A stretch of 64,000 bases of DNA from Rhodopirellula sp. (lineage in GTDB: Bacteria; Planctomycetota; Planctomycetia; Pirellulales; Pirellulaceae). Shown here piece by piece: positions 1 to 64,000 of this stretch. Location: positions 6,095-70,094 of the forward strand of contig NZVD01000051.1 of assembly GCA_002701385.1 (NCBI GenBank). Direction: 5' to 3'. A program made the translations under genes and the position numbers. Positions within the stretch are counted from its first letter, which is position 1. Every line of letters starts with the position of its first letter. Under the pieces are notes generated by a model. It was not told where the DNA came from and did not search any database. It saw nothing but the letters and a program-made list of their open reading frames with translations.

Positions 1-1362
1 ATGGAGGATTGGTTTGAGGTAATCGCTACCGATGTGGATCAAGTGGAAGCCGCTCGAATAGATCGCGAAGCCCGAATGCCCGAGGATAAGAAGATCGAAT
101 TTGAAGAGACGCGACGCGGTCTTCAGGCAGAAGTGGAAGCATTGATGGAACTGATTGCGACTGAAAAGGAAGCTCTGAATTCAATTAAAGAAGGAATAGA
201 TTTGGCTGAGCTTGATCGGTCGATGCGGAATCTGGTGATTTGGCGGGCAGGATTGTCCAGGCTAGTGGATCGTGCGGGGCTGGCTCAGGCTCAGGCAAAA
301 TTGGAGAGAATCTCATTAGGCTACTTTGAGATTTCTTTCGACGATGCTTTAGCGATTGCGTTACACAATCGTCTGGACTTTAAAAATGCTCGTGCTTCCC
401 TAGTCGATACCTGGCGACAGATCAAAATTCGTGAAAATCAATTACTGGCCACGGTGAATTTGACAGCAGCGGGTGACTTATATACTTCAAAAAATAATCC
501 TGTTAGTTTCCAGGGAGATACTGGAAGTCTACGTTTCGGAATTCAGTTCGATGCTCCAATCACACGATTACTCGAACGCAATGCATTGAAGCAGTCCTTA
601 ATTACTTACCAACAGGATAAGCGTCAGTTTATTCAGTCTCAGGATCGACTCAATTATGGCTTGCGAGCCTTATTGCGGAGAATCGAAATGTTGCGGGTCA
701 AGTTGGAAGTGGACCGTGGTAAAGTCGCGATTGCGATCAGACAGGTAGACTCGACGCAGTCCTCCCTGTATCGGCCAGTACGTCCGGCCCAACCTGGACA
801 AACTCAGCGTCCGTTGGGAGAGACAATGGCCATAAATATCGTCTATGCATACAATACGCTGAACAATTCTCAAAGTGACTTTCTAAATACGTGGATGCAG
901 TATCAGGCCGCTCTTATGCGTCTACAACGAGAATTGGGAATTATGCAGCTCGATGAAGAGGGACGGTGGATCGAACAATCGCTCCCACCGGTGGAAGAAC
1001 TGTTGCAGGAGCTAGAGGAAGTTGAAGAACCAACTTTGGTGGAGCCAGAGCTTCTCGAATCGGAAACGGTGGTGGAACCGGAAGAGTCAGTTCCTTCTCT
1101 GGATGAAGAGTCAGCCACATCTTCAGTCGAAACGTTAGAGGATTCTGAAACGCATGGATTTGAGGGCTTAGCTAAGAAACTTTCTGATTTGCAACAGCGA
1201 ATCGAAGATGCCGTGTTAGCCCGCGCGAAATCCAGAATGGACGCTGAATTGGACAGAGTGCTATCTAACGACGTTGCCACAGAAGAGTCCGAGAACTCTG
1301 AAGCCACTGGAGAACTGGAATCAGAAAATGGGAATAAAGAGTCTTCGGAAACTGAAGAATAG
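1..1362 (+). CDS. TolC-type outer-membrane efflux protein, C-terminal part
   Basis: This looks like the C-terminal part of an outer-membrane efflux channel of the TolC/OEP family, the exit duct of a tripartite pump. The visible 453 residues have no signal peptide and begin inside a long heptad-rich helix, so the gene very likely starts upstream of the window and the ATG at position 1 is internal. Residues about 110-330 carry the OEP pattern: a helix with a DALAIALHNRLD segment, a beta-strand pair, then a second long helical hairpin ending RLQRELGIMQ. After about residue 335 comes a roughly 115-residue Glu-rich tail, which is unusual for TolC. Three adaptors and a permease follow on the same strand, fitting one export operon. 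The family is fairly sure; the substrate is unknown. Confidence 0.75.
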   Translation: MEDWFEVIATDVDQVEAARIDREARMPEDKKIEFEETRRGLQAEVEALMELIATEKEALNSIKEGIDLAELDRSMRNLVIWRAGLSRLVDRAGLAQAQAKLERISLGYFEISFDDALAIALHNRLDFKNARASLVDTWRQIKIRENQLLATVNLTAAGDLYTSKNNPVSFQGDTGSLRFGIQFDAPITRLLERNALKQSLITYQQDKRQFIQSQDRLNYGLRALLRRIEMLRVKLEVDRGKVAIAIRQVDSTQSSLYRPVRPAQPGQTQRPLGETMAINIVYAYNTLNNSQSDFLNTWMQYQAALMRLQRELGIMQLDEEGRWIEQSLPPVEELLQELEEVEEPTLVEPELLESETVVEPEESVPSLDEESATSSVETLEDSETHGFEGLAKKLSDLQQRIEDAVLARAKSRMDAELDRVLSNDVATEESENSEATGELESENGNKESSETEE

Positions 1363-1479
1363 TCATTTTTTTGTCCATTCCCCCCCTCTGATGGCCGGTT
1401 TTAATCATGGACGGTTTCTTAAACCATCAGATAAAATAGTTTCAAACCTTTAATAGTTGTTTTCACAGAGTCGAGTATC

Positions 1480-2946
1480 GTGACAACAGATTTAAGTAAT
1501 AGTAGTCGCTCAGGGTTAGGACGCTGGATTTCCAGAGTGTTCATTCTGGTTATTTTGCTGAGCGGAGTGGGGGCAGGAGTATACTTTTTGCCGGACACTT
1601 TGCTCTCAAATGAAGTGGTCGAAAACTTAACCTATACCGTGACTCGCGGGCCGATCAAAATTGCGGTGACGGAGCAGGGGACTCTGGAAAGTGCGGATAA
1701 CACCGAAATCAAATGTAAAGTCCGTGGGCGAAATACGGTGACCTGGGTGGTGGAATCCGGAACCATCGTCAAAGCAGGCGATGAGCTTGTGCGACTGGAT
1801 ACCAAGGTGATTGAAGAGAATCTGAGTTTGCAAAAAACTAACGTCTTCGAAGCAACGGCAACTCTGGAAGAAACGAAGACGGATACAGCGCAGGCTCAAA
1901 TCGCAATCGACTCCTTCGAAGAAGGAAGGTACACCAAAGGACTTAAGTCCAGGGAAGCAGCTGTAAAACGAGCTGAGATCAATCTTCAGGCATCGCAAGA
2001 GAAGTACGAGCAATACCGCCAGCTGTTTAAGCGTGGTCGTGTTTCCGAATTGGAACTCGATGGGAGTGGATTCACGGTAACTCAGGCCGAACTGCAATTG
2101 AAAGTGGCGGAAACCAGTTTGGATGTATACAAGCGGTACACCAAGGCGATGGATTTGGAACAACTGAAGGGGCGACTGAATGCTCATAAATCCAAGCTGT
2201 CCGCTGACGAGGCTGGATTGCAAATGGATATGGCAAGACGTGCACGAGCAGAAACCGAGTTGGCTAACTGTGTCATCACTGCGCCCAAAGACGGTCTGGT
2301 AATTTATCCGACGGCTGCCGCCTGGAAAGACACGCCAGATGTGGCTGAAGGCGTTGGCGTCAGTCACGATCAGGTTCTTTTGATCATGCCTGACCTGGAC
2401 CAGATGCAGATTGAAGTGGGCATTCATGAAGCCATTGTTGATCGGGTTAAAATCAATTTGCAGGCCAATGTAAAGCTGCCGGACCGTGAGTTGCAGGCCT
2501 CTGTATCGGAAGTGGCAACGATTGCTCAACCTCTAGGGCCTTGGTCCGGAAACGTTGTGAAATACGATACGGTGATTTCGCTGCCTAAAGAAGAGGGGCT
2601 GAAGCCGGGGATGAGTGCCGAAGTGGAAATCGTTTTGGCGGAGTATGAAGATGTGCTATACGTCCCCGTCTCTGCTATTTTAGAAACCGAAGAAGGACAA
2701 TTCTGCTGGGTTGAAGAACCTCAAGCTCAACCCAGGCGACAGCGCGTAATCCTTGGTGAAAGCAATGATGTCTACGTGATTGTCGAACAGGGGATTAAAG
2801 AGGGGGACCAGGTTATTCTGAATCCTCTTGAATTCATGGAACAGTCAGCCGTGGCTGATGCCGGAGGGTATCAGGGGCTTGGAGATACGGGTATGTCTTA
2901 TGACGAAGGAAATGATGCTTCCTCGGAGACGACTGTTGATGAATAA
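1480..2946 (+). CDS. HlyD/MacA-type periplasmic adaptor, copy 1
   Basis: A 488-residue membrane-fusion (adaptor) protein that would link an inner-membrane transporter to the TolC-type channel encoded upstream. It starts at GTG. One N-terminal membrane anchor lies at about residues 17-38. A barrel-sandwich half-motif (TEQGTLESADN to VVESGTIVKAGDELVRLDT) at about 65-110 is followed by a long coiled-coil hairpin (about 115-255). The second lipoyl half (VITAPKDGLVIYP) and beta-barrel/MP domains up to about residue 455 come next, then an acidic tail. It is the first of three tandem paralogues. The next gene overlaps its stop by 8 nt, indicating translational coupling. The family is confident; which transporter it serves is inferred from position. 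Confidence 0.85.
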   Translation: MTTDLSNSSRSGLGRWISRVFILVILLSGVGAGVYFLPDTLLSNEVVENLTYTVTRGPIKIAVTEQGTLESADNTEIKCKVRGRNTVTWVVESGTIVKAGDELVRLDTKVIEENLSLQKTNVFEATATLEETKTDTAQAQIAIDSFEEGRYTKGLKSREAAVKRAEINLQASQEKYEQYRQLFKRGRVSELELDGSGFTVTQAELQLKVAETSLDVYKRYTKAMDLEQLKGRLNAHKSKLSADEAGLQMDMARRARAETELANCVITAPKDGLVIYPTAAAWKDTPDVAEGVGVSHDQVLLIMPDLDQMQIEVGIHEAIVDRVKINLQANVKLPDRELQASVSEVATIAQPLGPWSGNVVKYDTVISLPKEEGLKPGMSAEVEIVLAEYEDVLYVPVSAILETEEGQFCWVEEPQAQPRRQRVILGESNDVYVIVEQGIKEGDQVILNPLEFMEQSAVADAGGYQGLGDTGMSYDEGNDASSETTVDE

Positions 2947-4390
2947 AATCTATCTGCAACGCGGAGCGTCGCGTTGGTCACAACTTCTAACTTGTTGTGC
3001 CTTAGTTGGACTTGGAGTCGGTGGTTACCTGTACGTTAAGAGTAACAGTGCCAGTCAAGAAGAACAGATCAATCTGGATTACCTCAAGGCGCCAACTCAC
3101 GTTGTTCAACTAGGCGATATGGAAGTCAGCGTGACGGAACAGGGGTCGTTGGAATCCTCCGACAATGTTGAAATTATCTGTAAGGTCCGAGGGCAAAATA
3201 CAGTTACCTGGGCCGTTGAAAGCGGTTCCTACGTTGAGGAAGGCGATGTTATTCTTACTCTAGACACGCTCTATATCGACGAACAAATCGCAGAACGCTC
3301 GAAGTATGCCCATTGGGCGCGGTCGGGCACCGAACATGCGAGAGCTACTGTTGCCAGAGCTACCTTAGCCATTCCTGAGTACCTTGAAGGACGATTTGTA
3401 GAAGAGATTACAGAGCTGGAAAAAGATCTAGTCATCGCAGAATCCGAATTGCTAACGAATCAGGAAATGCTGAAGTATAACCAGCGACAATTTGAACGTG
3501 GATACCAGAGCCGTGACAGTGTTGATGCTCAACGTCGACGGGTTGAGTTTTCTCAATTAGCGATTGATGTGCTCAATTCTGACATTAAGATTGCCAAAAC
3601 CTTTGGTAAGGATTATCAACTGGCTGAGCTTGAAGGAGAACTGAGGGTTGCTCAAGCTCAGTTTGAAGCGAATGATGAGCGAGCAATGGCCGACGCCTCA
3701 CGACGAGATCGTGCGATCGAAGAGAAAGAATACTGCACGATCACTGCGCCTAAGAGTGGATTAGTGATTCACCCGCGAGCGGCGGCATGGAAAGATGCAC
3801 CAGATATCACAGAGGGTGGGACCGTGTATAAAGAGCAAGTAGTATTGCTCATGCCCAACCTCGATAAGATGCAGGTTAAAGTTGGCGTGCATGAAGCCCT
3901 AGTGAAGTACATTCAACCAGGAATGCGAGTGTACGTGAAACTGCCGGATCGCGAGCCATTTGAATGCAATGTGACAGATGTCGCAGATATTGCCCGCCCA
4001 CCCACCATCGGCGTTAGCAACGTCGTTAAATACGATGTGACGGTTGAATTGCCAAAGAAAGAGGGATTGAAACCTGGCATGACCGCGGAAGTGGAAATCG
4101 TCATGTCAGAATATGAGAATAGGGTTTTGTTACCTGTAGAGTCAGTACTCGAATTCGGCAGTGGATTTTACTGCTGGGTTCGATTGGGTGATTCGATTAG
4201 CCGTCGAAAGCTGGAACTTGGTGAAAGCGATGAAGAGGCGGTGATTGTGCTCGATGGAATTCAGGCGGGAGAGACGGTTATCCTGAACCCACTTGCGTAT
4301 GTCGCTGAAGCCCAGGACGATGCTCTGACAAATCTTGAAAAGTCAGTAACCGACGCTGGTGAGTCCGGTGAGATCGGCGAGGAAAGTTGA
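2939..4390 (+). CDS. HlyD/MacA-type periplasmic adaptor, copy 2
   Basis: Second tandem adaptor, 483 residues. I start it at the ATG at 2939, which overlaps the stop of copy 1 (ATGAATAA), because the longer in-frame reading upstream runs inside copy 1 and adds no recognisable sequence. It has one membrane anchor at about residues 13-33, a lipoyl half-motif (TEQGSLESSDN), a coiled-coil hairpin, the second half (TITAPKSGLVIHP) and a C-terminal barrel with PVESVLEF. It is closer to copy 3 than to copy 1: both share the segment ERSKYAHW-RSG and the hairpin end AQAQFEA-DERA-ADASRRDRA. Three paralogues in one operon suggest gene duplication, with perhaps a hetero-oligomeric adaptor ring; that last point is inference. 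Confidence 0.85.
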   Translation: MNKIYLQRGASRWSQLLTCCALVGLGVGGYLYVKSNSASQEEQINLDYLKAPTHVVQLGDMEVSVTEQGSLESSDNVEIICKVRGQNTVTWAVESGSYVEEGDVILTLDTLYIDEQIAERSKYAHWARSGTEHARATVARATLAIPEYLEGRFVEEITELEKDLVIAESELLTNQEMLKYNQRQFERGYQSRDSVDAQRRRVEFSQLAIDVLNSDIKIAKTFGKDYQLAELEGELRVAQAQFEANDERAMADASRRDRAIEEKEYCTITAPKSGLVIHPRAAAWKDAPDITEGGTVYKEQVVLLMPNLDKMQVKVGVHEALVKYIQPGMRVYVKLPDREPFECNVTDVADIARPPTIGVSNVVKYDVTVELPKKEGLKPGMTAEVEIVMSEYENRVLLPVESVLEFGSGFYCWVRLGDSISRRKLELGESDEEAVIVLDGIQAGETVILNPLAYVAEAQDDALTNLEKSVTDAGESGEIGEES

Positions 4391-4395
4391 GTAGT

Positions 4396-5823
4396 ATGGC
4401 AGGACGACTCAATGCTCGTTTGTTTTCTCGTGTGCTTTTGGCGGGGTTCGTCTTAGTTGGAGCCGGATTCGGAATCTATCGCATGGCCGAAGCCATGATG
4501 ACTCCGGGGCAGGATGATATTGTTCATAAGCACCATCTGACGCATACGGTGTCTCGAGTGCCCTTAACCGTTTCACTCAAAGAACAGGGGACTCTGGAAA
4601 GTTCCGAAAATGTCGAAATTATCTGTAAGGTGCGTGGAGAGAATATCATCACCTCGGTGGTTGAAAACGGGGCCTACGTCAAAGAAGGTGATGTCATCCT
4701 GACGTTGGATTCGCTTTACATTGACGAACAGATTTCGGAACGCTCTAAGTATGCTCACTGGTCTCGATCTGGAGCTGAGCATTGGAGAGCGACGGCGAAT
4801 TATCGTCAATTGAAAGTTGCAGAATACCTGGAAGGTCGATATGTGACACAGGTGATGAGCAAGGACTTGGAACGGGTCCTGAAGGAAAGCGCACTGTTGG
4901 CCGACAATAAGATGCTTGCTTTCAATATGCAGCAATTTGAAAAAGGGTATGTGAGTAAAGACCGTGTCGACCAATTACGTCGCCAGATTGACAAAAACGT
5001 TGTCGATCTAGATTTACTCAATACCGATCTCAAAGTGCTTAAAGAGCACACCAAGAAGTCGGAAATGGCCAGATTGGAAGGCGAGTTAAAGGTGGCTCAG
5101 GCTCAGTTTGAAGCCAGTGATGAACGAGCGGAAGCCGATGCGTCCCGTCGCGATCGAGCTGTAGAAGAGAAGGCGTTTTGCACAATTCTGGCTCCGAAAG
5201 ATGGCCTCGTCATACATCCACGAGCGGCTTCCTGGAAGTGGGCGCCGGATATCGTGATCGGTGGTTCGGTCTATAAAGAACAGGTCTTGCTACTGATGCC
5301 GGACCTGGATCAGATGCAGGTCAAAATTGGAGTGGAAGAAGAAGTTATTGATAATATCTCGGTGGGAATGAAAACGATCGTGACGCTTCCCGGTCGAGAG
5401 CCGTTTGATGCCAAAGTTTCTGAAGTCGCAGATATTGCCCGTCCACCCATTATCGGCTCAGGCGACGTAGTACGATATGACGTGATTGTGGCTCTTCCTA
5501 AACTCGAAGATCTCAAGCCTGGTACGAGTGCTAAACTTGAGATTGTGATGAATGAACTGGAGGAGGTATTGACCATTCCAGTCGCAGCCACAGTCGAGAT
5601 AGATGAACAGACTTATTGCTGGGTCGAAACGAAGACCGGTGTGGAACAACGGCTGTTAGAGACAAAAGTAGGTGATGATGTTTTTGTGGTCGTCACGGAC
5701 GGAGTCCATGTGGGCGAAAAGATTGTAATGAACCCGTTGCTCTACACAGACGCTCCACAAGATAAGGATGAGAATGCGGAAGACGACGCTGTCGAATCTG
5801 AAGTCGACCCCAGTATCCTCTAG
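4396..5823 (+). CDS. HlyD/MacA-type periplasmic adaptor, copy 3
   Basis: Third tandem adaptor, 475 residues. The ATG at 4396 is preferred over an in-frame TTG at 4387 because the GAGGAAAG ribosome site at about 4379-4386 is correctly spaced only for the ATG. Architecture matches the previous two: anchor at about residues 9-29, lipoyl half (KEQGTLESSEN to VVENGAYVKEGDVILTLDS), coiled-coil hairpin at about 100-240, second half (TILAPKDGLVIHP), barrel domains and an acidic C-terminus. It follows copy 2 by 5 nt and is followed after 59 nt by the permease gene, so it is the adaptor physically nearest to the transporter. The substrate cannot be told from sequence. Confidence 0.85.
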   Translation: MAGRLNARLFSRVLLAGFVLVGAGFGIYRMAEAMMTPGQDDIVHKHHLTHTVSRVPLTVSLKEQGTLESSENVEIICKVRGENIITSVVENGAYVKEGDVILTLDSLYIDEQISERSKYAHWSRSGAEHWRATANYRQLKVAEYLEGRYVTQVMSKDLERVLKESALLADNKMLAFNMQQFEKGYVSKDRVDQLRRQIDKNVVDLDLLNTDLKVLKEHTKKSEMARLEGELKVAQAQFEASDERAEADASRRDRAVEEKAFCTILAPKDGLVIHPRAASWKWAPDIVIGGSVYKEQVLLLMPDLDQMQVKIGVEEEVIDNISVGMKTIVTLPGREPFDAKVSEVADIARPPIIGSGDVVRYDVIVALPKLEDLKPGTSAKLEIVMNELEEVLTIPVAATVEIDEQTYCWVETKTGVEQRLLETKVGDDVFVVVTDGVHVGEKIVMNPLLYTDAPQDKDENAEDDAVESEVDPSIL

Positions 5824-5882
5824 AATGCTATTTGGAAGTTCATTGATTCCGACATACTGTCTGGAATATTAAGGCGTAATTT

Positions 5883-7199
5883 GTGAATCTGTTTTTTTTC
5901 CGAACTATTCGATTAGGAATCAAAAGTCTCTTACTGCACAAGATGCGTGCGGGACTGGCGGGGCTTGGTATCTTTATCGGGACAGCCACGGTCATTTGGT
6001 TGGTCGCCATGGGCGAAGGTGTGAGCCATCGAGCTCAGGAGCAGATTAAAGAGCTAGGAGCTAAGAACGTCATTGTTCGCACGAAAAAACCTACGTCGGA
6101 CAACGAACCACAGATGGCTCGTATTAGTGTCCATCGCTACGGATTGTTGCGAGCCGACTATAAGCGGATCACAGAGACGTTACCCAGTGTAAAAGAAGCC
6201 GTGCCGATGCGAGAATTTCGGTATGAACTGCGGCGTGATGATCGTTCTGCCGATGCCAAATTGGTTGGTTGTATGGAAGCCTACCGTTCACTGAATCACC
6301 TCAAGTTGGCTCGTGGCCGCTGGCTGGCGCCTCGGGATCGCGGTAAGAAGGTCATCGTGCTTGCCGATGAGACTGGGTCACGACTCTTTCCTTATCAAAA
6401 TCCGATCGGCCAACGTATCTGGGTCGGTCGGGAGTTATATACCGTCATTGGCCAAACGAAATCCCGTACGGCCTCAGCAGCGATTGGTGGTAGCCTGGAT
6501 GCACGCGAATACAATCTTGATGCCTATATTCCACTGGATACGATGGAGGCGCGAATTGGTGACCGCGTGATGAAACGAGTGGGGAATTCATGGCAGGGAG
6601 AGCAGGTTGAGTTGAGCCAGATCACAGTTGGTGTGGACGAGATTGACCATGTCGACGAAACAGCTGCCATCATCACCAATCTACTTAAGAAATATCACGT
6701 CGATGAAGATTATGCCGTTGTCGTGCCCAAAGAATTACTGGCTCAGGCAGAACGCACTCGGGCTATGTTCAATGTGCTACTAGTTGTCATTGCTGGAATT
6801 TCACTGCTTGTTGGCGGGATTGGCATTATGAACATCATGTTGTCGACCGTTACGGAGCGTACCAGAGAGATTGGCGTACGACGAGCGTTGGGAGCAAAAC
6901 GTTCTCACATCATTTTCCAGTTTATTACGGAAGCGATTCTATTAACGGGGATTGGAGGATTGTTGGGTGTTGCCTCTGGTCTGCTTTGTGGTCCCTTATT
7001 CCGCGGTGGTCGAGAGTTTGTGAGTAGTTACTGGCCCGAGTTAGTGCCGCCCATCGTCGCTCAGATCGAACCTCAAATCGCCAGTTGGTCTGTGATCCTC
7101 TCGCTTGCAATTGCGATTCTTTCGGGCGTCCTCTTTGGCGTTTATCCTGCCTGGCGAGCGGCCTATATGGATCCGATTGAAGCGTTAAGGCATGAATAA
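5883..7199 (+). CDS. MacB/FtsX-type ABC transporter permease
   Basis: A 438-residue inner-membrane permease of the MacB/FtsX class, which moves substrates from the periplasm by a mechanotransmission cycle. It starts at GTG. There is one N-terminal membrane helix (about residues 18-40), a large periplasmic MacB-type domain (about 45-290) and the C-terminal FtsX region with three helices (about 300-325, 345-375 and 400-425). The family hallmark TERTREIGVRRALGA lies in the loop after the second helix, and the protein ends in a typical PIEALRHE tail. It has no nucleotide-binding domain, and no ABC ATPase lies between position 1 and the next gene, so the ATPase must be upstream of the window or elsewhere. 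It completes an adaptor-plus-channel export cluster. Confidence 0.88.
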   Translation: MNLFFFRTIRLGIKSLLLHKMRAGLAGLGIFIGTATVIWLVAMGEGVSHRAQEQIKELGAKNVIVRTKKPTSDNEPQMARISVHRYGLLRADYKRITETLPSVKEAVPMREFRYELRRDDRSADAKLVGCMEAYRSLNHLKLARGRWLAPRDRGKKVIVLADETGSRLFPYQNPIGQRIWVGRELYTVIGQTKSRTASAAIGGSLDAREYNLDAYIPLDTMEARIGDRVMKRVGNSWQGEQVELSQITVGVDEIDHVDETAAIITNLLKKYHVDEDYAVVVPKELLAQAERTRAMFNVLLVVIAGISLLVGGIGIMNIMLSTVTERTREIGVRRALGAKRSHIIFQFITEAILLTGIGGLLGVASGLLCGPLFRGGREFVSSYWPELVPPIVAQIEPQIASWSVILSLAIAILSGVLFGVYPAWRAAYMDPIEALRHE

Positions 7200-7210
7200 A
7201 GGTTTCCATT

Positions 7211-7390
7211 TAGTTATTTAACCAGTTGGCCATTTAGACAGTTAGACCCGACTACGTCCTGCGGACTACAACGGGTTAACTCCTGCTTTTGAAAGTCAGG
7301 CTTGTCTTTTAATCTAATTGGCAAAAATGACAATTGTTTAACTGTCCCAATGACCATTGTCACTTGGCTAACTGGCTAATCGGTTAAATG
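7211..7390. repeat. Dispersed intergenic inverted-repeat element, copy A
   Basis: It begins with atttaaccagttggcc (from 7217) and ends with the imperfect inverted form ggctaactggctaatcggtt (from 7366). The interior contains gtcccaatgaccattgtcac, like the cores of the copies at 37.8 and 42.1 kb. It sits just after the permease stop codon. No ORF of note is inside. It is probably a degenerate member of the same family. Confidence 0.5.
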
Positions 7391-7509
7391 TAAAAAGAGC
7401 TTGTCCGTCGTAGTCCGACGAAGGAGGACGAAGTCGGATCCGAGGCTGCACAAAATAAATGCGTAGGCCGGACGGCCGAAGCTCCTGTATCCCTTAACTG
7501 GTTAGGCAG

Positions 7510-7707
7510 TTGTTAGAACAAACCAAGAATTGTGAATCGTGTAAGCAGGCAGTTCCAGTTGATTCAGAACGCTGTCCGATCTGCACTGCTTCGCTACAGC
7601 CTAAGTGAAGCCTCCATCTCTGGTTGGTGTACGCTCTGCTAATCCTCATCGCCATTCTGGCTTTGGGCATCCTGAATCTACTTGTTGACTGGTGGGTGAA
7701 CGTTTAA
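7510..7707 (+). pseudogene. Zinc-ribbon plus membrane-helix mini-protein, interrupted by in-frame TGA
   Basis: Read from the TTG at 7510, codons 1-32 give a treble-clef/zinc-ribbon motif, NCESCKQAVPVDSERCPICT, with two CxxC pairs. Codon 33 is TGA (7606-7608). The same frame then continues with a clear hydrophobic helix (LWLVYALLILIAILALGI) and stops at TAA 7705-7707. The two halves together resemble the small zinc-ribbon membrane proteins common in bacteria. The TGA probably marks a pseudogene. Readthrough or a sequencing error are alternatives; I see no selenocysteine element. No ATG is in frame and the start is uncertain. Confidence 0.45.
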
Positions 7708-7770
7708 CCCTTTAACCCTTTAACCCTTTAACCAATTAGCCATGTGACAGTTAGACAATTAGACAATTGG
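7703..7770. repeat. TTTAACCC tandem repeat and intergenic element, copy B
   Basis: Three perfect 8-base units (tttaaccc at 7703, 7711 and 7719) and a fourth ending in a instead of c lead into ttaaccaattagcc, the arm word of the dispersed intergenic repeat family, and then into two attagacaa units. It overlaps the stop of the interrupted zinc-ribbon gene. It resembles a telomere repeat only in appearance. Confidence 0.65.
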
Positions 7771-7938
7771 CAAGCCTGAGTTGCAGAGTAAGAGGGCTTG
7801 TCCTTTCTGAAATACAGACTTGATTTTCACCATCTTTGGCTACATAGTTGCTTAGTTGGAAGCCGCATTTCCGACAGGTATTGTTCAGGAACTTTTTCCA
7901 ATTGCCTTCATAAATGGTGTCTTCAAACTTATTCCATC

Positions 7939-8967
7939 ATGTCTATTGTGATCATCCTATTAGCGACGCTCGGTTTAGCCTACGCCAATGGATCAAACGA
8001 CAACTTTAAAGGAGTTGCAACTCTGTTTGGTAGTGGCACGACGCACTACCGAAAGGCATTGGGTTGGGCGACGATCACGACGTTCTTGGGTTCCATCACA
8101 GCAGTCTTCTTAGCCGAGACTCTGCTTAAAAGCTTTTCCGGAAAAGGCCTGGTAAGTCCTGAACTGGCCGCGACTGCCGAATATGGAGCGGCGGTTGCTT
8201 TTGGGGCAGGGTTAACCGTGTTGCTGGCAACCAGGATTGGCATGCCGGTTTCCACAACGCACAGCTTAGTTGGCGCACTTGTGGGAGCGGGCTGGATGGC
8301 GGATTCGGCGATCGAGTTTGAAGAATTGGGAAGCGGATTCGTGATACCGTTATTAGTAAGTCCGGTATTAGCATTTTTGGTTACCGCTTGGATGTATCCG
8401 CTGTTTTCCTGGTGTAGGCGTAAGGCAGGAATCCAGTCAGAAGGAGAAGCTAAAACTAAGTATGTAGGCCAGATAGCTGGACTAGAAGCGGGACCATTGC
8501 TGAATCGTATGCACTTTCTATCAGCCGGAGCGGTTAGTTTTGCTCGAGGGTTAAATGACACGCCCAAGATTGCGGCTTTGTTCTTGTTAACCGGGTCGAT
8601 AAGCCAGTTTACGAGTACAGCACTGGTAGGGTTAGTGATTGCTGTTGGTGGAGTGATTAGTGCCAGGCGTGTAGCGGAGACAATGTCGAAGAAAATTACA
8701 GAAATGAATCACGGACAGGGTTTTACGGCCAATTTGACAACAAGTGTGATAGTGATCTTTGCCAGCCGCCTGGGGCTTCCAGTATCGACGACGCACGTAA
8801 GTTGTGGATCTTTATTCGGTATCGGAACGGTGACTCGACAGGCCCAATGGAAGGTGATTCGAAAGATCCTGGGATCATGGCTTGTCACACTTCCAATTGG
8901 TGCTTTGCTGGGTGCCATCGCCTATCTGCTTGTGACTTCGCCTGTGATAAATAGAGCCTGGGGATAA
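7939..8967 (+). CDS. Inorganic phosphate transporter, PiT family
   Basis: A 342-residue inner-membrane phosphate permease of the PiT family, which imports phosphate (as a metal-phosphate complex) with protons or sodium. The ATG at 7939 is chosen because the family-typical N-terminus begins there; upstream in-frame sequence is not family-like. The two inverted PiT halves are visible. The first has NGSNDNFKG near residue 15 and MPVSTTHSLVGA near 105. The second has RGLNDTPKIA near 200 and LPVSTTHVSCGS near 285. About ten membrane helices are apparent. Neighbours do not form an obvious operon with it, and no PhoU-like gene is next to it. The preceding 740 bases are repeat-rich and no promoter is evident. 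Confidence 0.9.
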   Translation: MSIVIILLATLGLAYANGSNDNFKGVATLFGSGTTHYRKALGWATITTFLGSITAVFLAETLLKSFSGKGLVSPELAATAEYGAAVAFGAGLTVLLATRIGMPVSTTHSLVGALVGAGWMADSAIEFEELGSGFVIPLLVSPVLAFLVTAWMYPLFSWCRRKAGIQSEGEAKTKYVGQIAGLEAGPLLNRMHFLSAGAVSFARGLNDTPKIAALFLLTGSISQFTSTALVGLVIAVGGVISARRVAETMSKKITEMNHGQGFTANLTTSVIVIFASRLGLPVSTTHVSCGSLFGIGTVTRQAQWKVIRKILGSWLVTLPIGALLGAIAYLLVTSPVINRAWG

Positions 8968-9175
8968 CCAAACAAAACTCTTGATTGACTTGAACAGTTC
9001 AGAATTCCAGCTCGCCGTCTAATTGTTCTTCATCTCGTATATCACTCCCCCTATGCTGGCGTTGCTGAGGCTATGGGTAACCAATTTAGCGATTCAAATT
9101 TTGAGGTGATGAATCTGGGTTTGTTAGAATAAATTGCTGATTGCCGAGAAAACGAAAATCGAGGAGTGGATCTTT

Positions 9176-9991
9176 ATGAAACCTACGATTGCATTTGTTA
9201 TCGCCATAACCTGTGGTTCTTTAAATTATCTTTCAGCGGCGGAGCCAATCGCAATCGCTCATCGTGGCCTCCTGCGTCACGCTCCGGAAAATACACATGC
9301 GGCATTTGCAGCCTGCCTTGAACTGAGAATGGGCTTTGAGCTCGATATTCGAACTACATCAGATGGTCATTTGGTTGTCATTCATGATGATAATCTGGTA
9401 CGTACCACTAATGGACCGTCGAAATCTATCCGTAATATCACGCTCGCGGAGGCAAAAGAACTAGATGCCGGAAGTTGGTTTGATGCAGCTTATGCCAATG
9501 AACGCATTCCAACATTCGAAGAGACGTGCGAGTTAATCAAAAATCGGAAACACGGGCCGACGGTGATCGCTTTGAACATTAAAGATATCAATCTAGATGG
9601 AGAGCGGAAATTAATCGAACTCCTTGATAAGTACGCGATGTTCGAATACTCGTTCGCTTTTGATCAAAGTGAAGAAGTCAGCAAGCGGCTAAAGGCATTG
9701 GATCAACGCCTCCGAATCGGTCAAAACGTAAATCGAGGTTCTATAAAGCAAGTACTTGAGAAAAACCTTATTGATGTCTTTTTGTTATCAGACACTCCGA
9801 CAAAAGCAGAAGTTGAGACGCTTCATGCATCAGGGAAACAGGTATTGTTTAATTATGCTGGGAGCGGGCCTCAACGACGAAATACTCAAGCCTGGCGGCA
9901 AGCCTATGATGCTGGAATTGACGGGATGCTAACAGATTATCCGACTATGGCATTGGAAGTCTGGCGAGAAGTGAGAAAGTCAGACGATTAG
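9176..9991 (+). CDS. Exported glycerophosphodiester phosphodiesterase
   Basis: A 271-residue enzyme that hydrolyses glycerophosphodiesters to glycerol 3-phosphate and an alcohol, probably in the periplasm. The ATG at 9176 is supported by a GAGGAG ribosome site 9 bases upstream and by the signal peptide (about residues 1-21, ending near LSAAEP). The GDPD core is clear: HRGLLRHAPENT near residue 27 supplies the catalytic His and the acidic residue, then ELDIRTTSDG, and IHDDNLVRTT holds the second His. The C-terminal TIM-barrel strand ends with GIDGMLTDYP, as usual. It lies 200 bases after the phosphate transporter on the same strand, so phosphate scavenging is a plausible shared theme, but a common transcript is not shown. 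Confidence 0.9.
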   Translation: MKPTIAFVIAITCGSLNYLSAAEPIAIAHRGLLRHAPENTHAAFAACLELRMGFELDIRTTSDGHLVVIHDDNLVRTTNGPSKSIRNITLAEAKELDAGSWFDAAYANERIPTFEETCELIKNRKHGPTVIALNIKDINLDGERKLIELLDKYAMFEYSFAFDQSEEVSKRLKALDQRLRIGQNVNRGSIKQVLEKNLIDVFLLSDTPTKAEVETLHASGKQVLFNYAGSGPQRRNTQAWRQAYDAGIDGMLTDYPTMALEVWREVRKSDD

Positions 9992-10066
9992 ACAGAGCCT
10001 TCATTATGTCGGTCTTAGGTTGTGTGTTTAAGTGTTGCCCGTTAGTGCGGTATCTTCGTTTTCGTA

Positions 10067-11542
10067 TCATTGGTTTTCTGATACCGGCAAGGCGGCTTGC
10101 CAGCCCTGCGTGAGACGTCGGGAGAGAGTTTTAAGAGTGTTTTGGTGACTGTCCTGACCGGCAATGTTTTTCATTTCGTGCGGATCGTTTTGGTGATCGT
10201 ATAGCTCCCGCGCCGTCACATGTTGAGTTTGCCAGAATCGCCACTCGACATACCGGTAGCGACTGGTGCGGATGGCATATCCCATGATTTCTCCGTGACC
10301 GCGGTGTCGGTTTTCCTCTCTGGACCGCGGGTACTGGCTAAAGGCAGCCTGTTTCCAGGGCAGCGCCGGCTGCTTGATCAATGGCTGAAGATTGATCCCT
10401 TCCACTCCCTCGGGCGCGGGCAGCCGACAGAGGGCCGAGAGGGTGGGGTAGACATCGACCAACTCGACGAGGGCGTCGGTCTCGATTCCCCGTTTAGTTT
10501 CTCCCGGTACGGAGAGAATCAGCGGTACGCGAGTGGACAATTCATAGTTGTTGGCCTTAGTCCACAAGCCTTGTTCGCCCAGGTGAAATCCGTGGTCACC
10601 CCAGAGCAGGACGAGGGTGTTTTCTGCCAGCGACAGATCTTGCAGCGATTGCATTAATCGACCGACCTGTGCATCGACATAGCTGACACAAGCGTAGTAA
10701 CCGTGACGTAATTCACGCACCTTACTCTTGGTGAGTTGACCGTGATTGGGGATGTCGGTATACCCTTCCAGCTCTCCCCAACTGCGGATCGCCAGTTCCG
10801 GTGCACCCTCGGGATGCTTGCTGTTGGCAGGCAGGGGGATCTTATTAGGTTCGTAAAGATCCCAATACTTTTGTGGCGCGCAAAAAGGCAAATGAGGTTT
10901 GCGGAAACCGACAGCCAGTAGGAACGGTTGTCCATCCTTTTTGAAAGCCTTGAGTGCCTCCAGAGCCGTGTCGCAGACGATCCCGTCGATGTACTGGTTG
11001 TCTGGCACGCTGGCTGCTTCGCTAGCAGCTCGCTTGAGCCCTTTGCCTTGCAGGTTCGCAGCAGTTGCGTAACGCAACTGAGGGTCACGAACATGATCGA
11101 ACTGGGGTGGAAACGACCAAGACGGTGGATCGCGTGAGGGGGCACCACTGCCGTGAAAAATTTTGCCAATGCTTTGCGTCTTATATCCGTGGTTCTTAAA
11201 GTGCTGGGGCAGGGTCACAATGTCAGCGGCGGCTGTTCGGAAATGAGTTGCCAGGTCCCACACCTTAATGCTGTCAGGTCGACGACCGGTTAGCAACGAG
11301 AGTCGTGACGGGGAGCAAACCGCTTGCTGGCAATAAGCCCGTTGGAAGAGGATGCTTCGGCTTGCCAGTTGGTCGATATTAGGAGTGACGGCGATCTGGT
11401 CGCCATAACATCCCAGAGCAGGCCGCAAATCGTCGATGGCAATTAGCAGGACGTTCTGACGAACTTCCGAGGGCAGCGCAGTACGGGGCAGTGAGATCAG
11501 GGTAGTGGCAGCAATCAACGCGTAGTAATTCAGCTTCATCAT
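10067..11542 (-). CDS. Exported sulfatase, iduronate-2-sulfatase-like
   Basis: A 491-residue type I sulfatase with a signal peptide (about residues 1-24). The formylglycine motif CSPSRLSLLTGR starts at Cys76, which an anaerobic or FGE-type maturase must oxidise. The metal-binding AIDDLRPALGCYG (residues 35-47), GKIFHG and WGDHGFHLGEQGLWTK motifs are all present. The segment FRKPHLPFCAPQKYWDLY is typical of the iduronate-2-sulfatase-like subgroup. Planctomycetes carry many such enzymes for sulfated algal polysaccharides; the substrate here is unknown. No maturase or glycan-lyase gene is adjacent, and the gene stands alone. By eye it is richer in G+C (for example its GC-rich third positions) than the flanking plus-strand genes, which may point to separate acquisition. 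Confidence 0.92.
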   Translation of the reverse strand: MMKLNYYALIAATTLISLPRTALPSEVRQNVLLIAIDDLRPALGCYGDQIAVTPNIDQLASRSILFQRAYCQQAVCSPSRLSLLTGRRPDSIKVWDLATHFRTAAADIVTLPQHFKNHGYKTQSIGKIFHGSGAPSRDPPSWSFPPQFDHVRDPQLRYATAANLQGKGLKRAASEAASVPDNQYIDGIVCDTALEALKAFKKDGQPFLLAVGFRKPHLPFCAPQKYWDLYEPNKIPLPANSKHPEGAPELAIRSWGELEGYTDIPNHGQLTKSKVRELRHGYYACVSYVDAQVGRLMQSLQDLSLAENTLVLLWGDHGFHLGEQGLWTKANNYELSTRVPLILSVPGETKRGIETDALVELVDVYPTLSALCRLPAPEGVEGINLQPLIKQPALPWKQAAFSQYPRSREENRHRGHGEIMGYAIRTSRYRYVEWRFWQTQHVTARELYDHQNDPHEMKNIAGQDSHQNTLKTLSRRLTQGWQAALPVSENQ

Positions 11543-11723
11543 TCTGGTTATAGCCTACCAAAAAAAGGGCAGGCAGTACTTCGTGTTGTGAATTGGTCGT
11601 TGGAAGAAGCTAGACTATTTCCCTATGGCACTGGCTACGCCTGTAAGGGCAGCACCAGTGGATTTATTGACTAGGCCGAAGGGGAATCCGGTGACGGCTT
11701 GGTTGCGTATGAAGCTCATTTAG

Positions 11724-12080
11724 TTGTTGGGGGGATTGAAGAAGGTGATTAACGAAACAACAATTCCCACAAAGGAGCCGGTAGCTGTCAAAATCACATG
11801 CCCTCCGAAATGGATGTTGTGGGATGCCAAGTATGAAATCTTCGTCGGTGAAACCCTGATCGGTAATGGATCATTCAAAAAAGGAGGTGGGGGAGCCTTA
11901 GAACTAGAACCAGGTGACTATGAGCTAGCGATGCGTCATCGGAAGTACCACCAAGTGTTTGAAATAACAATTACATCAGGTAGCCCTAACTCTTTGGAAC
12001 TTACCTATATTCGCAGTGAGGGGTATTGGACTTGTAGGTCCAAGACTCTTGATAAATACTTCCGTTGGCAGATGCAATAG
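11724..12080 (+). CDS. Unrecognised 118-residue protein
   Basis: I do not recognise this protein. The open frame begins at one of several TTG codons (11724, 11727, 11736) or the GTG at 11745; there is no early ATG and no good ribosome site, so the start is uncertain. The body looks like a real beta-rich domain: VKITCPPKWMLWDAKYEIFVG, then a Gly-rich turn KKGGGG, then ALELEPGDYELAMRHRKYHQ and a short C-terminal tail. The alternating pattern ending in LEPGDYEL resembles carboxypeptidase-regulatory or PEGA-like repeats, but I would not name it. It has no signal peptide or membrane helix. It sits alone, upstream of a non-coding stretch that carries the AGACAC motif. Confidence 0.5.
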   Translation: MLGGLKKVINETTIPTKEPVAVKITCPPKWMLWDAKYEIFVGETLIGNGSFKKGGGGALELEPGDYELAMRHRKYHQVFEITITSGSPNSLELTYIRSEGYWTCRSKTLDKYFRWQMQ

Positions 12081-12563
12081 AACAAAGTAGTGCGAGTCGC
12101 CCTGACGCAGCAGCCGAAGCCACTACGCCAGACACACCGCCTATCTAAGCGGGACTCCAAGATGGGGGTAGGGGGTCTGGATCGAATTTCAGACACATGC
12201 CAAAACGCTCTCGGCGAGGCCACCTGGATGTGTCTAAAGCCGCGCTTTAAGACACGTTGAAAATGCCACACGAGAGCCGCTGCTGAGAGCGACTAGGCGC
12301 CGTTTTAAAGCGCGCAGATTGCCGGCTGGAACATAGTGTCGCGCGATGCATTTTAAATGCGTTCAGGGGCGCGATCAGCGTGTCTGAGGGGGTGCTGACG
12401 GGTGTGTCTGAAGCCTTCAAGGTAGCGTGTTCTATACACGTGTTCGTCAGCGTTCGCAGACGTGCCCGTGGTGCTGGCTCGTCGTGCCATGCGAGTTCAC
12501 CGTCCTTGTTGCGATAGTAATATTTCTTCATTACGATAAGTAGGTTCTTTTGAAAGGGTTAAT
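12081..12563. other. GC-rich non-coding stretch with recurrent AGACAC/GTGTCT words
   Basis: No convincing gene fills this 483-base gap. It is more GC-rich than its flanks and holds six copies of AGACAC or its complement GTGTCT (for example cagacacacc near 12111, tttcagacacatgcc near 12186, gtgtgtctgaagcc near 12402). A minus-strand reading frame at 12247-12531 is listed separately at low confidence. Confidence 0.5.
12247..12531 (-). CDS. Possible small protein, doubtful
   Basis: A 94-codon minus-strand frame opens with MKKYYYRNKDGELAWHDEPA, which looks like genuine protein, with an ATG at 12531. After about residue 30 the composition becomes Arg/Ser/Thr-rich and unlike a folded domain, and it runs through the AGACAC-rich GC block. 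There is no clear ribosome site. It could be the beginning of a small gene whose remainder was overwritten by repeat DNA, or a chance frame. I would treat only the first 20-30 codons as suggestive. Confidence 0.25.
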   Translation of the reverse strand: MKKYYYRNKDGELAWHDEPAPRARLRTLTNTCIEHATLKASDTPVSTPSDTLIAPLNAFKMHRATLCSSRQSARFKTAPSRSQQRLSCGIFNVS

Positions 12564-12854
12564 ATGTCTTCTGTGCCGTGGAAAAAACTTTGCTTGGTAG
12601 CGAGTGTCCTGTGTTTTGTTGTTGGGATTTTGGGAGTGGAAATTACTCATAACCAGAGAATAACCGTCATAGAACAAAGCGGTTTTTCAAAAACGGGAAC
12701 TGGTGATTCATCAGAGTTAAATGACCGCTTAGGGACGCTAAACTCGATTTATGAGTTGTCTGGATTCATATTCCTTTGCTCACCGTTGCTTGCGTATCTG
12801 TTCATCTTTTTGAACAGGCGTAAGCAGCCAACAAGCCACAGTCGTCTTAACTAG
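12564..12854 (+). CDS. Small membrane protein with two helices, unknown
   Basis: A 96-residue protein that I do not recognise. The ATG at 12564 has an AAAGGG ribosome site about 6 bases upstream. It has one hydrophobic segment at residues 9-25 (LCLVASVLCFVVGILGV), a soluble loop of about 40 residues containing FSKTGTGDSSELNDRLGTL, a second helix at about 66-85 (FIFLCSPLLAYLFIFL) and a basic tail. The predicted topology is two membrane spans with the loop in the periplasm. No neighbour shares its strand closely: the radical SAM gene begins 300 bases later. Coding status rests on start signal, length and hydrophobic pattern. Confidence 0.55.
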   Translation: MSSVPWKKLCLVASVLCFVVGILGVEITHNQRITVIEQSGFSKTGTGDSSELNDRLGTLNSIYELSGFIFLCSPLLAYLFIFLNRRKQPTSHSRLN

Positions 12855-13160
12855 CCTTCTCCCGTCCCATCATTCCCATCTGTTGTTCGTTAGGTTGACC
12901 ATCTCTCTTTCCAGCAACATTCAGACACATGTGTTTGAGATCAGCCGGCGACTTTGGCAGACTGGATGCTTGGCCGAAGCCGTCGGTATTCGCATTCACG
13001 TGTCTGCTCGATTAGGCTGATCGTCTTCAAACGAGTGGTACACGATTACGTCGACTCTTATCATCGGGCGTGTACAATTTGTGGACTTGGCCTACATTGG
13101 TAAACAATTCAACCGTTGCCACCGTTTACATTCAATGAGTCTACTCTCGACAGAAAATAG
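12855..13160. other. Intergenic region, no gene seen
   Basis: This 306-base stretch has no supported gene. It contains two more AGACAC/GTGTCT words (cattcagacacatgtgtttg near 12919 and cacgtgtctgctcg near 12998). The last 60 bases before 13161 presumably hold the radical SAM gene's promoter, but I see no strong -35/-10 pair. Confidence 0.4.
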
Positions 13161-14252
13161 ATGGACAACTCTTCGGAAAAACAATTTACTGAACGACACC
13201 ATGGTCGGGGAGCCGGTATTCGTCCGAAAAACCGTTTTGTATCACTGGCGGTAATTCAGGATGACGAACATTTGCCAAGCGACCTGGAAACTGATCCGAG
13301 AGGACTTAAGACCGAGTATTTCGAAGATGCGTCTAAAACCGTCGTTTCACAAAACAACAGCCCGGACCTACCCTTCCGTTACAGCCTGAATCCCTATCGG
13401 GGATGTATCCACGGATGCAGTTATTGTTATGCAAGACCAACTCATGAGTTTCTGGGACTGGATGCCGGCTTAGACTTTGAATCTCGGATCATCGTGAAAC
13501 GAAACGCACCGGACCTCTTCCGGGACTGGCTCAACAGACGAAATTACACCTGTGAACCGGTCATGCTGAGTGGAGTTACCGATTGCTACCAACCAATCGA
13601 AAGGGAACTAAGGATCACGCGGCAACTATTAGAGGTTGCCTTTGAAGCCCGACAACCTATTCGAATCATTACAAAAAACGCACTCATCACCAGAGATATT
13701 GACATCCTCAGCCAGATGGCACGCCACCGGCTAATTTTACCCGTGATTTCACTTGCCACTGTAGACAAGCAAATCGCTCAAGCCATGGAACCTCGGACCA
13801 GCACGCCACAGGCCCGCCTTCGTGCAATTCAAGAACTAACCTCCGCCGGAATCCCAACTGGTGTTTTAATTGCGCCAATCATACCCGGACTGACCGACAG
13901 CAGCATTCCTGAAACTCTAAAAGAGGCTTACAAAGCTGGTGCTACCTTTGCGTCACGAAATGTCTTGCGACTTCCTTTGTCGGTCGAACCGGTCTTTCTG
14001 GACTGGCTTCATCACCATTTCCCTCTGCAGGAGGAACGAGTGTTGTCTCGCATACGACAAGTTCGCAATGGAGAACTCAATTCTGCCGCTTTTGGGGAAC
14101 GCATGGCAGGCTCAGGAGTCATCGCAGACCAGATCAATCAGACTTTTAAGTTATTTCGAAAACAACTTGGTTATCTCGATCGTTTTCCAATGCTCAATTG
14201 CGACGACTTCATGCCACCTACGTCATCCTCAGGGCAGCAGCGGCTTTTTTGA
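13161..14252 (+). CDS. Radical SAM protein, PA0069/SplB-like family
   Basis: A 363-residue radical SAM enzyme. The cluster motif is CxxxCxxC at Cys82, Cys86 and Cys89 within NPYRGCIHGCSYCYARP, the form seen in the PA0069 family, often annotated as DNA repair photolyase (SplB-like). A 4Fe-4S cluster and SAM would generate a 5'-deoxyadenosyl radical. The central SGVTDCYQPIERELRITR and PIIPGLTD segments are family-typical. The C-terminus is variable and ends QQRLF. Unlike spore photolyase, these proteins occur in non-sporulating bacteria and their true substrate is not established, so I give no gene symbol. It is a stand-alone gene, with no second radical SAM or partner protein nearby. Confidence 0.88.
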   Translation: MDNSSEKQFTERHHGRGAGIRPKNRFVSLAVIQDDEHLPSDLETDPRGLKTEYFEDASKTVVSQNNSPDLPFRYSLNPYRGCIHGCSYCYARPTHEFLGLDAGLDFESRIIVKRNAPDLFRDWLNRRNYTCEPVMLSGVTDCYQPIERELRITRQLLEVAFEARQPIRIITKNALITRDIDILSQMARHRLILPVISLATVDKQIAQAMEPRTSTPQARLRAIQELTSAGIPTGVLIAPIIPGLTDSSIPETLKEAYKAGATFASRNVLRLPLSVEPVFLDWLHHHFPLQEERVLSRIRQVRNGELNSAAFGERMAGSGVIADQINQTFKLFRKQLGYLDRFPMLNCDDFMPPTSSSGQQRLF

Positions 14253-14268
14253 GTTCAACATATGGATT

Positions 14269-14535
14269 GTGATATTGCTTGGCTTAAACCTTGCGGCTGA
14301 TGTGCTTGGTTTGAAGTCACAGGACTTGGTAATTAAGAACTGGGACGATGGTGAATATGTGCGAGGCTTTCTTATCGACGAGCGAGCCATCGGCCCCACA
14401 CCAAGCGACAAAAACTCTGCCGGTATGTGTTCCCCGCTACTGGCACAGCGGCGTGTGATTCAGACACACAGCCAGGCTGAAGCATCGACGGCACGCGATC
14501 GTCTGAATTGCTTTCAGCAGGCGAGTGCGGTCTAA
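14269..14535 (+). CDS. Possible small protein, doubtful
   Basis: An 88-codon frame that could start at GTG 14269. It begins with a hydrophobic stretch (LLGLNLAADVLGL) and continues KSQDLVIKNWDDGEYVRGFL, which looks protein-like. The last third reads through the AGACAC-containing repeat sequence and is less convincing. There is no ribosome site and I do not recognise it. It may be a decayed fragment; the first 45 codons are the best part. It overlaps no other supported gene. Confidence 0.25.
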   Translation: MILLGLNLAADVLGLKSQDLVIKNWDDGEYVRGFLIDERAIGPTPSDKNSAGMCSPLLAQRRVIQTHSQAEASTARDRLNCFQQASAV

Positions 14536-14575
14536 TTCTTTATTGGGATTCATTAGTTATTGGAGCATTTAATTG

Positions 14576-14680
14576 ATGCGGTGGATTGCGATTCTTTTTT
14601 ACGGGATGTGTGCCATCGAATTTGGCGTTATTGTTTACAAATGCTGCCGAGATTTAATGGCTTCTAAAACAAAGGATTAA
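14576..14680 (+). CDS. Short single-helix membrane peptide, 34 residues
   Basis: A 34-codon gene, MRWIAILFYGMCAIEFGVIV followed by YKCCRDLMASKTKD. The ATG at 14576 is preceded by GGAG at 14562-14565 with 10-base spacing. It has one membrane helix (about residues 3-20), a Cys pair just inside the membrane boundary and a basic tail, which is the usual N-out/C-in small membrane protein layout. The stop is TAA. Function is unknown. Support is the start signal plus an uninterrupted helix; chance cannot be excluded at this length. Confidence 0.4.
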   Translation: MRWIAILFYGMCAIEFGVIVYKCCRDLMASKTKD

Positions 14681-14735
14681 TCACCAACCACCCAGAGCTT
14701 GCCGAGAAGACTTTGGAACACGCTTCAGACATTAC

Positions 14736-14768
14736 AAAAATAGGGATGCGGGGTTTATTCCGCATCCC
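14736..14768 (-). terminator. Rho-independent terminator after tRNA-Leu
   Basis: On the minus strand GGGATGCGG pairs with CCGCATCCC (9 bp, 8-base loop) and is followed by TATTTTTG. It lies about 50 bases past the 3' end of tRNA-Leu and would end the leuA/tRNA-Leu transcript. Confidence 0.8.
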
Positions 14769-14816
14769 ATCAGTTGATATTACTCCACGCTCATTGCTTG
14801 ATCAGCGGGAGCGAAA

Positions 14817-14903
14817 TGGTAGCCGAGGCGGGACTCGAACCCGCACGTCCTAACGGACACAGGATTTTAAATCCTGAGCGTCTGCCAATTCCGCCACTCG
14901 GCC
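14817..14903 (-). tRNA. tRNA-Leu (anticodon UAA)
   Basis: An 87-base cloverleaf on the minus strand. The acceptor stem GGCCGAG pairs with CTCGGCT (first pair G-U). The anticodon stem-loop is CAGGA-TTTAAAA-TCCTG, giving anticodon UAA for UUA codons. There is a long variable arm as expected for leucine, a T-arm with GGTTCGAGTCC, discriminator A73, and an encoded CCA. It lies 91 bases downstream of leuA on the same strand, with no terminator obvious between them. Confidence 0.97.
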
Positions 14904-14994
14904 CATTTCAATTGGCTTATTCAAAACGCTATCTTACCGCAACTCTAAGTTGCCTCCAAGAATAGCGCCCATGGTTTTCTCAAACCATTCTTTC

Positions 14995-16524
14995 TTATGT
15001 CTTCGATTGATTCTCGATGCGATTAACCGCATCTAATATAGCCTGAATCGTCGACTCCACCGTATCAGTCGATGTCCCTCGTCCCCGATAGACACTCCCA
15101 CCATAATCGACTTCCACAAGTACTTCGCCAATTGCGTCGCGACCCAACGTGGCGCTACGTACCTGATAGTCCTTACAAGTAATCTCTAATCCAGTGATTT
15201 TTTCAATTGCCCAAAATGCGGCATCGATAGGGCCATCACCTGCCGCCACTTCTTCTGTGACTTCCTGTCCGTCCCGCGACAACGTCAGTTTGCAACTAGG
15301 AGTTTCCCCAGTACTCGACTTCACATTGAAAGCGACCAAAGTCCATCCACCTTCCGCTTCTCCACCATGAATTCTCTTCTGAATCAATGCGTGGATATCG
15401 CCGTCATAGATCTCTTTCTTCTTATCGGCCAGTTTTTTGAATTCTTCAAAAACTTCCTGCAACTGTTCGCCAGTAAGGTGATAGCCCAGTTCGCGAGCTC
15501 GGTCTCCCAACGCGGCACGGCCTGAGTGTTTACCTAAGACCAAATCCGTTTTCGCTAATCCCACATCTTCCGGACGCATGATTTCATACGTCGTACGCTC
15601 TTTTAGCATTCCGTCCTGATGGATTCCAGCTTCGTGAGCAAACGCATTTTGACCCACAATCGCTTTGTTACGCTGCACAGCCATCCCCGTGATCGATGTC
15701 AGTAGTCGACTGGTAGGTACCAGGCGATGGGTATTAACGTTGGTTTCCAAATTATAAAAATCCTGACGCGTCTTCAGTGCCATCACCACTTCTTCCAGCG
15801 AACAGTTACCAGCTCGTTCACCAATACCATTGACCGTACACTCAATTTGTCCGGCTCCGTTTTGTACGGCTGCCAGACTATTGGCAACGGCTAATCCCAA
15901 ATCATTGTGGCAGTGAATGCTGATTACTGCCTGATCAATGTTGGGCACTCGATTGAAGAGCATCGAGATGGTTTCCCCCATTTGTTGCGGAGTGGCATAA
16001 CCCACGGTGTCCGGGATATTGATAGTTGAAGCTCCGGCTGCAATCGCAGCTTCGACCACTTCACATAGAAAATCATGCTCCGTACGCGCCGCGTCTTCAG
16101 GAGAGAATTCAATGTCGTCACAGTAACTGTGAGCTCGTGTTACTCCCTCAACTGCCCGTGCAATGATTTGCTCACGAGTCATCTTTAATTTGAATTCACG
16201 ATGAATAGCACTGGTGGCCAGGAACACGTGGATCCTACTGCGTTCGGCGTGTTTTAATGCTTCCCAGGCGCGATCGATATCTTTATCACTACAGCGAGCC
16301 AGACCGCAGAAAGTCGTGCCTTGCATTGTGCTACTGATTTCTCTCACGGCTTCGAAGTCACCAGGAGAGGCAATGGGAAAGCCCGCTTCCATGACGTCAA
16401 CGCCCAAGTCAATTAAGGCCTGAGCAAGCTCCAGCTTTTCAGCCAGGTTCATACTACAGCCAGGAGACTGTTCACCGTCTCGAAGTGTGGTGTCAAAAAT
16501 AGTTATATTTCGAGATTCACTCAT
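14995..16524 (-). CDS. leuA: 2-isopropylmalate synthase
   Basis: This 509-residue enzyme condenses acetyl-CoA with 2-oxoisovalerate, the committed step of leucine synthesis. I start it at ATG 16524; an in-frame TTG 18 bases upstream has no better ribosome site. The catalytic TIM barrel begins with [16 protein letters not shown], includes [18 protein letters not shown] and [19 protein letters not shown] (the HxH metal site and the family signature), and is followed by the subdomain [18 protein letters not shown]-terminal LeuA allosteric domain (about residues 380-505) is complete, so leucine feedback is likely. Transcription is almost certainly attenuated by the Leu-rich leader at 16719-16843. 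tRNA-Leu(UAA) follows on the same strand. leuCD are not in the window; leuB is 5 kb away. Confidence 0.96.
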
Positions 16525-16718
16525 TGGTCTATCTAGTTTCAAACAGGAAAAAATGGAATGCCGGCCTGGTGAACCGGATTATTGGCGTTGCCATTCTGCT
16601 AAGCAGATGTCGGCCTTAAACCGACTCGGTAAGCAGGAGGCATGCATGCCGCTGAAAAGCACATTCTCCGCTATTTCTGATTGTGAACCTGTTTGAAAAC
16701 ATCTATCTGAAAACCATT

Positions 16719-16746
16719 AAAAAACCCGAGGATTGTCGGCCTCGGG
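16719..16746 (-). terminator. leu attenuator terminator hairpin
   Basis: On the minus strand CCCGAGG-CCGACAAT-CCTCGGG-TTTTTT: a perfect 7-bp GC-rich stem followed by six T residues, about 195 bases before the leuA start and 38 bases after the leader-peptide stop. Its 5' arm is also the partner of an upstream antiterminator strand (16779-16789 with 16740-16749), so the two folds exclude each other. Confidence 0.88.
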
Positions 16747-16789
16747 TGCTTGCTGTGGAACTTATTCGGTTACTACATACACCCTAAGG
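16740..16789 (-). promoter_or_regulatory. leu antiterminator pairing region
   Basis: RNA from 16789 to 16779 (CCUUAGGGUGU) can pair with 16749-16740 (GCACCCGAGG): six contiguous pairs GGGUGU/GCACCC, then one mismatch and three more pairs. This uses up the 5' arm of the terminator. The first strand overlaps the leader stop codon, so a ribosome that reaches the stop masks it and the terminator forms, while a ribosome stalled at the Leu codons leaves it free. This is the classical attenuation logic. Confidence 0.75.
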
Positions 16790-16843
16790 TCGTGCTAATA
16801 GCACGGCTAATAGGCTCGGTAAAAGTAATCGGCATGAATGCAT
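16784..16843 (-). CDS. leuL: leu operon leader peptide
   Basis: A 19-residue reading frame, MHSCRLLLPSLLAVLLARP, with ATG at 16843 and stop TAG at 16784-16786. Seven of 19 residues are leucine in three runs (UUA CUU UUA, CUA UUA, CUA UUA). An AGGGA ribosome site lies about 9 bases upstream. It precedes a terminator hairpin and leuA, so its translation rate should report charged tRNA-Leu. Four of the seven Leu codons are UUA, read by the tRNA-Leu(UAA) gene found just downstream of leuA. The same stretch has an overlapping frame starting at ATG 16834 that is not Leu-rich and is rejected. Confidence 0.85.
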   Translation of the reverse strand: MHSCRLLLPSLLAVLLARP

Positions 16844-16881
16844 TAAATTAGTTCCCTGATTTGCCGGACTTGTATTCTTTG

Positions 16882-16910
16882 ACTCTAATTCAGATCCCCT
16901 TACTGTGCAA
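16882..16910 (-). promoter_or_regulatory. Candidate promoter for the leu leader
   Basis: TTGCAC and TAGAGT are separated by 17 bases on the minus strand, about 40 bases upstream of the leader-peptide start. The match to a sigma-70-type consensus is only moderate, but the position is right for a short attenuator leader starting near 16875. Confidence 0.35.
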
Positions 16911-16930
16911 TAACGCAGATGGGAATCCTC

Positions 16931-17932
16931 CTAGCGAATTAAAAGGTCACTGCTGTAACGGGGTGAGGCGATCCGGGATTGATTCGCACCGGGAATCGAA
17001 GCGGGAATGCGTTGTTGGATGGTTGGAGGTGCGTACTGAGTGGCCTGCGGAGGATTCATTTTGGATAAGTCGATTTGTGGATACCCGTCATACTTGGGCA
17101 TTGTCCATATTTGGTTGGCATCACCAACGTTATTATTGATCTGATAGCGAGGTACATCGATTTGGAATGCCATTTGGTATTCGCTGCCCGGGAATAACTG
17201 GATTTGAACTCGGTGAGGTAAGGAGACCCCATATCGTGGGTAGAAACTATGCTCAGATGCTTTGACACTGGCCAAAATTTGTCCGTTGGCCTGGGTTAAA
17301 TGCTGCTCCAGCACCCATCCAAATCGGTTGTCTATAATCATTCTGCGAGTGACTTCTCCGGATGGTGTCTGGAGTCGCGTACGGACCTCATAAGAACCAT
17401 TTTGATGCTCAAAGGGGCCTTCATGGAAGCCGGCTGGATCCAGGTAGACAAGCCCCATAGCTTCAGTAATCCAGTTTAAGTCGATTGGAAAATAATGCCG
17501 AGCGGCAGTTGTAGCCAGCTGATCGTGGCGGACAAAAATGACCGCCGGATCTGCTTGTTGCTTGACCCATAACCAGGCCAGCTGTTCGTTGCTACCAAAA
17601 TCAACTTCAGTAGCGGTGAAATCAAATAGCCCGGCTGTGAGTCGAAATTTCTTCGGCTGCTCAACAATAAACTGGGCCTTCAATGTAGGCGCTCCGGCAA
17701 CGGAGATCTTGGCACCCTGCGATTGCAGTTGTTTGACCATCTGAGTTGTGTTGACCGCCGACATCAATTCCTCCAGAGACGGCTTGCCCTGAAATGCTAC
17801 CGGAGGTAATCCCGAGTGTTTTTGTACATATGATTGCCATGGGCAACCGGTTAGTAATAGACAACCCATTAGCAAGCAAAGAGAAACTGTGGGTAGACTC
17901 CGATTACTTGGACTTAAGCGAGCTACAGGCAT
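16931..17932 (-). CDS. Outer-membrane-type lipoprotein, LolA/LolB-like fold suspected
   Basis: A 333-residue lipoprotein: a hydrophobic signal (about residues 14-29) ends with lipobox LLTGC at Cys30. The mature part begins with LEELMSAVNTTQMVKQLQSQ, then a beta-rich body in which KFRLTAGLF, LAWLWVKQQ and RMIIDNRFGWVLEQHL alternate in the manner of LolA/LolB/LppX-type half-barrels, and a Pro/Gln-rich tail after about residue 275. The start overlaps the stop of the upstream 162-residue gene by one base (TGATG), so the two are coupled, and the ECF sigma gene lies upstream. A role at the envelope is inferred from the lipobox and fold pattern only; no exact name is justified. Confidence 0.75.
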   Translation of the reverse strand: MPVARLSPSNRSLPTVSLCLLMGCLLLTGCPWQSYVQKHSGLPPVAFQGKPSLEELMSAVNTTQMVKQLQSQGAKISVAGAPTLKAQFIVEQPKKFRLTAGLFDFTATEVDFGSNEQLAWLWVKQQADPAVIFVRHDQLATTAARHYFPIDLNWITEAMGLVYLDPAGFHEGPFEHQNGSYEVRTRLQTPSGEVTRRMIIDNRFGWVLEQHLTQANGQILASVKASEHSFYPRYGVSLPHRVQIQLFPGSEYQMAFQIDVPRYQINNNVGDANQIWTMPKYDGYPQIDLSKMNPPQATQYAPPTIQQRIPASIPGANQSRIASPRYSSDLLIR

Positions 17933-18420
17933 CAGGCAGCCTCCTTATATAGCATGGAGGTAAGCTGGTCCTGAATCATGTTGATTTCGTCAGATGAAGG
18001 GGATGCTGTTGGTACTTTATATTCCAGTTCATTTTTCGAACAGCTTACGACCATCAGTTCATTACCATCTTCATCCAGCTCGTTACCCTCGAGTCTCATG
18101 ATTCGTTTGCGAATCATCAGCAGTGCCAGGACAAACGCCATCTCTTGTTGTTCATTGGTTTCAATGAGTTGCTGGAAGTATTGTAAGACGACTTCGTCAG
18201 GAGCCAGGTTTACTTTAGAGCCTTCTTCGTCAGGCATTTCAGATTTCCACCAGGCTAAAGCGTCCTCGGGAGCTCCTTCCCAAGCAGCCAGACTGTAGTC
18301 ATGACGTACAACCTCGTTTTCTTCGGTGACTAAAACCGAGTAAAAGGTAGCACCAGGTGCGAGCCGTTCACCGGTCTTGTAGCATAGTCGAGTTGCTTTT
18401 TTGATGTGAAACTCGAGCAT
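17932..18420 (-). CDS. Conserved-looking 162-residue protein, unknown
   Basis: I do not recognise a named family. The N-terminal 45 residues carry a paired-strand element with TRLCYKTGERLAPGATFYSVLV and VVRHDYSLAAW, resembling a small zinc-less ribbon. The middle is acidic and helical (FQQLIETNEQQEMAFVLALLMIRKRIMRLEG). The tail ends NMIQDQLTSMLYKEAA. It has no signal peptide or membrane helix, so it is probably cytoplasmic. It sits between the ECF sigma gene (67 bases upstream) and the lipoprotein gene, with which it overlaps by one base. The three-gene order suggests a unit whose products act together, possibly in envelope stress, but that is inference. Confidence 0.7.
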   Translation of the reverse strand: MLEFHIKKATRLCYKTGERLAPGATFYSVLVTEENEVVRHDYSLAAWEGAPEDALAWWKSEMPDEEGSKVNLAPDEVVLQYFQQLIETNEQQEMAFVLALLMIRKRIMRLEGNELDEDGNELMVVSCSKNELEYKVPTASPSSDEINMIQDQLTSMLYKEAA

Positions 18421-18487
18421 TGAAGAACCTGGATTCCTTTCCAGTGTACGATTCAGCTGCGGGAAATGAAGGGGTTAGGAGTTAGTT

Positions 18488-19126
18488 CTAGTGCGTATCA
18501 ACGTACTTACGAAGACGTTGACGTGCTCGGCTGAGTGTCGGTCCAATGCTGTTTTCAGGGACGCCAGTGAGGCCACTGATTTCCTGATAACTGCGACCTT
18601 CCAAATGATATAGCCTCACAACTTCTCGCTCGTTTCCATCCAACACACTAAGTAGCTGCGTCACAATCTCCTGGTTAGTAAGCAATTGGTCCGCTGGAGC
18701 CTGAGTGTCAGGAACCACTTCCGGGTGATCGAGTGAAAGGCGAAATGCATAAACCAGAGACGCCTCACCTTCTTCCGAATCGGGAGACTCGTGAGTCCCT
18801 GCTGTCTCGGTCGTTCGTGGGTGCCTGCGTTGTACAAATTCTCGAACAACGATACGCCGTACAATTACGGCTAAGTACGTAGCTAGTGAACTGTTGCCTT
18901 TGAAGCGTCGTAGGACGGCAAAGTCGTCGTTGACAATTTGAAGAAATGCTTCGGCGGTGTAGTCTTCAATGTCCTGTTCAGTGACGCACAGGCTGCGTGC
19001 TTTGGCCGTGTGGTTGATGGTGTGGATTACTAATCCGATGTAGCGATCCACGAACTCAGACCAGGCCTGGGGAGTCCTGGACAGACATCGCTGAATCAAC
19101 TCGCGATCAAATTCTGAAAGTGCCAC
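18488..19126 (-). CDS. ECF-type RNA polymerase sigma factor
   Basis: A sigma-70 family factor of about 212 residues, started at GTG 19126. A longer reading from GTG 19195 adds 23 unconserved residues. Region 2 includes IEDYTAEAFLQIVNDDFAVL and FKGNSSLATYLAVIVRRIVV, the core-binding and -10-recognition helices. Region 4 is the C-terminal VLDGNEREVVRLYHLEGRSY followed by the helix-turn-helix ISGLTGVPENSIGPTLSRAR. A Pro/Glu-rich linker of about 50 residues separates the regions, longer than in minimal ECF factors. No anti-sigma gene is recognisable, but the next gene of the same operon encodes an unknown soluble protein that could have such a role (inference). Confidence 0.85.
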   Translation of the reverse strand: MALSEFDRELIQRCLSRTPQAWSEFVDRYIGLVIHTINHTAKARSLCVTEQDIEDYTAEAFLQIVNDDFAVLRRFKGNSSLATYLAVIVRRIVVREFVQRRHPRTTETAGTHESPDSEEGEASLVYAFRLSLDHPEVVPDTQAPADQLLTNQEIVTQLLSVLDGNEREVVRLYHLEGRSYQEISGLTGVPENSIGPTLSRARQRLRKYVDTH

Positions 19127-19568
19127 GCTGACAACGCTTATAGAAGACGATGATAAAATTCGAGGAAAGCAGACACTCCCCCCTCTCAAACTCACTGGAT
19201 TCTAGAAATCTAGCCGTTCTGGGGCAATATGAATCGGACGTCTGGTTGCCCAATCGCCGTATTTCGTGGGGTGGTTTTTACCTGTTTAAAACAACGATTT
19301 ATGTTTTAATCGGGGTGAATTCGGTGAGAAATGTAGGCTAAACGCCTTGGAATCCGAAGCGTTCTGGAAAAAAACGGTTTTTCATGGAAAGACGGGCTTA
19401 AAGCTGTGGTCGAAGATATAGTTTTTTGATTAAATTACCTTTGATTTGACCGAATTGGTGAAAAATTAGATTTGAAACGCCGATTTTGGTCATAGCCGTA
19501 TATATCAATTCATCGCTGACGATGTAACGTTTTTCGCCGAACGTTACAACAAGTAGAGGAGAATCCTC
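19127..19568. other. Divergent intergenic region between sigma factor and ferredoxin
   Basis: The promoters of both divergent genes should be here. I see no tandem repeats or RNA gene. The one clear signal is the inverted repeat at 19524-19547, listed separately. Confidence 0.4.
19524..19547. promoter_or_regulatory. 8-bp inverted repeat upstream of ferredoxin
   Basis: GTAACGTT and AACGTTAC are perfect inverted arms separated by 8 bases (tttcgccg), ending 21 bases before the ferredoxin start and just upstream of its GAGGAG ribosome site. It may be a repressor operator or a 5'-UTR hairpin; there is no T-run, so it is not a terminator. Confidence 0.5.
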
Positions 19569-19841
19569 ATGACTCATGTTGTTTGCCAAGCGTGTTTCGC
19601 GTGTAAATACACTGACTGTGTCGTTGTTTGCCCTGTAGAGTGTTTCTACGAAGGGGAACAAATGGTTTATATCCATCCTGAAGAATGCATCGACTGTGAA
19701 GCTTGCGTTCCGGAATGTCCTGTGGAAGCCATCTTCCACGAAGACAATATTCCTGCTGGTCAGGAAGCATTCCTGGAACTTAATGCTGAGCTTGCTCCAG
19801 GACTGGAAGTAATCACAGAAAAGAAAGATCCGTTGGTTTAA
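19569..19841 (+). CDS. fdxA: Ferredoxin, FdxA-like (two Fe-S clusters)
   Basis: A 90-residue small electron carrier. The Cys spacing C9-x7-C17-x3-C21 plus C-x2-C-x2-C-x3-CP in [18 protein letters not shown] resembles the 7Fe-8S FdxA group (THVVxxxCxxCKYTDCVxVCPV). The first motif here is [20 protein letters not shown], with an extra Cys at positions 6 and 12, so one cluster could be 3Fe-4S or 4Fe-4S. The ATG at 19569 is preceded by GAGGAG. It has its own terminator. It stands alone between divergent and convergent genes. The electron partner is unknown. Confidence 0.93.
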
Positions 19842-19870
19842 TCAACGCGATCGATAGAATTATTAAGCTC

Positions 19871-19906
19871 AAGGCATGTGGAAGGATTTCTTCGACGTGC
19901 CTTTTT
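19871..19906 (+). terminator. Terminator after ferredoxin
   Basis: AAGGCA pairs with TGCCTT at the base of an imperfect stem (with further GT/AC and AAG/CTT pairs) that ends in a T5 run, 30 bases after the ferredoxin stop. It could also serve the convergent HNH gene. Confidence 0.7.
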
Positions 19907-19936
19907 GCTGCGCAGTAGGTTCGTCGCCTTCGCTGG

Positions 19937-20557
19937 CTAAGCAGATTCCAGCTGGTGCTTGAGAAAAGGTAGCCAGGCCTCTAAGTTCTGATTCGACGGA
20001 GTGAGATTCAGTGAATGAAACGGGTGTGGCTTGGCAGGCTGTGAGAGTAGCTGCATGTGAGCTTCTTTAGGAGTACGACAGCCTTTCTTGGTGTTACATT
20101 TGGTACAACTGCAGACAATATTTTCCCAGGAGGTTGCTCCTCCTTTACTGCGAGGTTGAATGTGGTCCAAACTCATCTGGCTGAAATTGAGTTGTTTACC
20201 ACAATACTGACACTGGCGATTGTCGCGCAGATATAGATTCTTCCTGTTAAAACGGACCGTCGTTTTAGGAATTTGATCATAGTCGATCAGACGCAAGACT
20301 TGAGGCACTTCAATGATTTGTCGTGGTGAGTGGATCCAGTTGGTGACTAGATTCTCTTCGGCCCTCAGCAGGCTTAGCTCCTGCCAGTTTTCAAACGAGT
20401 AGTTATAGAAATGTCCGTGATCGACATCGATCACTTCAGCGGACTCACGACAGAGCAGAGTAAATGCCTGTCTGGCCGATATGACCTGCATAGGCATATA
20501 GAACCGATTGAGCAATAGGACCTCAGAGTCTAACCCTCGCCTGTCGGACGCAATCAT
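19937..20557 (-). CDS. HNH endonuclease domain protein
   Basis: A 206-residue protein with a C-terminal HNH nuclease fold. The zinc pair is CQYCGKQL and CSCTKCNTKKG, and the catalytic HNH signature is LDHIQPRSKGGATSWENIVC, all within residues 115-165. The N-terminal 100 residues (VLLLNRFYMPMQVISARQAF) match the common bacterial stand-alone HNH family found in many planctomycetes and Bacteroidota. It is not within an intron, restriction operon or prophage here. Its natural role is unclear; RNA-guided or mobile functions are not indicated. Start ATG 20557. Confidence 0.9.
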   Translation of the reverse strand: MIASDRRGLDSEVLLLNRFYMPMQVISARQAFTLLCRESAEVIDVDHGHFYNYSFENWQELSLLRAEENLVTNWIHSPRQIIEVPQVLRLIDYDQIPKTTVRFNRKNLYLRDNRQCQYCGKQLNFSQMSLDHIQPRSKGGATSWENIVCSCTKCNTKKGCRTPKEAHMQLLSQPAKPHPFHSLNLTPSNQNLEAWLPFLKHQLESA

Positions 20558-20858
20558 GCGTCAATTCCTTTCTCTGAGTTCGTACCCGTTCTCAGTTGTG
20601 AGGTCGTCTCGTCTAATTCTCCCCCAACCCCGTGGGGCGGTTGAACCAACATTGGGAAAGATGGATATGATCGTATCAATCCTGATTGGTTTCAGGCAAA
20701 TGAATTCCGAAGAAAAGGCATTTTGAATTTCAGTTCACATTCTGTTGCAATCCAAGAGTCAGGGTGATTACATTAAAAGAGGATGACATGGATGATCATC
20801 CGAACCTTTTCAAACCCTTGCGTTCGCAAGACCGCTTTCAATCTAGGAAATCATTGAA
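20558..20858. other. Divergent intergenic region, no gene seen
   Basis: This stretch of about 300 bases lies between the HNH gene and a plus-strand gene. It holds no recognisable RNA or repeat; a run CCCCCAACCCCGTGGGGCGG near 20622 can form a short hairpin. Confidence 0.35.
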
Positions 20859-21164
20859 ATGATTCATTACTCCTGTGATTGTTGTAGACGCCCGATCGAT
20901 AGCACAACTGATTTGCGTTATGTCGTAAAACTCGAAGTTCAGGCCACGATGGATTTGCCTGATCTTGATTCTGCTGAGGATGAACGTGATCATCTGCTTG
21001 AGATCGAAGAGATTCTCGATGAATTGGGCGAGCCCAATTTAGATTACGTTGACGAAGATTATCAGCGACGCCGTTATGATCTTTGTGCTCAATGTTATCA
21101 GGAATACATTAAGAACCCTCTTGGTGTCGAGAAAACACATCGAGTCGGTTTTAGTCAGAACTAG
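20859..21164 (+). CDS. Small zinc-ribbon-like acidic protein
   Basis: A 101-residue protein that I do not recognise by name. It opens with a Cys pair (SCDCCRRPIDS), continues with an acidic helical middle (DLDSAEDERDHLLEIEEILDEL) and ends with a second Cys pair (LCAQCYQEYIKNP), so it could bind one zinc through CxxC/CxxC. The ATG at 20859 follows AGGAAA with acceptable spacing. The two-CxxC frame with an acidic insertion resembles small planctomycete proteins I have seen without known function. It stands alone upstream of the convergent miaE. Confidence 0.7.
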   Translation: MIHYSCDCCRRPIDSTTDLRYVVKLEVQATMDLPDLDSAEDERDHLLEIEEILDELGEPNLDYVDEDYQRRRYDLCAQCYQEYIKNPLGVEKTHRVGFSQN

Positions 21165-21223
21165 CAGACTCAACCAGTGAAACTAATTCACGTGCCTAAC
21201 TTGATTGAGCTTATTTAGCTTTG

Positions 21224-21802
21224 TTAACTATGCATGCGAGGGAGTGTATCGCCGTGGTTAATGATGTCAGCTTCCGCTCGAGCTAACTCCTGAAGACGTA
21301 ATTCCACTTTTCTTCGAGGTGCGAAATCCTCTGCGAGTTGTACGTAGACCGAGTAATGGCGGGCTTCGGATTCAAACAGCTGGTCATAGAAATCAGAAAG
21401 TTCGACATCATCGATATGGTGTCGTAGCAGGTCAAAGCGTTCGCAGCTACGAGCTTCGATGAGCGCCGCTACTAATAATCGGTCAACGGCTCTGTCCGGT
21501 TCCTGAGGCCGAATCATTTCTTTCATTTGGCGGCCGTAATTACTTTGTGTCAATCTGCGGAACGGTATCCCCCGTTTCTTGAGCATGCCCAGAACCTGAT
21601 GGAAATGCTCAAGTTCTTCATTCACGATTTCGGTCATTTTGACCGTGAGCTCTTCATTTTCGACATAAGACATCAGCAGATTTAATGCCGCTCGGGCCGC
21701 TTTGTTTTCACAATGAGCGTGATCAATCAGAATCTCATCCAGATGGTTATCCACCTGTGCAAGCCAGCGTTCCGGCGATTCGGTTTTGAGATTTAGCATC
21801 AT
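21224..21802 (-). CDS. miaE: tRNA 2-methylthio-N6-isopentenyladenosine hydroxylase
   Basis: A 192-residue non-haem diiron monooxygenase that hydroxylates the isopentenyl side chain of A37 in some tRNAs. The start is ATG 21802 with GGGAAA upstream; a longer TTG frame would run into the leuB terminator. Ferritin-like diiron ligands are visible in order: HLDEILIDHAHCENKAA, NEELEHFHQVL, IEARSCERF and FESEARHYSVY. The length is typical (about 190-200). No miaA/miaB gene is in the window. It lies downstream of leuB but is separated from it by a strong terminator, so it is probably transcribed on its own. Confidence 0.93.
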   Translation of the reverse strand: MMLNLKTESPERWLAQVDNHLDEILIDHAHCENKAARAALNLLMSYVENEELTVKMTEIVNEELEHFHQVLGMLKKRGIPFRRLTQSNYGRQMKEMIRPQEPDRAVDRLLVAALIEARSCERFDLLRHHIDDVELSDFYDQLFESEARHYSVYVQLAEDFAPRRKVELRLQELARAEADIINHGDTLPRMHS

Positions 21803-21836
21803 GGCGAGGTTTCCCGCTGATTGGAACATGATCAAC

Positions 21837-21874
21837 AAAAAACGCGGAAAGCCGGGTTAGCGACTTCCGCGTTT
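21837..21874 (-). terminator. Terminator after leuB
   Basis: On the minus strand AAACGCGGAA pairs with TTCCGCGTTT (10 bp) and the transcript continues into a T run. It lies 35 bases after the leuB stop and separates leuB from miaE. Confidence 0.88.
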
Positions 21875-21909
21875 CTATGTGGTGTAAATTCGTGAGTCTC
21901 TTCGGAAGC

Positions 21910-22968
21910 TTAGAGGTTTTCACAAACGAGGTCGCCGACTTCTGTTGTGGAATATCCCATGCGTCCTGCTGACATGCTTTCCATTTTCGTTCCAGTGACG
22001 ACTTTGATCGCTTCGGTAATCTTAGTGCCAGATTCTTCATGGCCCGTCTGATCAAGCAGCATGCCCATGGCGGCAATCGCGGCAATCGGATTGATGACAT
22101 TTTGACCGGTGTACTTAGGAGCACTTCCGCCCATGCATTCGAACATGCTCGTTCCCCCTGGATCAGGGTTGATATTTCCACCGGCTGCGACGCCCATTCC
22201 CCCTTGAATCATGGCGCCCAGGTCAGTGATGATATCGCCGAACATATTCGTCGTTACCACGACATCATAATATTCAGGGTTTTTGACGAACCACATGCAT
22301 GCCGCATCGATGTGATTGTAATCAGCTTCCACATCGGGGTAGTCTTTGGCAACGTCCTGATAGGTTCTCCACAGTAGGTCGTGGCCATAAGTTAGGACGT
22401 TGGTCTTGCCTACCAGTGTCAGACGTTTCCCTTTGGGGTTATTTCGTTTGCGAGTGTATTCAAAAGCATAGCGAATAATACGTTCACAACCTTTACGGGT
22501 ATAGATCGCGGTTTGCGAAGCAACTTCATCCGGTGTTCCCTTTTTCAGGAACCCGCCGATACCGCAATACATATCTTCAGTGTTTTCACGGATCACAACA
22601 AAGTCGATGTCTTCCGGGCCTTTGTTTGCCAATGGGGTTTCGACGCCTGGGTAAAGTGTGACTGGTCGCAGGTTGACGTATTGGTCTAGTGCGAAACGCA
22701 GGCTCAGCAATAATCCTTTTTCCAGAATACCGGGCTGTACGTCCGGGTGGCCGATGGCTCCCAGATAGATCGCATCCATTTCCTTCAATTCATCTACAGC
22801 GCCGTCAGGCAGGATTTCGCCTGTCTTAAGATAACGATCGCCACCGAAGTCATAGTGGGTCAATTCGTATTCAAAGCCTTCCTGTTCAGATGCCGCTTTC
22901 AGCACTTTCAGGGCTTCGTTGGTTACTTCAGGGCCGGTTCCATCACCAGGAATGACAGCAATTTTCAT
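21910..22968 (-). CDS. leuB: 3-isopropylmalate dehydrogenase
   Basis: A 352-residue NAD-dependent beta-decarboxylating dehydrogenase, the third step of leucine synthesis. ATG 22968 is used; the longer upstream reading has no family match. It begins MKIAVIPGDGTGPEV and contains the substrate loop RFALDQYVNLRPV, the RENTEDMYCGIGG and TNVLTYGHDLLW segments, and the metal-binding NMFGDIITDLGAMIQGG. Together these fit the IPMDH/isocitrate/tartrate superfamily; the RENTEDMYCG form is somewhat closer to the LeuB/homoisocitrate side. leuA lies 5 kb away on the same strand, so this is not one operon here. A 6-bp hairpin (CGGCAC/GTGCCG, 23027-23045) is in its leader. A related homoisocitrate or tartrate enzyme cannot be excluded. 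Confidence 0.85.
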   Translation of the reverse strand: MKIAVIPGDGTGPEVTNEALKVLKAASEQEGFEYELTHYDFGGDRYLKTGEILPDGAVDELKEMDAIYLGAIGHPDVQPGILEKGLLLSLRFALDQYVNLRPVTLYPGVETPLANKGPEDIDFVVIRENTEDMYCGIGGFLKKGTPDEVASQTAIYTRKGCERIIRYAFEYTRKRNNPKGKRLTLVGKTNVLTYGHDLLWRTYQDVAKDYPDVEADYNHIDAACMWFVKNPEYYDVVVTTNMFGDIITDLGAMIQGGMGVAAGGNINPDPGGTSMFECMGGSAPKYTGQNVINPIAAIAAMGMLLDQTGHEESGTKITEAIKVVTGTKMESMSAGRMGYSTTEVGDLVCENL

Positions 22969-23182
22969 TGGTGTATTTCTTTCGTGAAAACAATGAATCT
23001 GTGCAAGGAGTTGTACTCTACAGTCTCGGCACAACCATCGTGCCGGAAAGTCGATTCTATCATTGGATAGAAAAGTCGCCTAGTAGCTGAAAGTTTCTGC
23101 AAATGGCTGATTCGGGACCCAATACACATCCAACTGGAGCTCTAGCTAAACCCGCTTACGCTCAGTATCAATTCCGCTCATA

Positions 23183-25117
23183 ATGGTGAGCATGATTCAG
23201 CTAACTGTTGACAACATTGTGAAATACTTCTCTGAGGAAGCTGTCCTGGATGGAGTGTCGTTTGAGCTCTCCAAGGGCGACCATATCGCATTGGTGGGGC
23301 CCAATGGTGCCGGGAAAAGCACGTTGGTGAATATCATTACGGGCGTTTTAGAGCCTGACAGCGGCCAAGTGGATTTACATCCGTCGATACGTGTTGGCGT
23401 ACTCGAACAACAACCAGAGTACGTAGCAGGTAAGACCGTCTGGGACGAGGCCGCGACGGCGTTGGAAGAACTGGCCACGTTGACTGAACAAGCTCAACGA
23501 GTTGCCGAAGAAATGGCGCAGGCAATGGGGCAGGAGCAGGAAGCGTTGGCTGAACGCTACGACCGTCTGCAGGAGAAGCTCTTTCAGCAGGACGCTTACA
23601 ATCTGGATTATCGAATCGAACGCATCCTCAGTGGACTTGGATTTGTCGATTCCGAGTTTGAAAAAACCGTCGATCAGTTGTCCGGCGGACAAAAGAATCG
23701 ACTGGCTCTCGCCAAGCTACTGCTTGCAGAGCCAGATTTAATGATCTTGGACGAGCCCTCCAACCACCTCGATGTCGATGCAACCCAGTGGTTGGAGAAG
23801 TTTCTGGCAGCTAGCCCAGCCACGATTCTTCTGGTGAGCCATGATCGATTTTTAATCGATCAGGTTTCTCATAAAACGATCGAGTTGCATCAGGGTACGA
23901 TCGAGATCTATAAGGGGAATTACTCGGCCTATATGCGTCAAAAGGACGAACGCAATGCCGTATTACGACGGACATATGAGAAGCAGCAGGATGAGATTGC
24001 TCGCCTAGAAGAATTCGTACGCCGACACATCGGGAGTCAAAAAACGACTCAGGCTGAAGATCGAAGAAAAAAACTCCAACGTATGGAACTTGTGAATCCG
24101 CCGCGTGAAATTATTGCCCCGGCAATGGGGTTTCCGAAGCCGGAACGCAGCGGCGATATCGTGATTCGAGCCGAACATGTTTCGAAAGCCTATGACTTCC
24201 CACTGTTTCAGGACCTGACGTTTGATATTTTGCGAGGACAGAAGTGGGGGATTCTAGGCCCCAACGGAACCGGGAAATCCACATTAATGAAGATCCTTAA
24301 CGGGGAAGTGGAAGCAGATGAAGGCGAAATTCACATCGGAGCCAAAGTGAAATCTGCCTATTTTGATCAACACCTGACTTGTGTCGATAGCGATAAGGAA
24401 GTTGTTGAGGCGATTCGACCGGACCATAAAGAATTTGTTGAACGTGAACGCCGCGATGTACTTGCTCGCTTTGGCATAACCAAGGAAATGGTGTTTAAGA
24501 AAGTAAGTCAACTCAGTGGTGGGGAACGTAATCGAACCGCATTAGCCTGGTTGTCAACGCGGGATGCGAATCTACTATACCTCGATGAACCCACCAACCA
24601 TTTGGATTTGTGGGCACGGGATTCGCTGGAAAAAACACTTAACGACTACGGAGGTACGGTGGTGATTGTCAGCCATGATCGTTATTTTTTGGATCAGGTT
24701 TGTGACATGTTGTTGGTGGTTGAACCCAAACGCTTTCGCGTCATTGACGGGAATTACTCGACCTATCAGACATTGATCGATAGCGGATTGGCACAGGAAG
24801 CCCGAGTTGGAAAAGAGAGTAAAACGACTACCGCTGCAGTCGACGACGTGCCTGCAGAGTCAAAGGCAAAGAGAGCAAAGGGGGCTAATTCCAAGCCTCG
24901 TCGAAAACGAAAGTTTCCTTATCGAAAAGTCGCAGAATTGGAATCAGAAATTGCGGCCATCGAAAATCGTATTGAAGCTATTTATAGTGAGATGGGATTG
25001 GAAGCGACGTTGCGAGATGGTGACTTGATTAAGAACCTAAATGCCGAATTAGAGTCGCTGCAGAATTCACTCGAACCTCTTTATGAACATCTGGAAGAAG
25101 CCATCGAGATGAACTAG
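23183..25117 (+). CDS. ABC-F family ATPase, Uup-like
   Basis: A 644-residue cytosolic protein with two fused ABC ATPase domains and no membrane segments, so it acts on the ribosome rather than as a transporter. Domain 1 has GPNGAGKST, an LSGGQKNRLALAKLLL signature and DEPSNHLD. The linker carries the charged P-site tRNA-interaction motif with FVRRHIGSQKTTQAEDRRKK. Domain 2 has GPNGTGKST, LSGGERNRTALAWL and DEPTNHLD. A basic spacer (GANSKPRRKRKFP) leads to a C-terminal coiled coil (about residues 580-640), as in Uup rather than EttA. Which of the translation roles it has is not clear. Start ATG 23183, or Met4. Confidence 0.9.
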   Translation: MVSMIQLTVDNIVKYFSEEAVLDGVSFELSKGDHIALVGPNGAGKSTLVNIITGVLEPDSGQVDLHPSIRVGVLEQQPEYVAGKTVWDEAATALEELATLTEQAQRVAEEMAQAMGQEQEALAERYDRLQEKLFQQDAYNLDYRIERILSGLGFVDSEFEKTVDQLSGGQKNRLALAKLLLAEPDLMILDEPSNHLDVDATQWLEKFLAASPATILLVSHDRFLIDQVSHKTIELHQGTIEIYKGNYSAYMRQKDERNAVLRRTYEKQQDEIARLEEFVRRHIGSQKTTQAEDRRKKLQRMELVNPPREIIAPAMGFPKPERSGDIVIRAEHVSKAYDFPLFQDLTFDILRGQKWGILGPNGTGKSTLMKILNGEVEADEGEIHIGAKVKSAYFDQHLTCVDSDKEVVEAIRPDHKEFVERERRDVLARFGITKEMVFKKVSQLSGGERNRTALAWLSTRDANLLYLDEPTNHLDLWARDSLEKTLNDYGGTVVIVSHDRYFLDQVCDMLLVVEPKRFRVIDGNYSTYQTLIDSGLAQEARVGKESKTTTAAVDDVPAESKAKRAKGANSKPRRKRKFPYRKVAELESEIAAIENRIEAIYSEMGLEATLRDGDLIKNLNAELESLQNSLEPLYEHLEEAIEMN

Positions 25118-25125
25118 CTTGCCCC

Positions 25126-26238
25126 CTAGATTGGAAGATTCTGTAATCCTTCAATCCAGAATCGCCAGGTGAAAATCGTGATGGAAACTCCGAGCCACAA
25201 TAAATCTGTGGGTGTCAAATGTTTCTTGAACAGTTTTCCAAGTAGAGTGAGCAGGGCTGTCAGTAATAGAGCCATCAACGTGGCCTGCCATCCTAGATAG
25301 CTACCGATAAGGGCAAGTAGCAAGATGAATGACACATCGAGGGGGCCTTTTTTTCGCACAATAAAGCGGACGAAAAGGAACCCCAAAATACCTCCGGTAC
25401 CGATGCCAATGATCATTGGTAAAAGGCTGGCAAATGGTGAGAGAACGGTGCCGACTTCTTGATGCGTATGAGAGTAGGGAAGCGCCAGTGGCCAGACAAT
25501 CGCTGAAACAATCGAAATGGTAAAGGCGAAGAGGAAGATACTACGTGGGATGCTTTGTTTTTGCTGGTTGATTAAGGCTACAGTCATGAGAATGCAAATA
25601 AGGCAAGTATGTAGCAGGAAGTATCCAATTAGTTCAGATTGCGGATTCCTGACGAAGGAATCAAAGCTGAATACCCAAGTAATGTCAGGTTTGACTAGAT
25701 TGATCCCCGTACCTACCAATTCGATCAATGCGAGTGCTCCAATAAGGAGGGCCGCTACTATTTCGACAAGAAAGTACCGAGCCGGAATTGGCACCGCACA
25801 GGTGCTGCATGAGCCACCGAGCAAGAGCCAGCCGAATAGTGGGAAGTTTTCACGTAATTTGAGTTTGGCATCGCAACTGGGACAGTAGGAGAATCCTAAA
25901 AGCGTTCGATTTCTTGGGAGTCGCCAGGCAACCAGGTTAAGAAAAGAACCGAGGGTGGCCCCAAAGAAAAAGAACCAGAAAATTCCAGCAGTCAAAAGAG
26001 CATATTTAGATAATAGCTCCAGAAAATAGAATACTGTGGGCTCGAGTTGGAGTTTCTCAATAAAACGGATACTTGCAAATATCAACGGAATCCCAATAAA
26101 GATCAGGAGAGCGAAACCTATCGCCACTATACGACCGTGGCGTCGAAGAAAATGTTTTCCTTCGAAAACCACCTTCTCATCACAAGTCTCTAGAGTTGGA
26201 ATGGAATCTTCTGTTTGCTGCTGATCTATATTACTCAT
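25126..26238 (-). CDS. Prepilin-peptidase-like membrane protein with altered active site
   Basis: A 370-residue integral membrane protein with the architecture of type IV prepilin peptidase: an N-terminal segment GATLGSFLNLVAWRLP followed by two zinc CxxC pairs (CPSC at 119-122, CSTC at 144-147). Real enzymes then use two aspartates, the first in a D-x-D-like motif before IP. Here the motif reads VALINQQKQSIP, with Asn224 and Gln in place of the aspartates, while the second site, KGPLDVSF with Asp301, is kept. Peptidase activity is therefore doubtful. At least seven helices follow. No pilin or secretion gene is adjacent; the neighbour on the same strand is across a tRNA. It could be a methylase-only or regulatory paralogue. 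Confidence 0.8.
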   Translation of the reverse strand: MSNIDQQQTEDSIPTLETCDEKVVFEGKHFLRRHGRIVAIGFALLIFIGIPLIFASIRFIEKLQLEPTVFYFLELLSKYALLTAGIFWFFFFGATLGSFLNLVAWRLPRNRTLLGFSYCPSCDAKLKLRENFPLFGWLLLGGSCSTCAVPIPARYFLVEIVAALLIGALALIELVGTGINLVKPDITWVFSFDSFVRNPQSELIGYFLLHTCLICILMTVALINQQKQSIPRSIFLFAFTISIVSAIVWPLALPYSHTHQEVGTVLSPFASLLPMIIGIGTGGILGFLFVRFIVRKKGPLDVSFILLLALIGSYLGWQATLMALLLTALLTLLGKLFKKHLTPTDLLWLGVSITIFTWRFWIEGLQNLPI

Positions 26239-26629
26239 TACTCGTATTATATCGACACATCAGAAAGTAGGACTAAGCAATTCTTTCAAGCTCCAGAATT
26301 TGATCTATCTGCCCCCTTTGGCAAAAGTCTTTGTGTTTAGATCAAACGTTGGCGGCGAAAAAAATTACAGAACAAATTACGTAGATTAAAAGGGAGCGAG
26401 GTTGCGATTCTTTTTTAGTGGTTTGAATCATCGCTTCTAATTAACGAAAAAATGATGGCTAGAACGTAATTTTTATTACTATACATTGTCAGAGACGATT
26501 TAAGTATTTTCCACTGAGGCTTTGATTTGCAAAGCGAAGATGCCAAAAGCTTTGCTACCTTCATGGATAAGAACTGGCTGCGTTTGATTTTTGGTGCCTT
26601 CTAAGCAACCGCAACGTTTCGGCGCATGC

Positions 26630-26664
26630 AAAAAGCCGCTTCAGTTTTCACATCCACGGCTTTT
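26630..26664 (-). terminator. Terminator after tRNA-Asp
   Basis: On the minus strand AAAGCCG and CGGCTTT form a stem with an 18-base loop, followed by T residues, starting 3 bases past the tRNA 3' end. Confidence 0.7.
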
Positions 26665-26666
26665 AG

Positions 26667-26741
<75 letters not shown>

Positions 26742-26929
26742 GTTGGGTCTAGCTCAGCTATTCATTGATGCCCAATTCATCGGACATAATCAAAAGAATT
26801 CTGAACTTGAATTCACCAGTTCAGTTAAAAAACCGAAGTGGTTTTTACTGATCTGTTAATTAAAAAGATACATGATTAAAAAATCTGAACAACCCCCCTC
26901 CGCCGCAACTTCAGCGGATTTTTAGTTGC

Positions 26930-28276
26930 TCAATGAAGTAGCGGCGATGGAGCGTATCCAAGCGATTCAATACGATCGCGATCTCGTTTTGCTTTAGCTA
27001 CCTGATGCGTTGCGTCATAGGCCAACGACCTGTGATATAGGATCACTGCCAGATTCTTGTAGCGACTCTGTTGTTGGCTGGAGACTATTGCCGGATCCGC
27101 AATTCGATGCTTCTCCTGCTCGATAACTTTCTCAATCTGTTTCAGTTGGTACTCGGAAGCCTCGACGGCGACTTCAAGATCCTGTAACGCCAGGTGGTGA
27201 TATCCGAGTTGATAGTAAGTGTATCCTCTGGTATCTAACGCCATAGGGATTAGCGACTGGACATCGGCTGATAATAATAACTCACTCGAAAATATGTCCG
27301 GACTAAAGCTCTCTACAGAAGCTCCTAAGATTTGGGCTCGTTCGAGATCGGATACCGTGATTCCTTCAAGCGTTTGGTTGGACGGTTCCTGTATTTGAAG
27401 CATTTCTAAACAATGCGCTCGGAATAACAATACGTTTCCAAACACGAGTGCTAGTTTGCCGGTGCGATGCGCCAATTCCTTCTTTTCGAAAGCTTTCCAC
27501 GTGTTGGATGGAGTGGTCGCCAGAAGCAGTGCATAGCGTCTCTCTAATTGATCAACGGTGGAGTTGAGATGTTTTTGCGCTTCGGCATAATTCTTTTCGC
27601 GAAATGCCTGATACGCGAATTGCACTAAGAATAACGGGTCATTGTATAGGCAATAGATTTCGCCACCGAATAGATCAAGGCTGAAGTTAATGCTTTCAAG
27701 TGCTTCAGGGAAATGAGTGTTTCCGACCGCCAAAAGATAAGCTCGATTGTTATAAAGATTGGCGCGTGCGACAGTCGGTAAACTACGTTCTCGGTCAAAT
27801 TGCTGATACCAGCGATCGATCAATTCCCACTGATGCCACGTTTGGGTTGCTTCCCGTTGCTCCTGGATCGCCAGACTGTTGTAATGATTGCAAAGTTGCA
27901 TTCGCCAAGAAATAGTCTGTTCGGACTCGGCCATACCCTGAAGCAGATTTTCATAAATCGAAATAGCTAAGTTATATTTGCCAAGCTCTGCCTGCCATTC
28001 AGCTCGTTCCCTGAGAATCGTAGGGTTACTATCATCCCAGCTCAAAGCCTCATCGTTCAGTTGCATGGCCGAAACTCGATCTGCCGAATCCCAGTGATTA
28101 CGGGCGGCAGCTTGCTTCCACATGGCAACTTCTGACGGGAGCCATTCTGCCAGAATCGGAATGACAATCAGGCAACACAGTGCGGCGGTTATCCACTTCG
28201 TACCATTCCCGTTGGACTCAGGTGCTGGCGGATTTTCTGCTGGAGTATTCGGTATGTTTGGCTCTATCGAACTCAT
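26930..28276 (-). CDS. Membrane-anchored TPR protein
   Basis: A 448-residue protein with a Pro/Asn-rich cytosolic start, one membrane helix at about residues 29-45 (WITAALCCLIVIPILAEWL) and an extra-cytoplasmic body of helical repeats. TPR-like units are visible as NPTILRERAEWQAELGKYNL, EALESINFSLDLFGG, KNYAEAQKHLNSTVDQ and ALDTRGYTYYQLGYHHLALQ. No catalytic motif is seen. It starts at ATG 28276, 18 bases after the SDR gene on the same strand, so the two probably form an operon. I do not recognise a named family; a scaffold role for the TPR is a reasonable expectation. Confidence 0.8.
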   Translation of the reverse strand: MSSIEPNIPNTPAENPPAPESNGNGTKWITAALCCLIVIPILAEWLPSEVAMWKQAAARNHWDSADRVSAMQLNDEALSWDDSNPTILRERAEWQAELGKYNLAISIYENLLQGMAESEQTISWRMQLCNHYNSLAIQEQREATQTWHQWELIDRWYQQFDRERSLPTVARANLYNNRAYLLAVGNTHFPEALESINFSLDLFGGEIYCLYNDPLFLVQFAYQAFREKNYAEAQKHLNSTVDQLERRYALLLATTPSNTWKAFEKKELAHRTGKLALVFGNVLLFRAHCLEMLQIQEPSNQTLEGITVSDLERAQILGASVESFSPDIFSSELLLSADVQSLIPMALDTRGYTYYQLGYHHLALQDLEVAVEASEYQLKQIEKVIEQEKHRIADPAIVSSQQQSRYKNLAVILYHRSLAYDATHQVAKAKRDRDRIESLGYAPSPLLH

Positions 28277-28294
28277 AGATTACTTGTTCCTGCG

Positions 28295-29050
28295 TTACCA
28301 GGGAGTCATGCCGCCGTTGACGCAAAGTGTTTGGCCAGTGACAAACGATGCTTCAGGACTGGCGAAATAAAGGACGGCGTCGGCAACGTCACGAGGTTGT
28401 CCCCAGCGACCTGCCGGGATGAGTGACAAGTAGCCATCCTTTTCTTCCTGTGGATCGTTGGCATGGCGTTCAGTGGGGACCCAGCCTGGGGCGATCATGT
28501 TGACAGTGATTCCGGCATCGGCAAACTCGGTCGCCATGCTTCGAGTCCAGCCGATCTGTCCACCTTTGGCTGCGACATAGGCACTGAAGTTTCCAACGCT
28601 GCGATGATACACTTCACTCACAATGTTGACGATCCTGCCCCAGCCCTGTTGCTTCATGTGGGCCATTCCTCGTTGAGTCATCAGGAAGGGACTCTTGATA
28701 AAAAAGTCGATCATGTCTTGATAGAATTCCCAGTCGTATTGATCAATGGGTTTATGAGGTTGATCGCAGGTGGCATTGGGGACCAGGATGTCAGGACTCC
28801 CCAGTTGGGCCTCAGTTTCGGAGAAGAGCTTGTCGATGCCTTCTTCCGTAATGGCCGTCGCCTGAATCAGACAAGTTTCTATTCCCGCAGCCTGATATTC
28901 TTCGAGGGTCTGTTGAGCTCGTTCCTGATTGTAGCAAAAGTTAACAGGGACTTTAGCTCCGGCCTGGCCCAATGCGAGTCCGATTTCTTTTCCCAATCCA
29001 CTACTGTTGCCTGTGACAACGGCTACGTGTCCTTCGAGGCTGAATGCCAT
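28295..29050 (-). CDS. Short-chain dehydrogenase/reductase, FabG-like
   Basis: A 251-residue NAD(P)-dependent oxidoreductase of the classical SDR family. The cofactor motif is TGNSSGLG near residue 13, the structural Asn lies in VPNATCD, the catalytic Ser is in NIVSEVYH and the Tyr-x3-Lys pair is in YVAAKGG. The C-terminus has the usual FVTGQTLCVNGGMTPW. The first motif residue after TG is Asn instead of the usual Gly, a minor change. The substrate is unknown; similarity to FabG is general. It lies upstream of the TPR gene on the same strand, so a transcript with it is likely. Confidence 0.9.
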   Translation of the reverse strand: MAFSLEGHVAVVTGNSSGLGKEIGLALGQAGAKVPVNFCYNQERAQQTLEEYQAAGIETCLIQATAITEEGIDKLFSETEAQLGSPDILVPNATCDQPHKPIDQYDWEFYQDMIDFFIKSPFLMTQRGMAHMKQQGWGRIVNIVSEVYHRSVGNFSAYVAAKGGQIGWTRSMATEFADAGITVNMIAPGWVPTERHANDPQEEKDGYLSLIPAGRWGQPRDVADAVLYFASPEASFVTGQTLCVNGGMTPW

Positions 29051-29161
29051 AGTCTGTCTCCCAATGGTTGTTGGCTGCGGTGTAAATGATTAGACAAGTG
29101 TCGACACTGGTCAGTTTATCTATGCAGCTCGAATGGTACAACAACACAACGGTCGGCGCAT

Positions 29162-29201
29162 AAAAAAACGGCTTCGGACTATTACATCACGAAGCCGTTT
29201 T
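29162..29201 (-). terminator. Terminator after the Q/N-rich lipoprotein gene
   Basis: On the minus strand AAAACGGCTTCG pairs with CGAAGCCGTTTT (12 bp) and runs into seven T residues, about 50 bases past the stop. Confidence 0.9.
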
Positions 29202-29249
29202 GGTTTATAGAGGAAAGCACTGATGGGAAATGCTCTCAAGCCTGTCAGG

Positions 29250-30104
29250 TTACTGACCGTTGAAGCTTCCGGTATTGGGTGCATAATATCCGTTGGTGTC
29301 ACCAGTACTTCCAGGGCGATAGGCCGGCATTGGAGTTGCATTAGGAGCTGGTGCCGCATTTCCGTTAGGTACAAATGCGCCGCCATCAAACTGTGACCTG
29401 GTAGGTGCTTCGGATATGTAGGCCGCAGCGCCTTGGTTTTGTTCTGCTCCATAGGTTGGTACGTTGGAAGCAGTGCCTTCAGCATATGCTCCGTTCGATC
29501 CGTTAGGATTATAGAATCCACCACCGCTGTAATTGTTGCCTGCCGTATTCTTCAATGTGCCTGCAGTCGGAACGTTTTGATTCGCGACAGGTTGACCACC
29601 GTAGCCAGCTTGAGGCTGATAGTTGGTAGTATTTTGCCCTTGGATTACCGGATTGAGATTCTGTTGTGGCTGGTATTGTTGCGTCTGAGCCGGGTACGTC
29701 GCTGTTTGGTTGCCGTAAGGCTGTTGCTGGCCGTATTGTTGTTGCTGACCATACGGTTGCTGTTGGGCAAGCGTTTGCTGAGTGGCCTGTTGAGCAGGTT
29801 GTTGGCTTCCCAGGTAGTTCGTACCACCGATGTTGGTTGATTCGTATTGCTGTCCGTAGCTATTTTGCGGATCCCCCGTCGCGTTACTGTCATAGCGTTG
29901 AGAGTAATCGACAGTGGTTGCAGCATAGTCATTGGAAGGCGTGTTCTGAGTTCCGTAGTATGACTGCTCGGGATTGTCATCTTTTGCAAAGTAGCTCATG
30001 CCGGGCAATTGGCTCCAGCTAAATGACTTACATCCAGTCAGACAGACTGAAGATGCACAAATGATTGCGATGACGGGAAGCCATCTGCGATTTGAGGCGT
30101 TCAT
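29250..30104 (-). CDS. Lipoprotein with Q/N/Y/G-rich low-complexity body
   Basis: A 284-residue lipoprotein started at ATG 30104; the longer frame adds only non-conserved residues. The signal reaches lipobox CLTGC with Cys25. The rest, about 260 residues, is nearly all Gln, Asn, Gly, Tyr, Ala, Pro and Thr, with repeated units such as QQPYGQQQ and NGxNG and no charged core. This composition is like prion-type or intrinsically disordered surface linkers. It has no enzymatic motif, and its terminator is strong. The neighbouring SDR starts 200 bases away on the same strand. Function is unknown; a disordered surface polymer or adhesin-like role is only a guess. Confidence 0.8.
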   Translation of the reverse strand: MNASNRRWLPVIAIICASSVCLTGCKSFSWSQLPGMSYFAKDDNPEQSYYGTQNTPSNDYAATTVDYSQRYDSNATGDPQNSYGQQYESTNIGGTNYLGSQQPAQQATQQTLAQQQPYGQQQQYGQQQPYGNQTATYPAQTQQYQPQQNLNPVIQGQNTTNYQPQAGYGGQPVANQNVPTAGTLKNTAGNNYSGGGFYNPNGSNGAYAEGTASNVPTYGAEQNQGAAAYISEAPTRSQFDGGAFVPNGNAAPAPNATPMPAYRPGSTGDTNGYYAPNTGSFNGQ

Positions 30105-30292
30105 GTTTTTTGTCCTTCTATAAACCAAACCATGTTTGAGCTGAACAGGATAGTTTTCAATCCATCTAATCGGTTGGTATTTCCAACCTATACCCATCTC
30201 TTTCAGCGTCGGGCGATAGTATCAATTGGTACTAATTCGGGTCAATATCTGTTTGAGAGGAGAAAGGGGAAATTCATGATGAAAAAAACATG

Positions 30293-30327
30293 AAAAAAGC
30301 GTCACCAGAGAGAACTCTGATGACGCT
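30293..30327 (-). terminator. Terminator after superoxide dismutase
   Basis: On the minus strand AGCGTCATCAGAG pairs with CTCTGGTGACGCT (13 bp with one U-G pair, 4-base loop), followed by six T residues. It lies 40 bases past the stop. Confidence 0.9.
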
Positions 30328-30365
30328 GTGGATGACGCTTTGAACGGTCAGACGGTAACCGAAGG

Positions 30366-30974
30366 TTAGGCAGTGGCTACCGCGTAACGACGGGCAACTT
30401 CGTCCCAGTTAATTACATTCCAAAATGCTGCAATGTAGTCTGGACGACGATTTTGGTAATTGAGGTAGTAAGCGTGTTCCCAAACGTCCAATCCGAGGAT
30501 TGGAGTGCGACCAGCCATCAAAGGGCTGTCTTGATTAGGAGTGCTTTCAACAACGAGGTTTCCATTATCTACGCTCACCCAGGCCCAGCCACTACCGAAT
30601 CGAGTCGCTGCAGCTGCTGAGAATTGTTCTTTAAGTCCTTCAAAGCTACCAAAGGCAGCATTGATCGCTTCTGCAAGCTCACCAGATGGCTCACCACCAC
30701 CATTTGGGCAAAGGATCGACCAAAACAGCGAGTGATTTGCATGGCCGCCACCATTGTTTTGGACAGCTCCACGTTTGTCATCTGGTACGCCAGCCAGATC
30801 GGAAACCAGATCTTCTACAGATTTACCCTCCAATTCACTGCCTTCAATCGCTGCATTAACTTTGGCAACATATCCGGCGTGATGCTTGCTGTGGTGGATT
30901 TCCATGGTACGAGCATCAATATTTGGCTCGAGCGCGTCGTAGGCAAAAGGTAATTCAGGTAATTCGTAAGCCAT
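30366..30974 (-). CDS. Superoxide dismutase, Fe/Mn family
   Basis: A 202-residue superoxide dismutase converting superoxide to oxygen and hydrogen peroxide. The metal ligands are His27 ([12 protein letters not shown]), His81 ([11 protein letters not shown]), Asp163 and His167 (LDVWEHAYY). Residues [13 protein letters not shown] and the Gln/Gly pattern fit the Mn-preferring branch, but the metal cannot be settled by eye. The start ATG is preceded by a purine-rich GAAAGAAAGAA. No signal peptide is present, so it is cytosolic. It stands as a single gene with its own terminator and a divergent neighbour. Confidence 0.95.
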
Positions 30975-31372
30975 TTCTTTCTTTCTGCATTAAAACAGGG
31001 ACAACGAGGAACTTGAAAACCGCCAAATTCAGTGAGGTTAGACCTATCGAATAATGCGGGCGATTTTTTAGTACTTATTACTCGAAGATACAGCAAAATC
31101 GGTGTTCTGGCAATTACATATCGATGGTCATCTGCTTTTTCAAAGGCGTGCGAGAGTCACCCGATAGAATTCGAGATATGAGTCAAGAAAAACAGAGAAT
31201 TTGCTACGCTGTCAGCTCTTGAATTTCTTGATATTCAGGGCAGTTCGTGCCGAAGACTATAGATGAGCATGCGCTCTGCGACACACTTTGAAGATAAATA
31301 TATATTGATTGAATAAATTAGCCGCGTATTTGTACATGCTCGGTAATTCGGATTCAGGGACGGATCTGACGG
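30975..31372. other. Divergent intergenic region, no gene seen
   Basis: This roughly 400-base region lies between sod (minus) and an acidic membrane protein gene (plus). It is AT-rich with no repeat, RNA or clear operator; it presumably holds both promoters. Confidence 0.4.
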
Positions 31373-32800
31373 ATGACCTCGAAGCCCAAACAAAAACAGC
31401 AGCCAGCTCAGGCTACCGACGCGACGACACGCGATGGTGTACGCGCATATTTTGATAACGCCCTGCTTGAAAACCAGCCTCGTTTAACAGATTTGATTCC
31501 CAAGAGCTTGTGGGCCTATCTTGCCATGCTGTTATTAGGCGGGATAAGCATTTATGCCTGCCAACAAGCATTTCTGCATACGCGTGATTTGGACAGTACA
31601 TCTTTCCCAACTCACCTATTCGAAATCTCCGGACCAGGCAATGTCGCAAGCTGGTTGCATAGTGTGACTCTGCTGATGTTAGCTGTCGGAGCCACCATGG
31701 TTTATCTGCTGAGACGCCATAAAACAGATGACTATTCCGGGCGTTATAGACTGTGGTTGCATTTAGCACTGTTTGCCGGAGTGTTGAGTATCGAATCCGC
31801 GACCGGGCTGCATGAAATACTTGTCGTGCCATTGGCGCAGACAGATTTCACTGCTCCTTGGAATCAGGCTTCGGTTTGGGCCATGCTGTTGGTGGCACTC
31901 GGAGCCATTTACTTGACGATTCGCCTGCTCGTCGAATTTAAGAGTCGTCCCGGCATGTTGGTCTTATTATCGACTTCAGCAATCATCTTGATTGCTGCGT
32001 GCTGTTCTAGGCTAGGTGACGTGATCGGGGAATCAGCCTTAACGTCGGAAGTAGCTCAGTCGTCCCTGGTATTGTCAGGGGCTTTGTTGGTTTGCCTGAT
32101 GACATGGCTCAATGCTCGGAAGATCTATCGTCATGCTCAGCAAGGAGCAGTGGAACAGACTAGTGTAGCTGCCGCAAAAACTCAGAGTTCCGCCTCGCCA
32201 GTTCAGGTAAACGAAAAAGAGGTAGACGCAGTATTGGAAGAGCAGCCTGTAGAAGACCCTCAGTGGGATGACTGGGACGAGTTAGATGATGAAGTCGTTG
32301 AAGACGAGACTGTAGTTTATGAAGAGTATGAAGATGAAATCGAAGAAGATGAAGCTGACCAAGAGGTAGAAGAAGTAGTCTACGAAGATCCGGAATTCGA
32401 AGAAGAAGTTGAATACGAAGAAGTAGCCGAAGTTGAGCAAGAAGTTGAGCAAGAAGTTGACGAACCGGAACAATATGAAACGGAGGAAGAGAGTGAGTAT
32501 GAGGCAGAGCCAGAGGAAGTGATCTACTCGGCTTATGCGCAGCACGACGAACCGTCGTCGGACTCAGAATCCGAATACGCGTCCACTGCTTATGAAACTC
32601 CTGCGGACGATTCGCACCAATCCTCGCCGTTGATTCCTCCGCAAACTCAGCAGCCAGAAAAGGTCTATGAACCTTTTGATGAAGATTCGTTTTGGGAGCA
32701 GTATGATCTGACGAAAATGAGTCGCAAACAGCTCAAGACCATGCGTAAAAAGCTCAACCGGCTTAAGCGTAAACATGCCGAAAAGCAGCGAGCAGCCTGA
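31373..32800 (+). CDS. Membrane protein with Glu-rich acidic region and basic tail
   Basis: A 475-residue protein that I do not recognise. The N-terminal half has five hydrophobic helices (about residues 47-65, 92-110, 128-145, 165-185 and 195-215) after a short Pro/Gln tail. From about residue 280 to 390 it is extremely acidic, with Glu/Asp/Tyr repeats such as EEVEYEEVAEVEQEVEQEVD and WDDWDELDD. It ends with a strongly basic coiled segment (RKQLKTMRKKLNRLKRKHAE). This suggests a membrane platform with charged cytosolic tails, perhaps binding nucleic acid or basic proteins. There is no catalytic motif. It stands alone, divergent from sod. Confidence 0.7.
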   Translation: MTSKPKQKQQPAQATDATTRDGVRAYFDNALLENQPRLTDLIPKSLWAYLAMLLLGGISIYACQQAFLHTRDLDSTSFPTHLFEISGPGNVASWLHSVTLLMLAVGATMVYLLRRHKTDDYSGRYRLWLHLALFAGVLSIESATGLHEILVVPLAQTDFTAPWNQASVWAMLLVALGAIYLTIRLLVEFKSRPGMLVLLSTSAIILIAACCSRLGDVIGESALTSEVAQSSLVLSGALLVCLMTWLNARKIYRHAQQGAVEQTSVAAAKTQSSASPVQVNEKEVDAVLEEQPVEDPQWDDWDELDDEVVEDETVVYEEYEDEIEEDEADQEVEEVVYEDPEFEEEVEYEEVAEVEQEVEQEVDEPEQYETEEESEYEAEPEEVIYSAYAQHDEPSSDSESEYASTAYETPADDSHQSSPLIPPQTQQPEKVYEPFDEDSFWEQYDLTKMSRKQLKTMRKKLNRLKRKHAEKQRAA

Positions 32801-32869
32801 GACAGTTAGCCATTTATTCCAATGGGGAATGTTAAAAGGTACTTGGCTAATTGGTTAAAAGGTTAAATG
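32801..32869. repeat. Dispersed intergenic inverted-repeat element, copy C
   Basis: Begins gacagttagccattt (32801) and ends ggctaattggttaaaaggtt (from 32844). These are the inverted arm words of the family. The end overlaps the last codon and stop of the thpR-like gene (stop at 32863-32865), so the element has met the gene end exactly. Confidence 0.65.
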
Positions 32870-33435
32870 TTCAAACGGCTTCGTCCGAGTACTTCGTAGC
32901 TTGGAGTACCACGGTCCATAAAGCTCGCATAGATAATGACTTCTGTTACCAGAGACTCCGTTACCGGGCCAGGGCTGTAGAGATCAAATAACTGCTGAAG
33001 CTTCTCTGGCTCGCCTTGGAAATTGCGAATGCGAGCAAGTGTCAGATGAGGGATGTAGAGGCGGTTTTCACCTGAATAACCGATAGCCTGCGTGTGATGA
33101 TCGACGGCTGACTGGAGTTCACGCATGGGTTCGATTCCGTGTTCGACCCCCATCCAGAGAGTCCGGGCTCGTTCTTGATCGGGGAAGGCGCCGAGACCAC
33201 CGCAACTGATTTCAAAGGGTGTCAGTGAGGCGCAGGCTTCGTCAACGGCCGAGCAAATGGCAGGCGTGTCTTCAACCAGTACTTCGCCAAGGAACTTCAG
33301 CGTGATATGCAGATTCTGGTTTTGAACCGTTTTGACACCCGGGTCGACCGCGGCAAGTTGTTTGATGAGGCGACCTGCGACTCGGCAGGTTTCCTGAGAT
33401 ACGTTAACTGCGACAAACGTACGTAGTGGTTTCAC
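32863..33435 (-). CDS. thpR: RNA 2',3'-cyclic phosphodiesterase, ThpR-like
   Basis: A 190-residue member of the 2H phosphoesterase superfamily, starting at GTG 33435. The two HxTx motifs are NLHITLKFLGE (near residue 43) and YIPHLTLARIR (near residue 128), the catalytic pair that opens 2',3'-cyclic phosphates. Length and the start RTFVAVNVS match the ThpR/LigT group, once called 2'-5' RNA ligase. It ends in the dispersed repeat element copy C. The PfkB kinase gene is only 14 bases upstream on the same strand, so the two are probably co-transcribed; a functional link is unknown. Confidence 0.9.
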   Translation of the reverse strand: MKPLRTFVAVNVSQETCRVAGRLIKQLAAVDPGVKTVQNQNLHITLKFLGEVLVEDTPAICSAVDEACASLTPFEISCGGLGAFPDQERARTLWMGVEHGIEPMRELQSAVDHHTQAIGYSGENRLYIPHLTLARIRNFQGEPEKLQQLFDLYSPGPVTESLVTEVIIYASFMDRGTPSYEVLGRSRLNI

Positions 33436-33449
33436 GATAGACTTTCCAA

Positions 33450-34355
33450 TTAGTCGATGGAGAGCATTTGTTGATACTGAGCGAAGCGTTGGTCGAGCGA
33501 GTCACGCTCAATCTGCTGCATTCGATCGAGACTGAAGTCTTCGACATTGTAGCTTGCGACGAGTGTACCGTAGACCAATGCTCGCTTAATGCTGGCTGGG
33601 TCGGTAGCATCCTGACTGGCGAGATAACCCATCATACCTCCGGCGAAACTGTCTCCAGCTCCGGTGGGATCGAGCACGTCTTCGGTTGGGTAGGCGGGAA
33701 GTACATAACATCCGTCCTCGCCAAAGTACATCGCTCCATGTTCGCCCTTTTTCAAAACACAGAATTTAGCTCCTAAGTCGAGCACGGCCTGTCCTGCTTT
33801 GACAAGGTTCTCTTCACCTGTCAGCAGTTTGGCTTCGCTGTCGTTCAGTACCAAGCCGTCGATACGTCTTATGAGTTGTAGGAGATCTTCTTTTTGGATG
33901 TTGATCCAGAGGTCCATCGTGTCCGCGACAACCAATTTGGGGTTTTCGACTTGCTCGAGTACCTGCAGTTGGACGGTTGGGGCACCGTTAGCAAGGAAGA
34001 CAAAGGGGGTGGACTTATAACTTTCGGGAAGGATTGGGCTAAACGTCTCGAAGACATTGAGATTTACTTCCAAAGTTTCCCGGTCATTCATGTTGGGAAG
34101 GTATTTACCTTTCCAGGAAAATGTCTTTTCTCCGGCTTTGACCTCGAGTCCCTCTGTATTGACATTTCGGGAGGCAAGTAACGCGGTGTGCTCGGCGGGC
34201 CAATCCTCTCCTACGACTCCAACCAGATTCACAGGCGTAAAGTAGCTGGCGGCGTAAGAGCAATACGTGGCGGACCCACCAATTACGTTTTCACGACAGT
34301 CAGTAGGAGTTTCAACGCTATCAAAAGCGATGGAGCCGACAACAAGCAGTGACAT
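33450..34355 (-). CDS. PfkB-family carbohydrate or nucleoside kinase
   Basis: A 301-residue ribokinase-like kinase. The first family signature is at the N-terminus with GGSATYCSYAASYF (near residue 27). The ATP/catalytic signature DPTGAGDSFAGGMMGYL starts near residue 235, with the catalytic Asp in it. The middle has VLNDSEAKLL and VLKKGEHGAMYF. The substrate pocket does not match ribokinase, fructokinase or adenosine kinase well enough to name. Some members of this group phosphorylate sugars in sugar-lipid or nucleoside pathways. It begins the two-gene unit with thpR and is divergent from the beta-propeller gene. Confidence 0.88.
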   Translation of the reverse strand: MSLLVVGSIAFDSVETPTDCRENVIGGSATYCSYAASYFTPVNLVGVVGEDWPAEHTALLASRNVNTEGLEVKAGEKTFSWKGKYLPNMNDRETLEVNLNVFETFSPILPESYKSTPFVFLANGAPTVQLQVLEQVENPKLVVADTMDLWINIQKEDLLQLIRRIDGLVLNDSEAKLLTGEENLVKAGQAVLDLGAKFCVLKKGEHGAMYFGEDGCYVLPAYPTEDVLDPTGAGDSFAGGMMGYLASQDATDPASIKRALVYGTLVASYNVEDFSLDRMQQIERDSLDQRFAQYQQMLSID

Positions 34356-34450
34356 AGCTGCTTCCTCAATTCATAATGGAAGTTGTATTTAGTATTCGTC
34401 GCATTATATTCCGAGACTCCGTTTCTCACTACCAGTAGGACTACAAACGT

Positions 34451-35917
34451 ATGTTGAATCGCCGTGTAACTTCAGGCTTGATGGTTGGATTTCTCTTCGT
34501 GACTTTTGGGGCACCCTTGTTTTCAGCAGATTGGAATCAATGGCGGGGAGGTGAACGCTCTGGCGTGGATCTCAGCAGTCCGGAATTGGTGGATGCCTTG
34601 CCTGAGCGGGGTATGAAACCGGTTTGGTATGTGATTGAAGATGATTTGCCTGCAGCCGCTGCGAGTGGTTGGTCTAGTCCCGTTGTGTCAGGAGAATTTG
34701 TTTATCTGTTTACGCATAAGAAGACGCAAACGAGTCAGGGGAAATTGCCTCCCTTGAAATTCCCATACTTACCACCGGAAAAACGAGTTGGAATGACAGA
34801 TGAAGAATATGCCGAATATGAAGTCAATCGACGGGATGAACAGGAGACTCGGGCTAAGGGGTTTCGATTTGACGAATACGTCTATTGCCTGAATCGAAAA
34901 AATGGAAAGCTCGAATGGGTCAATGAGCACTCAAGCGTCTATACCAGATTTGCGCAGTCCGGTTCACCAACCGTCGTGAATGACAAGTTGTTTGTGATGA
35001 GTGCCGGGCGTACGGCGCGCGCGGTGAATACGCGGACAGGAGAAACACAGTGGGCAGTTAAGGTCCCGGGGGAATTTCGTGATCAGTACTTGCAATCCTC
35101 CTTCGCTATTGAAGGTGATTTGGCAATCGTACTTTGTGATGGATTGTATGCTCTGAATGTGAATACGGGAGAGTTGGTGTGGGAGTACGAGGTTGAGGCT
35201 AAGAGAAATATACACTGTAGCCCGGTGATTTGGAAATCCGATGCAGGAGCTCGTGTCATATGTAATGTTGCTGAAGGAATGACGGTTTGTCTGGATGTTC
35301 AGTCCGGGACATTGGTTTGGGAAGTAGAGTCCGGAGCAGGGAATGCGACACCGATTATTGCAGGAGATAAATTGCTGCTATACGGACAGAGTCGTAAATC
35401 AGGACTTGTTTGTTACGGATTGAGTCAGACGACTCCGGATGAACTTTGGAGGTTTAATGGCGCCGCGGATTCGGGTTCGTCGCCCGTGGCGTTGAACGAT
35501 TTGGTTTTCGTTCAGGGGGACCGCCGGTTAGCTTGTGTGGCATTGGACACCGGGAAGACAAAGTGGCAGACGATGCTGGATTTGAATCGCCCTCGGTATA
35601 CTTCGCTGATCGCCGCCGATAACAAAGTGTTTTATGCATTTGATGGTTTGCTAGCATTTGCTGCCAAGGATAAGTATCAGCCATTGATGCAGGCCAAGAT
35701 TAATCGTGAAGGTTTGTTGGCGGATGAAGCGGCTTTTCGGAAATTGCTTGGTATCAATGAACTGGAGAAAACGGCTGAAGGTCAAAAGGAAGCGGAATTG
35801 GTCATGCGGAAGGAATTTGGGAACGGACCGTTAGTGTGTACGACGCCGGCCATTTCCGACGGCTTTATGTATATCCGGCTAAAACGTGGAATTGCCTGTT
35901 ACGACTTGCGAAAGTGA
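34451..35917 (+). CDS. Exported PQQ-like beta-propeller protein
   Basis: A 488-residue secreted protein with a signal peptide (about residues 1-26, ending LFSA). Repeated propeller blades show the PQQ-type motif pattern, for example YVYCLNRKNGKLEWV, ARAVNTRTGETQWAV, LYALNVNTGELVWEYEVE, MTVCLDVQSGTLVWEVES and LACVALDTGKTKWQTM. The N-terminus WNQWRGGERSGV is typical of planctomycete outer-membrane-associated propellers. It lacks the metal and PQQ-binding residues needed for dehydrogenase activity, so it more likely binds a partner. The start has TAGGAC upstream. A strong terminator follows. No operon partner. Confidence 0.88.
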   Translation: MLNRRVTSGLMVGFLFVTFGAPLFSADWNQWRGGERSGVDLSSPELVDALPERGMKPVWYVIEDDLPAAAASGWSSPVVSGEFVYLFTHKKTQTSQGKLPPLKFPYLPPEKRVGMTDEEYAEYEVNRRDEQETRAKGFRFDEYVYCLNRKNGKLEWVNEHSSVYTRFAQSGSPTVVNDKLFVMSAGRTARAVNTRTGETQWAVKVPGEFRDQYLQSSFAIEGDLAIVLCDGLYALNVNTGELVWEYEVEAKRNIHCSPVIWKSDAGARVICNVAEGMTVCLDVQSGTLVWEVESGAGNATPIIAGDKLLLYGQSRKSGLVCYGLSQTTPDELWRFNGAADSGSSPVALNDLVFVQGDRRLACVALDTGKTKWQTMLDLNRPRYTSLIAADNKVFYAFDGLLAFAAKDKYQPLMQAKINREGLLADEAAFRKLLGINELEKTAEGQKEAELVMRKEFGNGPLVCTTPAISDGFMYIRLKRGIACYDLRK

Positions 35918-35991
35918 TTACGAATGCAATTCAAAGACTGACCTCCTGAGTCTATTGCTGATCTGAGATTGAGCTGGCAAGAGATAAGAAG

Positions 35992-36021
35992 AGCTGAGAA
36001 TGATCATTCTCAGCTTTTTTT
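35992..36021 (+). terminator. Terminator after the beta-propeller gene
   Basis: AGCTGAGAATGATCATTCTCAGCT is a perfect 24-base palindrome, giving a 10-bp or longer stem, followed by six T residues. It lies 75 bases after the stop. Confidence 0.9.
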
Positions 36022-36352
36022 ATTTTTTCTCTCCACTGTGACCAACCGTGTCACTGCTCCACGCGATAGTAATCATATCACCAGGAGGGATAGTTCAAAG
36101 CATCCCCCGCACCAACAATGACCAGTTGTTGTATGCAGCAGGACTTGGAAGTGAATTGGCTTCTATAAGGTCTTGTCGCTTTGGGCTATTCGTCTCCTTC
36201 TGGTGGGAAACAGAGTTGTAAGTCCGAGAGGAGCACTATTCTTACAGGGGGCAATCCAATGTTGCTTGTTTTAAGCGTTATGTTCATTTGGAAGCAGGTA
36301 GGAAGAAAAACGGCAACGGGAGTCTAAAAACCTCTTGTTCCACAGGGGCAGT

Positions 36353-36405
36353 GTCGATATAGTGTATAAGTGTTCACTATGTGGTTTTTTGTTCACTATA
36401 TCGAC
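36353..36405. promoter_or_regulatory. 12-bp inverted repeat upstream of recA
   Basis: GTCGATATAGTG (36353-36364) and CACTATATCGAC (36394-36405) are perfect inverted arms 29 bases apart, about 200 bases before recA. Inside lies a direct repeat GTTCACTAT (36372 and 36392, 20 bases apart). The position fits an SOS or other operator, but the motif matches no LexA box I know. Confidence 0.5.
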
Positions 36406-36601
36406 ATGTCAGCCCTTTGGGTTGTCGAGTGAAACAAGTGGTGGCGAGACGTAGCACGACATGAAGCTACTCGAAGGTACTCGAAGAAATTTGAGTCCAC
36501 ATGAGATGGCTTTTGATAAGCAGGCTCGACACCAGACTGTCGGAAAAATACTTGATTGCGGTTGAAACACAATAGCGAGTTATCGATAAAGGAGTGCAGT
36601 A

Positions 36602-37762
36602 ATGGTTGCTGTAAAGAAGGATTCAACAGGAAATATGGCCAAGAAAAAAACACCGACAGCGAAGTCGAAAAGCACCAAAGCCAAGAAATCAGCCTCTGCT
36701 AAAAAGGCAGATGCTTTAATGGCTGGAAATGCCCACTTAAAAACCACTCTTCAACAGATTGAAAAGCAATTTGGCGAGGGGTCGATCATGCCTTTGGGGA
36801 CGGATCAGCGTCACAAGATCGAAGGAATTGCCACAGGTAGTCTATCTCTGGATATGGCTCTTGGAGGCCAGGGTGTTCCCCGCGGACGTATTATTGAGAT
36901 TTACGGTCCGGAATCGAGTGGGAAGACGACACTAGCCTTACACATTGCTGCTCAGGCTCAAAAGGCGGATGGAATCGCAGCAATCATTGATGCCGAGCAT
37001 GCTTTTGATCCCAGTTGGGGTAAGAAGCTGGGCGTGGAATTGGATACGTTGCTCGTCAGCCAGCCAAACAATGGTGAAGAAGCAATGCAGATTACCGAGA
37101 TGTTGGTGAAATCCAATGCAGTTGACGTGATTATTATCGATTCAGTCGCCGCTCTGGTTCCTCGTAAGGAATTGGAGGGAGAAATTGGTGATAGCCATGT
37201 CGGTCTTCAGGCTCGTTTAATGAGTCAGGCAATGCGGAAATTAACTGGTGCGATTGCCAAAAGTAAAACTGTCGTGATCTTTATCAATCAGATCCGTGAA
37301 AAAATCGGAGTGATGTTTGGTAGTCCGGAAACGACACCGGGTGGTCGAGCCTTGAAGTTTTACAGTTCTTGCCGCATCGATGTTCGCCGGATCGCTCAGC
37401 TTAAAGATGGCGATCAGGTGGTTGGACAGCGAGTGCGTACTAAGATCGTTAAGAACAAAGTCGCTCCGCCATTTCGCATTGCTGAATTTGACATGATGCA
37501 TACGCATGGAATTAGCTACGAAGGTGACTTGCTGGATCTGGGCGTGAAACATGGAGTTCTCACTCGCAGCGGATCCTGGTTCAAATATGGAGACGTCTAT
37601 CTGGGACAAGGTAAGGAAAAGGCACGGACTTTCCTCACCGAAAACAAAGACGTGGCCGAAGAGCTTAAACCTCTGATCCTCGCCGCAGGAGGAATGGGGC
37701 TTGATGACGAAGTCGCAGAACCTACTGAGCCGACCGACGAAGAGAAGCAGGAAAACAGTTAG
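36602..37762 (+). CDS. recA: Recombinase RecA with basic N-terminal extension
   Basis: A 386-residue RecA, the ATP-dependent strand-exchange protein of homologous repair and SOS induction. It starts at ATG 36602 with AAGGAG 9 bases upstream. Walker A is [11 protein letters not shown] (near residue 101), the catalytic and DNA-loop regions include [20 protein letters not shown] and [20 protein letters not shown], and the acidic C-terminus is present. About 40 extra N-terminal residues, rich in Lys, Thr, Ser and Ala ([20 protein letters not shown]), precede the standard start at about [16 protein letters not shown]. Met12 is an alternative, still basic, start. The gene is followed by the inverted-repeat copy D and then tpx. 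An inverted repeat precedes it by 200 bases. Confidence 0.97.
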
Positions 37763-37910
37763 CTATTTAACCAGTTGGCTAGTTAGTCAGTCGGATTGGT
37801 CGGATGGCCGAAGCTCGATTGCCCGTTAACCCAATGGACAATGTCTAATGAAAGGTTGTTCAATGGATAACTGGATAAATGGATAACTGGTTAAATGGTT
37901 AAATGCTTAG
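37757..37910. repeat. Dispersed intergenic inverted-repeat element, copy D
   Basis: Arms atttaaccagtt (37765-37776) and aactggttaaat (37885-37896) are a perfect 12-bp inverted pair. The core cccaatggacaatgtctaat (37830 on) is shared with copy E for 24 identical bases. The word cggatggccgaagctc (37801 on) recurs near 7470. The element starts at the recA stop and fills most of the recA-tpx gap. Confidence 0.75.
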
Positions 37911-37994
37911 ATGTTCTTCCAAGCACTTCTGCTCTATACTGAGATTTGAAAATTAAATTCAACTCTTGTTTTTACTTCACAAGGAACATTGATT

Positions 37995-38513
37995 ATGTCA
38001 CGAAGCGGTGCCATTACTTTCAAGGGTAACCCCATGACACTGGCAGGCGAAGCGGTTGCTGTTGGGCAAGCTGCCCCTGCATTTACAGCACATTATTTCA
38101 AAGATGGTTTCCAAACACTCGGCACAGAATGCCTCAAAGGAAAACCAAGTTTGATTAGCGTTATTCCTTCGATTGATACCGGTGTTTGTCAAACGCAAAC
38201 TAAGAAATTCAACGAAGCAGTCGCAGCACTGGGTGATGCCGTAAACGCTGTCACTATATCTCTTGACTTGCCATTCGCTCAGGGACGCTGGTGCGGAGCC
38301 GAAGGCGTCGAAAATCTACAGGTCGTTAGCGACTATCAAGATCGATCGTTCGGAAATAACTGGGGTATGCTGATTGAAGAACTCAAATTGCTTGCCCGAG
38401 GAGCATTCGTCATCGATGCAGATGGTGTCGTGCAATATGCGGAAGTGGTTGCTGAAGCCACCGATGAACCCAATTATGATGCAGCTCTGGATGCCTTGAA
38501 GGGACTGCTGTAA
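37995..38513 (+). CDS. tpx: Thiol peroxidase, Tpx type (atypical 2-Cys peroxiredoxin)
   Basis: A 172-residue periplasmic or cytosolic peroxidase that reduces hydroperoxides using thioredoxin. The start is ATG 37995 with AAGGAA 8 bases before it. The peroxidatic Cys is Cys65 in SVIPSIDTGVCQTQT and the resolving Cys is Cys100 in GRWCGAEG, the Tpx-specific spacing. The N-terminus ITFKGNPMTLAGEA and the C-terminal DGVVQYAEVV region fit the family. The first residues do not form a signal peptide. A terminator follows within 100 bases. It is adjacent to recA but separated by a long repeat, so it is not obviously co-transcribed. Confidence 0.95.
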   Translation: MSRSGAITFKGNPMTLAGEAVAVGQAAPAFTAHYFKDGFQTLGTECLKGKPSLISVIPSIDTGVCQTQTKKFNEAVAALGDAVNAVTISLDLPFAQGRWCGAEGVENLQVVSDYQDRSFGNNWGMLIEELKLLARGAFVIDADGVVQYAEVVAEATDEPNYDAALDALKGLL

Positions 38514-38572
38514 ATAACGATGCGTTTGGCCTCAATCTGAGTTGGTAATTGCTTCAATTCAGAAAAGACATC

Positions 38573-38614
38573 AAGCCCCTTTGGATTTTAAGATGATTCC
38601 AGAGGGGCTTTTTT
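38573..38614 (+). terminator. Terminator after tpx
   Basis: AAGCCCCT pairs with AGGGGCTT (8 bp), followed by a short T run, 60 bases past the stop. It can also close the convergent alaS transcript. Confidence 0.85.
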
Positions 38615-38639
38615 GTACGACTGCCATTAAACGCTGATG

Positions 38640-41447
38640 CTAGGCCAGCATGTCAGTAATGATACTTTGTGCCTTTTCGATTGCCGCTGGGATCTGACTG
38701 GCATCTTTACCACCGGCCTGAGCCATGTCAGGCTTACCACCGCCGCCACCGCCCACTATTGGCGCGACTTCGCGAACCCAATTACCCGCATTGGCTCCTT
38801 GTCCGACTAACTCTCGGCTAATACCGGCAACTAAGACGACCTTTTCCGGTCCCTGTGCTGCCATAAGCAGTACAGCAGAAGGTTCGACTTTCTTTCTGAT
38901 CTGGTCGATAAGCTGTCTCATTAGACCAGAGTTGGCTCCTTTTGCTTCGGCGATTACAACAATGGCTCCATTGACTTCAATAGCTTGTTCCAAGAGTCCT
39001 TCTGCAGAAACATCGCCAGCTTCTTTAAGCTGTGCGAGTTGCGATATGAGTTTTTTTCGTTCAGATTTCAATGCGTCAATGCGGTTAATAAGATCTGAAC
39101 TAGCAACATTGAGTAATCTGGCAGCGGCTCGAATTTGTGATCGTTTTTCTACGTAAGTCAACGATACGTCATCAGCAACCACTGACGGCTCGGCAGCGAT
39201 GGTATCCGTATTACCGCTGGAGAGTTGTTTTTTGAGTTCTCGTATTTGTCCGGTTAATTCGTCGACGGCGGCGGTTAGATTACCATCTGGTGCGGCCAGT
39301 GCGTCTGTTGTACTTGAGAACAGTGACTCGATTTCAGAGATATAATCCGTAGCCTTCGCACCTGTCAGTGCGATGATTCGCCGAGTGCCTGCAGCTACGC
39401 CTTCTTCGGACGTAATTTGGAAATCACCAACATCGCTGGTGGAGTTTAAGTGCGTACCACCACAAAGTTCCCGGGAAAACTCTCCCATTGAGACCATGCG
39501 GACGGGATCGGGATACTTTTCACCGAAGAGCATCATTGCGCCTTTGGATCGAGCATCGGCCAGTGGCAGTATTTCCCATTGGATGGGATGCTCGGATTGG
39601 ACTAACGTCTGAACTTGTTGTTCGATGTCCTTTAGCTGTTCATCCGAAACAGGTTCCATGTTGGTAAAATCAAACCGCAGCCAATCCTCATCTACTTTAG
39701 AACCTTGTTGCTGTGCGTGCGAGCCAAGAGTGTTTTGTAGAGCATGGTGCAGGATGTGAGTAGCCGAGTGAGCACGTCGAATACCATCTCGACGCTTCGT
39801 ATCGATTTTTGTTTGAACGGTTTCTCCGGAAGTGAGCGTTCCGGATTTCAGATAGCCATAGTGAAGGAACAGGTCACCATCTTTTTGAGTGTCTTCAACG
39901 ATAAATGTACCGTTGTCGTTTTCGATGAGTCCTGAGTCCCCAACTTGCCCGCCGGATTCACCATAGAATGCAGTTGCATCTGTGACCAGGATGAGTTTTT
40001 GGTCGGCGGCTTCTAATGTTTCCACGAGAACGTCTTCGCTTTGTTCGTTACAAACAATGAGTCCTTTGAGCTTGGCCTCTGAAACCACGTCGTCGTAACC
40101 GTGAAAAGCAGTCTCTTTAAGCGTTTCTTTTAAGCCTTCTACAGGACCGGTCTTAAACAGCTCAAATTGTGCTTTCCCGGATTCCAGACCATGTTGTTCC
40201 ATAGATTGGCGGAAACCGTCCCAGTCAAACCCAAAATTCAGATCGGTCGCCATAGATTCCACCAGTTCTGGTGGAACGCCATAGGTTTGGTAGAGGTCGG
40301 CAGCTGTTGTGCCCGGAATCTGCTTGGCTCCGGAGGATTTTAGTTCTTCAAAAGCTGAGTCGATTCGTGCCAGCCCGTCATCAAGGGTTGCCAAGAAGGC
40401 GTTTTCTTCTTGCTTCATTACGCTTTCGACTCGTTCTGATGTTTCACAGATATCTGGGTAGGCAGCCTTCATCTGTGCTGTGACAGCGGAAACCAGTTGG
40501 TACAGGAAGGGTTCGCGTTTGCCCATCTGATGGCCGTCAAGCACAGCGCGTCGAAGAAGTCGTCGGATAACATACTTCTCCTTGTTTGGACCGGGGTATA
40601 CATTCTCATGGACGGCGAATGTACAGGCGCGTACATGGTCACAGATTCGTCGCAAACGTCTTCCTTCTTCACTGGCAGGATCATAAGGAAGCCCGACGAT
40701 TTCACCAGCGGCTTCGACAATCGGGCGTAGGATGTCGATATGGTAATTGGTGTCTTGTCCCTGCATGACCGAGGCAATACGCTCGAGTCCCATGCCGGTG
40801 TCAATATTTTTACTAGGTAGCGGCGACAGATTATCTGGTGGATCACCCATGCGATTGAATTGAGTGAAGACTAGATTCCAGATTTCGACTACTTCCCCTT
40901 TTGGATCCAGATAGAAGATCTCAGAGCAGGGGCCACATACTCCGTCCGGTCCTCCGGTTGGCGCTCCAGCTGGCCAGAAGTTGTCATCTTCTCCCATACG
41001 CGTAATACGGTTGGTCGGTACACCGACTTCATCATGCCAAATATTTGCAGCTTCATCGTCGTCTAGATAAACGGTGACTGACAGGCGGTCTGATTCCAAT
41101 CCGAGCCATTTCGGGTCGGTAAGAAATTCCCAGGCCCAGGTGATTGCTTCACGTTTGAAGTAATCACCGAAACTGAAATTCCCGAGCATTTCGAAGAATG
41201 TGTGGTGATACGAAGTACGACCGACATTGTCGATGTCACCTGTGCGAAGACACTTTTGGCTACTCGTCGCTCGGGTAAAATCGAGCTTTACTTTGCCCAG
41301 AAAGTGATCTTTAAAGGGATTCATCCCAGCCGGGGTAAACAGGACTGAAGGATCCCAGGTGGGGACGAGCACATCACTTGCACAGCGGGTATGGCCTTTG
41401 GTTTCATAGAAACTCAGGTACTTTTCACGTATTTCGTCGGTCTTCAT
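38640..41447 (-). CDS. alaS: Alanyl-tRNA synthetase
   Basis: A 935-residue class II aminoacyl-tRNA synthetase that charges tRNA-Ala and edits mischarged Ser or Gly. The N-terminal catalytic core has the start TDEIREKYLSFYETKGHTRC, SVLFTPAGMNPFKDHFLG and the class II motifs CGPCSEIFYL and DTGMGLERIASVMQG. The editing domain has HSATHILHHALQ (HxxxH, near residue 561) and CGGTHLNSTSDVG (near residue 662), the zinc/editing pair. The C-Ala domain with the GGGGGKPDMAQAGGK loop ends the protein. The length is typical (about 880-940). No T-box or other leader is evident upstream. Confidence 0.97.
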   Translation of the reverse strand: MKTDEIREKYLSFYETKGHTRCASDVLVPTWDPSVLFTPAGMNPFKDHFLGKVKLDFTRATSSQKCLRTGDIDNVGRTSYHHTFFEMLGNFSFGDYFKREAITWAWEFLTDPKWLGLESDRLSVTVYLDDDEAANIWHDEVGVPTNRITRMGEDDNFWPAGAPTGGPDGVCGPCSEIFYLDPKGEVVEIWNLVFTQFNRMGDPPDNLSPLPSKNIDTGMGLERIASVMQGQDTNYHIDILRPIVEAAGEIVGLPYDPASEEGRRLRRICDHVRACTFAVHENVYPGPNKEKYVIRRLLRRAVLDGHQMGKREPFLYQLVSAVTAQMKAAYPDICETSERVESVMKQEENAFLATLDDGLARIDSAFEELKSSGAKQIPGTTAADLYQTYGVPPELVESMATDLNFGFDWDGFRQSMEQHGLESGKAQFELFKTGPVEGLKETLKETAFHGYDDVVSEAKLKGLIVCNEQSEDVLVETLEAADQKLILVTDATAFYGESGGQVGDSGLIENDNGTFIVEDTQKDGDLFLHYGYLKSGTLTSGETVQTKIDTKRRDGIRRAHSATHILHHALQNTLGSHAQQQGSKVDEDWLRFDFTNMEPVSDEQLKDIEQQVQTLVQSEHPIQWEILPLADARSKGAMMLFGEKYPDPVRMVSMGEFSRELCGGTHLNSTSDVGDFQITSEEGVAAGTRRIIALTGAKATDYISEIESLFSSTTDALAAPDGNLTAAVDELTGQIRELKKQLSSGNTDTIAAEPSVVADDVSLTYVEKRSQIRAAARLLNVASSDLINRIDALKSERKKLISQLAQLKEAGDVSAEGLLEQAIEVNGAIVVIAEAKGANSGLMRQLIDQIRKKVEPSAVLLMAAQGPEKVVLVAGISRELVGQGANAGNWVREVAPIVGGGGGGKPDMAQAGGKDASQIPAAIEKAQSIITDMLA

Positions 41448-41694
41448 TAGTTCTTTGCGTGAACGTTTTTACGGGGTGGATTGCACAGCATGGTTAGCGG
41501 AGCAGCATACGATTTGGCTTCTTAATCCGTTATCATATCCGCGACTACGATGACTTGGAAGCTCTGATTACACACAAGCGACCGTCGCCAATCGCCTGGC
41601 AATTCTCAATTGACCCAAAACAGATGAATCCACTACGATTCTGTCCTGCTTTTCAACAAGACATTAAACCAACATGATTGTTATAGGATCTTAG

Positions 41695-42075
41695 ATGCAG
41701 GAATTATCCCCCGGTTGGTCTTTGGATTCGCATCAGGATGGTGAGTGGCTATGCTTAACCCTCAATGCTTCCTGGGCTCAGCTTGAGCAAACTCCGGTCA
41801 ACCTTGCCGAGCTCATGGATCGAGTGGTGCGGCATTCCTTTTTCAATCGCGTTGTTCTTAGCTTGGAATCAATTAGATATCTGCCGGCACGGTTAATACG
41901 CCAGTTAATTCTGCTGAGAGATAAATTAGAAGAACGAGCAGGGCAACTCTTATTATGCGACATGACCGATCAAGCCTATGCGTCGGTCTGCGCGTTGGGG
42001 TTAGATCAAGTTTTCCCCAAGTACGAAAGCTTTAAGTCGGTGACGTCCAACTTCCGTCCCACACGCCCGAGGTGA
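41695..42075 (+). CDS. STAS-domain protein
   Basis: A 126-residue protein with the alternating strand-helix pattern of a STAS domain, the fold of anti-anti-sigma factors. Helix 1 and strand pairs are WLCLTLNASWAQLEQTPVNL, then VVLSLESIRYLPARLIRQLI, the position where SpoIIAA-type proteins carry a phosphorylatable Ser. Here SLESIRYL lacks the usual DxSG context, so phospho-switching is not certain. The end runs YASVCALGLDQVFPKYES. It has no partner kinase gene nearby. It is convergent with serA across the inverted-repeat copy E. A regulatory role is inferred from the fold only. Confidence 0.7.
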   Translation: MQELSPGWSLDSHQDGEWLCLTLNASWAQLEQTPVNLAELMDRVVRHSFFNRVVLSLESIRYLPARLIRQLILLRDKLEERAGQLLLCDMTDQAYASVCALGLDQVFPKYESFKSVTSNFRPTRPR

Positions 42076-42079
42076 GTCA

Positions 42080-42189
42080 GGCAACCAGTTAGCCATTTGA
42101 CTATTTCGACAGTTTTCAATTATCCCAATGGACAATGTCTAATGAAAAATTGTTCAGTGTCACGTTTGGCCAAATAGTCAAATGGCTCA
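42080..42189. repeat. Dispersed intergenic inverted-repeat element, copy E
   Basis: Arms agccatttgactattt (42091-42106) and aaatagtcaaatggct (42172-42187) are a perfect 16-bp inverted pair with a 65-base interior. The interior includes the core shared with copy D (42124-42147). It fills the gap between convergent STAS and serA genes and touches the serA stop, so it can act as a shared terminator. Confidence 0.8.
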
Positions 42190-43812
42190 GATCCACGGTG
42201 GTTTTTCACCGGCGTTAGGCAGTTCAATACTTTTGACTGACGTGATTCCGTTTTGCGATGTCAACGCGGAGGTGACTTCTTTTGTTGGGATGCTATCAAG
42301 ATTCAAGACGCCAATCGCTTCACCGCCTGGTTGAGCATCGATAGGCCGCCCCACGGACATTTGGGCAATGTTGATTTGATAGGTACCCAGAGTGGAACCC
42401 ATGTGCCCAATAATGCCAGGCAGGTCATCGTGAACAAAGATCAAAATGTTACCGTCCAAATAGGATTCCAGTCGCATGTCATCAAGTCGAATGAGTCGAG
42501 GCATCTTATTGCCAAAGACAGTTCCACCAGCAGTATAGGTACCTTTGTCGGTGGTCAGGTTGACGGTCATCGAGGAAGCAAATGCTCCCATTTCACTTGA
42601 ATGCGTTTCAGTAATCTCGATGCCACGGTCTTTCAGCAGCACCTGTGAATTGACAATGTTGACTGAATCTTCCAATGCTTCTTTTAGCAAACCGGCACAC
42701 AGCGATGCGGTTAACAGCTTTGTGTCTTCATTGGCAACGTGTCCCCGATACTCGACTTGTACTGCCTGAACTCCGCCTTCATCCCATTGGTCCAAAAAGA
42801 TCCCCATACGATAAGCCAGTTCCAGATAACCTGCCAGAGATTCAAGCGTTTTCGGATCAATGGCTGCAACATTGACTGCATGTCGTACGGCACCGGTGGT
42901 GAGGTAGTCGATAGCCAATTCGACGGCTTCAACAGCGACTTGCGTTTGAGCTTCTTCCGTAGAGGCTCCAAGGTGAGGCGTACAAACAACGCCTTCTTTT
43001 TGGAACAGCGGACTATCGGTACATGGCTCGGTTTCAAACACATCGAGTGCTACTCCGGCCAAGATTCCTTGGTCGAGTCCGTCAGCTAAGGCAGCTTCAT
43101 CATAAATACCACCTCGGGCACAGTTGATCAGACGGGCTCCGGGCTTTAGGAGTTGCAACTGGGCTTGGCTGATGAGTCCTTTGGTTTGAGGCGTTAAAGG
43201 AGTGTGGACGGTTAAGTAGTCGATCTTTGGTAGCATTTCATCTACGGTTTCACAAAGCTCGACTCCAAGTTTGGCAGCTTGCTCGGCTGTGAGAAACGGA
43301 TCAAATCCAACGATCTTCATTTGAAATGCCTGAGCTCGTTTTGCCACCTCCTGGCCAATACGCCCCAGGCCTACGACTCCCAGTGTTTTCCCTGACAGTT
43401 GGGAACCCATATAAGCCTTTCGGTCCCAGCGTCCTTCACGAAGGCTCTGGAATGCCGGCGCCACATTTCGACTTAATGCCAACATCAATGTCATGGCGTG
43501 TTCGGCAGTACTAAATGTATTGCCAGTTGGTGTGTTCATGACAATGATTCCCTGGCGAGTGGCTGCAGGTTTATCAATGTTGTCGGTACCAACGCCCGCT
43601 CGAACAATTACTTTGAGACGCGTATTACCCACCAGTACATCTTCCGAAAGTGTGACTCCACTTCGGCAAATCGCTCCGTCAGCGTCCAGTAGCGCAGCTT
43701 TAAGGGCGTCACCCTGAAGTCCGGTTTGGACAACGTATTCGATGTTGTCGGCTTGTTCGAGAAGGTCCAGACCTTCCTGAGCAATGTTGTCGAGGACGAT
43801 TATTTTAGGCAT
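42187..43812 (-). CDS. serA: D-3-phosphoglycerate dehydrogenase
   Basis: A 541-residue NAD-dependent enzyme for the first step of serine synthesis. ATG 43812 is chosen over an upstream TTG. The substrate domain and the nucleotide domain carry NTPTGNTFSTAEHAMTLMLA, the Rossmann glycine motif TLGVVGLGRIGQEVAKRA and the active-site pattern DVFETEPCTDSPLF. The long C-terminal part (about residues 320-541) has an ASB linker and an ACT domain (ILIFVHDDLPGIIGHMGSTL), so it is the long type-1 form often subject to serine feedback. serC lies 80 bases upstream on the same strand, so the two probably form one unit. The inverted-repeat copy E overlaps the stop. Confidence 0.96.
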   Translation of the reverse strand: MPKIIVLDNIAQEGLDLLEQADNIEYVVQTGLQGDALKAALLDADGAICRSGVTLSEDVLVGNTRLKVIVRAGVGTDNIDKPAATRQGIIVMNTPTGNTFSTAEHAMTLMLALSRNVAPAFQSLREGRWDRKAYMGSQLSGKTLGVVGLGRIGQEVAKRAQAFQMKIVGFDPFLTAEQAAKLGVELCETVDEMLPKIDYLTVHTPLTPQTKGLISQAQLQLLKPGARLINCARGGIYDEAALADGLDQGILAGVALDVFETEPCTDSPLFQKEGVVCTPHLGASTEEAQTQVAVEAVELAIDYLTTGAVRHAVNVAAIDPKTLESLAGYLELAYRMGIFLDQWDEGGVQAVQVEYRGHVANEDTKLLTASLCAGLLKEALEDSVNIVNSQVLLKDRGIEITETHSSEMGAFASSMTVNLTTDKGTYTAGGTVFGNKMPRLIRLDDMRLESYLDGNILIFVHDDLPGIIGHMGSTLGTYQINIAQMSVGRPIDAQPGGEAIGVLNLDSIPTKEVTSALTSQNGITSVKSIELPNAGEKPPWI

Positions 43813-43893
43813 ATGTGAATTCAGCAAACCAAAGTGTTGTGAGTGAAACTAACCAAGGAGCTTCTTATGACAAGACGTTCTACTTGGGTTTCG

Positions 43894-44994
43894 TTAGCTG
43901 TTTTGAGTATAGAATGACTTCATGAAATCGCGAAGAGCTACAACACCTTCATGTGGCATGGCATTATAGATCGAGGCTCGTACTCCCCCAACACTACGGT
44001 GTCCTTTCAAACTGGTGAGCCCCTGTTTGGCAGCTTGTTCCAGAAACTGGGATGTCAATTCTTCACTTGGCAAATTAAAGGTGACGTTCATTTTTGAGCG
44101 GAATTGTTTTTCGGCATGGCCGATAAACATGTCGTCGCATTGGTCAATGATGTCGTAAAGCAAGGTTGCTTTATCATTGTTGTAATCAGCGATCTGAGCG
44201 AGCCCGCCCATTTCGTTGATTAACCACTTGCAGATGAGATCCACAACGTAGATTCCAAATGTTGGTGGGGTATTGAACATGGAGTTTTGTTCGACATGCG
44301 TCTTGTAGTTCAAGTAACCTGGCAGGCTTGCCTGACTGCGTGTTAGTAAGTCCTTACGAATGACAATAATAGTGACACCGGAAGGCCCGGCATTTTTTTG
44401 GGCACAGGCATAGACGATGCCATGCTGTTCCATTTTGATAGGACGCGAAAGAAAATCAGAGGATGCATCGCAGACTAGCGGTGTGGAGGCAATGTGGAAG
44501 TCTTCCTGAAATTGTACTCCGTGAATTGTTTCATTCGATGCGTAGTAAAGAAACGCGGGGTCATCAGCTAATGCTAAGTCCGTGGAAGCTGGGAGTGTAT
44601 TGAAATTGCTATCTTTGCCACTCCAGGCGAGGTCTATATTCCCCGTTCCTTTGGCTTCTTCGAAGGCCTTACTGCTCCAGGTGCCCGACACAATATAGGC
44701 AGCACGATCATTCTCATCTCGCAGCAGATTCATAGGAATCATCGAAAACTGGAGGCGGCTACCTCCCTGAAGAAATAGGACTTCGTGCGAATCATCGATT
44801 CCCAGCAACTGCTTAATACCTGCTCGTGCCGAATCCAGTACTTCAATAAACTGAGCACTACGATGACTAATTTCCATGATACTGGCGCCACACCCGTTAA
44901 AGTTTAGTAGCTCCTGTTGGATCTGTTCTAAAACTTGTACGGGAATCGTCGCCGGACCAGCGCTGAAATTGTAGGTGCGTTCTTCAGTTGCCAT
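43894..44994 (-). CDS. serC: Phosphoserine aminotransferase
   Basis: A 366-residue PLP enzyme that aminates 3-phosphohydroxypyruvate, the second step of serine synthesis, and also acts in pyridoxine synthesis. ATG 44994 is used; a longer upstream frame is not conserved. The start NFSAGPATIPVQVLEQIQQE, the substrate-binding MEISHRSAQFIE, the LFLQGGSRLQFSMIPMNLL and the PLP-lysine region YACAQKNAGPSGVTIIVI (Lys in the AQKNAG motif) are all typical. The ending GHRSVGGVRASIYNAMP fits. serA follows, so both early steps of serine synthesis are encoded together. serB is not in view. Confidence 0.96.
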   Translation of the reverse strand: MATEERTYNFSAGPATIPVQVLEQIQQELLNFNGCGASIMEISHRSAQFIEVLDSARAGIKQLLGIDDSHEVLFLQGGSRLQFSMIPMNLLRDENDRAAYIVSGTWSSKAFEEAKGTGNIDLAWSGKDSNFNTLPASTDLALADDPAFLYYASNETIHGVQFQEDFHIASTPLVCDASSDFLSRPIKMEQHGIVYACAQKNAGPSGVTIIVIRKDLLTRSQASLPGYLNYKTHVEQNSMFNTPPTFGIYVVDLICKWLINEMGGLAQIADYNNDKATLLYDIIDQCDDMFIGHAEKQFRSKMNVTFNLPSEELTSQFLEQAAKQGLTSLKGHRSVGGVRASIYNAMPHEGVVALRDFMKSFYTQNS

Positions 44995-45106
44995 GAGTTG
45001 GTATCTACAGTTGGCTATCAAGAGCAGTGTCTAAACCGCGATTTTAGGCCTAATGCGACAATCTGTACACACCCGAAATATTTGGCGTCGGGAAGAAATT
45101 TCAGGA

Positions 45107-45868
45107 TTAATAGCGTCCGCGAGAGATGTTTTCGTCAGCAATGCGAGTATTAGAGCCAGTGCTGAGAGGGCCATTGGCCGTACGTACCTGCTGATTTAAC
45201 GAGGCGATTCTGGTGGGGAGCTGAGATTGTTGATTATCAAGCAAGTAGGATCGCTGATACTGAGCCAAAGCCACTTCGGTTCTTCCTTCCGATTCATTGA
45301 GTGCAGCCAGAGCCTTCCAGGCTCGAGCACTGTTCTTATCGATCGAACATGCTTTTTCTAAATGCAAGCGAGCTGCGTCTTTGTCACCAAGCTCTTGGGA
45401 CAGCCTGGCTAGTTCGATTCGAGGATTTGCCAGATGGGGTTGATCCTGTGACCATTTAGTTAACAGGGAAACCGCCTTTTCCTGTCGGTCGGTTTGTGCC
45501 AGAAGGACAGCGAGTCCGCGATGGCAATCCGTATGATTTGCTTCAAAGTCTAGACAGCGGTTGTAAAGAGCTTCCGATTCCTTAAGGAATCCCTGATCTT
45601 TACTCTGGAGTCCCATTTGATGGTAGGTGACCGCCAGATTGTAGTAGGCGTCAGAATTTTGATCGTTTGTTCCCAAAGCGTATTGGAATCGTTCAATGGC
45701 TTGGGTTAAATGACCGGCTTCATAGAGTTTGACACCTTCTGCATTCCAGCCATTGGCTGTGATGCCACATCCGCAAAGTGTGACTGCAGGCAACATGACT
45801 AGCCAAATCCAAAATTGCTCAATGCGATTCTCGGAATGGAGATTATGCTGCTTACTTGTGTCATCCAT
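45107..45868 (-). CDS. TPR lipoprotein
   Basis: A 253-residue protein with a signal ending in lipobox TLCGC (Cys34). The mature part has five or so TPR units: EGVKLYEAGHLTQAIERFQ, DAYYNLAVTYHQMG, ESEALYNRCLDFEANHTDCH, NPRIELARLSQELGDKDAAR and ARAWKALAALNESEGRTEVA. The ending is Ser/Asn-rich. It is probably exposed in the periplasm or at the outer membrane and may act in assembly or as a scaffold. No operon partner is obvious; 190 bases upstream lies the small 77-residue gene on the same strand with nested palindromes between. Confidence 0.8.
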   Translation of the reverse strand: MDDTSKQHNLHSENRIEQFWIWLVMLPAVTLCGCGITANGWNAEGVKLYEAGHLTQAIERFQYALGTNDQNSDAYYNLAVTYHQMGLQSKDQGFLKESEALYNRCLDFEANHTDCHRGLAVLLAQTDRQEKAVSLLTKWSQDQPHLANPRIELARLSQELGDKDAARLHLEKACSIDKNSARAWKALAALNESEGRTEVALAQYQRSYLLDNQQSQLPTRIASLNQQVRTANGPLSTGSNTRIADENISRGRY

Positions 45869-46003
45869 GATACTAACCTTTTGCTCACCAGTTCTACAGC
45901 AGCCATTCCCAGGTAGAATGCTGAAGTTCCGCTAGAATCGGAGGGGAGTGGAAGATTAGCGACTTTAATGGGTGGTAACAAGGCCATTTATAAGATGAAT
46001 TTG

Positions 46004-46042
46004 CCCGTTAACGGGAGGCTAGCCTCCTGCTAGCCTCGTTTT
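46004..46042. terminator. Nested palindromes, terminator-like
   Basis: CCCGTTAACGGG (46004-46015) abuts an 8-bp stem GAGGCTAG/CTAGCCTC (46015-46022 with 46030-46037), followed on the plus strand by GTTTTG. It is downstream of the minus-strand 77-residue gene. There is no T-run on the minus strand, so its strand and role are uncertain. Confidence 0.45.
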
Positions 46043-46058
46043 GACGTGAATGATCGCC

Positions 46059-46292
46059 TTAATTGGTTTTGCTATATCCGAGATTACGAACGACTTCCAA
46101 AATCTCACTGCAAGTTGGAAAGTTTCGTCCGCTTTGACGTTTATATTCTTCCATGGCCTGCATGAACTCTCGTTCCTCATTCGAATAATCGCGTTCACAA
46201 GTAGTCGGATCGATTTTACGACGGCGGCCATTTTCTGGCAGACTTGCGATCGCTGTGTCACTCGTCAAATCATGTGTTTCAGTAAGAATCAT
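46059..46292 (-). CDS. Small conserved planctomycete-type protein, 77 residues
   Basis: A 77-residue cytosolic protein of a small family I associate with planctomycetes, carrying the core [20 protein letters not shown] followed by [15 protein letters not shown]. The family usually has a Trp-x-Glu variant at this position and no known function. The basic patch [10 protein letters not shown] precedes the core. It starts at ATG 46292. By pattern it is a compact helical domain, and the FP(T)-x-EILEV-LGY part is the conserved signature. Its upstream region is long. The gene stands alone and the role is unknown; confidence that it is real is high. Confidence 0.8.
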
Positions 46293-46623
46293 CTTTTCTC
46301 TCCCGTTAGGTTTTTGGTTTTAGGATTCGCTTGTTACCTGACAGCCCTAAGCCTGTTAACTGGCAGGTACTCAAATGATTCCACATGATTTCCATTTAGG
46401 CAGGATAGTTAAATCAGAAAAAGTGTATCGATTAGGAAAGATGGGTGGTTCTGACAAGGTTTATGGTTTGAGGAAAGATTACGGTTTACGGGATATTTCC
46501 GGTTTTAGGGCCTTGGAAACACCACGGAATATTCTCAAATGACTATAAACCAAGCAAAATGGCTTATCTGGATTCAATCCGGATAAGCCATAAGACGTTT
46601 TCAATAGTATGTGCTTAAGCAGC
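46293..46623. other. Intergenic region, mostly empty
   Basis: It holds the FHA-gene terminator (46556-46589) and the promoter of the 77-residue gene. Several ggttta/acggttta words recur near 46458-46500 but form no clear repeat. Confidence 0.4.
46556..46589 (-). terminator. Terminator after FHA gene
   Basis: On the minus strand GGCTTATCCGGAT and ATCCAGATAAGCC form a 13-bp stem (one G-U pair, 3-base loop), followed by ATTTTG. It lies 35 bases past the stop. Confidence 0.8.
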
Positions 46624-47301
46624 TTAGCGATTGAAGTATTTTCGTAACATGTCAGAGGCAGCTGCTGTGGAATCCTCAGCTTCATCCTTCACAACAATTC
46701 GCTCTGGAAGTTTCATTGGTTTTCGTTTTTCGTGTTTTTTAGAATCTTCCAGGTCTTCGGGCCCTTGCTCCTCTTCGCTGTCTTGTGTAACTTCTGCGGG
46801 TTTGTCGAAAGAGTTTGTGTCTTCTAGAACAAATTGACGTGTAACCGTATCAGATGTGTTCATCTCCGCATCAGAAAACAAGGACTCTTCGAGCCACCCA
46901 GCGATACTGTCGTCGTTCTGACTATCTATTTCACGGGATTTACCAGCACTGCGTTTTGCAACATCCGCAACACCTTGAATCTTAGGCTTCTTCGTACCAC
47001 CAAGGCTGTGATCCAGAACAATTTCGAAAGACAGTGGCCCCACAATGAGTTGATCGCCATTGTTGAGGATAGCGACATTCTCAATCCGCTTATTGTTTAA
47101 GAACGTTCCATTTTTGCTTCCAAAGTCTTTAATTGCGACTTGAGCATCTGAAACGATAATAGCGCAGTGATGACGGCTAATTGCCTCACTTTTTGGGCGC
47201 AAGTGACAATCCTCTCCGCGACCAATGAAAAATTTAGCCACGGGAATATCGATTTCTTTGCCGGCACTAGGGCCTTTTAAAACTTTTAGCTTTGCCTTCA
47301 T
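46624..47301 (-). CDS. FHA-domain protein with acidic tail
   Basis: A 225-residue cytosolic phospho-threonine-binding protein. ATG 47301 is preceded by GGAG at good spacing; the longer frame is not conserved. The FHA domain is at residues 1-100, with the signature GRGEDC (27-32), SRHHCAI (from 42) and NGTFLNN (from about 65), matching the phosphopeptide-binding loops. The rest is a low-complexity acidic and Ser/Thr-rich tail (QDSEEEQGPEDLEDSKKHEKR) with a Lys-rich end. It would report a Ser/Thr kinase, but no kinase gene is in the window. Its targets are unknown. Confidence 0.85.
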   Translation of the reverse strand: MKAKLKVLKGPSAGKEIDIPVAKFFIGRGEDCHLRPKSEAISRHHCAIIVSDAQVAIKDFGSKNGTFLNNKRIENVAILNNGDQLIVGPLSFEIVLDHSLGGTKKPKIQGVADVAKRSAGKSREIDSQNDDSIAGWLEESLFSDAEMNTSDTVTRQFVLEDTNSFDKPAEVTQDSEEEQGPEDLEDSKKHEKRKPMKLPERIVVKDEAEDSTAAASDMLRKYFNR

Positions 47302-47625
47302 CGATCTCCGCCTTCTATTTGACTTACCGTATTTATATAAAAGTCCGGTAGGAAAATGGTTTGTCAAACAAGCTTGATGACCGAATATCTCTCTCAACGC
47401 CTTATCGTAATTATTTACAGCAATCGATCACGTATGTGATGAAAACTTATTGATGAAGGCGGTCGTCAACATTTGGGTCAGGGTTATGCGTATTACTTCA
47501 AATCGCCAATTCCTGTTCCGTCATGCAACATTTCAGCTAAAGCGATGTGAAAATTTCATGAACTACACGCTAAAAATAGCAAAAGACTGTCCATGAGTCA
47601 AACCGCACCCCACTGAAAGAGGGGG
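47302..47625. other. Intergenic region, no gene seen
   Basis: This 324-base gap lies between the FHA gene and the end of the glycine-cleavage operon. A weak stem CCCC/GGGG near 47610-47625 is not followed by T residues. Nothing else is supported. Confidence 0.35.
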
Positions 47626-48393
47626 TTATCTCTTGTTGGTCCAATCTGGATTTAGAAACTTTTTGGACTCCGTCTTGTGGGCGGACTTTAATTGTCCGTG
47701 GCTGAGTGAATAACTGGACAGTTTGCAATGAAACTCCTGATTCAATAGATCCAGCCAGTTTCCAACCCATTGGAGACTTGTCAAATCGACTTGTGACAAT
47801 TCAAAGATTCCAGGTAATTCACTAGCCCATTGAGATTGCTGAAGCAGAATACTTCCATGTTGTAAAACTTGTTCTCGACTTCGTCGTTGAGCGCTTCCGA
47901 CGATTTTATAATCATCAAGAAGCACATCACCTGCGGATCGTCGTAAGAAGCAAAGAAAGGGTTTTTCCTTAGCTGGGATTACAGTTGGATTCTGGCACTT
48001 GGTAGCTTGGATACCCATCTCGCGAAGAACACGAATCAGTGAGTCATGGAAGACATCATAGAGAGCATGGATCTGGGTTGCGTTCAGTCCGTCAGACGAA
48101 AAAATGAAACTGTACGTGAGTTCCTGATCATGCAAAATTGCGCCACCACCGCTGGTCCGCCGAACACATTCCAGCTCTCTAGAATCGAGATGCGAGAGGC
48201 GTTGCTGCACGGATTGAAAATATCCGAGGGAGAGACAGGCGGGGCTCCAACGGTACAGTCTCAGTACAGCTGTACCGGGCGTCAGCGGGGTCTCCAGTAG
48301 CGCATCATCCACCGCCATATTCCAGGCGCCGGTCGTTGGCTCGTCTTCGATCAGCAGGATCGTATCGATTTCTAATCCGTTGCTTCGGTCCAT
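47626..48393 (-). CDS. Lipoate/octanoate transferase, LipM-like
   Basis: A 255-residue member of the BPL/LplA/LipB fold family. The substrate-binding SGGGAILHDQELTYS (near residue 81) and the Lys/Gly segment DYKIVGSAQRRSREQVLQHG are present. A Cys at 148, in FLCFLRRSAGD just before that Lys, sits where octanoyltransferase LipM has its catalytic Cys. This favours transfer of octanoyl groups from ACP over the ATP-using LplA type. It overlaps the end of gcvPB by 22 bases and is the last gene of the glycine-cleavage unit, so a role in lipoylating GcvH is likely. Start ATG 48393. A LipL or LplA-like function cannot be excluded. Confidence 0.82.
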   Translation of the reverse strand: MDRSNGLEIDTILLIEDEPTTGAWNMAVDDALLETPLTPGTAVLRLYRWSPACLSLGYFQSVQQRLSHLDSRELECVRRTSGGGAILHDQELTYSFIFSSDGLNATQIHALYDVFHDSLIRVLREMGIQATKCQNPTVIPAKEKPFLCFLRRSAGDVLLDDYKIVGSAQRRSREQVLQHGSILLQQSQWASELPGIFELSQVDLTSLQWVGNWLDLLNQEFHCKLSSYSLSHGQLKSAHKTESKKFLNPDWTNKR

Positions 48394-49844
48394 TTCACAA
48401 TCGGTTGTCTCGCGGCAGTCACTTCATCCGGTCTTCGGATGGCAGTTGAGTGCGGAGCATGTTCAAGTGTTTCGGCAGATTCATTGACGATTGTCTTTAG
48501 GACATCAGCGAATGCATCCAGCGTTTGTTTGCTTTCAGTTTCGGTCGGCTCCATCATCATCCCCTCAGGAACTGTCAAAGGAAAATAAACAGTTGGTGGA
48601 TGGAAGCCGTAATCGAGTAAACGTTTAGCAATATCCATGGCAGGTTGTTTTAATCCGGTGGCTTCTTTAACCGGAGCGGCACTTGCTACAAATTCGTGCA
48701 TACAGCGGTCACCATGAGGGACATGGAGAAAGTCCTTAACCTGACTAAGCAAATAATTTGCATTCAGAACTGCGGTTTCAGAAACGCGACGAAGTCCATC
48801 GGGGCCATGCGTTCGGATATAACAGTAGGCTCTGACAAGTACTCCCACATTCCCAAAGAACGAGCGAACGCGACCGATCGACTGGCCGTCCCCCGCATCT
48901 AAAAAGTAGCTCTGAGATTGCTCACAAAAACTGACCGTCGGGCTGGGAAGGTAGGGCCCTAATGAGTCTGTCACACAGATGGGGCCCGCTCCGGGACCGC
49001 CTCCCCCGTGCGGTCCACTGAAAGTTTTATGGGGATTAAAGTGCATCATGTCGGCCCCAAAATCGCCAGGCCGAGCAATTCCCAAAATGGCGTTCATGTT
49101 GGCGCCATCAAGATAAATGAGGCCACCTTGATCGTGAACCATATCGGAGATCTCTTGCACCTGATCATCAAATAGCCCCAGCGTACTGGGATTGGTAATC
49201 ATGAACACAGCAGTGTCGCTTCCGAGGTGTTCGCGCAAGTGGTCGAGATCAACTCGCCCATCGTCCTTACTCTTGATCGTGACGAAATCGAATCCAGCCA
49301 TGCGCGCACTGGCGGGATTGGTTCCGTGCGCACTATCCGGAGCTAGAACTTTGGTACGCGTTTCTCCTCGCCCTTTAAAGTAAGCGGCGGCGACCATCAG
49401 TGCCGCAAGCTCGCCATGAGCTCCTGCAGCTGGCTGCAGCGAAACAGCAGGAAGGCCACTGATTTCCCCTAGCATTTGCTGTAATTCGAAAAGCAACTGT
49501 AGCATGCCCTGAATCGATGCTTCACTCTGATAAGGATGTAGTTGGGCAAAGCCATCCCAGGCAGCGATCCGTTCATTGCGTTTGGGGTTGTACTTCATCG
49601 TACATGACCCAAGGGGATAGTAATGTGTATCGACACTCATATTGAGCGTTGAGAGATTGGTGAAATGACGAATCACCTCAGGTTCAGTCACTTCGGGCAG
49701 TGTAGGACTGTCTGCTTGCAGGAGATTGTCTGGCAACAGCTGTTGTATTGACTGTTCAGGGACATCACAGTCCGGTAAACGGACACCTGTCCGCCCTTGT
49801 GTAGACAGTTCAAAAATCAGTTGTGTTGCATGGGTGTTTCTCAT
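48372..49844 (-). CDS. gcvPB: Glycine dehydrogenase (decarboxylating), subunit 2
   Basis: A 490-residue PLP-binding half of the split P-protein. It decarboxylates glycine and passes the aminomethyl group to lipoyl-GcvH. The PLP Lys is Lys273 in HFNPHKTFSGPHGGGGPG. Other family marks are YYPLGSCTMKYNPK, LQPAAGAHGELAALM, DSAHGTNPASARMAGF and the C-terminal FHPPTVYFPLTVPEGMMMEP. It overlaps gcvPA by 4 bases (ATGA), so expression is coupled. Together with gcvPA, H and T it completes the system. The split form is common in bacteria outside the Proteobacteria. Confidence 0.96.
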   Translation of the reverse strand: MRNTHATQLIFELSTQGRTGVRLPDCDVPEQSIQQLLPDNLLQADSPTLPEVTEPEVIRHFTNLSTLNMSVDTHYYPLGSCTMKYNPKRNERIAAWDGFAQLHPYQSEASIQGMLQLLFELQQMLGEISGLPAVSLQPAAGAHGELAALMVAAAYFKGRGETRTKVLAPDSAHGTNPASARMAGFDFVTIKSKDDGRVDLDHLREHLGSDTAVFMITNPSTLGLFDDQVQEISDMVHDQGGLIYLDGANMNAILGIARPGDFGADMMHFNPHKTFSGPHGGGGPGAGPICVTDSLGPYLPSPTVSFCEQSQSYFLDAGDGQSIGRVRSFFGNVGVLVRAYCYIRTHGPDGLRRVSETAVLNANYLLSQVKDFLHVPHGDRCMHEFVASAAPVKEATGLKQPAMDIAKRLLDYGFHPPTVYFPLTVPEGMMMEPTETESKQTLDAFADVLKTIVNESAETLEHAPHSTAIRRPDEVTAARQPIVKWTEATD

Positions 49845-51163
49845 GATCCCAGAACCTCCACCAATTGATCGATTTCATCCCGTGTTCGCTTTTCAGTCAC
49901 AGCAATCAGTAGGCAATCTTCATATTGTGGATACCATTTCCCTAGGGGGACACCGGCAAGAATATTGAAATCCTCGGCCTTCTCCAGCAGGCCTGATACA
50001 TCACCGTGTTTATCTCTGACGACAAATTCTTTGAAGAACGGTTGGTCAGTTACAGCTTCAAAGCGGTCCAGTGAGGTTAATTGTTGTTGAGCATAGTGAG
50101 CTTTCTGTAGGCAGAGATTAGCCACATCTCGCATACCGGACGGTCCCATGACGGATAAGTAAATGGCTGCACGGAGAGCAAACAGTCCCTGATTTGTACA
50201 GATGTTACTGGTTGCTTTCTCGCGACGGATATGTTGTTCCCGGGTTTGCAGAGTTAGGACCCAACATCGGTTCCCATGCTGGTCCACCGTTTGCCCAGCG
50301 ATACGGCCTGGAAGCCGTCGGACGAATTTTTCCCGACATGCCATGATGCCAAGGTATGGTCCTCCATAGAGCAGGGGAGTCCCCAGAGATTGCCCTTCAG
50401 CGACGACAATATCGACTCCGGCATCACCAGGTCGTTTGAGAATTCCTAAACTGATAGGGTCCACACTACAAACCAAGAGTGCTCCGGCGTCATGAACTTG
50501 TTCAGCCAATGTTGAGAGGTCTTCTACGTTGCCGAAGAAGTTTGGCGACTGTACTAAGACGGCAGCAGTTGCCTCGTCCAGTTCTTCGGGAAGTTGCGAA
50601 GGATCTGAAATAGTGACTACCTGGGTGCCGATGGTTTTAAAATAGGTTTCAATGATCTGGCGATATTCAGGGTGCACCGATTCCAGAACGATTACTTTGG
50701 TATGACGCCTGGTGATACTACAGGCCATCAGCATGGCTTCAACTGTAGCCGAACCACCGTCGTAAAGACTGGCATTGGATACATCCATACCGGTCAATTG
50801 ACAAATCAGTGTTTGATACTCAAACATGACCTGCAGATTTCCCTGACTAACTTCGGGCTGGTACGGAGTGTAGGACGTATAAAACTCGCCTCGGGAAGCT
50901 AAGGTATCGATGACCGCTGGTACAAAATGGTCATAGCTGCCGGCTCCCAAAAAACACGCACTTTGAGTGATATCTGTATTCTGTCGCGCTAACTCCTGCA
51001 TATGAGAAGTTAGTTCAAGTTCACCCAATGCAGGGGGGATGTTTAGAGGACGTCCGAGTTGCATTTCTGCGGGGATCGACTGAAACAGTTCGTCAATCGA
51101 TCCAGCACCAATCGCCTGCAACATCTCGGCCTGTTGGGCTGGCGTATTATATGTGAAAGGCAT
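49841..51163 (-). CDS. gcvPA: Glycine dehydrogenase (decarboxylating), subunit 1
   Basis: A 440-residue partner half of P-protein, forming the alpha2beta2 complex with GcvPB and completing the active site. ATG 51163 is preferred over a TTG two codons upstream. Typical features are SFLGAGSYDHFVPAVI-like text (ACFLGAGSYDHFVPAVIDTL), FYTSYTPYQPEVSQGNLQVM, and SLYDGGSATVEAMLMA, followed by QSPNFFGNVEDLS and a conserved REKATSNICTNQGLFALRAA. It lies 47 bases after gcvH on the same strand, so the order is gcvT-gcvH-gcvPA-gcvPB. No ribosome site is obvious. Confidence 0.96.
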   Translation of the reverse strand: MPFTYNTPAQQAEMLQAIGAGSIDELFQSIPAEMQLGRPLNIPPALGELELTSHMQELARQNTDITQSACFLGAGSYDHFVPAVIDTLASRGEFYTSYTPYQPEVSQGNLQVMFEYQTLICQLTGMDVSNASLYDGGSATVEAMLMACSITRRHTKVIVLESVHPEYRQIIETYFKTIGTQVVTISDPSQLPEELDEATAAVLVQSPNFFGNVEDLSTLAEQVHDAGALLVCSVDPISLGILKRPGDAGVDIVVAEGQSLGTPLLYGGPYLGIMACREKFVRRLPGRIAGQTVDQHGNRCWVLTLQTREQHIRREKATSNICTNQGLFALRAAIYLSVMGPSGMRDVANLCLQKAHYAQQQLTSLDRFEAVTDQPFFKEFVVRDKHGDVSGLLEKAEDFNILAGVPLGKWYPQYEDCLLIAVTEKRTRDEIDQLVEVLGS

Positions 51164-51210
51164 GTTCAAAACCGTCCAGGAGGAATGAAGCGGGTATCCT
51201 TAGGAGGCAA

Positions 51211-51603
51211 TTAGCCGGATTCACCGCATTGGCGTTGGTACGCATCATAGTCGAGCAGGTTGGCTGGTAGGGCGCCGTCAACTTTGACTTTCATAATCCA
51301 GCCTGCCGAGTAGGGATCCGAATTCAGGATATCGAGATTATCCGGCAAGCCTTCATTGACCTCGATGACAGTTCCAGAAACGGGACTGTACAGTGCGCTG
51401 ACGGCTTTCACTGACTCTACTTCACCGAATTCTTCTCCACCGGTTACCGCAGCCCCGACCGTTGGTAATTCCATGTAAACCAGATCCGTTAATTGCTCTA
51501 CAGCAAAGGCCGAAATTCCCACCGTGGCAATCTGTTGACCGTCTTCGTCTGTAACAAACACCCATTCATGAGTGTCACAATAGAGTAATGCTTCAGCGTT
51601 CAC
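51211..51603 (-). CDS. gcvH: Glycine cleavage system H protein
   Basis: A 130-residue lipoyl carrier that shuttles the aminomethyl intermediate between P- and T-proteins. It starts at GTG 51603; an extended in-frame reading to 51801 runs inside gcvT and does not fit the family. The lipoylated Lys is Lys66 in GEVESVKAVS, in the expected hammerhead turn. The sequence begins LLYCDTHEWVF and ends with the NSDPYSAGWIMKVKVD segment. It is 43 bases after gcvT. Its lipoylation is probably done by the LipM-like enzyme at the end of the unit. Confidence 0.95.
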   Translation of the reverse strand: MNAEALLYCDTHEWVFVTDEDGQQIATVGISAFAVEQLTDLVYMELPTVGAAVTGGEEFGEVESVKAVSALYSPVSGTVIEVNEGLPDNLDILNSDPYSAGWIMKVKVDGALPANLLDYDAYQRQCGESG

Positions 51604-51646
51604 AGCTTGAGTCCTAATTCTTGAAATAGCTTTGTGAATGGAGTTA

Positions 51647-52789
51647 TTATCCTGTTCGTTTATAAAACGGCAAGCAGCAAACTGTCGCCGACACAGACTT
51701 TCCTCGAATATCCACTTCGACCTCTGTGCCCACTTCTGCGTACTGCAGATCAACATAGGCCATGGAAATAGGTCTTTCGAGTGTGGGTGAGTAAGTTCCA
51801 CTGGTTACCGTACCAATTGGCTGGCCAGCTCGAAGTACAGAGTATCCTTCTCGAGCTGCTCGGCGTCCCTCCAGTTGCAATCCCACGCGTCGTTTCTGCA
51901 ATCCTGCTGACTGCAGATCGGCCAATGCGTCTCGGCCGATAAAGTCACGGTCATTTCCCTGACCGTCCTGCCAGGACACTGCGAATCCGAGCCCTGCTTC
52001 AAGCGGATTAATACTTTCGTTTAACTCGTGTCCATATAACGGCATGGCCGCTTCGAGACGCAACGTATCCCGAGCTCCCAAGCCGGCTGGTGAGATATCA
52101 AATTTCCGCCCAGCAGCCAGAATGTTTTGCAGAATATGTGCTGTTTGATCTTTGCGAATGATCAGTTCTACCCCGTCTTCTCCGGTGTAGCCTGTCCGAC
52201 TTACGATACAGGGCTTATTCATCTGGTTTGTGACTTTGGCGTGAAAATACTTCATGCCACTGACCTGAATACTCAACAGTGGTTCGACTGTTTCCAAGGC
52301 CTTCGGACCCTGAATGGCTAGCATCGAGGTTTCCAGTGTACGGTCGCATAATTCCACGGCTGCCTCATCAGGCCACTGTGCTTCTATCCATTGGATAATC
52401 TTATTGCGATTAGAAGCATTGACGACCAACAGGAAATATCGCGTCCCGCTCGGGGTTTCAAGGTGGTAAACCAAAACGTCATCAAGTATTCCACCTTCAT
52501 GGTTACAAATGAGGGAATACCGAACCTGTCCTACCTGCATATCAGAGACACTGCGTGTAAGCATCCGATCGAGCAAAGCTCCCGCTCCATCCCCGTTAAA
52601 GCGTAGTCTTCCCATATGGGACACATCGAACAGGGTGACATTGTTTCGGGTGGCCTGATGTTCTTCAACGATGGAGGTGTATTGAATCGGCATTTCCCAT
52701 CCGGCAAAGTCGACCATCCGTGCATCCTGTGCAACATGCCACTGGAACAGTGCGGTTTGGGAGGGATTGGAAGGTGCAGCTTCATTCAT
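51647..52789 (-). CDS. gcvT: Aminomethyltransferase (T protein)
   Basis: A 380-residue folate-dependent enzyme that releases ammonia and makes 5,10-methylene-tetrahydrofolate. ATG 52789 is used; a longer frame to 52870 has no family match. The N-terminus VDFAGWEMPIQYTSIVEEHQ, FDVSHMGRLRF, the folate-binding AAMPLYGHELNESINPLEAG with the catalytic Asp region and the C-terminal GTVTSGTYSPTLERPISMAY are typical. It heads the gcv cluster. No glycine riboswitch is visible in the 117 bases between it and rnr, and the rnr terminator is there, so gcvT probably has its own promoter. Confidence 0.95.
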   Translation of the reverse strand: MNEAAPSNPSQTALFQWHVAQDARMVDFAGWEMPIQYTSIVEEHQATRNNVTLFDVSHMGRLRFNGDGAGALLDRMLTRSVSDMQVGQVRYSLICNHEGGILDDVLVYHLETPSGTRYFLLVVNASNRNKIIQWIEAQWPDEAAVELCDRTLETSMLAIQGPKALETVEPLLSIQVSGMKYFHAKVTNQMNKPCIVSRTGYTGEDGVELIIRKDQTAHILQNILAAGRKFDISPAGLGARDTLRLEAAMPLYGHELNESINPLEAGLGFAVSWQDGQGNDRDFIGRDALADLQSAGLQKRRVGLQLEGRRAAREGYSVLRAGQPIGTVTSGTYSPTLERPISMAYVDLQYAEVGTEVEVDIRGKSVSATVCCLPFYKRTG

Positions 52790-52880
52790 GGGAAGACTCT
52801 GACAGACGGAAGATAGAGGCTGACTTTTAAGTCGTAGGTATTGTATCGAACATACCCCCAAAGAGGACATGGATTCCCGG

Positions 52881-52902
52881 AAAAAAACCGAAGGGTCTTC
52901 GT
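52881..52902 (-). terminator. Terminator after rnr
   Basis: On the minus strand CGAAG-ACC-CTTCG, followed by GTTTTTTT. The short 5-bp stem with a strong T run lies immediately after the rnr stop. Confidence 0.65.
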
Positions 52903-52906
52903 CGAT

Positions 52907-55237
52907 TTATCGGCGTCTTCGTCGCTTTTTCTTGCGTTTGGCGATGGCTCGTAAGGTAGATCGCTTTTTGGGGTTCCCGCGCCGTTTACGATGCCCCTGT
53001 CGTCCACGATCTCCGGCCGGTGGTCGGTTCAGCGGAGGGCCTCCGACCGAGAGCAGTTTTTTGATGAACATTAAGTCCACTTCGCGACGTTCCATGTCGA
53101 CATGGTCAACTTTGACAGCCAGCGTGTCTCCCAATCGAAAGTCATTACCACTCCTATGGCCAACCAATGCGTGTGCACCGGTGACCATCGTGTAATGATC
53201 GTCTTTCAGGGCGGTGACTGAAATCAGTCCCTCGAACGGCACTTTTGCTCCCTGTACAAAGAGCCCAAAGTTTTCGACTCCGGTTATGACGGCAACGAAT
53301 TCTTTGTCAGCGTGGTCCTGTAAGTACTTTAGAAGCTTTAATTTTTTCAATTCTCTTTCGGCCGATTCAGCATTTCGTTCCCTATCAGAGCAGTGCTCTC
53401 CGAGTGCCAAGAGTTTGGGGAGATCCTGAATAGGTGACTGCTGATCGATGATTTGATTGCAAAGCCGGTGAATGGTTAGGTCTGGGTAACGGCGAATTGG
53501 CGAGGTAAAATGACCGTAATGTTCGAAGTTCAAGGCGTAATGTCGTTCTTCTTCCGGTCCATACACAGCCTTTTGCATACTTTTGAGAATGGCCAGTTGG
53601 ATCGATTGCTCGTATGGTTTACCCGCGATCTTAGTCACAATATCTTTGATTTGGAACCGATTAGTAATCTCTTCCGTCTCCACACCCATTTCTTTAACAA
53701 ACTGAGTGAGTTTGGCCAGTTTTCGAGGGCTGGGGTCGGGGTGAATTCGACGCAGGAATTTTAGTTCGTGATCATTAAGCAAGGTGGCAACCGCCTGATT
53801 GGCAGCCAGCATGAATTCTTCGATGATCTGATGACTCTCTGTATTCACAACTCGATGAGCACCGGCAACCTGTCCTTTTGAGTCGAGATCGATTTTTACT
53901 TCGGGCAACCCGACTTCCAGTGACCCGTTGTCCATACGCCGCTGACGTAAAATCATGGCCAGCGTGTGCATGCGATCTAACAGGTAATAGACTTTTTCAT
54001 CAAGTTGCTCTTTCCATTTGGATCGATGAACAAGAAAGTCATCCACTTCTTCATAGTTGAAACGATGATCACTGTTGATGACCGAGCGTTTAACATCACA
54101 GTTAACAGGAATGCCATCCGGAGTGAATTCGATAATCACCGTTTTGGCGTATCGATTTTTGTTGGGCTGTAGGCTGGCTAGATTGTTGGAAATGATTTCT
54201 GGCAACATGGGAATGACCATGTCGGGCAAATACACACTGGTCGCCCTTACACTTGCTTCCACATCCAGTGCCGAGCCGGTTGGGACGAAGTGAGCCACGT
54301 CGGCAATATGAACGCTTAACAGCCAATGTCCGTTTTCAATCTGTTCCAGACTGATTGCATCATCAAAGTCTCGAGCATCAAACGGATCGATGGTTAAGGT
54401 CGTGGAATCAGTGAAGTCTTCACGATTGGAAAAATCGTCTTCGTCGAAAGCGGCCGCCTGTTGTCTGGCATCCTCTAAAACTTCTTCCGGGAATTCTACT
54501 CGCAAAGCAAATTCAGCAATCACCATTTGAGTGTCGACGCCCGGTTCCCCTCGCGCGCCCAATACATCGGTAATCACCGCTTCCCCGTCATCAAACGCCG
54601 AAGGAAAGCGTACCATTTCGATGACAACCTTCAGTCCAGGCTGAGCTCCTTTAGCACCGGGGTCACCCACCGGGACGGGTTGTTGGAAATGGGAGCCGTC
54701 GACTCGTACGAGGCCAACATCATTGTGGATATGATACGTCCCTACAAATTGATGGCGAGCTCGTTCAGTGACCTCCACGATCCGGGCTCGTTGTTGCTTT
54801 TCCTGATTGCGACCACGTCGATGGCTTCCCGGAGCCAGACGCACACGTACGGTGTCTCCGTGACAGGCATCAAGAATTTCGTGAGCGGGAACAAACAGAT
54901 CGTCATCACGTCCGGCTGAGGCTGCTGTCCCTTCGGGGCGGACGAATCCGAAACCTCCGGAGGCTTTGAAGAATTTTCCCAGGACCGTATTGGAAAGGTC
55001 CGTTGGAGGGCCGGATGGTTTACTTGGTTGTGGCTCGTTGTCCGCGGGCAGGACTAAGTGCTTGGGGCCAAACTGAGCACATCCTCGGCGAATGAGACTT
55101 TTGACAGCACGACGCACGGCTTGACGGTCGTCTTGGCTGAGTTGTAACTGTTTACAAATGACACGAGGTTTTACCGGGTGATAATTCTCTTTTCGGATAT
55201 GCTCCAGAATCATTGCTTCCAGATCTTGAGGTTCCAT
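52907..55237 (-). CDS. rnr: Ribonuclease R
   Basis: A 776-residue processive 3'-5' exoribonuclease that degrades structured RNA. The order is a winged helix at about residues 1-70 (MILEHIRKENYHPVKPRVIC), cold-shock domains at about 85-240 (LGKFFKASGGFGFVRPEG), and the RNB catalytic domain with IDPFDARDFDDAIS (from about 283), SVYLPDMVIPMLPE and HYGHFTSPIRRYPDL. An S1 domain at about 645-735 (FVAVITGVENFGLFVQG) follows, and then a very basic tail rich in Arg/Lys (KRRGNPKKRSTL, ending in a run of Arg). The tail is a little longer than in E. coli. The start is ATG 55237. It precedes the gcv cluster but is closed by its own terminator. Confidence 0.95.
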   Translation of the reverse strand: MEPQDLEAMILEHIRKENYHPVKPRVICKQLQLSQDDRQAVRRAVKSLIRRGCAQFGPKHLVLPADNEPQPSKPSGPPTDLSNTVLGKFFKASGGFGFVRPEGTAASAGRDDDLFVPAHEILDACHGDTVRVRLAPGSHRRGRNQEKQQRARIVEVTERARHQFVGTYHIHNDVGLVRVDGSHFQQPVPVGDPGAKGAQPGLKVVIEMVRFPSAFDDGEAVITDVLGARGEPGVDTQMVIAEFALRVEFPEEVLEDARQQAAAFDEDDFSNREDFTDSTTLTIDPFDARDFDDAISLEQIENGHWLLSVHIADVAHFVPTGSALDVEASVRATSVYLPDMVIPMLPEIISNNLASLQPNKNRYAKTVIIEFTPDGIPVNCDVKRSVINSDHRFNYEEVDDFLVHRSKWKEQLDEKVYYLLDRMHTLAMILRQRRMDNGSLEVGLPEVKIDLDSKGQVAGAHRVVNTESHQIIEEFMLAANQAVATLLNDHELKFLRRIHPDPSPRKLAKLTQFVKEMGVETEEITNRFQIKDIVTKIAGKPYEQSIQLAILKSMQKAVYGPEEERHYALNFEHYGHFTSPIRRYPDLTIHRLCNQIIDQQSPIQDLPKLLALGEHCSDRERNAESAERELKKLKLLKYLQDHADKEFVAVITGVENFGLFVQGAKVPFEGLISVTALKDDHYTMVTGAHALVGHRSGNDFRLGDTLAVKVDHVDMERREVDLMFIKKLLSVGGPPLNRPPAGDRGRQGHRKRRGNPKKRSTLRAIAKRKKKRRRRR

Positions 55238-55362
55238 ATAGATAGCCTTGTATCATTGATAGGGAGTTGTCCCTGCTTGTTACCCGATTCTGGAGGTTTC
55301 TCTTAAGAAACACAAGATCATCGACAGGATTCGAGAAAGGGTAGATTCTCCGGTGTATCCGG

Positions 55363-56346
55363 TTACGATTGTTTTTTTTGTTGAAGCGTCTTCTTATATA
55401 ATTTGCGGCCCAGTGTTGGGATGAAGGGGGTCCAGTTGTCGCCTGGGTTGGCTTCACTGTCCATTGCATGTGAAAACTGATGAACTTTGGCATCTAGGTT
55501 ATCAATCATGTGAAGGACTAATGCTTCTAAGGTCATCGGTAGCTTCGGACTGCCGAAGTCGTACTGCCCGTGGTGACTGACAATCATGTGCTTGAGTTGG
55601 ATGGCAATGTCATTAGGAAAGGTCGTCCCTTGATTCGCTTCCCATTGATCAATTTGCTTACCTAGTAATTCGACTCCCATTACCAGATGTCCTACGAGTT
55701 GACCTTCGTCCGTGTATTCAAGGCTGCGTTCATAAGCGAGCTCGTCTGTTTTTGACAGATCATGCAGTAATACGCCTGCCAACACGAGGTCCCGATCGAC
55801 CTCAGGGTAATGCTGGACGACAGATTCTGCCAGTTCCATCAGTGAAACTACGTGATGGAGTAACCCACCTTGATAAGCGTGATGATTCTTCACACCTGCC
55901 GGAGCCTGACTGAATTTCTCCATGATATCCTTACTATCCAGATATTGTTGGCAGAGGCTTTGGAGTTGGGGATGACTTATTGAGTCGACGAACTGACGCA
56001 ATTGTACGATGAGTTGTCCGATATTCTCATTGGTGAGTGTGACAAAATCCGCTTCATCGACTCGGGATTCATCGGCTTTTTTTAGTTGCTGTACGATGAT
56101 TTGTAGGTTGCCGTTAAACAGCTGAGTGGTCCCTTTAATGATCACGTAATCACCGTTTTCGAAACTGTCGTACACGCTTTGGTTCGCATTCCATTGCATC
56201 GCGTTAACGCTTCCAGATTTATCTGAAAGGGTGAGTTGCAGGTAAAGATTGCCCTGGCGGTTGGGACGAAGTTGCTTGCCGTTGGCAACAAACACCTGAT
56301 TGATGCTTTCGCCTTCACTGAACTGATTGATGTATTGACGACCCAT
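55363..56346 (-). CDS. YhaM-like 3'-5' exoribonuclease (OB and HD domains)
   Basis: A 327-residue nuclease with an N-terminal OB/tRNA-anticodon-like domain (LYLQLTLSDKSGSVNAMQWN, about residues 35-60) and a C-terminal HD phosphohydrolase domain. The HD ligands are visible as HHAYQGGLLHHVVSLMELAE, LLHDLSK and MIVSHHGQYDFGSP. This is the layout of the YhaM family of RNA/DNA exonucleases. ATG 56346 is used; a TTG frame three codons upstream is less likely. It lies 125 bases before rnr on the same strand, so two RNA-decay genes are neighbours. Substrate preference is not clear from sequence. Confidence 0.88.
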   Translation of the reverse strand: MGRQYINQFSEGESINQVFVANGKQLRPNRQGNLYLQLTLSDKSGSVNAMQWNANQSVYDSFENGDYVIIKGTTQLFNGNLQIIVQQLKKADESRVDEADFVTLTNENIGQLIVQLRQFVDSISHPQLQSLCQQYLDSKDIMEKFSQAPAGVKNHHAYQGGLLHHVVSLMELAESVVQHYPEVDRDLVLAGVLLHDLSKTDELAYERSLEYTDEGQLVGHLVMGVELLGKQIDQWEANQGTTFPNDIAIQLKHMIVSHHGQYDFGSPKLPMTLEALVLHMIDNLDAKVHQFSHAMDSEANPGDNWTPFIPTLGRKLYKKTLQQKKQS

Positions 56347-56582
56347 GATTTTCAATTTGGGGTGAGTGGGGACTGGGAATTCTGGAATTGCTTCGTTTCA
56401 GAGGCAATCTTACTGGAAAACTTCGATTGGACAAGGGACCATCGTTAAATCTCTGGTTGTCGCATTCCGCTATGCTGACCTAAAATAGGGGGCTACAAGT
56501 TAAATCAAAACGGCTTCTTGAGAAAGATAGACCGGAGGGGATTGAATCAAAACAACCCTGTCGGTCATTAGGAATTAAATCC

Positions 56583-58088
56583 ATGGGTAAAAAAAATCGT
56601 ACTGCGATCAGTCCTACACGGGGTGAAGATTACCCACAGTGGTATCAGCAAGTTATCAAAGCAGCAGATCTGGCTGAAGTCTCCCCGGTTCGTGGCTGCA
56701 TGGTAATTAAGCCTTGGGGCTGGTCTATTTGGGAAAACATGCAACAGGTTTTGGACGGCATGTTTAAAGATACCGGGCACGTTAATGCTTACTTTCCGCT
56801 CTTCATTCCGATGAGTTTTCTGGAAAAGGAAGCCGAGCATGTCGACGGTTTTGCTAAAGAGTGTGCCGTTGTTACGCATCACCGGCTCGAGCCTGGGCCT
56901 GACGGAGGACTCGTTCCCGCTGGCCCTCTGGAAGAACCATTGATTGTCCGTCCGACCAGCGAGACGATAATCGGTTCAATGTATGCCAAGTGGGTGCAGT
57001 CATATCGAGACCTGCCGATCAAAATCAATCAGTGGGCCAATGTCGTGCGGTGGGAAATGCGGACACGTATGTTCTTAAGAACGGCTGAGTTTCTATGGCA
57101 GGAAGGTCACACCTGTCATGCAACGGAAGAGGAAGCATTGGAAGAGACCCGATTAATGCTGGATGTCTACGCCGACTTCGCAGAAAATGTCATGGCAATG
57201 CCAGTGATCAAAGGGGAAAAGACAGTCGATGAACGATTCCCAGGTGCCGTTTCCACGCTGACCATTGAAGCTATGATGCAGGACTTCAAGGCATTGCAGG
57301 CTGGGACATCACACTTTTTGGGACAAAACTTCTCCCGCGCTCAGGAAATCATTTATCAGGATCAACAGGGAGAGCAGCAATTCGCCTGGACGACTTCCTG
57401 GGGTGTTTCCACTCGGCTTGTCGGAGCATTGATAATGACTCACAGCGATGATGATGGCTTGGTGTTACCCCCGAAGTTAGCTCCCAAGCAGGTTGTCCTG
57501 CTACCCATTATTAAAGGAGACGAAACTCGGCAGCAAGTACTGGATTACTGTGAGACGTTGAAAAAGGATCTGGAATCCAAAATGTACGCAGGTGGTAAAG
57601 TCCGAGTGCTAATTGATGATCGCGATATGCGTGGCGGAGAAAAGAAGTGGTATCACGTGAAACGTGGTGTTCCAATCCGCGTGGAAGTGGGACCCAGGGA
57701 TATAGAGAATAACCAGGTGTTTGTCGGTCGACGTGATACCGGGCAATCTGAATCCGTGGGGCGTGACGAATTTGTTGAAGGGATTGTTGAACTCCTCGAA
57801 ACATTCCAGCAAGGACTATTTGATCGAGCCTTGAAGCTTCGTGAGGATAATACACGGGAGATTCATTCGCTGGAGGAATTTGAAGCCTATTTCTCAGAGC
57901 AGGATGGGCAGCCAGCCGGATTTGCCAGCTGTCACTTCGTCGAAGGCGAGCAGGAAGTATTGGATAAGATTGCCAAGTATAAAGTTACGATTCGCTGCAT
58001 GCCGCTTGAACAGGATCAGGAAGAAGGAACTTGTATTTTCACAGGGAAACCTAGTACTCGCCGAGCGATCTTTGGGCGTTCTTACTAG
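56583..58088 (+). CDS. proS: Prolyl-tRNA synthetase, archaeal/eukaryotic-type
   Basis: A 501-residue class II enzyme that charges tRNA-Pro. It has the class II motifs VSPVRGCMVIKPWGWSIWEN, IVRPTSETIIGSMYAKWVQS and VVRWEMRTRMFLRTAEFLWQEGH (motif 2), and SWGVSTRLVGALIMTHSDDDG (motif 3). An anticodon domain and a C-terminal zinc-like domain end in SY. The large editing insertion of the bacterial type (between motifs 2 and 3) is absent, and the length and terminal Tyr fit the short archaeal/eukaryotic type found in some bacteria. The start ATG 56583 has AGGAA upstream. It is a single gene divergent from the YhaM-like gene. Confidence 0.95.
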   Translation: MGKKNRTAISPTRGEDYPQWYQQVIKAADLAEVSPVRGCMVIKPWGWSIWENMQQVLDGMFKDTGHVNAYFPLFIPMSFLEKEAEHVDGFAKECAVVTHHRLEPGPDGGLVPAGPLEEPLIVRPTSETIIGSMYAKWVQSYRDLPIKINQWANVVRWEMRTRMFLRTAEFLWQEGHTCHATEEEALEETRLMLDVYADFAENVMAMPVIKGEKTVDERFPGAVSTLTIEAMMQDFKALQAGTSHFLGQNFSRAQEIIYQDQQGEQQFAWTTSWGVSTRLVGALIMTHSDDDGLVLPPKLAPKQVVLLPIIKGDETRQQVLDYCETLKKDLESKMYAGGKVRVLIDDRDMRGGEKKWYHVKRGVPIRVEVGPRDIENNQVFVGRRDTGQSESVGRDEFVEGIVELLETFQQGLFDRALKLREDNTREIHSLEEFEAYFSEQDGQPAGFASCHFVEGEQEVLDKIAKYKVTIRCMPLEQDQEEGTCIFTGKPSTRRAIFGRSY

Positions 58089-58176
58089 ATCATTTGTAAT
58101 GTCGTTTTGAGGCCTTGGAGGATAGTGCTGGTGACAGAATGGTTGTTGGTGCGTATTCGACGAAGGGAGCCTAATT

Positions 58177-58716
58177 TTGGGTGAAATTCGAACTCAGCGA
58201 AATGCCTTGTTGATTGTTGGAGCCTTTGGACAATCAGATAGTGCATTGGCATTCGTCAGGTCTCAAATAGAGTCTCAATGGGGAGAAATCGCTCTCACTT
58301 CCCCCGTTTATAACTTTGATCAGACGACGTATTATTCGCCCAGCATGGGAGCCGACCTGAAAAAACAGTTTTGGGCGATGAAAACGCTGATTGATAAGGC
58401 AGAATTGCCGAAAATCAAGCATCTAACAAATGACTGGGAAGCTGAATATGCCGATAAAAATAAGAATGAGCATGTCGCTCGTCCCGTGAATGTCGACCCA
58501 GGATATTTGACCGAAGCCAAACTCGTATTGGCGACGACCAAAGACCGGGATCATCGATTGTATTTAGCAGATGGAATATTTGCAGAAGTAACAATTTACT
58601 TTCATCGTCAACAGTGGCGGACCAGCCGCTGGACGTATCCCGATTTCCAAACTCCTGAATACCATGCGTTCTTTAGCGACTGCCGAAACTTCCTGCGTGA
58701 ACAGTATCAGGATTGA
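58177..58716 (+). CDS. DUF4416 protein
   Basis: A 179-residue protein of the DUF4416 family (function unknown). The family signature VNVDPGYLTEAKLVLATTKD followed by the His/Arg-rich DHRLYLADGIFAEVTIYFH lies in the middle. The first part reads NALLIVGAFGQSDSALAFVR with a strand-helix pattern. The end (YPDFQTPEYHAFFSDCRNFL) is typical. It starts at TTG 58177, with GGGAG at a reasonable distance. There are no membrane segments. It is adjacent to proS, 89 bases downstream, and may be in its transcript, but a functional link is not known. Confidence 0.85.
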   Translation: MGEIRTQRNALLIVGAFGQSDSALAFVRSQIESQWGEIALTSPVYNFDQTTYYSPSMGADLKKQFWAMKTLIDKAELPKIKHLTNDWEAEYADKNKNEHVARPVNVDPGYLTEAKLVLATTKDRDHRLYLADGIFAEVTIYFHRQQWRTSRWTYPDFQTPEYHAFFSDCRNFLREQYQD

Positions 58717-58791
58717 ACCGTAGAGTAATACTCGGACAGCCTTTTCTGAACCGCTCGCAAAGGTTGCTAACTTGTTTACTCCGGTATCACG

Positions 58792-59913
58792 ATGGACGCT
58801 GCATTTCCTTATTGGATTCTTCCGCTGATTTTGCTACCCAGCCTGCTGATTAGCTGGCTAACGGTCATCTTCTTGCGCCGTCATGCAGACAAGTGGGGCC
58901 TGTTGGATCAACCCGACGATCGTAAAGTACATACGACCCCAATTCCTCTGGGGGGCGGCATTGGAATTTGGTTCGGAGTCATCGCGACTTTCCTCATGGG
59001 GTCTGTACTGGTCATGTTTAATGGATCCGTTACTCAGTGGTTGCCGGAACAAATGCAACCATACGTAGTAGGTATCGCAGGACAATTGGCCGATTTGTGG
59101 GTCTTGCTGATTGCGGGTACTGTACTGATGCTGGTCGGACTGGTTGATGACATTCGAGGATTGAGTTGGAAGCTACGTTTGGCGATTCAATTCTTGGTAG
59201 CAACGACTTGCGTCGTTTCGCAGGAATGGTATTTCACCGCCTTTATCCCCTATCGAATTATTACGGTTGGTTGTACCGTGTTTTGGATCGTCATGTTGAT
59301 CAACTCTTTTAACATGCTCGACAATATGGATGCCGCCGCTGGTGGTGTCGCGGTCATTTGTTCCATCGCTTTGGTCTTTTATGTTGTGTTGCTAGGTGTT
59401 ACCTCAGAAGGCCCCCAGTTATATGTCGCAGGATTACTGCTGGTGTTCATCGGGGCATTGTTAGGATTTTTAATTCACAACAAACCGCCGGCTAAGATTT
59501 TCATGGGAGATGCCGGGAGCTATTTTGTTGGATTCTGTATTGCCGTCGCCACCATTCTGACCACCTATACCGATGGTGAGAATCCTGTTGCCCACGCGGT
59601 TATTGCTCCACTGATCATCATGGCCGTACCAATTTATGATTTACTTACAGTGGTTGTGATACGTTTATCAGATGGCCGTAGTCCCTTTCAACCGGATAAA
59701 TCCCATTTCTCTCATCGTCTTGTGGAACTGGGACTATCCAAACCTCGAGCTGTGCTAACTATGTTTCTTGTGACAGCCACCACCGGAATTTCGGCACTAC
59801 TGTTACCTCAAGTCAACCTGAGTGGCGCAATCTTAATTGTTGTCATGACCGTCTGTATGCTTACACTTGTGGCAATTCTGGAAAATACAGCTCGTAATAA
59901 GATTAACAGCTAA
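58792..59913 (+). CDS. WecA/MraY-type polyprenyl-phosphate sugar transferase
   Basis: A 373-residue integral membrane glycosyltransferase of the MraY/WecA (GT4) family that loads the first sugar-phosphate onto undecaprenyl phosphate. The cytosolic loop motif DQPDDRKVHTTPIPLGGGIG, the DD pair in GLVDDIRGLSWKLRLAIQF, NSFNMLDNMDAAAGG and IFMGDAGSYFVGF are all present, with about ten helices. The C-terminal HFSHRLVELGLSKP region matches WecA/TagO-like enzymes better than MraY. It is followed at 14 bases by the O-antigen-ligase-like gene, so surface-polysaccharide synthesis is the inferred theme. The sugar is unknown. Confidence 0.92.
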   Translation: MDAAFPYWILPLILLPSLLISWLTVIFLRRHADKWGLLDQPDDRKVHTTPIPLGGGIGIWFGVIATFLMGSVLVMFNGSVTQWLPEQMQPYVVGIAGQLADLWVLLIAGTVLMLVGLVDDIRGLSWKLRLAIQFLVATTCVVSQEWYFTAFIPYRIITVGCTVFWIVMLINSFNMLDNMDAAAGGVAVICSIALVFYVVLLGVTSEGPQLYVAGLLLVFIGALLGFLIHNKPPAKIFMGDAGSYFVGFCIAVATILTTYTDGENPVAHAVIAPLIIMAVPIYDLLTVVVIRLSDGRSPFQPDKSHFSHRLVELGLSKPRAVLTMFLVTATTGISALLLPQVNLSGAILIVVMTVCMLTLVAILENTARNKINS

Positions 59914-59927
59914 ACAGGAATGGTGAC

Positions 59928-62231
59928 GTGGCAACACAGTCCTACGCGAACCCGGATTTGTCCCAGCAGCAGGCAAGGTGGTTTAAATGGTTGCAATTCC
60001 TGTTGATCGCTTTGCTGGCATCTACAGCGTTTCTTACAGGGGACGGTCCCGCCGTTTCGGAAGGTATGACGAGCTGGTCTGTGATGTCCTTTGCGATTCT
60101 GGGAAGTCTGTGGGGAGTCTTCCATTTGCGGTTTCCGAGTGTGCGTTATCGCATGGACTGGTCTTCCTTTTTACTTTGCCTGACAGTCCTGGCGATGCTT
60201 GTTTCAGTAATCTCTCATTTTGGGGCAGGGGACTTTCGAGCAGGTCTTAATAACTGGTGGCAATGGGTTGCCTTTGCAGTGGGATTCATGCTCTGCCTAC
60301 AACTGCTCAACTCTCCTCTGGTTATACGAGCAGTGGTGGCAGTGATGTTGGCCATCGTCGTGTCAATTTCCAGTATTGGGATCTATGACTCACTGGTACG
60401 TATTCCACAAGTGCGAGCTGAGTACTTCCAAGGTAATGATCAGCAACGAGTTACCATGCTCAGGGAGGCAGGCATCAGTGATACACGAATCGGTTCCCCC
60501 AGTCGCTATCACTTTGAAAGCCGCATTCAAAGCCCAGAACCCCATGTCACTTTTGCGTTGACAAACTCTCTGGCCGGGTTTCTGGCACCTTGGTTCACCG
60601 TGCTTCTCTTTACACTTTTGAATCAAAAACAATCACCACATGGGAAAGCAGAGTTTCTGAAATTTTTAGGGTTGGCCTGTATCGTTGCCTTTTGCCTGAT
60701 ATTGACGAAAAGCCGAGCCGCCTGTTGCGCTATAGGTCTGACTGTGTTGGTGGGAGGCGTGCTGCTCAAAGGGTATCGCTCTGTTGCCTTAAAGGCAGGA
60801 GGGCTTCTGGCGGCAATTGGAGTGATCGTCTTTGCATTGGGAATTGCCACGCAGCGACTTGATTCCAAGATCCTCACAGAAGCCTTCAAAAGCCTAAGTT
60901 TTCGTATGGAGTATTGGGAAAGTTCCACGGAGATGGCGGTGGATCACCTGTGGACGGGTGTGGGACCGGGTAATTTTCGCGATCACTACACCTTTTACAA
61001 GCAGGTAGGTGCTTCGGAATCGATAGCCGACCCTCATAATTGGTTGTTGGAAGTACTCACTAGTTTTGGATTGCCAGTTTTAGTTTTGTTATGTCTGGCA
61101 ATTGGAGTAGCCCTCCTGCGAGTTCTCAATTCTGAACCTTCATACGAAGAACGGGCATACGAAGAACGGGCATACGAAGAACGGGGCACTCAAGGGCCCA
61201 GGCTATCAGCTAATCAGATCTACTTGGCTGGCGGAATCGGTTGTGCCTTTGGATTGGCCGTGGATCAACTCAATTATGCGTTCATTCCGTTGTCGGTGTT
61301 TTATGTCGCCTTACCAGGTTTTGCGATTGTCATTTTCCTGCTGCAGGATTGGGTCGAGCGGGGGCAACTGCATCCTCATCACCTATTGCTGGCTTTTGTT
61401 TGCTGGACGATCAACCTAAGTGTGGCTGGCGGGATAACCTACCCAGGAGTCGCGTATACGGGCTGGCTATTGCTCGGACTCAGCTTACTATCTAGATCCA
61501 ATAAAAACCTATCGGCAGTGGAGAGTCAAAATCTTGATCAACGTGTCCTCTCTCAAAGGCAGCGTTGGATCATGATGGTGTTCATGGGAGCATTGCCAAT
61601 TGCTGCCTATGTTACATTTCACCGGCCGGTGGCGACGGTGGATTATCAATTACTGCATGCGAATTATGACCTATCTCAAAATAAGATTACTGGGGCACGA
61701 GAGCATTTACAGGAGGCAATCAATGCTGATCCTACAAACACTGATGCTTACCTGAGGCACGCCAATGTTCTCTTTATGTTGTTGAGTGAAGAACGCTCAA
61801 CGCCACTTTATGAAGAATATAGAAAGTTGGTGGATCAGGCATTAGCATTAAATCCCAATTCCCAGACATCGTACGAGTTATTCTCACAACAAGCCCTGCT
61901 GCTGTATGATCGATTTAAACAACCTGAGGATTTAAGTCGTGCCTTGGAATTTGTGACACGCGAAAGCGAACTCTATCCTACCAACGCTTATGTTTTTGCC
62001 CGCATGTCTATATGTCAGTACTTTCAGGGAGATTGGAAAGCCAGTCTTCTCGCTCAAGAGAAAGCGATGTCGCTTGATGATGAAAACCCGCATTTGGAAT
62101 TCAAGTTGAGTAATCGTCGGCTATGCGAGGTCGAATTTGCGGGCTGGAAGGACCAAAATATATTTTTTGATAAAATCGATGAATCGGTAGAACAAAGTCT
62201 GAGGTCCCTCCGTAAAAGAAGACAACAGTAA
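59928..62231 (+). CDS. O-antigen ligase/polymerase-like protein with TPR tail
   Basis: A 767-residue protein of the Wzy/WaaL (PF04932-like) family, starting at GTG 59928. The first half has about twelve helices. The ligase domain with KSRAACCAIGLTVLVGGVLL, EYWESSTEMAVDHLWTGVGPG and DPHNWLLEVLTSFGLPVLVL lies at about residues 240-400; the H-N-W region is conserved in the family. A cytosolic or periplasmic insert holds a triple YEERA repeat. The C-terminal 200 residues have TPR-like units (LQEAINADPTNTDAYLRHAN, NPNSQTSYELFSQQALLLYD), as often in planctomycete homologues. It is coupled to the WecA-type gene (14-base gap). A terminator follows. Confidence 0.88.
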   Translation: MATQSYANPDLSQQQARWFKWLQFLLIALLASTAFLTGDGPAVSEGMTSWSVMSFAILGSLWGVFHLRFPSVRYRMDWSSFLLCLTVLAMLVSVISHFGAGDFRAGLNNWWQWVAFAVGFMLCLQLLNSPLVIRAVVAVMLAIVVSISSIGIYDSLVRIPQVRAEYFQGNDQQRVTMLREAGISDTRIGSPSRYHFESRIQSPEPHVTFALTNSLAGFLAPWFTVLLFTLLNQKQSPHGKAEFLKFLGLACIVAFCLILTKSRAACCAIGLTVLVGGVLLKGYRSVALKAGGLLAAIGVIVFALGIATQRLDSKILTEAFKSLSFRMEYWESSTEMAVDHLWTGVGPGNFRDHYTFYKQVGASESIADPHNWLLEVLTSFGLPVLVLLCLAIGVALLRVLNSEPSYEERAYEERAYEERGTQGPRLSANQIYLAGGIGCAFGLAVDQLNYAFIPLSVFYVALPGFAIVIFLLQDWVERGQLHPHHLLLAFVCWTINLSVAGGITYPGVAYTGWLLLGLSLLSRSNKNLSAVESQNLDQRVLSQRQRWIMMVFMGALPIAAYVTFHRPVATVDYQLLHANYDLSQNKITGAREHLQEAINADPTNTDAYLRHANVLFMLLSEERSTPLYEEYRKLVDQALALNPNSQTSYELFSQQALLLYDRFKQPEDLSRALEFVTRESELYPTNAYVFARMSICQYFQGDWKASLLAQEKAMSLDDENPHLEFKLSNRRLCEVEFAGWKDQNIFFDKIDESVEQSLRSLRKRRQQ
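61141..61185 (+). repeat. 15-bp tandem repeat within the O-antigen-ligase-like gene
   Basis: catacgaagaacggg occurs three times in a row (61141, 61156 and 61171), perfect at the DNA level, and encodes three copies of a YEERA-like five-residue unit in a loop. Because it is in frame, copy number could change without breaking the protein. Confidence 0.9.
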
Positions 62232-62251
62232 CTCCGAAAAATACTGAATTA

Positions 62252-62291
62252 CCCCGTGAAAACCGTGCCAGTTGGTTTTCACGGGGTTTTT
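62252..62291 (+). terminator. Terminator after the O-antigen-ligase-like gene
   Basis: CCCCGTGAAAACC and GGTTTTCACGGGG form a perfect 13-bp stem with a 9-base loop, followed by five T residues, 20 bases past the stop. Confidence 0.95.
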
Positions 62292-62441
62292 GATTCAATG
62301 TGGTAGACTTATCAGTAGTGCCTGCCAGCGGCAATCGGACGGCCATGGCGGGAAAAAAGTGGCGGTTTGGCCTCCCCCACCGCACAAAAAATTTAGAAAA
62401 TCGAATCAAATCGTTAGAGCGTATAGCGTCATAGGAATGTC

Positions 62442-63668
62442 ATGAGATTACTCGTTGTTTTAGTTGTTGCATTGGCTACAGGCGGAGTTGCTGGAGTTTT
62501 GCATAGCCAATGGAATAGGACGGGAATTAGAGAACAGTTTCGTCCGATCAATCCTGGGAGTGTGTCTCAGTTTATTGGGTCGTTAGATGCCGAAGAGGTC
62601 GACGTCGTAGACGGACCAATCGCTGTCGTCGTTGGTTCCACGGAATACGATTTTGGAACGATGGAACGTCGTGGAATCAGAAGTCATACGTTTGTTGTTC
62701 GTAATGATGGCACAGAGCCCCTGACGCTGATCAAAGGCGAAACGACATGTAAGTGTACGCTGAGCTCACTGGCTGCCGGTGAAATCCTTCCCGGGAAATC
62801 GGTCGAAGTAAAACTCGAATGGACCGCTAAAGAGGTGGGACCTTCTCTACAGTTCTATCAATCGGCAGACATTATTTCGAACGATCCAAACAACCGCCTG
62901 ATACAACTAGTGGTTAAAGGAAACATTATCCAGTCGGTTATGCCAAAACCTGAACGCCTGACAATGAATGGTTTGTCATCCGGTGAAGGCGTCACAGTTA
63001 AAGGCAAGGTGTTCTCCTACAAGCAGACCGAAGAGCCATTGGAAATCCTCGAGGTAGAATTTCTAGAAGAGGCTCCAGAGGGCATTCTTGAAATTTCCTT
63101 TAAACCGCTTTCGGAAGAACAGGTGAAACAGGAATTGAAAGCTTATAGTGGGCAGGAAATGACTGTGAAATTGAATCCCGGTTTGTCTCCGGGAACCTTC
63201 GAATTCCCCGTGCGATTAACAACCAATTTGCCCGATGCTCCCAAAGTGGATGTCTTTTTGAACGGCTCTGTGGATCCAGACATTTCAATTTTTGGTAAAG
63301 GATTCCGAGCTTTAAGGGAAGAAGGAAGTCAGCACATAGGAGTATTGGATCTAGGTGAGATTTCTTCTGCGGAAGGATTAGACAAAAGCATAAACCTGGT
63401 GGTTAAAGGGGCTTATCGCAATGAAGTAAGTTTCGAGGTGAAGGAGGTCAATCCAGCTTCTCATCTTCAGGTTTCATTGGGAACTCCAATGTCCATCGGA
63501 AGTGGTAAAACGATTCATCATCGGTTGACGATTAAAATAGATCCTGACGTAAAACAAATCAGTCGGCGAGGTGGGAATCTTGGTGTTCCAGCTTATATTG
63601 TCCTAAAAACAACTCACCCGTTTGTAAAAGAAGTGTCAATTCAGGTACTCCTGTCTGTCACGAATTAA
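62442..63668 (+). CDS. DUF1573 protein, periplasmic
   Basis: A 408-residue exported protein. The first 20 residues are a hydrophobic signal or anchor. The DUF1573 domain is at about residues 65-165: EYDFGTMERRGIRSHTFVVR, DGTEPLTLIKGETTCKCTLS and LPGKSVEVKLEWTAK. The rest is beta-rich with further Ig-like strands (VSLGTPMSIGSGKTIHHRLT). DUF1573 proteins are common in planctomycetes and Bacteroidota, and their role is unknown. The Cys pair in CKC may bind something. It starts at ATG 62442 with AGGA 6 bases upstream. A lipoprotein gene follows at 20 bases on the same strand, so the two are probably co-expressed. Confidence 0.9.
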   Translation: MRLLVVLVVALATGGVAGVLHSQWNRTGIREQFRPINPGSVSQFIGSLDAEEVDVVDGPIAVVVGSTEYDFGTMERRGIRSHTFVVRNDGTEPLTLIKGETTCKCTLSSLAAGEILPGKSVEVKLEWTAKEVGPSLQFYQSADIISNDPNNRLIQLVVKGNIIQSVMPKPERLTMNGLSSGEGVTVKGKVFSYKQTEEPLEILEVEFLEEAPEGILEISFKPLSEEQVKQELKAYSGQEMTVKLNPGLSPGTFEFPVRLTTNLPDAPKVDVFLNGSVDPDISIFGKGFRALREEGSQHIGVLDLGEISSAEGLDKSINLVVKGAYRNEVSFEVKEVNPASHLQVSLGTPMSIGSGKTIHHRLTIKIDPDVKQISRRGGNLGVPAYIVLKTTHPFVKEVSIQVLLSVTN

Positions 63669-63688
63669 CTGACAGGACAATCCAAACG

Positions 63689-64000
63689 ATGGCCCTCAAA
63701 TCGCACTATATTCAATGTAGTATTTTCCTCTGCCTAATCGGTATCGGTTGTTGTCTGGTAACTGGTTGTGGCGATGATACGCAATCAGAGCAAATTGAGG
63801 GACGTCCTCAAATATCACATCAATCGGGTGATATTCCGCCGGAGCCAGAGACTGGTTCAGAACCGGAAACTCAACATGCCGAACCGTCTCTGGACACTAA
63901 CATTGGGGTGCCAAGCGACTCCACCGTTCTCTTCGATGGTTGGACGAAACCTTCGGCGGTATTGGTTTTTACAGGCCGGCAATTTGGTTATATAGAACCC
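63689..64000 (+). CDS. Lipoprotein, N-terminal part only (cut by window end)
   Basis: The visible 104 residues begin at ATG 63689. A signal reaches lipobox LVTGC with Cys27. Then comes a Glu/Pro-rich linker of about 50 residues (PEPETGSEPETQHAEP), and a strand region VLFDGWTKPSAVLVFTGRQF ending GYIEP at the window edge. A GYIEP(CGC) start recalls a planctomycete exported metallophosphoesterase-like family, where Cys residues follow directly. That identification depends on sequence beyond the window and is tentative. It follows the DUF1573 gene by 20 bases on the same strand. Confidence 0.7.
   Translation, partial: MALKSHYIQCSIFLCLIGIGCCLVTGCGDDTQSEQIEGRPQISHQSGDIPPEPETGSEPETQHAEPSLDTNIGVPSDSTVLFDGWTKPSAVLVFTGRQFGYIEP

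Follow-up and report, generated by a model that had tools for sequence, protein, structure and literature searches.

A probable ribosome-mediated transcription attenuator of leuA in Rhodopirellula and its relatives in the Planctomycetota

In a 64,000-nucleotide stretch of DNA from a Rhodopirellula sp. (the whole stretch analyzed, hereafter the window), we identified upstream of leuA an element that is very probably a ribosome-mediated transcription attenuator of this gene. The element's anatomy, its conservation, the coevolution of its paired strands, and the codon bias of its leader all support this conclusion. As far as sequence comparison and fold modeling can tell, it would function as in classical ribosome-mediated attenuation and has most of the testable features that define such systems, i.e., a short leader ORF with a ribosome site, predicted to be translated, 5' of a biosynthetic gene; control codons that match the end product of the pathway (Leu); a predicted intrinsic terminator between leader and gene; an antiterminator and a terminator that are mutually exclusive, for which alignment pair counts alone are weak; and, in an energy model, a fold that is decided by the position of the ribosome. 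A first-pass annotation had proposed a leucine attenuator for this planctomycete leuA; its description of the sequence was right, and its proposal is well supported by the sequence analysis but understated, as such elements are also present in relatives and before other amino-acid genes.

RESULTS

A Leu-rich leader and an intrinsic terminator precede leuA

All features of this locus are on the minus strand. leuA (14995..16524; NCBIfam) is the gene that the element would regulate and encodes 2-isopropylmalate synthase; its product scores 728.9 bits against TIGR00973 (NCBIfam cut-off, 598.7). Upstream of the leuA start codon at 16524, the leader peptide ORF MHSCRLLLPSLLAVLLARP, read from the sequence, spans 16784..16843 with its TAG stop included and has 19 codons, of which 7 encode Leu (four UUA, two CUA, and one CUU). 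Based on the codon list and the fold model described below, the putative control codons are codons 6-8 (UUA CUU UUA; 16820..16828), 11-12 (CUA UUA; 16808..16813), and 15-16 (CUA UUA; 16796..16801). A Shine-Dalgarno-like AGGGA (16853..16857) lies 9 nt before the leader ATG; AGGGA or AAGGA precedes the leader in six members of the genus, and none is obvious in the remaining two (L007 and L008). The intrinsic terminator (16719..16747) consists of ACCCGAGG and CCTCGGGT, which are separated by 8 nt and form an 8-bp stem (hairpin, 16747-16724), followed by T6 (16724-16719), and ends 199 nt upstream of the leuA start codon. Thus, the 19-codon leader with seven Leu codons, the AGGGA, and the terminator CCCGAGG/CCTCGGG with its T6 are all located where the first-pass annotation had placed them.

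Upstream of the leader, we found a −35-like box, TTGCAC (16905..16910), and, 17 nt from it, a −10-like box, TAGAGT (16882..16887). In an alignment of six of the eight leuA-bearing genus members (L007 and L008 were left out of this alignment and of that of the tRNA spacer), TTGCA of the former box and the entire latter box are identical. Because 16910 is the first base of this promoter-like pair and 16719 the end of the T run, both ends of the region singled out in the first-pass annotation fit. A transcript starting downstream of the leader would, according to that annotation, have spoken against attenuation; the pair conserved in six members is 5' of the leader and would place the transcription start near 16875, although it matches the sigma-70 consensus poorly and is absent from the list of our consensus promoter scan. 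The same scan gave no promoter-like site on the minus strand between the leader and leuA, a stretch outside the conservation alignment. The gene 5' of the leader (16931-17932, minus strand) has no NCBIfam match. leuB, encoding 3-isopropylmalate dehydrogenase, is located at 21910-22965 on the same strand, ∼5 kb upstream of leuA; no leader with terminator was listed before it in a window-wide scan.

Terminator and antiterminator are predicted alternative folds

The predicted antiterminator pairs a 5' strand, CCUUAGGGUGU (16779..16789), with a 3' strand, GCACCCGAGG (16740..16749), that overlaps the 5' arm of the terminator, and the duplex CCUUAGGGUGU/GCACCCGAGG has a calculated energy of -15.5 kcal/mol. 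Duplex and swap tests support both strands and fold tests additionally the 3' strand. The leader stop codon UAG, with which the first-pass annotation had noted an overlap, is inside the 5' strand. Of the 62 loci with a leader and terminator (see below), 56 have a best antiterminator duplex that includes at least part of the stop codon, an end base counting as overlap. The duplex outperforms 95% of shuffles in 33 of the 62 loci; in L002, the closest relative of the window, the antiterminator is weaker (-12.4 kcal/mol, p 0.125).

The comparative tests used 59 of these loci for swapping and folding (L019, L023, and L109 were removed) and 50 for alignment A1 (the 59 minus L018, L028, L052, L057, L060, L066, L074, L077, and L081). 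In the 50 aligned loci, the terminator covaries: 9 of 12 pairs are changed in both partners (a number reached in 4 of 500 shuffles), the cells changed on both sides number 37 versus 12.2 in shuffles (0 of 500 as high), and the count of paired cells was not reached in any of 500 shuffles. For the antiterminator, pair counts on this one MAFFT alignment are weak, with 65.8% of cells paired versus 64.3% after shuffling (23 of 500 as high) and 8 pairs with both-side changes versus 7.8 (323 of 500 as high); moreover, a slide by +1 nearly equals its pairing (62.6%) and exceeds its covariation score (0.158 vs 0.151). The alignment mixes two antiterminator registers, i.e., rows with three and rows with four C in the terminator arm. 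In a swap test on the 59 loci, in which relatedness is not fully removed, the antiterminator strand paired at -15.45 kcal/mol with its own partner versus -12.66 kcal/mol with the partners of other loci (z -8.0; 0 of 5000 permutations as low). On 48 dereplicated loci, z was -6.3, and leader and linker segments of the same loci, serving as controls, gave z values of -0.4 and 0.4. Leu runs and covarying stems, which the first-pass annotation had suggested looking for in relatives, are found as far as the Leu runs and the terminator are concerned, while for the antiterminator the swap test is positive and the plain pair counts are weak.

Within the leader, a small hairpin, CGUGCU-AUU-AGCACG (16791..16805), covers the last Leu codons and is a candidate pause or 1:2 hairpin. 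Judged by eye, its arms vary in step among genus members; over the 59 loci, there is a weak tendency to form it (mean z -0.87). The folding energy of the whole 192-nt region is ordinary (z -0.27), and the evidence therefore rests on the arrangement of the elements and on its conservation.

We folded the RNA of the window's locus with the ribosome footprint removed and recorded the minimum-energy fold. In this energy model, the antiterminator forms when the A site is at Leu codon 6, 7, 8, 11, 12, 15, or 16 (at codons 15 and 16, as its core), and it wins at stalled Leu codons even with the full terminator transcribed; once the ribosome occupies the stop codon, the terminator alone remains. Covering the antiterminator strand costs at least 4 kcal/mol of the antiterminator fold in 58 of 59 loci. 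Footprint folding thereby agrees with two predictions of the first-pass annotation, namely, that stalling favors the antiterminator, here at all seven Leu codons, and that a ribosome at the stop codon masks the antiterminator strand and lets the terminator form. When the ribosome is omitted from the model, the complete leader adopts a fold that includes the terminator, and nascent RNA lacking the terminator 3' arm has the antiterminator core; the latter state should be prevented in a strict classical attenuator and counts against that form of the mechanism.

An effect of the leader on translation of leuA, or on termination by Rho, in place of the intrinsic terminator is highly unlikely. Such a mechanism would have a parallel in actinobacterial leuA, which has a Leu-rich leader with the LEU pseudoknot and no classical attenuator (PMC1262725), and it would fit the 16 of 23 upstreams in family f99 in which our scanner called no leader plus terminator; in seven of these misses that were inspected, a hairpin with a weak T tail follows the leader. 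However, the terminator at the locus in the window is strong, has a T6, covaries in relatives, and, at 199 nt, ends too far from the leuA start codon to mask its ribosome site.

The leader and terminator recur upstream of leuA

The survey included 110 leuA loci (30 kept from 60 related genomes and 80 kept of 592 from named genome contigs), corresponding to 102 distinct upstreams and 8 duplicates. A Leu-rich leader with a terminator is present at 62 of the 102 upstreams; the antisense strand of the 102 has none, and dinucleotide shuffles gave a mean of 0.10 per 102. Within the 64-kb window, we detected 37 terminator-like hairpins, and only that of leuA follows a short Leu-rich ORF (at least 5 and 30% Leu); a single further hairpin is preceded by an Arg-rich ORF. 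These counts bear on the idea that the hairpin is the terminator of the upstream gene at 16931-17932 and that the Leu-rich ORF is there by chance. That gene, which is on the same strand, ends at 16931, and a terminator after it would be unsurprising; nevertheless, we regard this explanation as exceedingly unlikely given that the combination of ORF and terminator recurs before leuA far above both controls, that leaders precede leuA in other families of the class, that the promoter-like pair sits between the upstream gene and the leader, and that other genes carry leaders fitting their own amino acid.

The first-pass annotation had made conservation in close relatives a test of the attenuator: the leader and terminator are present at every one of the eight leuA loci of the genus (L001-L008) and extend through much of the order. 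In six of the eight, the positions of Leu are mostly constant and the Leu codons are swapped synonymously; L007 and L008 have a different Leu-rich leader. Among 470 Leu codons in leaders, 22.1% are CUA and 11.1% UUA, compared with 2.6% and 5.3%, respectively, of the 2266 Leu codons in the corresponding leuA genes. Of the 18 loci with a LeuA identity below 68%, 16 are among the 40 upstreams that fail the test. The 40 also include L026, L075, and L089, which have a weaker leader just below the threshold, and a Pirellula-like group (L025, L042-L045, and L056) that appears to be without a leuA attenuator.

A T-box or riboswitch that senses tRNA-Leu or a metabolite directly, making translation of the ORF irrelevant, would use the same kind of choice between terminator and antiterminator, but it has next to no likelihood in view of the mostly constant Leu positions with synonymous codon changes in the 5' region of six genus members and of the Rfam results, in which only two tRNAs reached gathering scores in the whole window and a permissive scan (E up to 10) of 461 bases (16500-16960) gave three small-RNA matches far below their cut-offs and neither a Leu leader nor a T-box. 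We accordingly rejected T-boxes, riboswitches, and other known RNA families.

A tRNA-Leu(UAA) gene follows leuA in part of the order

A tRNA-Leu(UAA) gene (14817..14903), also on the minus strand, lies 91 nt downstream of leuA, and its product is expected to decode the leader UUA codons. We found tRNA-Leu(UAA) no more than 1 kb downstream of leuA, in the same orientation, at 24 of 99 loci (within 250 nt at 14), with the choice of these loci (tRNA present or at least 1080 nt of downstream sequence) slightly favoring hits; other tRNAs occur within 1 kb after leuA in 2 loci. In six genus members, the tRNA gene has its own conserved promoter-like pair, TTGGAG-17-TAAGAT. For this reason, we dropped the tRNA as a firm part of the leuA unit, and joint control of leuA and the tRNA is a possibility. 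If it were true, the presence of the tRNA next to leuA in part of the order would mean that read-through could feed back on the very tRNA that is sensed.

leuA leaders extend beyond the window's family and class

In a class-wide sample of 98 genomes, of which 96 have LeuA, we examined 87 further leuA upstreams using a loosened Leu threshold (at least 5 and 22% Leu); L001, L012, and L024 were already counted among the 102, and G128, G164, G195, G309, G311, and G321 were left out. The leader and terminator were found at 16 of 19 upstreams in the window's order (14 at the 30% threshold), at 20 of 20 in family f21 (16 at 30%), at 7 of 23 in family f99, which includes Isosphaera pallida (4 at 30%), and at 14 of 25 in families f100-f103 (10 at 30%), with 9 of 20 in f100 alone, which may be the Gemmata family. 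Antisense controls gave 0 in all four groups, and shuffles gave 0.00 to 0.05 per group. The f99 count is probably too low: seven misses that were inspected have a GCCCCGAGAC-type hairpin after the leader, although with a weak T tail.

We also searched 199 genomes across the phylum at E 0.01 with a covariance model of the leuA element, using filters that lose weak matches; 20 genomes were matched. Besides the window's own, eleven matches are 5' of leuA (L115-L119, L122, L124, L125, L128, L129, and L133), and two of them, L115 and L125, are outside the window's class. Thus, within the phylum, leuA leaders are not confined to the window's family or class.

Matching leaders precede citramalate synthase and DAHP synthase genes

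In the window's own genome, the leuA-element model has a second match (E 0.08) that ends 23 bases before a citramalate synthase gene, whose product scores 671.5 bits (NCBIfam cut-off, 450). The gene after it looks like valS, as judged by eye from its translated start. The match (L113 500-707 on G000:C38) contains a candidate Ile/Val leader, MSCDRMSQIGNIEIVNVIAAGMMIPVGVVSDVIIST, with 7 Ile and 6 Val, and a terminator 36 nt after the leader. Of 41 genomes, 28 have an Ile-rich leader with a terminator upstream of a cimA-like gene, compared with 1 on the antisense strand and 0.0 in shuffles; the NCBIfam check was made on the window genome's own gene alone, and the 40 relatives are second LeuA-like genes that are roughly 30% identical. 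Of the 41 cimA upstreams, 4 also passed the Leu test and 3 the aromatic test.

Five matches of the model (L120, L121, L123, L126, and L134) precede DAHP synthases, named from sequence reading, and have Phe/Tyr-rich leaders. In the window's genome, a Phe/Tyr/Trp leader, MNHQQTFYWSFFFTGPWQRGVGRDMS, taken to begin at an internal Met of a longer ORF, and a terminator precede a DAHP synthase gene (L205, upstream of 1501; G000:C46), whose identity, alone among the DAHP synthases, was checked with NCBIfam. Aromatic (Phe/Tyr/Trp) leaders are present at 19 of 23 upstreams of one DAHP-synthase group and at 0 of 7 upstreams of a second group; 1 of the 23 also passed the Leu test. Examples of Ile and aromatic leaders had already been seen when their thresholds were chosen, and the controls were given identical thresholds. 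The remaining four model matches (L127 and L130-L132) have no convincing leader; L132 nonetheless precedes a DAHP synthase.

Using the same tests, matching leaders were found at 0 of 25 ilvB upstreams and at 0 of 25 upstreams of trpE-type genes, the latter measured from where the Pfam domain match begins rather than from the gene start and excluding five weaker PF04715 loci. We therefore rejected ilvB and trpE as extra targets. A first look had covered 21 of the 25 ilvB loci and 26 of the 30 (23 plus 7) DAHP-synthase loci; of the stronger trpE-type loci, it had covered 15 of 25. The profile listings include further matches that have no loci and are outside these counts.

DISCUSSION

Altogether, we think it likely that Planctomycetota have a regulon of amino-acid attenuators at pathway entry points, in which leuA is preceded by Leu codons, citramalate synthase by Ile/Val codons, and DAHP synthase by aromatic codons. 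In this regulon, the stop codon of the leuA leader would lie within the antiterminator; the leuA switch would be present in several families and in more than one class, including Isosphaera pallida and perhaps the Gemmata family, and the aromatic leaders would be present in other classes too.

We infer that at leuA the promoter-like pair is used, the leader is translated, the outcome depends on charged tRNA-Leu, and transcription does terminate before the gene. RNA polymerase would start 5' of the leader, probably from the conserved promoter-like pair, and a ribosome would follow it, translating the leader. When charged tRNA-Leu is plentiful, this ribosome would reach the UAG, where its modeled footprint would block the 5' strand of the antiterminator; the terminator would then form, and transcription would stop before leuA. 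With charged tRNA-Leu scarce, the ribosome would wait at UUA, CUA, or CUU codons upstream of the stop codon, and, in the model, the antiterminator would take the 5' arm of the terminator and leuA would be transcribed.

In the leu attenuator of enteric bacteria (Escherichia coli and Salmonella), which is located upstream of leuA, the leader is rich in Leu and uses rare CUA codons, and the antiterminator and terminator have a common strand. The planctomycete element is similar in having a Leu-rich leader with CUA, an antiterminator and a terminator that share a strand, and leuA downstream; however, it is not matched by an Rfam covariance model, including that of RF00512, which we take to be the family of the enteric leu leader, its stop codon lies within the 5' strand of the antiterminator, and a tRNA gene rather than more leu genes follows leuA. 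The Planctomycetota are distant from the enterics, and the leuA attenuator perhaps had an independent origin. The trp and pheA attenuators of gamma-proteobacteria respond to aromatic amino acids; their aromatic-codon leaders are similar to those described here, but the controlled gene differs, being DAHP synthase in planctomycetes. An attenuator of pheST in gamma-proteobacteria is also named in the literature (PMC1262725).

The Staphylococcus aureus ilv-leu operon has a Leu-rich attenuator before ilvD, with an antiterminator drawn as pairing with the poly-U of the terminator (PMC5794164). The two systems have in common a Leu-rich leader peptide, a terminator, and an alternative fold before branched-chain genes, whereas the planctomycete element precedes leuA and captures the 5' arm of the terminator, and ilvB is without a leader in 25 loci. 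The actinobacterial LEU element is a pseudoknot in which a stem pairs Leu codons with the leuA ribosome site, and mutations in Streptomyces were not consistent with classical attenuation (PMC1262725). Both elements include a Leu-rich leader ORF upstream of leuA, but the planctomycete locus has both a terminator and an antiterminator.

In the open full text of PubMed Central, we found no report of ribosome-mediated attenuation in Planctomycetota; the subscription literature is mostly outside this search, and a prior mention is possible. The closest work found, a survey of leader-gene distances, includes Planctomycetes, and leuA and leucine are absent from its main text (PMC4833913).

Planctomycetota are known for a nucleus-like compartment. 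If the attenuator is functional, transcription and translation must be tightly coupled in these bacteria. A review describes transcription and translation as physically separate in Gemmata obscuriglobus and calls the extent of this separation unclear (PMC6212462). Because attenuation needs a ribosome close behind RNA polymerase, the disputed coupling in planctomycetes becomes directly testable. Moreover, our findings would extend the logic of attenuation to another phylum, for three sets of amino acids and at the entry enzymes of their pathways, and the leaders may be usable as natural sensors of leucine, isoleucine, and the aromatic amino acids in bacteria that are still poorly understood.
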